Part shown: positions 1 through 28,980 of the stretch, in pieces | Position numbering within the stretch: position 1 is the stretch's first letter | How the letters are laid out: each line of letters opens with the position of its first letter | Origin: a virus | Length of the DNA: 28,980 nt | Reading direction: 5' to 3' (one strand) | IMG/VR virus record: IMGVR_UViG_3300025101_000122 | Coordinates: 1-28,980 of that record | The notes under the pieces: generated by a model | Databases searched by the model: none | What the model saw: the letters and a program-made list of their open reading frames with translations, nothing else | What the model was told of the DNA's origin: nothing | Position numbers and translations under genes: made by a program

Positions 1-1692
1 ACTTATTTTTGCTCCGTGTATAGATGTCAATCCAGTTGAATTTGCAAGTAAAATTGATGTTGATAAAGAACCATCATTAGCAACTCCATTTGATTGAACT
101 TTCAACATCACATTTTCTTGTGAATCTGAACCACCAAAAATATGTGTTTTTACATTAGGCGATGCAGTACCAATTCCTACTGAACCTGATTGTTTAATCA
201 CTATATTTTGTGTAAAACCTAATTTAACATCATCATTAGCTTTTAATAAGGTATTTCCACCTGTAAACTGCAAATAAGAATCAGAAAACCCTGCACCACC
301 AATTCTACCATTTACTGTTAATAAATGAGTAGAAACAGATGTTGTCTGATTTATTAATACTGCACCGCCACTTGAGATACGCATACGTTCACTACTATCA
401 GTAGTAAATTGAATTGAATCTTTTGATATTAAAAACATATCACACCCTGCAATGTTTCCTGTAGATAAATCAACTCTACCTGCTTTTGAGGCGTGTTCAT
501 TACCATATAATCTCATTCTTGCACCTCTGCCATCACTATCAGCACCACCACCAGCTAAACTTAACTGCTTCGTATCAGAGCCATCATCTGTATTTAATGA
601 TAAAACAGTAGTATTAGATGTTGCACCACTAAATTTTATATTTCCCTCTCCTGTTATCACAATTCTATCATCAACCTCATTTGTCCTAAACCTCATAGAA
701 TTATCAGAATGATTATATTGTATTAATCCCTCTATTGTAGTATCCTCACCATTATTAAAAGCATAAAAACCTGAACTTGTAGAACCACTTGAAATTGTCA
801 TTCCACCACTTCCAGTATCTCTTATAACAAAATTATTTGTGTTTGAATTATATGAACTTGGTGACGAAGTGCCAATTGCAACTCTTTGTGAAGTATCTAT
901 GGTCAAAGCAGTTATACTATTTGTCTTAAAATCCAATCTATGATTTGTTGAAGTTCCAATAACACCAACACTTGCTTGTGCTTGATTAAATAATGTTACT
1001 CCACTTGTCCTTGTAAGATTTAATTGCCCATTTCCACCACCCCCTGCAATCTCTATTGTAGAACCACTTTCGCTCATTATAGAATCTGTTATAGTATCTG
1101 AATCTGACCATTTTACTATCTTACCTGCCGTTCCACTACCATCAACTGCACCACCACCAATAGGTATCTCAACAACTTGACCACTAGAAGTAACACCAAG
1201 TCTTTGTGTAACTGTACCAGTAATTGAACCACTACCATATTGAGCAAGTGTTAATCCAGTTGTTTGATGTAGTGTAAGTTTTGTTGAACCTGCAAGTCCA
1301 ATTTGTATATTGTCAGTTGCAGTTGTTCCTTGTATATAAACATCATCAGAACTCCATCTTATTTTTTGGTCATTATTTAAAGTTATTTTGCTATTTAAAA
1401 TACTAAGACCATCAGAATTTAATCTGATCTTTTCTGAACCTGCAATGACAAATCCTACATTTTCATCTGATGGTACATAAAAACCTTCGCTATTAGAACC
1501 AAAAGATAATGATGGTGCAGTTGAAGTACCTGATTGTAATCGTACTGTAGAAGTAGAAATACTTAATGGTAAATCATTACCATTGCCATCTGTTATTCTT
1601 TTTACAGTTGATGATATTGCTTGACTGTCTGTGCTTTTAAGTAAACCTAAATAACTCTGACTTATATTATTTCCAGTAAGTGATGTACCCAT
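1..1692 (-). CDS. Tail fibre protein, N-terminal part (runs off the left edge)
   Basis: I translated this frame by hand: 564 codons from the ATG at 1692 to base 1 with no stop. The N-terminus (MGTSLTGNNISQSYLGLLK) looks like the tail-proximal start of flavobacterial phage fibres. The rest is Gly/Ser/Thr-rich beta-type sequence with the fibre motif VGIGTASP near residue 520 and VAIGTSSP near residue 275, plus an SSERMRISSGG unit. Such repeats are known from trimeric phage fibres and chaperone-of-endosialidase-associated adhesins that bind the host surface. The frame continues exactly into the gene at the right edge (27199-28980), giving about 1157 residues if the molecule is circular. A TAnnTTTG box lies 16 bases upstream. 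The C-terminus is outside this linear end, so the CDS is partial here. Receptor specificity cannot be read from the sequence. Confidence 0.9.
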   Translation of the reverse strand, partial: MGTSLTGNNISQSYLGLLKSTDSQAISSTVKRITDGNGNDLPLSISTSTVRLQSGTSTAPSLSFGSNSEGFYVPSDENVGFVIAGSEKIRLNSDGLSILNSKITLNNDQKIRWSSDDVYIQGTTATDNIQIGLAGSTKLTLHQTTGLTLAQYGSGSITGTVTQRLGVTSSGQVVEIPIGGGAVDGSGTAGKIVKWSDSDTITDSIMSESGSTIEIAGGGGNGQLNLTRTSGVTLFNQAQASVGVIGTSTNHRLDFKTNSITALTIDTSQRVAIGTSSPSSYNSNTNNFVIRDTGSGGMTISSGSTSSGFYAFNNGEDTTIEGLIQYNHSDNSMRFRTNEVDDRIVITGEGNIKFSGATSNTTVLSLNTDDGSDTKQLSLAGGGADSDGRGARMRLYGNEHASKAGRVDLSTGNIAGCDMFLISKDSIQFTTDSSERMRISSGGAVLINQTTSVSTHLLTVNGRIGGAGFSDSYLQFTGGNTLLKANDDVKLGFTQNIVIKQSGSVGIGTASPNVKTHIFGGSDSQENVMLKVQSNGVANDGSLSTSILLANSTGLTSIHGAKIS

Positions 1693-1708
1693 AAGAATAT
1701 TTTATTTA

Positions 1709-1716
1709 CAAATATA
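1709..1716 (-). promoter_or_regulatory. TAnnTTTG box before the tail fibre gene
   Basis: The minus strand reads TATATTTG, a perfect match to the Bacteroidota -7 consensus TAnnTTTG, 16 bases before the fibre ATG and just after the HNH stop codon. No convincing -33 TTG lies at the usual distance. The same octamer precedes the genes starting at 25523 and 27155. Confidence 0.5.
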
Positions 1717-2145
1717 CTATTTTTTCATTTTCATTATATGCTTGTTGTGATGCTCACGATGACAGTTAGAACATAGTATCTCACATTTACCCATAATCTC
1801 AGTTAGTATTCTATCTACTTTACCATCATAGAAACTTTTTTCTGATAAGTTTCTGATCTCTCTTGCTATTGCAAACTTCTTTCTTTTAGTATGGTGAAAG
1901 TCTAACGCACTAAAGTTTTTATCATAACCACATTTAATACATTTTATATCTACGTAGTTTGAAAGTTTGTAAATAAATTGTTGCTTCCAATGTCTGTGTC
2001 TTTCATCTCTAGCTTTGTTTCTGCAATCCTTACAATGTATCTCAGGTTTCTTGTTTTCTCTTTTATAGTATCTATTGAATGGTTTGTGCTTTTTACAAGT
2101 AGCACAAACTTTACCTTCCTTGTCCTCTATATTTCTTACATCCAT
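1717..2145 (-). CDS. HNH endonuclease (free-standing, homing type)
   Basis: This 142-residue protein has an N-terminal zinc ribbon (C14-x2-C17, then HC-x2-C near residues 37-41). A C-terminal HNH nuclease follows: CIKCG near residue 73, LDFHH near 86 and ILCSNCHREHH near 125. The CxxC pairs would hold a structural zinc, and the HH and CHREHH elements form the beta-beta-alpha-metal active site. HNH proteins nick or cut DNA; in phages they are usually selfish homing genes or act with terminase. Here it sits between the lysis genes and the fibre, far from the terminase, which favours homing. The only good ATG lies inside the preceding basic ORF, giving a 35-base overlap; no downstream start would keep the first CxxC. 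Confidence 0.85.
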   Translation of the reverse strand: MDVRNIEDKEGKVCATCKKHKPFNRYYKRENKKPEIHCKDCRNKARDERHRHWKQQFIYKLSNYVDIKCIKCGYDKNFSALDFHHTKRKKFAIAREIRNLSEKSFYDGKVDRILTEIMGKCEILCSNCHREHHNKHIMKMKK

Positions 2146-2266
2146 TCTTCGTACCAGTATAATATTTTCCTTGTTTTTGTGATGTGTGTCTTTTCTTTGA
2201 ATGAATACCTTTTCTTTTTTTCTTTGGTTTAGCTTCGTATGCTTTTGGAAAAAACCTTTTAGCCAT
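2111..2266 (-). CDS. Small, very basic phage protein (51 aa)
   Basis: ATG at 2266, stop TAA at 2111-2113. Roughly a third of the residues are Lys or Arg. It carries the pattern KKRKGIHSKKRHTS, then YYTGTKNGCKKYRGQGR at the C-terminus. Small proteins with a GIHSK start and a KxYRGQGR end recur in marine phages; I know of no assigned function, though the charge suggests nucleic-acid binding or packaging with DNA. The start overlaps the last 8 bases of the holin gene (ATGGCTAA), typical of translational coupling, and the end overlaps the HNH gene by 35 bases. Recognition of the C-terminal motif is from memory of the family and is not checked. Confidence 0.7.
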   Translation of the reverse strand: MAKRFFPKAYEAKPKKKRKGIHSKKRHTSQKQGKYYTGTKNGCKKYRGQGR

Positions 2267-2660
2267 TGTTCTTAACCTTTTCGTATGACCTTCCTCCGAA
2301 ATAAGCTGATACAGTAACCATCAAAAGAACTTTCAAAAGTTCTATCCATTCGCTTGATACTTCGAACTTTATACTTCCTGAATCAACAAATACTAAAACA
2401 ACTACAGAAAAAATTAAAAATAATAAGACTATAGGTCTTACCGATTTACTAAGTACGTTGCCATTAATCATATCATACTTCCATCTCTCGGTAACATTCT
2501 TTTGCATATCAGATTCAGCTTGAATCCAAATCTGTTCCATCTCTTTTTGAAACTTTGCTTTTTCGTCTTTAGTTCTTATGAAACGATCTGCAACACCTGC
2601 TATCTTATCTACAACGCTTACACCTGCATCACCAAATATCTTTGTTAATATCTTATTCAT
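2259..2660 (-). CDS. 3TM-type holin
   Basis: This 133-residue protein resembles the Holin_3TMs (GTA/phage) family. An amphipathic N-terminal helix (GVSVVDKIAGVADRFI) is followed by a charged helix to about residue 60 and the family block ERWKYDM...LSKSVRPIVLLFL. Two strong membrane segments follow, about residues 75-93 and 106-122, and the end is the typical YFGGRSYEKVK. Holins form holes in the inner membrane and time lysis. The start codon overlaps the stop of the preceding 39-residue membrane protein (ATGA), and the end overlaps the basic protein start by 8 bases, so these genes are translated as a chain. The length matches the family. Confidence 0.82.
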   Translation of the reverse strand: MNKILTKIFGDAGVSVVDKIAGVADRFIRTKDEKAKFQKEMEQIWIQAESDMQKNVTERWKYDMINGNVLSKSVRPIVLLFLIFSVVVLVFVDSGSIKFEVSSEWIELLKVLLMVTVSAYFGGRSYEKVKNNG

Positions 2661-2776
2661 TTTTTGTTATCTTGTTCAACTGTCCAAACATAGATAATAA
2701 AAGCACCAGTAAGCAATGCACTACAAAGAGTGAATCCCAAAATGGCATAATCCACATTCGCCAAGTTCACATCCAT
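2657..2776 (-). CDS. Small single-span membrane protein (39 aa) in the lysis cassette
   Basis: ATG at 2776 (RC of CAT at 2774-2776), TGA at 2657-2659. The protein starts MDVNLANVDYAILGF, has one hydrophobic helix of about 20 residues (AILGFTLCSALLTGAFIIYV) and ends VEQDNKK. The stop codon overlaps the holin start (ATGA), and the start overlaps the stop of the upstream 63-residue gene (TAATG). A one-span protein tightly coupled to a holin suggests an antiholin, a pinholin-like accessory or a spanin part. There is no lipobox. The function is inferred from context only. Confidence 0.65.
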   Translation of the reverse strand: MDVNLANVDYAILGFTLCSALLTGAFIIYVWTVEQDNKK

Positions 2777-2967
2777 TACAATTCATCTATTAATTCAATT
2801 AATTTACTTTCAATTCTCAAATAAATTTCTATACGTTGTACCCCTTCCCATTCTTTCAATCCGTCTGCAACATCCATTAAGGTGTTAATTTTTGATAAAG
2901 TTTGATTAACTTTTAACTGACTATTAACATCACTTTCAGATAAACTTACATCGCTTAATAATTTCAT
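2776..2967 (-). CDS. Small helical protein of the lysis cassette, unknown function (63 aa)
   Basis: The protein is short, acidic and probably all helical, with heptad-like hydrophobic spacing (SQLKVNQTLSKINTLMDVAD, then RIEIYLRIESKLIELIDEL). I do not recognise a family. It has no membrane segment, signal peptide or cysteine. Its start codon carries the A-rich leader AAATAAATAATATG, two bases after the HMA gene stop, and its stop overlaps the next start (TAATG). The tight packing says it belongs to the lysis or late accessory cassette, but nothing in the sequence gives a role. Confidence 0.7.
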   Translation of the reverse strand: MKLLSDVSLSESDVNSQLKVNQTLSKINTLMDVADGLKEWEGVQRIEIYLRIESKLIELIDEL

Positions 2968-2968
2968 A

Positions 2969-3289
2969 TTATTTATTTTTCCAAATTATGTAATTACTGT
3001 TCTGCCAAAAATCATTAGTGTTTTTAGTATCAATAACTACTGATTCTTTATTAATGCTAAATCCTGCATCTACGATTGCATATTCAATAGCATAAAAATC
3101 AATATAATGATTTTTTTTTAATTGTATTTCGTAAGTGACTTCTTCAATATTAGATTCGACATTTTCTATGAAGTAAACTTTTTCTAATTGTTTCTGAACA
3201 TTAAGTGAACACATACTACAAGTAAGTCCATCAACTTTGAATGTAATATTATTTAAAGATAAAACTAGAAATAATATTTTAAAGATCAT
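2969..3289 (-). CDS. HMA (heavy-metal-associated) domain protein, exported or membrane-anchored
   Basis: This 106-residue protein has a short hydrophobic N-terminus (MIFKILFLVLSL), a possible weak signal or anchor. An HMA ferredoxin-like domain follows (residues about 14-85): FKVDGLTCSMCSLNVQKQL with the metal-binding pair C24-x2-C27, a middle FIENVESNIEEVTYEIQL strand and a C-terminal AIVDAGFSI strand. HMA domains bind Cu(I), Zn(II) or Hg(II) and pass them to partner proteins. GLTCSMCS is the form common in flavobacterial periplasmic HMA proteins, which suggests capture from the host. It overlaps the upstream membrane-protein gene by ATGA inside the lysis cassette. A tail of about 20 residues (NTNDFWQNSNYIIWKNK) matches nothing I know. 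Its role in infection is unknown. Confidence 0.8.
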   Translation of the reverse strand: MIFKILFLVLSLNNITFKVDGLTCSMCSLNVQKQLEKVYFIENVESNIEEVTYEIQLKKNHYIDFYAIEYAIVDAGFSINKESVVIDTKNTNDFWQNSNYIIWKNK

Positions 3290-3588
3290 TTTTTATAGAC
3301 TTTATCTTCTAAACTATTTAATCTTCTGTTAGTTTGTTCTTCATATTTTTCTAGTTCTTTAATAAGATAATCTATTTTTTGATTGATGACCTTAGTATCA
3401 TCTTGCTCAATCTTATATGCAGGTAGAGTTTTTGCAACTTCAATTTCAGAAGTTAATTGTGAATAAGTCATTGTAAGCGATATGATACCACCAACTAACA
3501 ATCCAAGAAATTTAATATCAATCTTTACGTCGCTTTTTCCATCGCCATCAAGATCAACTGCTACTTTTTTATTTGTTATGTCATCCAT
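3286..3588 (-). CDS. Single-span membrane protein with an acidic DxDGDG loop and coiled coil (100 aa)
   Basis: I place the start at the ATG at 3588 and not at a TTG at 3612, because the ATG lies just after the DUF5675 stop. Layout: an N-terminal VAVDLDGDGKSDVKIDI segment that looks like an EF-hand or dockerin-type calcium loop (residues about 9-25), one membrane helix (FLGLLVGGIISLTMTYSQL, about 27-45), then a charged coiled coil to the end (DYLIKELEKYEEQTNRRLNSLEDKVYKK). The topology resembles small spanin- or holin-like proteins of flavobacterial phages. It ends in an ATGA overlap with the HMA gene. A lysis role is inferred from position and topology; I cannot name the family. Confidence 0.7.
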   Translation of the reverse strand: MDDITNKKVAVDLDGDGKSDVKIDIKFLGLLVGGIISLTMTYSQLTSEIEVAKTLPAYKIEQDDTKVINQKIDYLIKELEKYEEQTNRRLNSLEDKVYKK

Positions 3589-3598
3589 ATTTTGAGAT

Positions 3599-4084
3599 TT
3601 AGATTTCTTCAAAATTAATTATTTTAATTGATAGATGTTTTTGCGAATCTAAAATATCTGCTAGTATTGGATAAATTCTTTTATAACAATCTGTAGATTG
3701 TCCTAGAAATCCATCTTTCGTAATATTTTGTGATACAACATTTCCAACCAATAAACAACCATCTGTGTCATTATCAGTATTACCACAATGAATAAGAATA
3801 TACTCAAAATTAGGAACATCATTAAGCTGTAAAACACCTCTCTTATCATTATGAAGATTTGGAAAACGCTTTTTGTATTTAGCGAAATAACCTCCTTCCG
3901 TTCTGTATTCAATTTGATAAGTCCCTTCAGGTATGCGAGTTTCTCCATAAACTTTGACCTCACGTTTTTCATCTTCGAGTACAAAGCATAGAAAATCTTT
4001 TTGGTTTGTTTCATCATTTACTAAATATAAAATTCCAAGTGTACTTTCATTTTGTGTACTAAATCTATACAATTCTAATCTCAT
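3599..4084 (-). CDS. DUF5675 family protein, candidate lysis enzyme
   Basis: The 161 residues match the DUF5675 pattern: EDEKREVKVYGETRIPEGTY (about 37-56), GGYFAKYKKRFP, GVLQLNDVPNFEYILIHCGN, then NTDNDTDGCLLVG near residue 102. The IHxGNTxxDTxGCLLVG block resembles the His...Gly-Cys catalytic block of L,D-transpeptidase-like folds, so a cell-wall function is plausible but not proven for the family. It is the first gene of the lysis cassette, overlapping the tail-terminator gene by 4 bases, and no other gene here looks like a muramidase, amidase or peptidase. It is therefore the best endolysin candidate. It has no signal peptide, so release would rely on the holin. Confidence 0.75.
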   Translation of the reverse strand: MRLELYRFSTQNESTLGILYLVNDETNQKDFLCFVLEDEKREVKVYGETRIPEGTYQIEYRTEGGYFAKYKKRFPNLHNDKRGVLQLNDVPNFEYILIHCGNTDNDTDGCLLVGNVVSQNITKDGFLGQSTDCYKRIYPILADILDSQKHLSIKIINFEEI

Positions 4085-4515
4085 AATTCTTCAACAAGGT
4101 TTGATAGTGTTAGAATACCTCTATAAATCGTTTCGGTGTCCGTATCTGCACTTATATAAGCAACACCATTACTTTGTGCAGAAATACATTTAAAGTTGTT
4201 AGAACTCATATTAAAGAAAGATGTCCTATCTACAAGTAATTGTGTGATCTGATTCATAGCTAAGTTCGCATCTAATTGACCACCAGTATTAGTATCAAAT
4301 GCAGTAACAATTTCTACATCGGTAATTATTTCATTTAAATAAGTATCTTTTATATCTTCTGCAATAGAGTTAGAGACAGATGTTATTAGGATATATGGTG
4401 TGGTTGCAGATGAAGGAACAACATTATATACTGGAACATTTGCAGAATTAAGTGTGATGTTTCCATTAAGTGCATCAAAAACTTGTTTACGTATAAAGTG
4501 ACTTGCATCTTTCAT
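4081..4515 (-). CDS. Tail terminator / tail completion protein (DUF3168, gp17-like)
   Basis: The 144 residues fit the DUF3168 family: an N-terminal helix (FIRKQVFDALNGNI), a PVYNVVPSSATTPYILI strand segment, a polar middle (DVEIVTAFDTNTGG) and a TETIYRGILTLSNLVEEL end. Family members form the ring that ends tail polymerisation and joins the tail to the head. It overlaps the gp10-like gene before it and the DUF5675 gene after it by 4 bases each. It is the last of a canonical run of connector, adaptor, gp10 and terminator genes, which supports the call strongly. Confidence 0.8.
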   Translation of the reverse strand: MKDASHFIRKQVFDALNGNITLNSANVPVYNVVPSSATTPYILITSVSNSIAEDIKDTYLNEIITDVEIVTAFDTNTGGQLDANLAMNQITQLLVDRTSFFNMSSNNFKCISAQSNGVAYISADTDTETIYRGILTLSNLVEEL

Positions 4516-4880
4516 TTCCTATATTCTTTTTGTATTTGTACTGACCAGTTATCTTCAAATCTTTTTATTGCCTCTTGTATAGATGGTTCAAAGAATGGTT
4601 GTGCTTTCATAGTAGATGTTCCTTCTTCTACAAACCTAGCATAGTTTGCATTATAACCTACTACAATACTAAATGGTTTACCTTCTAAGAACACCGATTG
4701 TTTTAATGTACCAGTATCTACTGGAACTCTTCTTGATGATCTTCTTATTATGTCTGTACCCATACCTGTAAGAAGTTTTGAAAAACCTTTGTTTGGTTTT
4801 ACAAACTTAGCTAACGCTTTCATCTTACGATTGAAACGTCTTTTACTTTCTGCCGACATCCTTGCTTTTTTCTTTGCCAT
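4512..4880 (-). CDS. HK97 gp10-like head-tail joining protein
   Basis: The 122-residue protein has a very basic N-terminus and then the gp10 family signature: RVPVDTGTLKQSV near residue 72, YNANYARFVEEGTS near 92 and QPFFEPSIQEAI near 109. These proteins act at the neck between head and tail in siphoviruses. It shares an ATGA-type overlap with the DUF3168 gene after it and abuts the head-tail adaptor before it. The length is usual for the family. Confidence 0.85.
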   Translation of the reverse strand: MAKKKARMSAESKRRFNRKMKALAKFVKPNKGFSKLLTGMGTDIIRRSSRRVPVDTGTLKQSVFLEGKPFSIVVGYNANYARFVEEGTSTMKAQPFFEPSIQEAIKRFEDNWSVQIQKEYRK

Positions 4881-5209
4881 TATTGTTGTTTATCTGCTAA
4901 TATTTTAAATGTGTATAAATCTTCTTCAAACATTTCATTGATCCTATATTTATTAGAATCATTTGTTAAGAATAATATATCTCCTCTTTGTATGTTCGTT
5001 GTAGCAGTATTCTTTCTGAGAGTTAATTCTATGCCAGTTTGAAGTATTCTTTTACCATCTCTGAATATCATTCTTCCATTTAAGAACTCACGATCACACC
5101 AAAATGTTCCTATCGTTGATTGTGAAGAAGTGAAACCACCATACCCATCAGCAGAATTTGTGTTTCTTTTGACTGTTAATCTGTATCTTAAATCTCCTGC
5201 TTTGATCAT
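4880..5209 (-). CDS. Head-tail adaptor (phage_H_T_join, SPP1 gp16-like)
   Basis: The 109 residues have the typical opening MIKAGDLRYRLTVKRNTNS with DGYGGF, the FWCDREFLNG centre, a beta strand LTLRKN, and RGDILFLTNDSNKYRINEMFE near residue 80. This is the small beta-barrel stopper or adaptor that closes the connector after packaging. It overlaps the gp6-like gene by 4 bases and the gp10-like gene by one base, in the conserved order for HK97-type phages. Confidence 0.82.
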   Translation of the reverse strand: MIKAGDLRYRLTVKRNTNSADGYGGFTSSQSTIGTFWCDREFLNGRMIFRDGKRILQTGIELTLRKNTATTNIQRGDILFLTNDSNKYRINEMFEEDLYTFKILADKQQ

Positions 5210-5769
5210 AACTCATTATAATAAACATATTTAGATAATATACTTTTTATGTTTGTGGGTAACTCTGCAACAGCACTTCCTTTAACATATTCTGCTCTGT
5301 TATCGTAATACGTTGTTGCTAATTGCTTAATTGCCATTTTAATATCACTAAATGATAAACCACTTGTTGTATATACGATTTTTATATTACGCATATAGTC
5401 AGAAGGTATCTCAATATATTTATCTTCAAACCCATAAACATTATGTCCTATACTTGATAATGTACCACTACTATCTTGTTGTTGCACAGATGTTACAGAT
5501 GCTATTGGTGCAAATGGCAAAACTATTTTAATCTTACGCTTATATAAGTCTCCATATTCACCTGATCTATTTACATTACTTACAAACAATGTTCTAGTCT
5601 TTGCAACAATATCTCTGTTCATATATGCTTCGCATTTCTCTCTAGCAGACTTTATCATTTCAGCAACGATAGTATCATCATCAGATGTTTCTATCCTTGC
5701 ATAGTCTTTCATTTCAGAGTTTGCAACTATTTCACTTCCAGTAGTAGAATCAATTTGTACACTAATCAT
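5206..5769 (-). CDS. Head-tail connector protein (HK97 gp6 / phiE125 gp8-like)
   Basis: In this 187-residue, mostly helical protein, YARIETSDDDTIVAEMIKSA (about 23-42) followed by REKCEAYMNRDIV is the classic gp6-type opening. A beta-rich middle with PFAPIASVTSV follows, then a helical end (MAIKQLATTYYDNRAEY). It forms the ring under the portal on which the adaptor binds. Its start touches the stop of the 62-residue gene before it, and its end overlaps the adaptor. The order of genes confirms the assignment. Confidence 0.85.
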   Translation of the reverse strand: MISVQIDSTTGSEIVANSEMKDYARIETSDDDTIVAEMIKSAREKCEAYMNRDIVAKTRTLFVSNVNRSGEYGDLYKRKIKIVLPFAPIASVTSVQQQDSSGTLSSIGHNVYGFEDKYIEIPSDYMRNIKIVYTTSGLSFSDIKMAIKQLATTYYDNRAEYVKGSAVAELPTNIKSILSKYVYYNEL

Positions 5770-5957
5770 TATTTTGTTTCTTTTTTAACCTTTAATTCTT
5801 TTGTTTCTTTTTTAGATTTTTCTTCTTTACTTACTACCTTTTCACCCCAACCTTTTTCAATCCATTTAGAAACATTAGATTCAGGTATATCAACTATATC
5901 ACCAATCTGATATTCTACACCCTCTCTAGTTATTTCGGTTTTACATTTAATTTTCAT
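5769..5957 (-). CDS. Small Lys/Glu-rich protein between capsid and connector genes (62 aa)
   Basis: I place the start at the ATG at 5957 (MKIKCKTEIT); an in-frame upstream TTG at 5981 lies inside the promoter-terminator region. The first 45 residues form a small beta-type domain (REGVEYQIGDIVDIPESNVSK, then WIEKGWGEKV), like short SH3-like or Mu-gpFI-type accessory proteins found after capsid genes. The tail is an extended Lys/Glu tract. Its role is unknown; decoration or head completion would fit its position. It is the first gene after the capsid terminator and has its own TAnnTTTG box. Confidence 0.65.
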   Translation of the reverse strand: MKIKCKTEITREGVEYQIGDIVDIPESNVSKWIEKGWGEKVVSKEEKSKKETKELKVKKETK

Positions 5958-5978
5958 AATTCTAAATTTTGATTTTAA

Positions 5979-5986
5979 CAAAGATA
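5979..5986 (-). promoter_or_regulatory. TAnnTTTG box directly after the capsid terminator
   Basis: The minus strand reads TATCTTTG, overlapping the end of the terminator T-tract and 21 bases before the ATG at 5957. It is a perfect -7 consensus match without a clear -33 box. It could restart transcription for the connector and lysis genes. Confidence 0.5.
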
Positions 5987-6013
5987 AAAAAAAAGAGCAA
6001 CTAATTTAGTTGC
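5986..6013 (-). terminator. Rho-independent terminator after the major capsid gene
   Basis: On the minus strand, GCAACTA / TAGTTGC form a perfect 7-bp stem (arms 6007-6013 and 5997-6003) with a 3-base loop, followed by TC and nine T residues (5994-5986). It lies 27 bases past the capsid stop codon. It should uncouple capsid expression from the connector genes. Confidence 0.85.
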
Positions 6014-6040
6014 CCTTTCTTAATAACCAATTACTCTTGA

Positions 6041-7267
6041 TTACGGAGTTTCGATTGCAGTTTTAGCTGAACTGAAAGCACCTCTAACAAAAGCATCGGG
6101 TAGATATACTGCGTGAGCAAGTCTTGCGATAGCTCTAACAGATACGAGATACTTCGAGAAATTATCTGAATCCTCATATCCAAACGCAACATTAACACCT
6201 TCTCTTTGGAATACTTGACTACCTTGTGAGAAGTCTCCAACACAGAAGTTTCCTGCTGACATCTTGTTATTCATAATAACTGGAACACCATTGATTCTTA
6301 GGAATCCGTCTGCACTTACGATTGAGTTACCTCTTAGATATTCATTAGTAGTGTCTTTTAATAACGCTATTTTGTGAAAATCTGTAGGGTTTAGTATAAT
6401 CGCATTAGCAGAATAGTTAGCTAATGCTAACTGATTCAATGCAACATATAGTACATCAAGTTCTTGTGCATTATCAATCGCTTGATAAAAAGCACCTGAA
6501 GCACCAGTTACAAATGCAGTACCACCATTCATTATACCAGTTAAGTTAGGTGAACTTCCTGATCCACCAATTAGTTGGTCATCTATAACTGTGTTAAGTT
6601 TTCCTACTAATCTAGTGTTAAGATAACCTGCTAAAGCAGGAGTATCATCTAACATCTCTTGCGAAATAGTCATTACTGAAGCCATCTTTTGTACGATAGC
6701 ATCAGTTGCTACTAAAGCAAATTCCGAATCAGATGGTGCTGATCCTTCAGCAGTTGCACCTGCGTTGTCCGTATAACTGTTCTCTTTTACAAATCTAATT
6801 ACATTAGAAGATGTAGAAGCAGTTGGTATTACGTTAAGCATATTCGTCACATTTGACGGATTGAATTTCACCCCTGAAATTCTCTCAACACCTGAAGCAT
6901 CTCTAGCCGAGTTTGCACCAGTAAAGTCTGAAGAAATGAGTACATCAGCTTTTAACTCAAAGTTAGCATTTGATCTGCTACCTTCTTTCATAGCTTTGAA
7001 TGATTCACTTTTATTCAAACCATCAGCAATCATATCTCTACTGTTAGTATAAACTTTTTCAAAGTTGTCTTTTTTGTTTTCAACTTCGATCTTGTCTAAT
7101 CTATCAACGATCTCTGAATGCTTTTCGACAAGGTTCTTGACCTCGCCTTTAATTACAGTATCGACTTCGCTATTAACATTATCTTTGATTGACTTAGCAG
7201 ATTTCTCCAGTTTCTCATCAATAATATTACAAACATCGTCTAACTGTTTTTTTATATTCTCATCCAT
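6041..7267 (-). CDS. Major capsid protein, HK97 fold
   Basis: The 408 residues begin with a helical, charged scaffold-like delta domain (about 1-100, with VEKHSEIVDRLDKIEVENKKD), cut off by the protease in this family. The HK97-fold body follows: RISGVKFNPSNVTNMLNVIP, ENSYTDNAGATAEGS (the E-loop), MASVMTISQEMLDD, LNTRLVGKLNTVIDDQLIGG, then AIILNPTDFHKIALLKD and a terminal YLPDAFVRG. The length is normal for the family. The gene starts within the protease stop region and ends just before a strong terminator. Its leader (7268-7292) closely matches the leader of the major tail protein gene, which suggests a shared signal for high expression. Confidence 0.95.
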   Translation of the reverse strand: MDENIKKQLDDVCNIIDEKLEKSAKSIKDNVNSEVDTVIKGEVKNLVEKHSEIVDRLDKIEVENKKDNFEKVYTNSRDMIADGLNKSESFKAMKEGSRSNANFELKADVLISSDFTGANSARDASGVERISGVKFNPSNVTNMLNVIPTASTSSNVIRFVKENSYTDNAGATAEGSAPSDSEFALVATDAIVQKMASVMTISQEMLDDTPALAGYLNTRLVGKLNTVIDDQLIGGSGSSPNLTGIMNGGTAFVTGASGAFYQAIDNAQELDVLYVALNQLALANYSANAIILNPTDFHKIALLKDTTNEYLRGNSIVSADGFLRINGVPVIMNNKMSAGNFCVGDFSQGSQVFQREGVNVAFGYEDSDNFSKYLVSVRAIARLAHAVYLPDAFVRGAFSSAKTAIETP

Positions 7268-7977
7268 TATTTTGAATTTAAATTGTTAAACATATAATTA
7301 AAGATTGAATCTGAAGTAATATTATCTTTCTTAGTTTCTATGTGTGCATTACCACGAGATAGTTCCTTGTCTGATTGGTGTGTATTATCACGAGCAATCA
7401 AAGATTTTAAAACTTCTAATTCATATTCGACTAAATAACCAAGATCATCTGTAATGTTTCCTTTACGGATTAACTTGATTAAGTTATCAAATCTCTTTGT
7501 GTAATAGTCGATCTTTGCAGATTCGCCTTTTACCTCTAATATTTTTGCTTCTTCGTTTGATGCAAGAGTTACTGCTGATATTTCATATAGCTTAACTTCT
7601 GAAATAACTCTTACTCCATCTTCTTTAAAATCTTTTTTTACTGGCATTATACCTACAGAGTTTTCATCAATTACCCCATATTTCATAAGTTCAATTACTT
7701 CATTTCCAAATGTTGTACGTGGTATTTCTGCAATAAATTTTAAACCATAACTATCTTCTTCTAATTCTCTCATCTTACCGATAGGTTTTGTTATATCGTG
7801 TTGATATAAATACTTTACTCTTTTACCATTATTCTTAATGGTTCTTGCGTAAGCACCTTTTTCTATTATATCATTATCAGAATCTACATTTCCAAACACC
7901 GAACCATAACCTTTCACTATTCCTAATTTTTCATCTACATCACTTATCTCTCCTTGCTTAAATAATACTTTACTCAT
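7267..7977 (-). CDS. Prohead protease (HK97 family, peptidase S78)
   Basis: The 236 residues show family S78 features: GIVKGYGSVFGNVDSDNDIIEKGA (about 19-42), the catalytic His in YLYQHD (H60), and the catalytic Ser in VIDENSVGIMP (S107) followed by LYEISAVTLASNEEAKI. The enzyme cleaves the capsid protein's N-terminal delta domain and itself during head maturation. About 80 C-terminal residues with repeated charged stretches are probably a self-processed tail. The gene lies directly before the capsid gene (one base overlap), as usual. A TAnnTTTG box sits 17 bases upstream of its ATG. Confidence 0.92.
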   Translation of the reverse strand: MSKVLFKQGEISDVDEKLGIVKGYGSVFGNVDSDNDIIEKGAYARTIKNNGKRVKYLYQHDITKPIGKMRELEEDSYGLKFIAEIPRTTFGNEVIELMKYGVIDENSVGIMPVKKDFKEDGVRVISEVKLYEISAVTLASNEEAKILEVKGESAKIDYYTKRFDNLIKLIRKGNITDDLGYLVEYELEVLKSLIARDNTHQSDKELSRGNAHIETKKDNITSDSIFNYMFNNLNSK

Positions 7978-7994
7978 AATTATAAATTTATTTT

Positions 7995-8002
7995 CAAAAA
8001 TA
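7995..8002 (-). promoter_or_regulatory. TAnnTTTG box before the protease-capsid pair
   Basis: The minus strand reads TATTTTTG, 17 bases before the protease ATG. It is part of an 18-base block (7985-8002) that recurs without mismatch at 11506-11523 before the portal gene. There is no good -33 element. Confidence 0.55.
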
Positions 8003-8024
8003 ATACAATTTTTTTTCTAATGTT

Positions 8025-9041
8025 TTAATCTACTTGTACGAAGGGTACAGATAAACATTTACAATTAACAACTTCTTTTGCAGTTGCACCTAATGATGTA
8101 TCAGATGGAAACATCAATAATGAACCTCCAACCTGATAAGGTTCATTAGATGCAATAGGAGTATTACCATATTGTATGTCTGCTGATCTATGTGTATCTC
8201 TTACATTCCTACCACCTGAAATCCATTCTTTAAGCAAGTTGTCTTCACCATAAATGTCTTGTGCAGATAGTTGTATTCCAAAGTTTGCAGATGCAGTTGT
8301 TTCGGTTTGCACTATTCTTCTTGCCATCCACCTAGCTTTGAATCTTAATCTTTTAGATATTTCTCTTACTCTTTCTTCTAAACCCATTGCCATAAACTCT
8401 TCACTTTTAGTTAAATCAGTAATAACCTTTTTAAGTGTTTGTAGTGCAACACCATTTACAGAAGTAACTTCTTTAGCAGTAGCTAAGTAATTACTTCTCT
8501 GTGTTGCATATCTATCAAGACCTTCAATGATCGTTGATTCTAGGTTTCTTCTTTCTTGTGCAGTTAATTGTTGTCCTCTTTCTATTCTGTCAAGCAATCT
8601 TTCAAATTCAAACTCTGACATCTTATTTACAAATAGTTTAAAATGTTTTCTGTACCAATATGCAAACCTAAGACCAGTTTGTCTGTACATCTGTTTGTAC
8701 ATATCAACAACTTCTTTTTCTGTAAACAATGTATTGAAGTTTTGATTAGTTGGTGTTGGATTTTGTTCGTACATCTTAACTGCTTTATCATATCCTATAA
8801 TATAGAATTGATATGCAATAGGAAGATTCTTCTTTTGTGCTATTCTAATTTGTTTCTCAAATTCAGTAGATACCTTTCTTCTGTTCTGCTTTGTTTGTAT
8901 TGATTTTCTTGCAGAGATACTTCTGCATACTGCATATCGTTGTTGTGTATCAGGATATTCTGACATAGATGTATCATCAATCATACATCTTTGAACAAAT
9001 TGATTACTTGATTCTCCTGCTCTCGGTTTAGGTAGTGGCAT
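8025..9041 (-). CDS. Head morphogenesis protein (Mu gpF-like minor head protein)
   Basis: The 338-residue protein has two parts. Residues 1-45 carry a small module, SSNQFVQRCMIDDTSM...YPDTQQRYAVCRS, of a kind I have seen in other phage head proteins (RCM...FPDxxQRxAVC); its function is unknown. The rest matches the MuF family: a long helical region (about 50-235), then ARRIVQTETTASANFG (about 243), KEWISGGRNVRDTHRSAD (about 272) and the terminal VNCKCLSVPF. MuF proteins sit inside the head near the portal and may be ejected. The gene overlaps the portal end by 14 bases. No toxin domain is attached at the C-terminus. Confidence 0.87.
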   Translation of the reverse strand: MPLPKPRAGESSNQFVQRCMIDDTSMSEYPDTQQRYAVCRSISARKSIQTKQNRRKVSTEFEKQIRIAQKKNLPIAYQFYIIGYDKAVKMYEQNPTPTNQNFNTLFTEKEVVDMYKQMYRQTGLRFAYWYRKHFKLFVNKMSEFEFERLLDRIERGQQLTAQERRNLESTIIEGLDRYATQRSNYLATAKEVTSVNGVALQTLKKVITDLTKSEEFMAMGLEERVREISKRLRFKARWMARRIVQTETTASANFGIQLSAQDIYGEDNLLKEWISGGRNVRDTHRSADIQYGNTPIASNEPYQVGGSLLMFPSDTSLGATAKEVVNCKCLSVPFVQVD

Positions 9042-11499
9042 CTTCTTCTGCTTTATCTATGATTCTCTTACACCACTTATACATAGGATCATCTTCAACC
9101 CTAGATACTTTGTTATCACCACCCCATAATGAGTAAGATATATCACCACAAATTGGTTTATCTTTTTCATCTATGTAGTCACCAGTAACATATTCGTATG
9201 CTCTCGATAGATATGCAAATGTCTTTTTAACTATATCCAATGATAAACCACGACCTGCAATGAGATCATTGGCTCTGTTTTTACCAACTAATGTTGCACA
9301 AGGATTGTTGAAAGATTCATTTATTTCTTTTGCTTTTTCAGCATTTTCTCTTACAGACTTAGGATAATCACTATAAGATTCTTGTTTATATTCTTCTTCC
9401 TCTTCTTCCTTGTCTTTGTTTCCTACTGCTTCATTATATTCTTCGTGTGTTTCGAATGGCATAAATACTTCATCACCATCCCAAGTATGAGAATGAGAAC
9501 CACTACCACCAAGTTCTTCTGCTCTTGCCTCTGCTTCTTCTTGTGTTGTAAACACATCAGTCATACCTCTAACTAAATCTTTATTTTCACTTTTATATGA
9601 ATTTAATCTTTCTTGTAGTTCTTCCATATTAGCACAAGGCATATAAACCATCCCATCTTCTGATTCGTGAGTATGTGTGGTAGAACAACCAATTACTTCT
9701 GCTCTATCTTGTGCTTCTACCCTAGTATCATAAACTTCATCTGCTAGTGCTTTATCATCTTTACTAGACATTGGATGACCTGAAGGTAATAAATCTTGAT
9801 CGTGTTTACCACTTCTAAATCTACCATTTCTAAGTGCATATAAGTATGAGTTTACTCTACCCATTGCCCATTGGTCTTCATTCTGTACGTTTGGTCGTAC
9901 AGATGCAGGATTAGTTCTGTATGCACCTACACCTCTTCTATATACTTGATACAATGTTCTTACAGTAGTTCTTTTTGTTTTATCATCACCAACCTTTTCA
10001 TTATGTTCTTCTACTTTATTTCCTAATGCAGTTCTTAACCTTGCAGTAATCTCTTGCTTCTCTTCGTGATCGTGTATCATATCTTCCATATCATCTTCTG
10101 TCATTACTTCTTCTTCTTCTTCTGCCTCTTGAACTGGGAATGTAACATCATCAGAGATACCTAAATCTAAATCAGATATTGGAACAAACTGATTTGGAAC
10201 TAAATATTCATTCATAATAGGATTATCTTCATCTACACCATAACCACTAGCTTCTCTTTTCTCGTTTGTTGTAAGCCAGTAACTCTTAGACAGATTGTCT
10301 ATAAGTTGTTGTTGCTCAGGCATCAGTTCAGGTATCGCACTATAGTCAAAGTCAAAGAATAAATCCTCACCATACATTGGAACTAACCATCTATTGAACT
10401 CATCTCTGATCTTGTTTAGTTCAGGAATGATTGCATTAGTAAACAATACCTTCCTTGCTATTCTGTAATTATCGTATGTTGTGGATTCTGTATTATTTAA
10501 TAATTGTACTGGTACACCATATAGATTACATAAATCTTTTATTGTTGCGTTATATGATTCTAATAATTGCAAGTCAGAAGTAGATAAACCAAAGTTTGTC
10601 CACGAGAACTTCTTACCAGTAATCATAATATCGTTTGCAGACTTGCTTCCTTGATAGTTTCGTCTTAGTGCATCTTTTAGTTGTTGTGCTTGGGTTGGTG
10701 TTAATGAATCATCGTCAGGTGTAAGCATACCTCTAGCAGACTGATTATGTAAGAATTTAAGATTAGTTTCTACTGCTTCATTAGCAGTTGTAAGAACCCT
10801 CATTCCTGCTTCTATTGGTGATTGTCCATATAGATGTGTACCATCACCCTGATAGTCAGGATTGAAGTCAGCAATATGCAATACTTCTTCAGCAGATAAT
10901 TCGTACTTACTTTCGTTGTACATCATAGTATATTTTGATACTGGTTTAAAGATACCATCAGACTTGATCTCAATAAGGTGTGCAGGTAGGTTGTATAGTT
11001 GTGAGTAGATACCTTTGTTTTCTCCGTTCTCAGGTGCAATACCATATACAAATCTGTTACCAGTTAGTTTACCAAACGATATTAATTCTTGTAGGAATAC
11101 AGAAAACGATTGTGCAGGATTAGGTCTTTCAAGTAATTTACCAAGTGCAGAATGTTCTACTTCTTCAAAAATATGTTTTCTCATCAGCTTAGATTTGAAT
11201 ACTGATTCCTCATTTAATCCATTTGATAGTAAACCTTTATATTCTTTAACTGCACTTTCATCTACTTTTTTAAATATTTTATATGGAACTGTTATTGCTG
11301 ACTTAGATATTAATTGAATTAGTGAATATATAGTTGGATTATATTTATATCCCTTATCTATGAAATCATCATTGTATTGTGAATTAGTTATTTTATTATT
11401 TCCAAGTACATTATAAATGAATCTATTGTACTGTTCATTGGTCTGCTGATTACCAAACGCCTTTAGACCATTCCTGATTCTTTGAAGAAAACTTGCCAT
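9028..11499 (-). CDS. Portal protein (HK97 family) with a long multi-module C-terminal extension
   Basis: Of the 823 residues, the first 450 or so are an ordinary HK97-type portal: NPTIYSLIQLISKSAITVPY, LLERPNPAQSFSVFLQEL, NRFVYGIAP, PVQLLNNTESTTYDNYRIAR and a clip/crown end. This dodecamer is the DNA gate and packaging motor base. A poly-Glu linker (about 455-462) leads to about 360 extra residues. Module 1 is VYRRGVGAYRTNPASVRP...WAMGRVNSYLYAL (about 510-560). Two copies of an HxH repeat follow (THTHESEDGMVYMPC near 606; SHSHTWDGDEVFMPF near 670), then a second Glu tract (about 700) and a final module with YPKSVRENAEKAKEIN, CATLVGKNRAN and YSLWGG (about 710-823). Similar modules occur loosely on other phage head proteins; this combination on a portal is unusual. 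Confidence 0.93.
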   Translation of the reverse strand: MASFLQRIRNGLKAFGNQQTNEQYNRFIYNVLGNNKITNSQYNDDFIDKGYKYNPTIYSLIQLISKSAITVPYKIFKKVDESAVKEYKGLLSNGLNEESVFKSKLMRKHIFEEVEHSALGKLLERPNPAQSFSVFLQELISFGKLTGNRFVYGIAPENGENKGIYSQLYNLPAHLIEIKSDGIFKPVSKYTMMYNESKYELSAEEVLHIADFNPDYQGDGTHLYGQSPIEAGMRVLTTANEAVETNLKFLHNQSARGMLTPDDDSLTPTQAQQLKDALRRNYQGSKSANDIMITGKKFSWTNFGLSTSDLQLLESYNATIKDLCNLYGVPVQLLNNTESTTYDNYRIARKVLFTNAIIPELNKIRDEFNRWLVPMYGEDLFFDFDYSAIPELMPEQQQLIDNLSKSYWLTTNEKREASGYGVDEDNPIMNEYLVPNQFVPISDLDLGISDDVTFPVQEAEEEEEVMTEDDMEDMIHDHEEKQEITARLRTALGNKVEEHNEKVGDDKTKRTTVRTLYQVYRRGVGAYRTNPASVRPNVQNEDQWAMGRVNSYLYALRNGRFRSGKHDQDLLPSGHPMSSKDDKALADEVYDTRVEAQDRAEVIGCSTTHTHESEDGMVYMPCANMEELQERLNSYKSENKDLVRGMTDVFTTQEEAEARAEELGGSGSHSHTWDGDEVFMPFETHEEYNEAVGNKDKEEEEEEYKQESYSDYPKSVRENAEKAKEINESFNNPCATLVGKNRANDLIAGRGLSLDIVKKTFAYLSRAYEYVTGDYIDEKDKPICGDISYSLWGGDNKVSRVEDDPMYKWCKRIIDKAEEDATT

Positions 11500-11515
11500 A
11501 TATAGAATTTATTTT

Positions 11516-11523
11516 CAAAAATA
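11516..11523 (-). promoter_or_regulatory. TAnnTTTG box before the portal gene
   Basis: The minus strand reads TATTTTTG, 16 bases before the portal ATG, in the gap after the terminase stop. It is inside the 18-base repeat shared with the protease leader. A TTG lies 15 bases upstream of the box, shorter than the usual -33 spacing. Confidence 0.55.
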
Positions 11524-11533
11524 CTAAAAATTA

Positions 11534-12718
11534 TTAAACAATGATAAGGTTACTCTCTCTAGCTAGTCCAGTTGTAACTGCATATCTAAACGCATCCATC
11601 AGATGATCCATACCATTTTGTTTTATTTTGTTTATTGTCTGACCATCTTTATTAAATTCCCATATATAATACTGATATTCCTGAAGCAGGTTTTTGCTTT
11701 GCTTTGATGCAAAGACATCATATTCTTTTATGATCTGAATACCATTCATAACTGATCCTGAACCTTTGATAGATGGTTTACAATACAAACCAAGTCTTTT
11801 CATATCTTCAAGTGATTTAGGTTCTGCACTATCGCAGATAAATAATTCTTCTTCTAATCCAAGATTCTTTATCTCATTGTATATGTCTTGATTAGTTAAT
11901 CCTTTTTTATATAACAATTCGTGAACATACAGTCTATCGTTCTTTCTTCTTACCTCTACAATACCAGTAGGATCATTACTATATCCCCAGTCAAGACCAT
12001 ATACAACTTCAGAACTATCCTTGTCTATAAACTCATTGTAATCAATCCATTTCCAGTTATCGAATATCTGACCTTCCTTAAATGTTGCTCGTTCACCTAA
12101 TCCATATACCCTCCATCTGTCTGCATCTCTTTCTTTCATCCTTAGTATTTCTTTTTTGATTTCAGGATCAAGAAACGCATTATCTTCAAATGTGGTGATA
12201 TAAGTATCGCAATCATCCCTAGTACAGATGTCAGAATATATCCAATGTATCACATCAGATGGGTTAAAGTCTAATATCATCTTTTCAGTAGTTCTTAATG
12301 ATAGCTGATTAAAGTCTTCTAAGAAGAACTCGTTAGCTTCATTTAAGAAACAATGTGTACGTTTCCTACCTCTTACCTTCATCTCATTGTCTAATGATAT
12401 AAACTCCACAAGATGATTCTTATACTTAAATGTCATCTCAGCTTTGTTGATTTCTGCAAAGTATGTTATACCAACCTTGTCAGCTATCTCCATAAAGTCT
12501 CTATATACTGATCCTTTAAGTGCAGGTAATGTCTTTCTTGCTATAGTAATGACCAATCTGTTTTCTCTTGTAGTAAGTAAGTAAATAAGATATTGACAGA
12601 TAGCATAGGTCTTTCCTGATCTACTCCCACCCTGATGTACTACTATTCTTTTATCTGAATTGACTGTTTGATAGAATTGCGTATTACATTCTACTGTTTC
12701 TTTTCTACTGGCTTCCAT
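11534..12718 (-). CDS. terL: Terminase large subunit (ATPase-nuclease)
   Basis: The 394 residues form a Terminase_3 (PBSX-like) motor. Walker A is HQGGSRSGKTYAICQYL near residue 30, Walker B with catalytic Glu is HCFLNEANEF near 122, and the coupling motif is MILDFNPSD near 150. The RNase-H-like nuclease follows, with acidic residues in VYGLDWGYSNDPTG (about 238), ELFICDSAEPKSL (about 290) and NGMDHLMDAFRYAVTTG (about 370). It packages DNA into the prohead and cuts it. Its start overlaps the small-subunit gene by 28 bases. The length is slightly short but complete. Confidence 0.95.
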   Translation of the reverse strand: MEASRKETVECNTQFYQTVNSDKRIVVHQGGSRSGKTYAICQYLIYLLTTRENRLVITIARKTLPALKGSVYRDFMEIADKVGITYFAEINKAEMTFKYKNHLVEFISLDNEMKVRGRKRTHCFLNEANEFFLEDFNQLSLRTTEKMILDFNPSDVIHWIYSDICTRDDCDTYITTFEDNAFLDPEIKKEILRMKERDADRWRVYGLGERATFKEGQIFDNWKWIDYNEFIDKDSSEVVYGLDWGYSNDPTGIVEVRRKNDRLYVHELLYKKGLTNQDIYNEIKNLGLEEELFICDSAEPKSLEDMKRLGLYCKPSIKGSGSVMNGIQIIKEYDVFASKQSKNLLQEYQYYIWEFNKDGQTINKIKQNGMDHLMDAFRYAVTTGLARESNLIIV

Positions 12719-13044
12719 TCAATAAGTTTGCTTTCTATCCCACCCTTATGTTCTAGTATTTGTTGTTCTATGTATCCTCTCTTTTTACCTTTTGTCTTTA
12801 AATAAAAGATTGTAGATGTAGGATTATCATTTGATATTTGATCAAACAGTTTTGATTCTACAAAGTCCAATGCTACATTCTGAAGTTCATCTACTTTCTC
12901 TTTGAACTTTGAATCATTGTTATAATACTTATAGAAGGTTGATCTATTGCATCCCACCTCTTTACAAGCAGATGTAACAACACCTAAATGCTTTTCAAGA
13001 GCATTGATTAAGTTGTTTTTTAATATGTTGGTTTTTGTTGGCAT
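12691..13044 (-). CDS. terS: Terminase small subunit
   Basis: This 117-residue DNA-binding protein opens with an HTH domain: LINALEKHLGVVTSACKEVGCNRSTFYKYYNND (about 12-44). An oligomerising helical part follows (VDELQNVALDFVESKLFDQI), then the hallmark TSTIFYLKTKGKKRGY near residue 80 found in phage terminase small subunits. It recognises the packaging site and loads the large subunit, whose gene it overlaps by 28 bases. A TAGTTTTG sequence lies only 4 bases before the ATG, too near to be an ordinary promoter for this start. Confidence 0.88.
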   Translation of the reverse strand: MPTKTNILKNNLINALEKHLGVVTSACKEVGCNRSTFYKYYNNDSKFKEKVDELQNVALDFVESKLFDQISNDNPTSTIFYLKTKGKKRGYIEQQILEHKGGIESKLIEWKPVEKKQ

Positions 13045-13053
13045 AATACAAAA

Positions 13054-13338
13054 CTAAGAATATTTTATTACGATTTGATTATACTTTAAGTTTTTACCAT
13101 CAATTCTCTGTTTATAATAGTAATAAAGTAACCATAACTGTTTGATTTGCCATTCTATTTCAGGTAATCTTCTTTGATATTTCTCGTTTACTGGAAAGAG
13201 TTCTGCGAGTGCATAGATGCGTTTGTAACATTTTACATCATCGTTTATATGATATTGATGACCTTTAGCTTTTTCTTTATAACGCAGGATAAAAGTTTCA
13301 ATTTCTCTTATTACTTTGGTTTTCCCTTTTGTTATCAC
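13054..13338 (-). CDS. Small basic helical protein before terminase, unknown function (94 aa)
   Basis: The only available early start is a GTG at 13338, overlapping the preceding gene by 41 bases; there is no internal Met. The sequence is basic and aromatic-rich (HQYHINDDVKCYKRIYALAEL, then QIKQLWLLYYYYKQRI), probably helical. I do not recognise it. Its place directly before terS, nine bases upstream, suggests a packaging or early-late switch accessory, but that is inferred from position only. Confidence 0.6.
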   Translation of the reverse strand: MITKGKTKVIREIETFILRYKEKAKGHQYHINDDVKCYKRIYALAELFPVNEKYQRRLPEIEWQIKQLWLLYYYYKQRIDGKNLKYNQIVIKYS

Positions 13339-13630
13339 ATTCTAAAAGTAAGATAAATTCATCTCTTGTAATAACTTTATTTAGATATTTATATGTTTTG
13401 ATATTATTTATGTCTGTAAGTGATATAGATTTTTCTCTGATTTGATAAGTTTTTATACGAGGTGATATAGCAATAAATATACTTTGTGAATCACATTTGT
13501 AGTAAGTCCACAATTTTCTTACTGTATCACAAATGTTTTCTGATTCACCAAGTATATCACATTCATCAGAGGTAAAAACGTATCTACTCTTTGACTTCTT
13601 TTGTTTCTGAGACTTCTTCTGCCACATCAT
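13298..13630 (-). CDS. Unknown protein (110 aa) between helicase and terminase genes
   Basis: Starts at one of two adjacent ATGs (13630 or 13627). A very basic N-terminal tract (QKKSQKQKKSKSR) is followed by a compact mixed alpha/beta domain: YVFTSDECDILGESENICDTV, SIFIAISPRIKTYQI, then ITRDEFILLLECDNKRENQ. There is no membrane segment and no motif I can name. It overlaps the preceding gene by 47 bases and the following one by 41 bases, which are unusually long overlaps; both neighbours keep protein-like composition, so I keep all three. Confidence 0.6.
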   Translation of the reverse strand: MMWQKKSQKQKKSKSRYVFTSDECDILGESENICDTVRKLWTYYKCDSQSIFIAISPRIKTYQIREKSISLTDINNIKTYKYLNKVITRDEFILLLECDNKRENQSNKRN

Positions 13631-13781
13631 CTTGTTCTAACTCTTCTACCTTTGGAGGTTGAACACCAAACTGTTCTAATGCTTGTAACACAAGACTTGA
13701 TTCAGATAGTGTAAAAAGACCTGATTTGTTACCTTTCTCACATACCTGAACTATTAATTGCAATGCTTGTTCTTTTGTCAT
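13584..13781 (-). CDS. Small acidic protein, unknown function (65 aa)
   Basis: ATG at 13781, ten bases after the helicase stop, with an A-rich leader (AAATAAATAATTAATT). The first 45 residues are helical (KEQALQLIVQVCEKGNKSG, then FTLSESSLVLQALEQFG). A similar sequence style occurs in small flavobacterial phage proteins, but I cannot give a function. The end is strongly acidic (VEELEQDDVAEEVSETKEVKE region). The acidic tail covers the overlap with the basic N-terminus of the next gene, so one DNA stretch encodes an acidic and a basic tail in two frames. Confidence 0.65.
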   Translation of the reverse strand: MTKEQALQLIVQVCEKGNKSGLFTLSESSLVLQALEQFGVQPPKVEELEQDDVAEEVSETKEVKE

Positions 13782-13791
13782 AATTAATTAT

Positions 13792-14745
13792 TTATTTAAA
13801 CTTACCAGTAATGAAATCATATTCTAAAAGCTGACTACCTAATTTACCATTCAACCTTTGTGATTTCATTTTTACTGTTTCAAACTCAACAAAGTTAATA
13901 TTATTATCAAGATTATCTAATTGTCTTGCTAATAAATCACCCTTTGATAGTTTATCTTCTAAATCTTCTTTTGTCATTCTATGGAGTATTGACATACAAT
14001 CTACTTTATTAAAGTGCATAGTACCCCCTGCTAGTGAAAACGCAGTTGCCTTAGGTATCTTGCCTTTTACTGGTGATGGTGTTTTAGGGTGTTCTATATA
14101 GCTTACTATCTTATCAAAGTTCTTTGCAAACATTTTAAGATTTGTAAGTGATACCTTTAAATAATTGTACAGATTTGTTTCTCCTACATTTGATTCCACT
14201 AACCAGTTCATAGGATCAATAACATAACATTCAAATCCTTTACTAGATAATCTTTCAAATGTATTAAGTAACCCTGCAACCGATGGTAATTCTTCTTGGT
14301 TCTCTAAGAATACGAAATGATCTTGGATAAAATCTAATCCTTTATTGTATTCGTCTTCGGTACAGACATTATCAAATTCAGGATTTACATTCTTACCTAT
14401 GTATGCTCTAGCTAAATTTGTTATAAGTTCATAGGTATTAGTTTCAGGTGAATACATTACTATCTTATCATCGTAATGTTTTGCCCTGAGTAACATTGCA
14501 TAATTTATGAACTCTGACTTACCTGATTGTGGATAACCACTAAAACAATATAAGAATCCTTTTCTCCAAGAGAATATACCATCTAGCTTTTCTATATATG
14601 ATGGTTGTCCTAACTCATAACCATCTTTAAAAAATGTTTCTAACTTATCCCTAACATCATTTACGTAAACCTCTTTACATTCTTTAGCATCATCGTCTCG
14701 TTTTAAAACATCATCGAAATCAACTATCTGTAGTTTACCCTTCAT
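13792..14745 (-). CDS. DnaB-like (RecA-fold, SF4) replicative helicase
   Basis: The 317 residues hold a single RecA-type ATPase core. Walker A is FSGYPQSGKSEFINYAM near residue 70, followed by the H1a-type strand KIVMYSPETN near 97. Walker B is CYVIDPMNWLVE near 165, H3-like sequence is IVSYIEHPKTP near 205, and AGGTMHFNKVDCMSILHR near 228 corresponds to the DnaB H4 region. The usual DnaB N-terminal domain is missing and no primase domain is fused, so it is a stripped-down helicase that probably recruits the host primase and polymerase. It is coupled by ATGA to the 110-residue gene before it, which could be a loader or partner. It lies on the late strand, away from the other DNA genes. Confidence 0.85.
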   Translation of the reverse strand: MKGKLQIVDFDDVLKRDDDAKECKEVYVNDVRDKLETFFKDGYELGQPSYIEKLDGIFSWRKGFLYCFSGYPQSGKSEFINYAMLLRAKHYDDKIVMYSPETNTYELITNLARAYIGKNVNPEFDNVCTEDEYNKGLDFIQDHFVFLENQEELPSVAGLLNTFERLSSKGFECYVIDPMNWLVESNVGETNLYNYLKVSLTNLKMFAKNFDKIVSYIEHPKTPSPVKGKIPKATAFSLAGGTMHFNKVDCMSILHRMTKEDLEDKLSKGDLLARQLDNLDNNINFVEFETVKMKSQRLNGKLGSQLLEYDFITGKFK

Positions 14746-15074
14746 AATTTTATGTCTTTTATTTTTTGATAGATGTTACCAATATCTTTTTTGTGTTTCA
14801 ATACTGTTTGCCTATAATGGTGCAAGTGATACATCTCACCTGCATTAACTAACACCAGTAGCTTAGATAGTTTTTCTATATACCTTTTAGCGTGGTTATA
14901 AAACGCTTCATCTATATCACGATTGTACTTACTTCTTTTGCTCGATATGTCAGCAAACCTAAATGTAGCTTCGGCAGTTTCAAAGTCCGTCATCAACTGT
15001 TCAACCTTTAACGAAACCATCGCCTCACTTTTAAATTTCTCCTTTGCGTTGTTTTTCATTTGTTGTCCTTTCAT
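14742..15074 (-). CDS. Helical protein upstream of helicase, unknown function (110 aa)
   Basis: First gene of the leftward unit. It is all-helical and basic: AKEKFKSEAMVSLKVEQLM, FETAEATFRFADISSKRSKY, EAFYNHAKRYIEKLSKLLVL, and a histidine-rich stretch MYHLHHYRQTVLKHKKDIGN near residue 85. I do not recognise a family. Its stop overlaps the helicase start (ATGA), so the two are probably made together; a helicase loader or accessory would fit but is inferred from context only. A second possible start is the Met at residue 6. Confidence 0.68.
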   Translation of the reverse strand: MKGQQMKNNAKEKFKSEAMVSLKVEQLMTDFETAEATFRFADISSKRSKYNRDIDEAFYNHAKRYIEKLSKLLVLVNAGEMYHLHHYRQTVLKHKKDIGNIYQKIKDIKL

Positions 15075-15112
15075 AATTCAAAAAGTTTTATTATTTTATT
15101 ATTAATATGTCT

Positions 15113-15132
15113 ATTAGATTAGTATATCTAAT
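15113..15132. repeat. Inverted repeat 1 (7-bp arms, 6-base spacer)
   Basis: ATTAGAT (15113-15119) and ATCTAAT (15126-15132) are perfect complements around TAGTAT. The repeat ends exactly where inverted repeat 2 begins. Confidence 0.8.
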
Positions 15133-15170
15133 TTATTTATTATACTCTCTTTAAAGAGTATAATAAATAA
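15133..15170. repeat. Inverted repeat 2 (perfect 16-bp arms, 6-base spacer)
   Basis: TTATTTATTATACTCT (15133-15148) and AGAGTATAATAAATAA (15155-15170) are perfect reverse complements around CTTTAA. It can form a cruciform or an RNA hairpin on either strand. With no T-tract directly after it, I do not call it a terminator. Confidence 0.85.
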
Positions 15171-15242
15171 TAAATATATCTATTAAGGGTTTTCTTCCTT
15201 TCTGAAACAATATTAAATAATTTATATCAAAATAAAAATAAT

Positions 15243-15273
15243 TTTGTAAAATAAATATTTTTATGTACCTTAG
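15243..15273 (+). promoter_or_regulatory. Bacteroidota-type promoter of the HTH gene
   Basis: TTTG at 15243-15246, a 19-base spacer, then TACCTTAG at 15266-15273, one mismatch from TAnnTTTG. The start site would fall at or within a base or two of the ATG at 15279, so the transcript would be leaderless or nearly so. Confidence 0.6.
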
Positions 15274-15279
15274 TAGGTA
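15266..15279. promoter_or_regulatory. Operator-like inverted repeat over the -7 box
   Basis: TACCT-TAGT-AGGTA is a perfect 5-bp inverted repeat that covers the -7 element and ends at the start codon of the HTH gene. This is the expected position for an autorepressor site. No second copy was found in the intergenic region. Confidence 0.5.
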
Positions 15280-15470
15280 TGTTACAAAGATTGCAACTAG
15301 AATATAGATTGAAAGAACTTGGTATGACGAAGCTAACATTAGCGAAAAAGATGGGTGTTACACCTATGACGTTGCATAACAAGTTCAATGATCCTAGTTC
15401 TCTAAAAGTTAGTGAACTTGAATCAATGGTTAAAATCGGTTTTATTAAATCCTTAATATGCGAATTATGA
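15279..15470 (+). CDS. Cro/C1-type helix-turn-helix regulator (63 aa)
   Basis: This small single-domain DNA-binding protein reads QLEYRLKELGMTKLTLAKKMGVTPMTLHNKFND...LKVSELESMVKIG. The HTH spans about residues 18-40, with LAKKMGVTPMTLHNKF as the turn and recognition helix. At 63 residues it is Cro-sized, with no dimerisation or protease-sensitive domain. It is the first gene of the early unit and sits against its own promoter and operator-like repeat (15266-15279), so autoregulation and control of the early/late switch are likely. With no integrase nearby it need not mean lysogeny. Its stop overlaps the next start by ATGA. Confidence 0.8.
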   Translation: MLQRLQLEYRLKELGMTKLTLAKKMGVTPMTLHNKFNDPSSLKVSELESMVKIGFIKSLICEL

Positions 15471-15658
15471 ATGATACACAAAATCAGATTATAAGACAGT
15501 CATCATTAAAAGCATCTATTGATTTTTGGAATTTAAAGACTGGTGGTAACTGCGAAGATATAACTGAAGGTGATATAATTAAAACTGCATCACAGTTTGG
15601 TTATTGGTGTGCTCACGGAAAGGTAGCACAAAGTATTAATAATAAACTTTTAAAATAA
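15467..15658 (+). CDS. Small early protein, unknown function (63 aa)
   Basis: I prefer the ATG at 15467, which makes an ATGA overlap with the HTH stop, over the ATG at 15458. The sequence reads QNQIIRQSSLKASIDFWNLK, GGNCEDITEGDIIKTASQFGYW, CAHGKVAQSINNKLLK. The QSSLKA...DIIKTAxxFxxW pattern looks familiar from small genes next to single-strand-binding proteins in Bacteroidota phages, but I know no function. It stands between the regulator and the SSB-like gene, so a role in early DNA metabolism is plausible. Confidence 0.65.
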   Translation: MNDTQNQIIRQSSLKASIDFWNLKTGGNCEDITEGDIIKTASQFGYWCAHGKVAQSINNKLLK

Positions 15659-15663
15659 ATAAT

Positions 15664-15933
15664 ATGAGTGAAACAATTTACTTAGGTAGTGGGAAGACTG
15701 TTAATGGTCAGTATGGGGAGTTCTTCAACGTAACGTTAAATCTTGATAAGATCAAGCAAAACCCTAGCGTTGTAGAAGATTATAAAGGTAATAAATTTGT
15801 AAGGTTGAGAATATCTAAAAAAGAACAACCTGATAAGTTTGGTAAGAATGTTAATGTTGTTTGGAATGATCCAAGCAAAATAAAGGCAAAGACTGAAACG
15901 CAGACTGCTAATGATAGTGGTCTTCCGTTTTAG
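15664..15933 (+). CDS. SSB-like single-stranded DNA-binding protein (89 aa)
   Basis: The body is short and beta-rich (TIYLGSGKTVNGQYGEFFNV, FVRLRISKKEQPDKFGKNVNVVW), consistent with an OB fold. It ends in a flexible polar tail and the tip NDSGLPF, like the D-x-x-x-P-F tips of bacterial SSB that recruit repair and replication proteins. It lies two genes before the RecE-like nuclease. At 89 residues it is much shorter than host SSB. The assignment rests on the tip, the fold impression and the neighbours; no full family match was verified. The start has the leader AAATAAATAATATG, shared with two other genes. Confidence 0.6.
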   Translation: MSETIYLGSGKTVNGQYGEFFNVTLNLDKIKQNPSVVEDYKGNKFVRLRISKKEQPDKFGKNVNVVWNDPSKIKAKTETQTANDSGLPF

Positions 15934-15967
15934 TTTTTTTCATTACTTTATAGGTTAGTTTTATTAT

Positions 15968-16027
15968 GAAGCACCTGATTCTTTTAAATTTGGTTTATTG
16001 TGTTTGGGATGATGGTGCTTCTTTTTT
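15968..16027 (+). terminator. Terminator-like hairpin with long loop inside the early unit
   Basis: GAAGCACC (15968-15975) pairs perfectly with GGTGCTTC (16014-16021), followed by six T residues (16022-16027). The loop is 38 bases, long for a simple terminator. A 22-codon ORF (15966-16034, MKHLILLNLVYCVWDDG start) runs through it and overlaps the next start by ATGA, so attenuation by translation is possible. Confidence 0.45.
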
Positions 16028-16030
16028 ATT

Positions 16031-16171
16031 ATGATAGAATTTTTTAGACATTTATTTGGTTTCTGTGGTGAGTTATGGCATCCTAATGTTTGGACATTTA
16101 TGGCATCTAGTCCATTACTCTTATATTCTATCTATTACCTAAAAAATAAATTCAAGAAATCAAGTGATTAA
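16031..16171 (+). CDS. Small membrane protein with FGFCGE-WHPN motif (46 aa)
   Basis: ATG at 16031, TAA at 16169-16171. The start is MIEFFRHLFGFCGELWHPNV, followed by one hydrophobic helix (WTFMASSPLLLYSIYYL) and a basic end (KNKFKKSSD). Short proteins with a LFGFCGExxHPN start are, to my memory, frequent in flavobacterial phages; no function is known to me. Its stop overlaps the GTG start of the RecE-like gene by 8 bases, a sign of coupled translation. Confidence 0.65.
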   Translation: MIEFFRHLFGFCGELWHPNVWTFMASSPLLLYSIYYLKNKFKKSSD

Positions 16172-16928
16172 GAAACAAGACACCAACCAAGAATACCATT
16201 CTCACGATAGCATTTCTGCTAGTGGTCTTAAAACAATATATAAGAAGTCTGTATTCCATTTTATCAATAGGGAACAGTTTGTATCTACACCTTCAATGAA
16301 CTTTGGTAGTGCAGTTCATAGCGTACTCCTAGAACCTGAAAAGAAAGAAATACTAGCATTACCGAAAAACTTAAATCTTAGAACTAAGAAAGATAAAGAA
16401 TATAAGAAACAATTAATATCTGACAACCCTGATAAGATTGTGGTTTCAGGTGAGGAAAAAGAATCTTTAGATCAGATAGTACAAAACGCAATGAATAATG
16501 AACTTGCAAACAAGTTGTTATTTACCTTAGATGAAATTGAGAATAGTTATTATGGTACGTATGAAGACGTACCAGTCCGTATAAGACCTGATGGTATCAA
16601 AAAGGGTAGATATATCATTGACATTAAAACTTGTCAGGATGCTTCACCTAGAGCGTTTAGAAGTGCTATCTATAATTATGCTTATCACTTACAAGCGTGT
16701 TTCTATTCAGAGATGTTAGGTTATGATCCATCATCATTTAGATTTATAGCTATTGAGAATAGATACCCATTTGACGTTGCAGTATATTCTTTGTCCGATG
16801 ATCTTATCGAAAAGGGTAAGACTGCGTGGCGTATAGCTTTTGATTCTTGGAAAAAATATATTGATAAAAAACACATTTCAGGTTTTTACTGGGATGATGT
16901 AAATGAAGATGGAAGTTTAATTTTATAA
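16164..16928 (+). CDS. RecE-like exonuclease (DUF3799, PD-(D/E)XK superfamily)
   Basis: Starts with GTG at 16164. The 254 residues show the exodeoxyribonuclease VIII-like pattern: SISASGLKTIYKKSVFHFI (about 17-34), NFGSAVHSVLLEPEK with H52 and E57, the active-site pair RPDG (D143) and IIDIKTC (D153-I-K155), and the helix YNYAYHLQACFYSEMLG (about 171). Such enzymes degrade one strand of duplex ends to start annealing recombination. No RecT- or Beta-like annealase is visible; the SSB-like gene two places upstream or the host may serve. The GTG start overlaps the preceding membrane gene by 8 bases. Confidence 0.83.
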   Translation: MIKKQDTNQEYHSHDSISASGLKTIYKKSVFHFINREQFVSTPSMNFGSAVHSVLLEPEKKEILALPKNLNLRTKKDKEYKKQLISDNPDKIVVSGEEKESLDQIVQNAMNNELANKLLFTLDEIENSYYGTYEDVPVRIRPDGIKKGRYIIDIKTCQDASPRAFRSAIYNYAYHLQACFYSEMLGYDPSSFRFIAIENRYPFDVAVYSLSDDLIEKGKTAWRIAFDSWKKYIDKKHISGFYWDDVNEDGSLIL

Positions 16929-16929
16929 A

Positions 16930-17997
16930 GTGAAAAAAGAAGATTTTATAATATATAATAACAGAATAGAAATAAAAGATAATGTAATATTCAAATATTA
17001 TATAAGAAAATATAAAGATATAGAAGTTGAAGGCAAAACTTATAGGAGAGAATGGACTGAAGAAGTAAAACAAACATACAAAGAATTTCAAAATGAAAGA
17101 AATTATGACAAGTTTGAAAAAAGAAAAATTAAATTTGAACTTTTAAATAAAGAATATATTATACCTAACCCCCCATATTTTTTAAAATGGAGATTTAAAG
17201 GTTCTAGCGAAAATAATTACGCTTCTTTATTACAATATTATTCTAATTTTAATTTTTTTAAAAATATCAAATCCATTTATACAGGAAAAAAAGATAGAAA
17301 AACGTGGTTTGATGATGAAATAAAACGCAAGTGGCAAACTTTATGGAAAACTTACAAGGTGAAAGAAGGTAAATTTATTAAAGATGAATATGTAAAATAC
17401 AAAAAACCAAAAATTACAACTTTTGATTATAGTAAATGGAATCAAGATTTTTCTATACATCATTATGATATAGGTTGGAATAATGAAATTTATTATAATA
17501 TAAATTTGTATTTTATTCTTACATTAGATTATGAAAGAATATTAGAACACGCAGAATATTTAATCAGATTTTTCGAATATTATGGCATTGATCTAAAAGA
17601 AAATTATGATAATAAATTAAAGAAATTATTGAGAGTAAAAGAAATGATTATCAAACAAAATTTATCAGATGCAAAACAAAAAGTTCAAGAAATAGAAAAT
17701 GAAAATAATTTAGATTATTCTTTAGTTCAAGATATTAGCAAACCAAATCAAGTATGTTATATTATGAAAAACAAAAGAAATAATTTATATAAAATTGGAG
17801 TGTCAAATAATCCTAAATACAGAGAAAGAACATTACAATCAGAAGAGCCTGAAATAGAATTAATAAAGGTTTTTAAAAGTAATATTGAAAATCAACTACA
17901 TAGAGATTATTCAAAATATAGAGTAAGAGGTGAATGGTTTAATTTAAATAAAATTCAAGTAAAACATTTATGTAAATATTATGATCGTAATAATTGA
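16930..17997 (+). CDS. GIY-YIG (T5orf172/MUG113) nuclease with a large unknown N-terminal region
   Basis: GTG start at 16930. Residues about 273-355 form the nuclease domain: CYIMKNKRNNLYKIGVSNNP, the Arg in KYRERTLQ, then ELIKVFKSNIENQLHRDYSKY with the Glu-x-x-x-H block and GEWFNL. The first 270 residues match nothing I know. They are rich in Lys, Tyr, Trp and Asn, with YIRKYKDIEVEGKTYRREW, PPYFLKWRFKG, and a helical stretch before the nuclease that may be a linker. The gene looks richer in A than its neighbours, suggesting separate acquisition. T5orf172 domains occur in homing, DNA-modification and anti-host contexts, so the role is open. Confidence 0.8.
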   Translation: MKKEDFIIYNNRIEIKDNVIFKYYIRKYKDIEVEGKTYRREWTEEVKQTYKEFQNERNYDKFEKRKIKFELLNKEYIIPNPPYFLKWRFKGSSENNYASLLQYYSNFNFFKNIKSIYTGKKDRKTWFDDEIKRKWQTLWKTYKVKEGKFIKDEYVKYKKPKITTFDYSKWNQDFSIHHYDIGWNNEIYYNINLYFILTLDYERILEHAEYLIRFFEYYGIDLKENYDNKLKKLLRVKEMIIKQNLSDAKQKVQEIENENNLDYSLVQDISKPNQVCYIMKNKRNNLYKIGVSNNPKYRERTLQSEEPEIELIKVFKSNIENQLHRDYSKYRVRGEWFNLNKIQVKHLCKYYDRNN

Positions 17998-18000
17998 AAT

Positions 18001-18393
18001 ATGGTATTTAAAAAAGAATCTGATGTCAGAGAATATTTAAAGTTCATTATTGATGACATAGAAGATTCTGAACAAATGAGCCACTACGATATGGAAAGTA
18101 TTAGAAGTATAATAGAGATAAAAGTTAGGAAGTCGTATTACGACAAATGGATGATTGAAAAATATAAGTATGATAAGTTGATGAAGTTGTGTGGTGATAA
18201 AGATTGTTTCTATGTAGTAGCTTATGATCATAAGTTGTATTGGTACGATCTAAAAGATATTGATATTTCAGAATTAGAAATAGTAGTTATGGATTGTCCA
18301 AAAACTACCGACTTCAAAAACAATGATATAGTAAAAAAAGAAAGTTACATTTTACCAAACCATAAAAAGAATATTTATGACACCGACAACTGA
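18001..18393 (+). CDS. Unknown early protein (130 aa)
   Basis: This charged, mixed alpha/beta protein reads ESDVREYLKFIIDDIEDSEQM, a helical SIIEIKVRKSYYDKWMIEKYKYDKL, then DCFYVVAYDHKLYWYDLKDIDI and a polar end. I recognise no motif and there is no membrane segment. It starts 3 bases after the GIY-YIG gene stop and overlaps the next gene by 17 bases. Because it directly follows a putative mobile nuclease it may have travelled with it, or it may be the older neighbour. I give no function. Confidence 0.65.
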   Translation: MVFKKESDVREYLKFIIDDIEDSEQMSHYDMESIRSIIEIKVRKSYYDKWMIEKYKYDKLMKLCGDKDCFYVVAYDHKLYWYDLKDIDISELEIVVMDCPKTTDFKNNDIVKKESYILPNHKKNIYDTDN

Positions 18394-18625
18394 TGATTTA
18401 AATAGAAACGAAAAAAGAGAAATCTATGGTGCTTATAATACCAATAAGCAAGTGAAAGCTAAGATTGATGCTCTTATGGAAGCAATGGCAAAGATTGAAT
18501 GTAATCTTGGTATTGATTCTACCTATGAAGAAAGAGAAAAAGCTAATCAAGAACAACTGATCTTTTTAAGTAAGATCAAAGAACTTGATCCAGTAAAGTA
18601 TGACATTTTAAAAAAAGTATTGTAA
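18377..18625 (+). CDS. Small helical early protein, unknown function (82 aa)
   Basis: The sequence is helical and rich in charge (NEKREIYGAYNTNKQVKAKI, DALMEAMAKIECNLGI, then EREKANQEQLIFLSKIKELD). It ends in a TAATG overlap with the methyltransferase start, so its translation feeds directly into that gene. It could be a small partner of the methyltransferase, but no motif says so. Confidence 0.68.
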   Translation: MTPTTDDLNRNEKREIYGAYNTNKQVKAKIDALMEAMAKIECNLGIDSTYEEREKANQEQLIFLSKIKELDPVKYDILKKVL

Positions 18626-19269
18626 TGAAGATATTAAATCTTTATGCTTGTCTTGGTGGTAATAGATTCTTATGGGATAATGAACACGACATTACATCAG
18701 TAGAATGGGATGAAGAACTTGCAAGATTATATAAAAAAAGGTTTCCAAATGATAATGTTATTGTAGATGATGCACATCAGTATTTATTAGAACACTATCA
18801 AGAATATGATTTTATCTGGTCTTCACCACCTTGTCCAAGTCATAGTCGAGCAAGGTTTTGGAATAGTAGTAATTATAATACAACTACAAAACCTATATAT
18901 CCTGATATGAAATTATATCAAGAAATAATATTTTTAAATCACTACTTTAAAGGTAAGTATGTAGTTGAAAATGTAATACCTTATTATGAACCTTTAATTA
19001 CTGCTTATAAAAGAGGTAGACATTTATACTGGACTAACTTCAGATTACCAAATGATTTAAATGATAGAAGATTTAAGATATCTAATACTAAAAACGAATT
19101 ACAAGAGTTATGTAAGTTTCATAAAATAGACTTATCAGATTATAAAGGTGAACAAAGTAAACTAAAAATTGGTAGAAACCTTGTTGATTTTGAAGCTGGT
19201 AAAACTATTTTAGATATTGCTATGGGAGTAATAAAAAGTAAAAACATTAATCAAATAAAAATATTTTAA
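18625..19269 (+). CDS. Short cytosine-C5 DNA methyltransferase (orphan)
   Basis: The 214 residues carry the 5mC methyltransferase motifs in order: motif I NLYACLGGNRFLW (usual form DLFxGxGG), motif II-like ITSVEWDEE, motif IV WSSPPCPSHSR with the catalytic Cys at position 70, motif VI VVENVIPYY (E115-N116-V117), a DRRFKI block in the place of motif VIII, and IGRNLVDFEAGK as motif IX/X. It is far shorter than typical 300-400 residue enzymes, so the target recognition region is tiny. No restriction enzyme is encoded beside it; it probably protects phage DNA from host nucleases or marks it. The ACLGG variant of motif I is worth noting. Confidence 0.82.
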   Translation: MKILNLYACLGGNRFLWDNEHDITSVEWDEELARLYKKRFPNDNVIVDDAHQYLLEHYQEYDFIWSSPPCPSHSRARFWNSSNYNTTTKPIYPDMKLYQEIIFLNHYFKGKYVVENVIPYYEPLITAYKRGRHLYWTNFRLPNDLNDRRFKISNTKNELQELCKFHKIDLSDYKGEQSKLKIGRNLVDFEAGKTILDIAMGVIKSKNINQIKIF

Positions 19270-19278
19270 ATAAATAAT

Positions 19279-19605
19279 ATGACACAGACAGAATTTGATA
19301 AATTAGTAAAACAATTAAACGATTATTCATTTGATATAATGGTAAACAAAAGACCTGAATATACAAATGAAGATACAGATGTTCTTGCAAACTTTAAGAG
19401 TACAGCAGAAAGATTAGAAACATCTGAGATGAAAGTATGGGCAACATTCTTTGAGAAACAAATACAAAGTATTTATGCTCACCTTAAAAACGCTAACCTT
19501 AAAAAGAGCGAACCAATACATTCTAGGTTTGCAGATGTAATCAACTATTGTTATTTGGGTTATGCGTTATTTGTAAAAAGAGATGGTAAGAAAAAGATTA
19601 ATTAA
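19279..19605 (+). CDS. Phage all-helical protein with YTxEDxDVLANF motif (DUF1599-like)
   Basis: The 108 residues are all helical. The block RPEYTNEDTDVLANFKSTAE (about 26-45), then MKVWATFFEKQIQSIYAHLK and SRFADVINYCYLGYALF near the end, resembles small phage proteins of the DUF1599 type, related in layout to MazG-like nucleotide pyrophosphatases and often found near DNA-modification genes. The metal-binding EExxD pattern of true MazG is not obvious, so enzyme activity is uncertain. It follows the methyltransferase by nine bases with the leader AAATAAATAATATG. Confidence 0.6.
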   Translation: MTQTEFDKLVKQLNDYSFDIMVNKRPEYTNEDTDVLANFKSTAERLETSEMKVWATFFEKQIQSIYAHLKNANLKKSEPIHSRFADVINYCYLGYALFVKRDGKKKIN

Positions 19606-19708
19606 ATTTATTGCTATTGGATTGATAGCAGTATTAAGTATATTTTATGTCAAACACAAACAGAAGAAAGGGTCACGATTACGAGAGACAAATTCGCAGA
19701 GAATATAA
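19583..19708 (+). CDS. Possible small single-span membrane protein (41 aa)
   Basis: ATG at 19583, TAA at 19706-19708. The sequence has a classic short layout: MVRKRLIKF, a hydrophobic helix IAIGLIAVLSIFYV, and a basic end KHKQKKGSR. It bridges the 41-base gap between its neighbours but overlaps the first by 23 bases and the second by 62. The overlap is the main reason for doubt; only the membrane-protein composition argues that it is real. Confidence 0.4.
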   Translation: MVRKRLIKFIAIGLIAVLSIFYVKHKQKKGSRLRETNSQRI

Positions 19709-19991
19709 AGAACTCGGTTGGTCTAATTGTGAGACCTCTAGGTACGCATCCAAAATGATGGATGATAGAAAGATTGATCTAGTCAATACTAAACCATTTG
19801 CAGTTCAATGTAAATCTTTAATTAACAATCCGTCTTATCATAAGATATTCAAAGAGATGGAAGCTGATAGTGATGATTATAAGATCATCTATCATAAAAG
19901 AAAAAACGATGGTGAATATGTCATTATGGAAAAGAATGATTTTCACGAACTCGTTGAAATGTTAATTCACCACAAAATACTTAATCCTTAA
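19647..19991 (+). CDS. Holliday-junction-resolvase-like PD-(D/E)XK nuclease
   Basis: The 114 residues look like the Hjc / phage resolvase fold: RRKGHDYERQIRREYKELGW (catalytic E13), then DRKIDLVNTKPFAVQCKSL with D44 and Q54-x-K56 as the D...(E/Q)xK core. The rest is a short alpha/beta tail (DDYKIIYHKRKNDGEYVIM). Gln in place of Glu before the Lys is tolerated in some members. Resolvases clear branched DNA before packaging. It is the last DNA-metabolism gene of the early unit and is followed by an A/T hairpin and a short gap. Confidence 0.75.
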   Translation: MSNTNRRKGHDYERQIRREYKELGWSNCETSRYASKMMDDRKIDLVNTKPFAVQCKSLINNPSYHKIFKEMEADSDDYKIIYHKRKNDGEYVIMEKNDFHELVEMLIHHKILNP

Positions 19992-20000
19992 AATATATAT

Positions 20001-20029
20001 AAATATTTTTTTATTTGTAAAAAATATTT
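20001..20029. repeat. A/T inverted repeat after the resolvase gene
   Basis: AAATATTTTTT (20001-20011) and AAAAAATATTT (20019-20029) are perfect 11-bp complements around a 7-base loop. It lies ten bases after the resolvase stop. It could be a weak terminator or part of a promoter region; TATTATTG at 20030-20037 is one base off the -7 consensus but lacks a well-spaced -33. Confidence 0.5.
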
Positions 20030-20071
20030 TATTATTGTAATGTCATAAGACACAAAACTAAATTTAATGTT

Positions 20072-20311
20072 ATGAAAGTACAATGTATGGTTTGCGAAGA
20101 TGAACCTATTATAGAATTAAAAGAACCTAGTAATTATTATGAAGGATATATTGAAGTATGTCCTACTTGTGATAAACATATTGCTGAAGTCTATTGTGAT
20201 CATAGATTTTATGGTGATGTGTTAGAGTGGTCTTTAGAAGATGATGAATATTACGATTCTGAAAAAGATATAATATATAATGATTACCCAGTTAAATATA
20301 TTGACGTTTAA
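20072..20311 (+). CDS. Small acidic zinc-ribbon-like protein (79 aa)
   Basis: Two CxxC pairs, C5-x2-C8 and C30-x2-C33, separated by 21 residues, form a likely zinc ribbon (QCMVCEDEP and EVCPTCDKHI). The C-terminal half is strongly acidic and Tyr-rich (EWSLEDDEYYDSEKD). Such proteins often bind host polymerases or nucleases, but I have no specific match. It begins a final run of small genes after an 80-base gap that holds an A/T inverted repeat. Confidence 0.7.
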   Translation: MKVQCMVCEDEPIIELKEPSNYYEGYIEVCPTCDKHIAEVYCDHRFYGDVLEWSLEDDEYYDSEKDIIYNDYPVKYIDV

Positions 20312-20321
20312 GCAATTTATT

Positions 20322-20504
20322 ATGAAAAACGATAGTTACCATAAGGCACAAGAGAAAGCACGTAAGAAGCGTGTTAAAAAGCGTGTAGAGTTCCTTAACA
20401 CACCATTGAAGGATAAGATAGAACAAAGTTCTATAATGACTACATTAAAGTCTATGAAAGAGTTAGCAGATGAGATTGAAGAATTAATAGGTAAGAAGCA
20501 ATGA
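20322..20504 (+). CDS. Small basic helical protein (60 aa)
   Basis: I use the ATG at 20322 (MKNDSYHKAQEKARKK). The longer form from 20280 would overlap the previous gene by 32 bases and add a segment that is only its frame-shifted end. The N-terminal half is very basic (KARKKRVKKRVEF), and the C-terminal half is an amphipathic acidic helix (SMKELADEIEELIGKKQ). It overlaps the next gene by 4 bases. The basic and acidic halves suggest a nucleic-acid-binding or adaptor protein; the function is unknown. Confidence 0.62.
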   Translation: MKNDSYHKAQEKARKKRVKKRVEFLNTPLKDKIEQSSIMTTLKSMKELADEIEELIGKKQ

Positions 20505-20698
20505 CATTTGAACACGACATCTTTACATTTGAGGTTACACGAGATAGAAACAATTTAACAATTACTATGTTAGATTACACTACTGAAGATGGTGAAACAG
20601 TTATGTTGAATGATCCTTGCGATATGACACACGTTGTTTCTGAATCAGTATATAATGAAGCTAAAGATTTATTAAATGAATATGAAGAAGATTATTAG
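20501..20698 (+). CDS. Small acidic beta-type protein, unknown function (65 aa)
   Basis: The protein is acidic, with beta-strand alternation (HDIFTFEVTRDRNNLTITML) and a helical acidic end (EAKDLLNEYEEDY). No motif is recognised. It overlaps the preceding gene (ATGA) and the following 40-residue gene by 17 bases. Confidence 0.62.
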   Translation: MTFEHDIFTFEVTRDRNNLTITMLDYTTEDGETVMLNDPCDMTHVVSESVYNEAKDLLNEYEEDY

Positions 20699-20804
20699 AC
20701 AGTTGGTAAAACATTTCCTAGACGTTTATTTATGTACTAGGGAATGTTGTTATAGAGTAGTACCAAGAAAAAATGGTGTATGTGAATTTTGTAAATTAAA
20801 GTAA
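20682..20804 (+). CDS. Tiny cysteine-rich zinc-knuckle-like protein (40 aa)
   Basis: ATG at 20682, TAA at 20802-20804. The sequence is MKKIIRQLVKHFLDVYL, then C18, C22-C23, and C34-x2-C37 with GVCEFCKLK at the very end. Five cysteines in 40 residues with a CxxC end suggest a zinc-binding knuckle. It overlaps the previous gene by 17 bases. I know of no named family. Confidence 0.55.
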   Translation: MKKIIRQLVKHFLDVYLCTRECCYRVVPRKNGVCEFCKLK

Positions 20805-20805
20805 A

Positions 20806-20886
20806 ATGAAAAAAGTTATAGAAAGTTTCTTATTTTTAATAATGTTATTTGTAACATTATATGTGTCACTAATACTTTTTGTATGA
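20806..20886 (+). CDS. Possible 26-residue membrane peptide
   Basis: ATG one base after the preceding stop and TGA in an ATGA overlap with the next gene. The peptide is almost all hydrophobic (FLFLIMLFVTLYVSLILFV) after a charged MKKVIES. Its exact fit between two coding genes makes it credible in spite of its size. Confidence 0.45.
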   Translation: MKKVIESFLFLIMLFVTLYVSLILFV

Positions 20887-21056
20887 GTTTATATGAATTT
20901 CTGAAAAATAATTTCCTTGATTCGTGTTCTAATTCTATGCACGACTTAGAGCAAAGAAGAAAAATCATTGAACAGTTTAAAGAAGAAGTAAACCAGTTCA
21001 AGGAATTATTAAATGAAGAATGTAAATCTTTGAAGCACTTAGAAAAGAAATCTTAA
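20883..21056 (+). CDS. Small helical protein at the end of the early unit (57 aa)
   Basis: ATG at 20883 in an ATGA overlap, TAA at 21054-21056. The sequence is helical and charged: SLYEFLKNNFLDSCSNSMH, DLEQRRKIIEQFKEEVNQFK, ELLNEECKSLKHLEKKS. It reads as one long coiled-coil-like helix. It ends overlapping the 3' end of the convergent tail gene by 4 bases, so there is no intergenic space for a terminator between the two units. The function is unknown. Confidence 0.65.
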   Translation: MSLYEFLKNNFLDSCSNSMHDLEQRRKIIEQFKEEVNQFKELLNEECKSLKHLEKKS

Positions 21057-23392
21057 TCTTCAGGTTTAAATTTATAGAAGTCTGTGAAACTTACTATCTG
21101 TGCAAAATTAAATAAATTGTTTTGAGTTGGTATGTGAGTAGACAATGTATATCTATTCTTTGAAACATTAAATTCTAAATTATCAATAGCTTGGTGGTTA
21201 TCATCTGTTAATGTGCTAAAAGCTAATTTAGGTAAAGTAAGTAAATCAATAGGTTTTGTAAATCCATTGCTATCAGGTAGCTTTCGGAAAGTACCTTCAT
21301 ATCTGTAGTTATTGGTAGCAAACTCATTGAGCCTTTGAAAGTTCATAAGCGTTTCTAATGTAGCACCACCTGATTCATCAAATGATTTATATGCAGTTAT
21401 AGTATTTCCTGCACTATCTACTAAGCAATTTGAATATTTACTATCATCCAACATTCCAAATCTGTTTTCATAAGAATTTAAAACACCACTATTATCTTTA
21501 AATGATCCATCAATTATTTTAGTTTGTGTGTCATAGAATTCTAAGTCTGAAATCGATTGTAAAACAACATCATCATAGTAAACCCTAAAATTAGAATTGT
21601 TGTATATATCTTCCTTACCAATAAAAAACTCTATTTTAGCAGTTCCAACTATAGGTGGTGCTTCCATAGATATTTCATTAAATCTCCATTGTTCTTGTAC
21701 AGTACCAACAATCTGATTAATTCCTTGTGATGCACTTGTCACCCAACTATTATCTGTAATAGACCAATAAACTGTACTACCAGTTACTGGTGTAATTGAT
21801 ATTCTAAATTTAGTTTGGTATGATAAAGCACCAGTATTATCAGGATCAAGAAAATAATCAGCAAAAACTAACTTAATAGGTTCGGCAGTTGTACCTACAG
21901 AACCAGTATCATTAGAGGCAACTACAGTATTAGAAGAGGTACTACCAATAGTAATTAAAGAAAATTCTCCTGCATATGGTGTTATGCCAAAATTAATTGG
22001 TTGACCTCCTCCAGACGGAAATTCTATTGCATTTGAATCTACTGCATAGGCAATAGTTCTATCAGGTATAGTCCAAAATGTAGGATTTCTACCATAGCTT
22101 GGTGTACCACCACTTGGTGAAGTGTTTATTTCATAACCACCATTACTAAATCTTGATTTTAATGTGTCTTTAATTCTTACCTGAACTCTTTGTCTAATTG
22201 CAGGTCTTCTTATAATCTTAACTAAATCTTGATTTAATGGTTGAATTGTATTATTATTTTCTGTGCTATTTACATTTGATACTGGACTAGCAATAGCTAG
22301 TGTTCCATCTGCACTACCACTTTTATTGTATTTTTTAAATTCTTTTGAATAAGAACCACCACCATCAGAAAAAGAATTTAAAGATAAAGAAGCGTTATCT
22401 ATTATAGTCCAAGTTGATTCGTGTTGAAATATTCTACAATTAAACATTCTTAATATAGATTCAAGAACATACTTTGCATTTAAATAATTTCCATTCTCAT
22501 CTTGTAATGAATCAACGCTATTTAAAAAAGTTTGTGTATATGGATTATCATTAGATGATCCACTAGGTGTTGAACTACTAAATTGATTCAATCTACATAG
22601 AACCTTATAACCAAAATCTAATCCACGTCCAGTAGTTCCATCACCACTTTGTAAGTTTATGTTTTTCAAACAGTTTTGTATTACATCAAATGTTTGAGGT
22701 CTTTCAGTAGTTATATCCATATCATAACCATTTATAGTACCTATTAAATCTGATGCTACAACTTCTACTGCATAAGGTCTTGAAGCAATCGGTAATGTGT
22801 AACTATCTTGCATTATAAAGCCTACCCAAAATGGTCTATATATTTCATAGTTCTGTGCAGAGCTTGTAGAAATTATTGTATCATCTAATGTTAAAAGTGT
22901 AGAAGAATCAACTGTTACAACATTTGCATAATTACCAGTTGTTGTATTTACAACTAAATCACCAACCTCAACATTAGATGTGAATGATGCAGTAGCATCT
23001 TTTAATTTATCTTGTGACGATTCTCCAGTATCTGATTCACCAGTAATAAATCTACGTAAAACTTTTACTTTATATTGTCTGTCGTTTTCAGGTAGTATGA
23101 AAGCATATTCACTTCTGTCCCAAAAGAAATTAGCTTCATTCCATATAGTATTCTCATTCTCCCAGTTATCACCACCAGTTCCCACCTCAACATAAAAACG
23201 CATCTTACAAGTAGAACCTATTATAGGTTGAAAATAATCTTCATCTTGTCTATAGTCAATAGTAACTGCGTTATCAGCTAGTGTTATGTTAGATTTTGCA
23301 GTTCCTGAAAACTGCCATTGAAATATTTGTAAACGATATTTGTTTTCATCTGTATCAAAAAAGTTTGTAAAATATTGTAATCCGTATGACAT
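21053..23392 (-). CDS. Tail tip / baseplate-type structural protein (779 aa)
   Basis: This is the last gene of the late unit, 4 bases after the tape measure stop. The opening SYGLQYFTNFFDTDENKYRL, with WQFSGTAKSNITLADNAVTI and QPIIGSTCKMRFYVE, resembles the long tail proteins that follow the tape measure in Bacteroidota siphoviruses. That position is usual for distal-tail or tail-hub proteins. The middle and end are beta-rich, with DTQTKIIDGSFKDNSGVLNS and NFQRLNEFATNNYRYEGTF near the C-terminus, consistent with a hub plus carbohydrate-binding-like domains. No peptidase or lysozyme motif is visible. The family is recalled, not verified; position is the main support. Confidence 0.72.
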   Translation of the reverse strand: MSYGLQYFTNFFDTDENKYRLQIFQWQFSGTAKSNITLADNAVTIDYRQDEDYFQPIIGSTCKMRFYVEVGTGGDNWENENTIWNEANFFWDRSEYAFILPENDRQYKVKVLRRFITGESDTGESSQDKLKDATASFTSNVEVGDLVVNTTTGNYANVVTVDSSTLLTLDDTIISTSSAQNYEIYRPFWVGFIMQDSYTLPIASRPYAVEVVASDLIGTINGYDMDITTERPQTFDVIQNCLKNINLQSGDGTTGRGLDFGYKVLCRLNQFSSSTPSGSSNDNPYTQTFLNSVDSLQDENGNYLNAKYVLESILRMFNCRIFQHESTWTIIDNASLSLNSFSDGGGSYSKEFKKYNKSGSADGTLAIASPVSNVNSTENNNTIQPLNQDLVKIIRRPAIRQRVQVRIKDTLKSRFSNGGYEINTSPSGGTPSYGRNPTFWTIPDRTIAYAVDSNAIEFPSGGGQPINFGITPYAGEFSLITIGSTSSNTVVASNDTGSVGTTAEPIKLVFADYFLDPDNTGALSYQTKFRISITPVTGSTVYWSITDNSWVTSASQGINQIVGTVQEQWRFNEISMEAPPIVGTAKIEFFIGKEDIYNNSNFRVYYDDVVLQSISDLEFYDTQTKIIDGSFKDNSGVLNSYENRFGMLDDSKYSNCLVDSAGNTITAYKSFDESGGATLETLMNFQRLNEFATNNYRYEGTFRKLPDSNGFTKPIDLLTLPKLAFSTLTDDNHQAIDNLEFNVSKNRYTLSTHIPTQNNLFNFAQIVSFTDFYKFKPED

Positions 23393-23396
23393 ATCA

Positions 23397-25523
23397 TTAT
23401 CCAGTTATTCTTGCCCTGAAATCACCTGCTCTTTCTAGTGCTAATATTAAATCTTGACCTCTAAGTGTAAACTCGCCTTTCTGATTACCACCTATTGATC
23501 CCATCATTTGTGGTAATCTGTTTAAAGGTATGACTGCTTCGGATTGACCTGCCTCACCTATAATCCCCATAGTTGGTCTTGTAACAATACCACCTTTTGC
23601 AAAACCTTGAACTTGTTTTGGTTCAGTCGCTTTGGCTAAAATACCTGCACCTGCTATTATTGCAGTACCTACTGCTAAAGTTTTTAAGATAGCTTTAAAT
23701 GGAACTCCTTGAAATAGTGCTTGTAATGCAGTTTGTATCAATAATGCCACAACCATTTTTTGAATCATTTTCGATATAACATTAATCATTTCACCGAATG
23801 ATTTTTTTCCTTCGATTGCCATATCTGCGAATGCCATTACTGTGGCTTGTGCAACACCCTTCAATCCATCTATAAAAGCACCAAAAATTTTATCTGATAA
23901 TACACCTGATAATTCTTCTTTTAATTTACCAGTAGCGTTTCTATATTGTTCAATTAATTCTGTGAATGTTGGGTCTTTTGCTTTTTCATTAGTCTTATCT
24001 ATTTCTTCATTTACTTTTTCTTGTGCCCCAAATACTGATTCTAATTGTTTTACAGTTTCTTCATAATCTCTATTAAGAGAATCTTGTGCTTCGCTTAAAC
24101 CTTCAACATTTGCTTTCATAGAAACAAATGAAGCATCTGTAGGCTTCATACCTGCATTAAGCAAATCTACCATTGCATCTTGATAAATTTTTATTTTTTC
24201 TGAAGCAATGTCTATTTCACTTCCATATACAATTTGTTGATTCTGTAAGTTTGATAATGATTTTTTTACCTCATCTAAAATTAATTTTTGTTTTTCTAAC
24301 TCTTTGTTTGTAGTTTGTGTTTTTTCAATAACCTGTTCTTGTGGATTTATTATTTCATCTATTTTTGTTTTAAAAGAAGTTAGTTGTTCATTAAGTAAAT
24401 TAAGTTTATTTTCTTGCTCAGTAACTTCTATGTTTTGTTCTTCTAATCTTTTGGTAAAATGTTCTGTATTAGATGCAGTTGCATTAGTTCTCGATTCTTG
24501 TTCATCTAATATTCTTTTTCTTTTGATTAATTCTTCATTTGCATCTTTTAATTCTTTCTTTTGTTCTTCTATCTTAGAAGTTAGATTTTTAGTTGCATCT
24601 TGTATTTCCTTTTCAATTTCTGCTAACCTTTGTCTTTTTCTTGCATTAGAAATTTCAAGTAATTTTTTTTGTGTGTCAGATAAATCCGATGATGCTTCCT
24701 CAATTTCATCTACTGCTTTCTTAGCATCCCTAAATTTATTTATCAATGCTTCTTGTGGATTTAATAAATTTGTTATTTTATCAAATAAACTTGAAAATGT
24801 AGATATAGCAGTTGATAATATAGGTTGTAATTTTTCACCTATAGCAACTTTTAATCTATCAAAGTTATCACCTAAGTTTGAAATTTGACCACCAAGTGTT
24901 TTTGATATTCCAACCATTGCACCTGATACTCCTTCTAAATCACCTAATGAGAGTACATAATCATTTATTGCATCAGCAGTAAAATCTACTTGTGTTTTAA
25001 CACCTTTAAAAGCAAATGTTACCTGATCACCTTGTTTACTTGCTCTTATACCAAATTCTTTTAATCTCTCAAACTCACCAACCTGAGCATCTATAACTGC
25101 TTCTGTAAGTTGTACAAAATCTTTACCAGTTGATGATGCAAGATCACCAAGTTTCCTCATCTCCTCTGATGTAGGTTTAAAACCCTGATTTGCAAGACGT
25201 ACAAAACTATCTGTTAATTCTGAAACACTAAATGGTGTTTTAGATGCAAAGTCTGTAATCCTATCTAATGCTTTTTGTGCTTCTGAAGAACTACCTAAAG
25301 TATTTGTAAGTACAGATTCAAACCTTTGAAATGTAGCAGTAGTTTCTATTACACTACTACCAAACTCCATTATCTTATCTACTGCAAAAGCACCTGCGAT
25401 AACACCCCCTACTTTTGCAAGGTTAGAACTAAATCCATCAACACTTTTTTCGCTTTTTCTTATTGCTTGGGTAAACTTCGATGCATCACCATCAAACTCA
25501 AACTTTAATCTTTCTGTAGCCAT
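23397..25523 (-). CDS. Tape measure protein
   Basis: The 708 residues begin with RLKFEFDGDASKFTQAIRKS and a GGVIAGAFAVDKIMEFGSSVI helix. A TMP block follows (FASKTPFSVSELTDSFVRLA near 92), then a long coiled coil (about 270-490), a hydrophobic stretch (VVALLIQTALQALFQG...LAVGTAIIAGAGILA, about 592-640), and the typical end GIIGEAGQSEAVIPLNRLP near 655. It sets tail length and forms the channel for DNA entry. By the usual rule of about 0.15 nm per residue the tail would be near 105 nm. It follows the G/G-T chaperone genes as expected and has a TAnnTTTG box 17 bases upstream. Confidence 0.92.
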   Translation of the reverse strand: MATERLKFEFDGDASKFTQAIRKSEKSVDGFSSNLAKVGGVIAGAFAVDKIMEFGSSVIETTATFQRFESVLTNTLGSSSEAQKALDRITDFASKTPFSVSELTDSFVRLANQGFKPTSEEMRKLGDLASSTGKDFVQLTEAVIDAQVGEFERLKEFGIRASKQGDQVTFAFKGVKTQVDFTADAINDYVLSLGDLEGVSGAMVGISKTLGGQISNLGDNFDRLKVAIGEKLQPILSTAISTFSSLFDKITNLLNPQEALINKFRDAKKAVDEIEEASSDLSDTQKKLLEISNARKRQRLAEIEKEIQDATKNLTSKIEEQKKELKDANEELIKRKRILDEQESRTNATASNTEHFTKRLEEQNIEVTEQENKLNLLNEQLTSFKTKIDEIINPQEQVIEKTQTTNKELEKQKLILDEVKKSLSNLQNQQIVYGSEIDIASEKIKIYQDAMVDLLNAGMKPTDASFVSMKANVEGLSEAQDSLNRDYEETVKQLESVFGAQEKVNEEIDKTNEKAKDPTFTELIEQYRNATGKLKEELSGVLSDKIFGAFIDGLKGVAQATVMAFADMAIEGKKSFGEMINVISKMIQKMVVALLIQTALQALFQGVPFKAILKTLAVGTAIIAGAGILAKATEPKQVQGFAKGGIVTRPTMGIIGEAGQSEAVIPLNRLPQMMGSIGGNQKGEFTLRGQDLILALERAGDFRARITG

Positions 25524-25540
25524 ATATTAGAATTTAGTAA

Positions 25541-25548
25541 CAAATATA
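25541..25548 (-). promoter_or_regulatory. TAnnTTTG box before the tape measure gene
   Basis: The minus strand reads TATATTTG, 17 bases before the tape measure ATG and just past the stop of the chaperone extension. There is no clear -33 box. Confidence 0.5.
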
Positions 25549-25554
25549 AATATT

Positions 25555-25902
25555 TTACATCTTAGATATTTTACCTTCAGTCATAGTCTTATCCCAGTCT
25601 TTCAAAACGTTATCTAACTCTTCTTTACTTAAAGGTTTTGATACTTTCTTTTTAAGTGCATTATCTTGTGGTAATTTAAATAGTTTATTCGGTTGTATTC
25701 TTTGTGATGATTTAGTTGCGTTCACATTTATAAGCATAGTTGATATATAACGCAGTCGTTCCCATTCTAGGTTCTGATGTATCTGAAAAGATTCAGACAT
25801 TCTAGTATTCTCTGCAAATGTATTTCTCCAAAATGTATCAGGGTGTATTCCACATTGACCAATGTAGAAATCTAAGATATCTTCCCAAATATCAGTATCT
25901 AC
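25555..25902 (-). CDS. Tail assembly chaperone T part, made by -1 frameshift from gene G
   Basis: This frame has no sensible start of its own near its beginning. It runs open from the slippery site at 25902-25911: VDTDIWEDILDFYIGQCGI, HPDTFWRNTFAENTRM, SESFQIHQNLEWERLRYIS and so on for 115 residues. The DFYIGQCGIHPDTFW block is the typical start of T-type extensions. A separate start at the Met at 25800 would give only 81 residues and lose it. The G-T fusion would be about 239 residues and acts with G to load the tape measure for tail tube assembly. Gene order (major tail protein, G, T, tape measure) is canonical. Confidence 0.85.
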   Translation of the reverse strand, partial: VDTDIWEDILDFYIGQCGIHPDTFWRNTFAENTRMSESFQIHQNLEWERLRYISTMLINVNATKSSQRIQPNKLFKLPQDNALKKKVSKPLSKEELDNVLKDWDKTMTEGKISKM

Positions 25903-26273
25903 TTTTTTTTTACTTCTTCCTTTGATACTCTTGGTATTCCCATATTAAGATCATTACCAAGTATCCTAGATTCAGTTAATGCAGTCATCACCTTTTGTAG
26001 TTCTTCTGCACCAAAGTCTTCTAACCAATTACCAACATCATATATAGTATAATCTACTGGATTTTTTTCTTCCTGATCATACGCAATAAGACCTGAATAT
26101 ATCAATGCTCTGATTGATGATATATTTAAGTTATCTGATGTAAAGTATTTTTCTAAATCGTTAAGACCAATGCCAAGAGTTTCTGTAAAGTGACACCAAA
26201 AATTCATAGAGAAATGGAGGGTTCTTTCTTTCCCTCCAATCTCTATATTTATGTAACCTCTTTTACTATTCAT
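25899..26273 (-). CDS. Tail assembly chaperone G
   Basis: The 124 residues read RGYINIEIGGKERTLHFSMNFW (about 5-26), then TETLGIGLNDLEKYF, a helical centre and ELQKVMTALTESRILGNDLN near the end. The opening (beta strands followed by an FxMN.. helix) is the tail-chaperone style seen in Bacteroidota phages. It ends exactly on an A9-G slippery tract followed by TAG, from which the T extension is read. The gene follows the major tail protein after a 39-base gap, as expected for gene G. Confidence 0.85.
   Translation of the reverse strand: MNSKRGYINIEIGGKERTLHFSMNFWCHFTETLGIGLNDLEKYFTSDNLNISSIRALIYSGLIAYDQEEKNPVDYTIYDVGNWLEDFGAEELQKVMTALTESRILGNDLNMGIPRVSKEEVKKK
25902..25911 (-). promoter_or_regulatory. 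Programmed -1 frameshift site (A9-G)
   Basis: The minus strand carries nine A and a G, containing A_AAA_AAG in the zero frame, immediately followed by the gene G stop TAG. An SD-like AAAGGA (25918-25923) lies 9 bases upstream of the heptamer, as in E. coli dnaX. A 5-bp hairpin (25889-25893 with 25876-25880) starts 8 bases downstream. Confidence 0.85.
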
Positions 26274-26312
26274 TAAGTAAAACTAACATTAATAATTCTA
26301 ATATAAAAATTA

Positions 26313-26735
26313 TTAGTTAGTACCTATAGAAACTGCACCAGTAGAAGTAAAAGTACCTGAAAAAGTAATAGGTGCTTCTGCATCTGCCGTGTAATCAATA
26401 GAACTGATAAACCCTTGAACTGCATAAGTAGTATCACCACTTACGGCAGTACCAAATCTTGCGTGAATTTTTGTTCTACTATTTGCGTGTCCTATCATAG
26501 TATCGACATCTACAGTATCATCATAGGCAACAAAAGAATCGAAACTAATATCGATTGATCTTGCACCTGCAATAACCTCTCTGTATCCACCACTATCTTT
26601 AGAGGTAGCTTCAGGAGTATCCAAAGCAAATGATAAACTTGATGAAGTTGAGTGTCCTAAATTAGTGAACGTATTACCATCTGTACTTATTTGAAGTACA
26701 AGAAGTGTTCCATTCATAAGCCCAGTCGAAGCCAT
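26313..26735 (-). CDS. Major tail (tube) protein, TP901-1 type
   Basis: The 140-residue, beta-rich protein reads MNGTLLVLQISTDGNTFTNL, LSFALDTPEATSKDSGGYRE, VIAGARSIDISFDSFVAYDD, then YAVQGFISSIDYTADAEAPI and the end TFTSTGAVSIGT. The TxxSKDSGGYRExxxGxRSxxIS block is the mark of TP901-1-type tail tubes. It polymerises into the non-contractile tail; there is no sheath gene, so the phage is a siphovirus. Its leader (TTTAACAATTAAATTT, 26743-26758) closely matches that of the capsid gene. Confidence 0.92.
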   Translation of the reverse strand: MASTGLMNGTLLVLQISTDGNTFTNLGHSTSSSLSFALDTPEATSKDSGGYREVIAGARSIDISFDSFVAYDDTVDVDTMIGHANSRTKIHARFGTAVSGDTTYAVQGFISSIDYTADAEAPITFSGTFTSTGAVSIGTN

Positions 26736-26770
26736 AGTATTAAAATTTAATTGTTAAACAAATAATACTA

Positions 26771-26778
26771 CAAACTTA
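26771..26778 (-). promoter_or_regulatory. TAnnTTTG box before the major tail protein gene
   Basis: The minus strand reads TAAGTTTG, 35 bases before the major tail protein ATG, a perfect -7 match without a -33 TTG 17-21 bases upstream. The longer leader relative to other boxes leaves space for the shared capsid/tail leader motif. Confidence 0.5.
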
Positions 26779-26801
26779 TATAAAGAAATATATAATTATT
26801 T

Positions 26802-27155
26802 TTATTCAGATACTGTTAATGTTACAGAAGTAGGGTTGATTTGAGATTCAATGTTAGCATCTAAGTTGCTTTTTAATTCAGCAACTTCTTCATCACCCAT
26901 TGTAGTTTCTACCCAACCACTAACTGTAGCATTGCTTAAATCTGCAAATGGAATGAAGTCTTTAATATCTTCTGTAGATATTGCTTGTGTTCCATATACA
27001 GATGCTACGTATTTATTATCTTCAGCATCAACTTTGTCAGAAGTACAGTTTAATCTCCAATGCACGTTGTAAACTACATCTGCATTATCTTCAAAAGTAG
27101 GGTAGCAGTCTACAGTTCTGCAATTCCAAGTGTAAGTGTTTTTTGCTTTTGCCAT
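26802..27155 (-). CDS. DUF7936-like phage structural protein (117 aa)
   Basis: The sequence NTYTWNCRTVDCYPTFEDNA, VVYNVHWRLNCTSDKVD, YVASVYGTQAISTEDI, then GWVETTMGDEEVAELKSNLD and NPTSVTLTVSE fits a family I know from cyanophages and other marine phages as virion-associated (DUF7936). It lies between the fibre and the major tail protein, so it may be a fibre-attachment or tail-decoration protein. The name is from memory of the pattern. It has its own TAnnTTTG box 22 bases upstream. Confidence 0.72.
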   Translation of the reverse strand: MAKAKNTYTWNCRTVDCYPTFEDNADVVYNVHWRLNCTSDKVDAEDNKYVASVYGTQAISTEDIKDFIPFADLSNATVSGWVETTMGDEEVAELKSNLDANIESQINPTSVTLTVSE

Positions 27156-27177
27156 AATTTTTTAATTTAATTTATTA

Positions 27178-27185
27178 CAAATATA
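27178..27185 (-). promoter_or_regulatory. TAnnTTTG box before the DUF7936-like gene
   Basis: The minus strand reads TATATTTG, 22 bases before the ATG at 27155 and in the gap after the fibre stop. A TTG lies 23 bases upstream of the box, at the outer edge of the accepted spacing, making this the best two-box candidate among the late boxes. Confidence 0.55.
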
Positions 27186-27198
27186 TATCTTTTTTCTA

Positions 27199-28980
27199 TT
27201 ATGGTGAGCAATCACCTGACCTTGCTAAGGTAGTATTTGATATTCCATTAACTGCTATAAATACAACTGGCGTTGATAAAGCGTAAGTACAAGTCAAAGT
27301 CAAAGTATTTGTTGTACTTGAGTAACCTGCTGATATGCCTGTTACATTACCTGAAAAACTTGAAGACATTGAATCTACATCTGCTGTATCGTTAGCAACT
27401 GATACGTTACCTCTCATAACGCCAACATTCGTAGCATCTGCACTATCTTTCACAATTACGTGAAAATCTAGTGAACAAGTATCTCCTATTGTAACAAATG
27501 CTTTAGATACACCTGAATTACCTGCTGTACAATTCATTGTGAAAGTCTGATGTCTTTCTAATGCATCTGCACCACCTTGTGAATTTACTTCTACAACACC
27601 AGTTGAACGAATACGCATACGTTCTGTAGGTGATGAACTACCATCAGCACTTGTACCAAAAGCCATAAAACTTGGTGCATCTCCATTTGCAACTGCTTGA
27701 CCATCTGCCCCAGTAAAAATATATCCCATATTTTCAAAGTCAGTTCCATCAAAACCTTGAAACCTCATTACTGCACCTTGTCCATTAGGTAAAGCATCTG
27801 AAGGATTACTTGCATCTTTTGCCCTTAAAGAAAGTACATTAGCACCACCATCTCTCCTACCTTCTACAATTAAACTTCCTGAAGTAGTAGCTGGATTTGT
27901 AGTATCTATAATGTGAAGTTTCGCTGAAGGCGATGTTGTTCCTATGCCAACTGTTCCGTCATTAAATATACGCATATGCTCTGTTTGAACTCCAGCATCT
28001 GTAACAGTTCCAAATACTGTTAGTCCTGAAGCACCACCAATGTATGATGTAGAGTTTGCAGTATCCCCATTTCCAATTGTTATATATCCAAAACCTGATG
28101 GTGATTTAATTTGTAAAAGATTGTTAGTTAAATTACTGTTTGGTGCGTGTGTCGCAGAACCAATTTGCAAATTAGCACCAGGCGATGACGTTCCTATGCC
28201 GAGATGACCCGATTCATTAAGAATCATATCAGCAGTACCAGATGGGTATTGTTCAAAACTGCTAAAAAATTCTAATCGACTTGCTCCAAATTCATTTGTA
28301 GCTCTTGCAGTTATACCAAGATAATGTGGTGGTGTGTTTGATGCATCTGAATTTAAAAAAGCTAATCCACCGATAAAATCATCAGCAACCACTCCGTTAT
28401 CGTCTCTTTCTAATATGAGTTCTGAACCAGTTGTACCAGATATATGTAAAGATACATTGCCTGCTGGATTATTAGGACTTGTCGTTCCAATTCCTACGTT
28501 TCCTGAAGAGGTAATGGTCAATTTATTAGTGTTTCCTGCTCTTAAATTTAAAGTATCATCAGCATTGTTATAATTTATACCCCCAAAATTAGTATCATCA
28601 GAATCACCAAAATCTAAATATGCTATATTTGAAGTACCTGCTTGTATGTTCATACCTGTATTTGCAGAACCTACTATAGATAATTTGTTAACAGGCGATG
28701 CAGTCCCAATACCTACGTTTCCTGACCTATTAATAGTCATTCTTGCATTTGATAAAGTAACGTTATTGCCATTAACCTCATCATTAGTTGCAAAAATTAA
28801 ATCTCCACGACCTTGCGTTGTAGTTCTTTTAAAAAATATACCAGCTTTTACAAAAGTATCGTTACTAAGCATACTAAATCCGATACTAGCTGAATCTCCA
28901 TCAGTATCATTTTCATTCGCTATTAGTAAATTATTTGCATCTCCTGATACATCACCAGTTACAGTTAGTTTTCTACCAGG
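27199..28980 (-). CDS. Tail fibre protein, C-terminal part (enters from the right edge)
   Basis: The frame is open to the last base (28980), so the first in-frame ATG at 28872 is only an internal Met. It reads 593 residues to the stop at 27199. It holds four more fibre repeats, GNVGIGTASPVNKLSI, GNVGIGTTSPNN, GHLGIGTSSPGANLQI and GTVGIGTTSPSAKLHI, with TEHMRI and TERMRIRSTGVVEVN units. The last 120 residues are a different beta-rich domain (FTMNCTAGNSGVSKAFVTIG through TLTLTCTYALSTPVVFIAVN), a candidate receptor-binding tip. No S74 chaperone peptidase is seen. Its frame joins exactly to the left-edge piece (1-1692). Confidence 0.9.
   Translation of the reverse strand, partial: PGRKLTVTGDVSGDANNLLIANENDTDGDSASIGFSMLSNDTFVKAGIFFKRTTTQGRGDLIFATNDEVNGNNVTLSNARMTINRSGNVGIGTASPVNKLSIVGSANTGMNIQAGTSNIAYLDFGDSDDTNFGGINYNNADDTLNLRAGNTNKLTITSSGNVGIGTTSPNNPAGNVSLHISGTTGSELILERDDNGVVADDFIGGLAFLNSDASNTPPHYLGITARATNEFGASRLEFFSSFEQYPSGTADMILNESGHLGIGTSSPGANLQIGSATHAPNSNLTNNLLQIKSPSGFGYITIGNGDTANSTSYIGGASGLTVFGTVTDAGVQTEHMRIFNDGTVGIGTTSPSAKLHIIDTTNPATTSGSLIVEGRRDGGANVLSLRAKDASNPSDALPNGQGAVMRFQGFDGTDFENMGYIFTGADGQAVANGDAPSFMAFGTSADGSSSPTERMRIRSTGVVEVNSQGGADALERHQTFTMNCTAGNSGVSKAFVTIGDTCSLDFHVIVKDSADATNVGVMRGNVSVANDTADVDSMSSSFSGNVTGISAGYSSTTNTLTLTCTYALSTPVVFIAVNGISNTTLARSGDCSP

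Follow-up and report, generated by a model that had tools for sequence, protein, structure and literature searches.

An HMA-domain gene with an invariant CxxC site as optional cargo in the lysis modules of uncultured Bacteroidota phages

The lysis module and its HMA gene

The window analysed here, a 28,980-base IMG/VR virus record, carries on its minus strand a chain of genes that runs from a tail terminator through DUF5675, a transmembrane (TM)/coiled-coil gene (coil A), an HMA gene, a 63-aa gene, a 39-aa ORF, a holin and a 51-aa basic protein to an HNH endonuclease, tightly packed by ATGA and TAATG overlaps. The features that concern us are the following.

3599..4084 (-): DUF5675 gene (Pfam, E 1.7e-25)
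3286..3588 (-): coil A gene, ~100 aa, with a DLDGDG loop, one TM segment and a C-terminal heptad coiled coil (alignment)
3286..3289 (-): ATGA stop/start overlap of the coil gene and the HMA gene (sequence)
2969..3289 (-): HMA gene, 106 aa, predicted exported-type HMA metal-binding protein (Pfam, fold, homologues, dN/dS)
3254..3289 (-): N-terminal hydrophobic segment, residues 1-12, a very short signal sequence or anchor
3209..3220 (-): putative CxxC metal site (CSMC), residues 24-27, in the first loop of the fold, with the only two cysteines of the protein
2972..3055 (-): C-terminal tail, residues 79-106, TKNTNDFWQNSNYIIWKN, a stub of the host C-terminal part by alignment with host proteins
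2776..2967 (-): 63-aa gene, which takes the slot directly by ATGA when HMA is absent (gene-order table, junctions)
2657..2776 (-): 39-aa single-TM ORF, previously unlisted, with a TAATG overlap to the 63-aa gene and an ATGA overlap to the holin gene
2259..2660 (-): holin gene, GTA_holin_3TM-like (PHROG_3427 holin, E 1.2e-19)
2111-2266 (-): small, very basic protein, KPKKKRKGIHSK...YRGQGR, adjoining the holin

The first-pass annotation had placed an HMA domain with a hydrophobic N-terminus between the DUF5675 gene and the holin, coupled by ATGA to a membrane protein with a DxDGDG segment, and each of these elements was recovered. The product of the DUF5675 gene is probably an endolysin of the L,D-carboxypeptidase/transpeptidase type: its relatives carry annotations of that kind as well as peptidoglycan hydrolase, and the role is suggested by an HCGN...[DH]GC[IL] motif resembling the catalytic motifs of L,D-transpeptidases (YkuD) and by the M15 peptidase that serves as endolysin in its place in related phages. 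The holin falls slightly under the Pfam GTA_holin cut-off (23.7 bits against 24.8). Counterparts of the 39-aa ORF, 26-39 aa long, occur in ten relatives, and it is possible that this single-TM product acts as a second holin or antiholin. Most of the fetched phages encode a relative of the very basic protein (155 hits). For coil A, the start is more likely ATG 3588 than TTG 3612, since the homologous gene of locus L007 starts there; the charges flanking the TM segment (2 versus 1) do not settle its orientation. About 140 relatives of coil A were found in IMG/VR, two of which weakly match the holin/anti-holin family PHROG_10340. The best matches of the terminase are from Bacteroides and Phocaeicola phages (~35% identity) which, together with the kinship of the HMA protein described below, points to a Bacteroidota host.

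The HMA protein begins MIFKILFLVLSLNNITFKVDGLTCSMCSLNVQ; a longer version is ruled out by in-frame stops just upstream, in the window and in its relatives. It clears the Pfam HMA gathering cut-off (PF00403, 26.3 bits against 24.8, residues 16-77), its AlphaFold model adopts the ferredoxin-like HMA fold with a mean pLDDT of 82, and the matches listed by Foldseek against the PDB are all HMA metallochaperones or metal-binding domains of P-type ATPases (CopA, Atx1, MerP, CopZ). Searches of PHROGs gave no convincing family, and those of the BFVD viral structures no match below E 0.01. In HMA domains, TCxxC is usual for Cu(I)/Hg sites and DCxxC for Zn/Pb sites, and for that reason we prefer Cu(I) as the ligand that the site would bind. 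Residues 5-12 have a mean Kyte-Doolittle hydropathy of 3.24, values over 8 residues range from 2.5 to 3.6 in 16 phage homologues, and the hydrophobic N-terminus, which is kept in kind across all phage homologues, aligns with host signal peptides. Export of the protein is nevertheless only presumed, because the hydrophobic stretch is just ~8-9 residues long and is followed by a poor cleavage site. There is no lipobox cysteine. Within the C-terminal tail, the pattern F..NSNYI.WK is nearly invariant among the phages.

Phage relatives and host kinship

Scans of viral contigs retrieved 19 contigs with the same HMA type and scans for the coil families, made without HMA, added four more records, for a total of 24 including the window. 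The gene is therefore not a one-off, as had been considered at the outset: in 23 of the 24 records it lies directly behind a coiled-coil gene while the remaining cassette varies, the exception (L099) being close to a contig end. All 22 distinct phage HMA proteins, a set that includes the second phage type described below, contain precisely two cysteines, which are those of the CxxC motif, and 14 of them occur in loci fetched without an HMA query. Between close members dN/dS is ~0.04-0.2, and it is higher, 0.29-0.51, against the divergent L100, where values are near saturation. These ratios point to strong purifying selection which, combined with the 24 records, argues that the gene is more than a chance occurrence.

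The carriers form a family of uncultured, mostly marine-type Bacteroidota phages. In 50,697 records of isolated phages, no HMA relative was found beyond the generic HMA of P-type ATPases, MerP or unannotated contigs. A search of 400 Flavobacteriaceae genomes produced no phage-type HMA, just host-type genes and one weak broken frame, and no match to a coil-B query; both are weak negatives, with few candidates scored and no positive control. The literature searched holds nothing on HMA domains or metallochaperones in phage lysis and describes nothing similar. In the part of a flavobacterial phage survey available to us, the lysis genes are endolysins, holins and unimolecular spanins, with nothing HMA-like among them (PMC8776804).

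A second phage type, represented by L101:7947-8255 and L102:6797-7105, is an HMA-only protein with a normal-looking signal peptide, encoded between dUTPase and dCMP deaminase genes. Its difference from the coil-linked type indicates at least two separate acquisitions of such a gene by phages, and its location suggests that an exported HMA-only protein is useful outside lysis modules too.

A first scan of genome contigs for HMA relatives gave no match because its patterns were phage-specific. In bacterial genomes, a pattern around GLTCSMCS identified 478 relatives, of which 80 were kept, almost all of them from Bacteroidota. The typical host protein, of ~180 aa, combines a signal peptide with an HMA domain and a C-terminal region in which a CxxxxxxxCC-type cluster is often present, and its gene adjoins HYC_CC_PP and MerP-like HMA genes. 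The host neighbourhood L014 encodes a protein in which a CPMHP motif was recognized by eye, a motif typical of heavy-metal-binding domains. Host and phage proteins share the export segment and an HMA domain with GLTCSMCS, with up to ~47% identity over the domain, and can be aligned along the whole phage protein; the phage copy differs in lacking a C-terminal part of ~75 residues, in its shorter N-terminus and in its placement in a lysis module. In a tree of the domain (70 columns, with host rows all chosen by one motif), the coil-linked phage sequences form one clade (support 100/99) on a long stem (1.09), branching among the secreted Bacteroidota proteins. This single clade and its long stem make the capture of the host gene look single and old. 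Having Bacteroidota relatives and being missing in close phage relatives, the gene is host-derived and lies outside the phage core, as is expected of an auxiliary metabolic gene. The original suggestion of a metal-binding gene of possible host derivation embedded in a lysis module is thus borne out, metal binding itself being predicted from the motif and the modelled fold.

The slot behind the coiled-coil genes

The HMA gene occupies a swap slot as optional cargo; the slot may hold the HMA gene, a gene for an exported thioredoxin-fold (Trx-type) protein, a lipoprotein gene or nothing. In the lineage of the window, at least 17 loci are without cargo (DUF5675, coil A, 63-aa gene). The HMA gene stands between coil A and the 63-aa gene in the window and in L002, L004, L005 and L007-L009. 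A second coil gene, coil B, appears in the orders coil A, Trx, coil B, 63-aa gene (L168), coil A, Trx, coil B, HMA, 63-aa gene (L006) and coil A, Trx, coil B, lipoprotein, 63-aa gene (L257, L258). In other lineages, with an M15 peptidase as endolysin, the same units recur with their partners exchanged: coil A is paired with Trx and coil B with HMA in L094, L096 and L097, as opposed to coil A with HMA and coil B with Trx in L095.

The Trx-type family, with 299 matching stretches in IMG/VR, is far commoner than HMA in the same slot and is coupled to coil genes in the lysis modules of many Bacteroidota-type phages (L006:1431-1742, L304:318-632, L097:2878-3210 and many others). PHROGs offered no useful match for it. 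A profile of 45 sequences matched thioredoxins and one thioredoxin-fold domain of glutaredoxin-3 in the PDB (best E 0.0014), and the structure model (pLDDT 87) matches thioredoxins with moderate TM-scores of ~0.4-0.5. The pairs of coil with Trx and of coil with HMA have in common the slot, the ATGA coupling and the coiled-coil families. They differ in that the Trx type is much commoner, has a clear signal peptide (by eye) and carries KWNxxN (NxxN) where thioredoxin has WCxxC, so that, judged from its motif, the redox site is lost in the Trx type whereas the cysteines are strictly kept in the HMA type. Across these phages it is thus a common arrangement that a coil gene is followed by one for a small exported α/β protein.

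Such persistent adjacency (19 distinct pairs of coil and HMA, 122 of coil and Trx), the swapping of partners between coil types A and B, the layout of a TM segment plus a coiled coil, the Trx partner devoid of its catalytic cysteines and the weak holin/anti-holin matches of coil A would all fit a subunit function, in which the inner-membrane coiled-coil protein has the HMA or Trx-fold protein as its partner in the periplasm, just as an i-spanin has its o-spanin, and docking contributes to disruption of the outer membrane or to control of the holin. However, neither exported protein has a lipobox, in many phages the coil gene is directly followed by other genes (63-aa gene, M15, lipoprotein), and a purely structural use leaves the invariant CxxC unexplained; we consider this arrangement rather unlikely. 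A further family in the same lysis modules, a lipoprotein with the signature THVLALTExGDTVKI...YNVVGYD, is sometimes found directly behind a coil gene (L094:3384-3845, L100, L257, L010:8305-8664) and is a candidate o-spanin. That the HMA protein replaces the o-spanin in the window is not favoured, as L010, L093, L094, L097 and L100 carry both HMA and the lipoprotein.

The junctions themselves are informative. The overlap is exactly ATGA in 18 of 19 distinct coil-HMA pairs and in 75 of 96 distinct pairs of coil B and Trx, and where HMA is missing, the start of the 63-aa gene lies in the same ATGA in 12 of 16 cases; the coupling thus belongs to the slot and by itself is no proof of partnership. 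A frameshift fusion of coil and HMA at the A-rich junction was considered and rejected, since L007 and L011 are without a slippery run yet keep the ATGA. The 3' ends of coil A and coil B have 78% nucleotide identity at the stop codon, compared with 0.33-0.53 further up and 41% just after. Across all loci, the ends of both coil types converge on a near-identical consensus, AATTTAGAAGATAAAGT.TATAAAA.ATGA. The convergence likely marks a recombination junction for cargo genes, the alternative being shared ancestry of the ends.

A hot spot of this kind could retain a neutral hitchhiker, an accessory gene with a function outside metal handling and lysis, and both the identity peak at the stop codon and the many different occupants of the slot would suit such a gene. 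Strong purifying selection and an invariant metal site are difficult to reconcile with it, and we judge this origin of the pattern unlikely.

Placement in the lysis module and a CxxC whose cysteines are invariant and the only ones in the protein would also be expected if HMA were a regulator, with the motif sensing periplasmic copper or thiol state and speeding or delaying the holin or endolysin via the coiled-coil protein. However, close relatives whose cassette is otherwise the same can do without the gene, and the literature searched offers no precedent, which leaves regulation by sensing with a low probability. Optional presence, along with the separate capture outside the lysis module, argues against an obligatory part in lysis in general, while the strict adjacency of HMA to coil genes is what keeps both the partner and the regulator readings alive.

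A proposed function and comparison with known systems

Taken together, the reading that we prefer, with a likelihood somewhat short of even, is that of a late-expressed, exported protein that binds a soft metal of the Cu(I) type, a host-derived and optional cargo of the lysis module that buffers the metal or passes it on. A gene of the secreted HMA family of the host, itself located among envelope metal-handling genes, would have been captured once, long ago, keeping the export segment and the HMA domain and losing the C-terminal part. Its gene, linked in a chain with the membrane coiled-coil gene and the rest of the lysis genes, would be translated late, and in the periplasm the CSMC site of the protein would bind a soft metal, most likely Cu(I), which it may buffer or hand on during takeover and opening of the cell. 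A direct role of the HMA protein in lysis is possible. In the phage, no metal transporter or target protein is encoded near the HMA gene. This counts against the preferred reading, as do the doubtful export signal and the gene's place immediately behind a coiled-coil lysis gene in 23 of the 24 records and several cassette layouts, which a free-standing accessory gene would not require.

The interpretation originally offered for the locus is partly supported. One of its proposals, that the protein poisons the host envelope by releasing or redirecting metal, draws on the position among lysis genes and nothing else; HMA proteins of this type keep the metal that they bind shielded, the window encodes no metal importer and no precedent was found, so that we regard poisoning as highly improbable. 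More speculatively, and with little expectation that it holds in full, the phages of Bacteroidota may possess modular two-gene envelope units, each with a coiled-coil anchor in the inner membrane and an interchangeable exported partner (HMA, a dead Trx fold or a lipoprotein), the HMA version tying the last step of lysis to the metal or thiol state of the periplasm. Little has been mapped of the way in which these phages breach the outer membrane and, as far as the literature searched shows, there is no earlier description of metal-binding proteins in lysis modules. Because near-identical cassettes with HMA, the Trx fold, both or neither occur as a natural series, the role of the exported partners can be tested directly, in a swap slot of the lysis module with what is likely a visible recombination junction.

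Among known systems, MerP, CopZ, Atx1 and the HMA domains of P1B-ATPases have the same fold and CxxC site as the phage protein, which differs from MerP and CopZ in that the phage has no mer or cop operon. Its scores are below the NCBIfam equivalog cut-offs (30 against 91 for CopZ_Bs and 21.4 against 92.55 for MerP), so that it qualifies as an HMA-domain protein on fold and score and is placed by these cut-offs outside the curated CopZ and MerP families. Two-component spanins (Rz/Rz1) combine in a lysis module, much as the coil and HMA genes appear to, a gene for an inner-membrane TM segment and coiled coil with an overlapping gene for a small exported protein, and by definition the partner must be an outer-membrane lipoprotein (PMC6139136). 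In the phage module the second protein is instead a folded HMA domain without a lipobox. A pattern scan found no lipobox ORF in the window and, since the required lipoprotein partner was not found there, the published definition of a spanin component excludes the HMA protein, although the layout of the two genes resembles that of a spanin.
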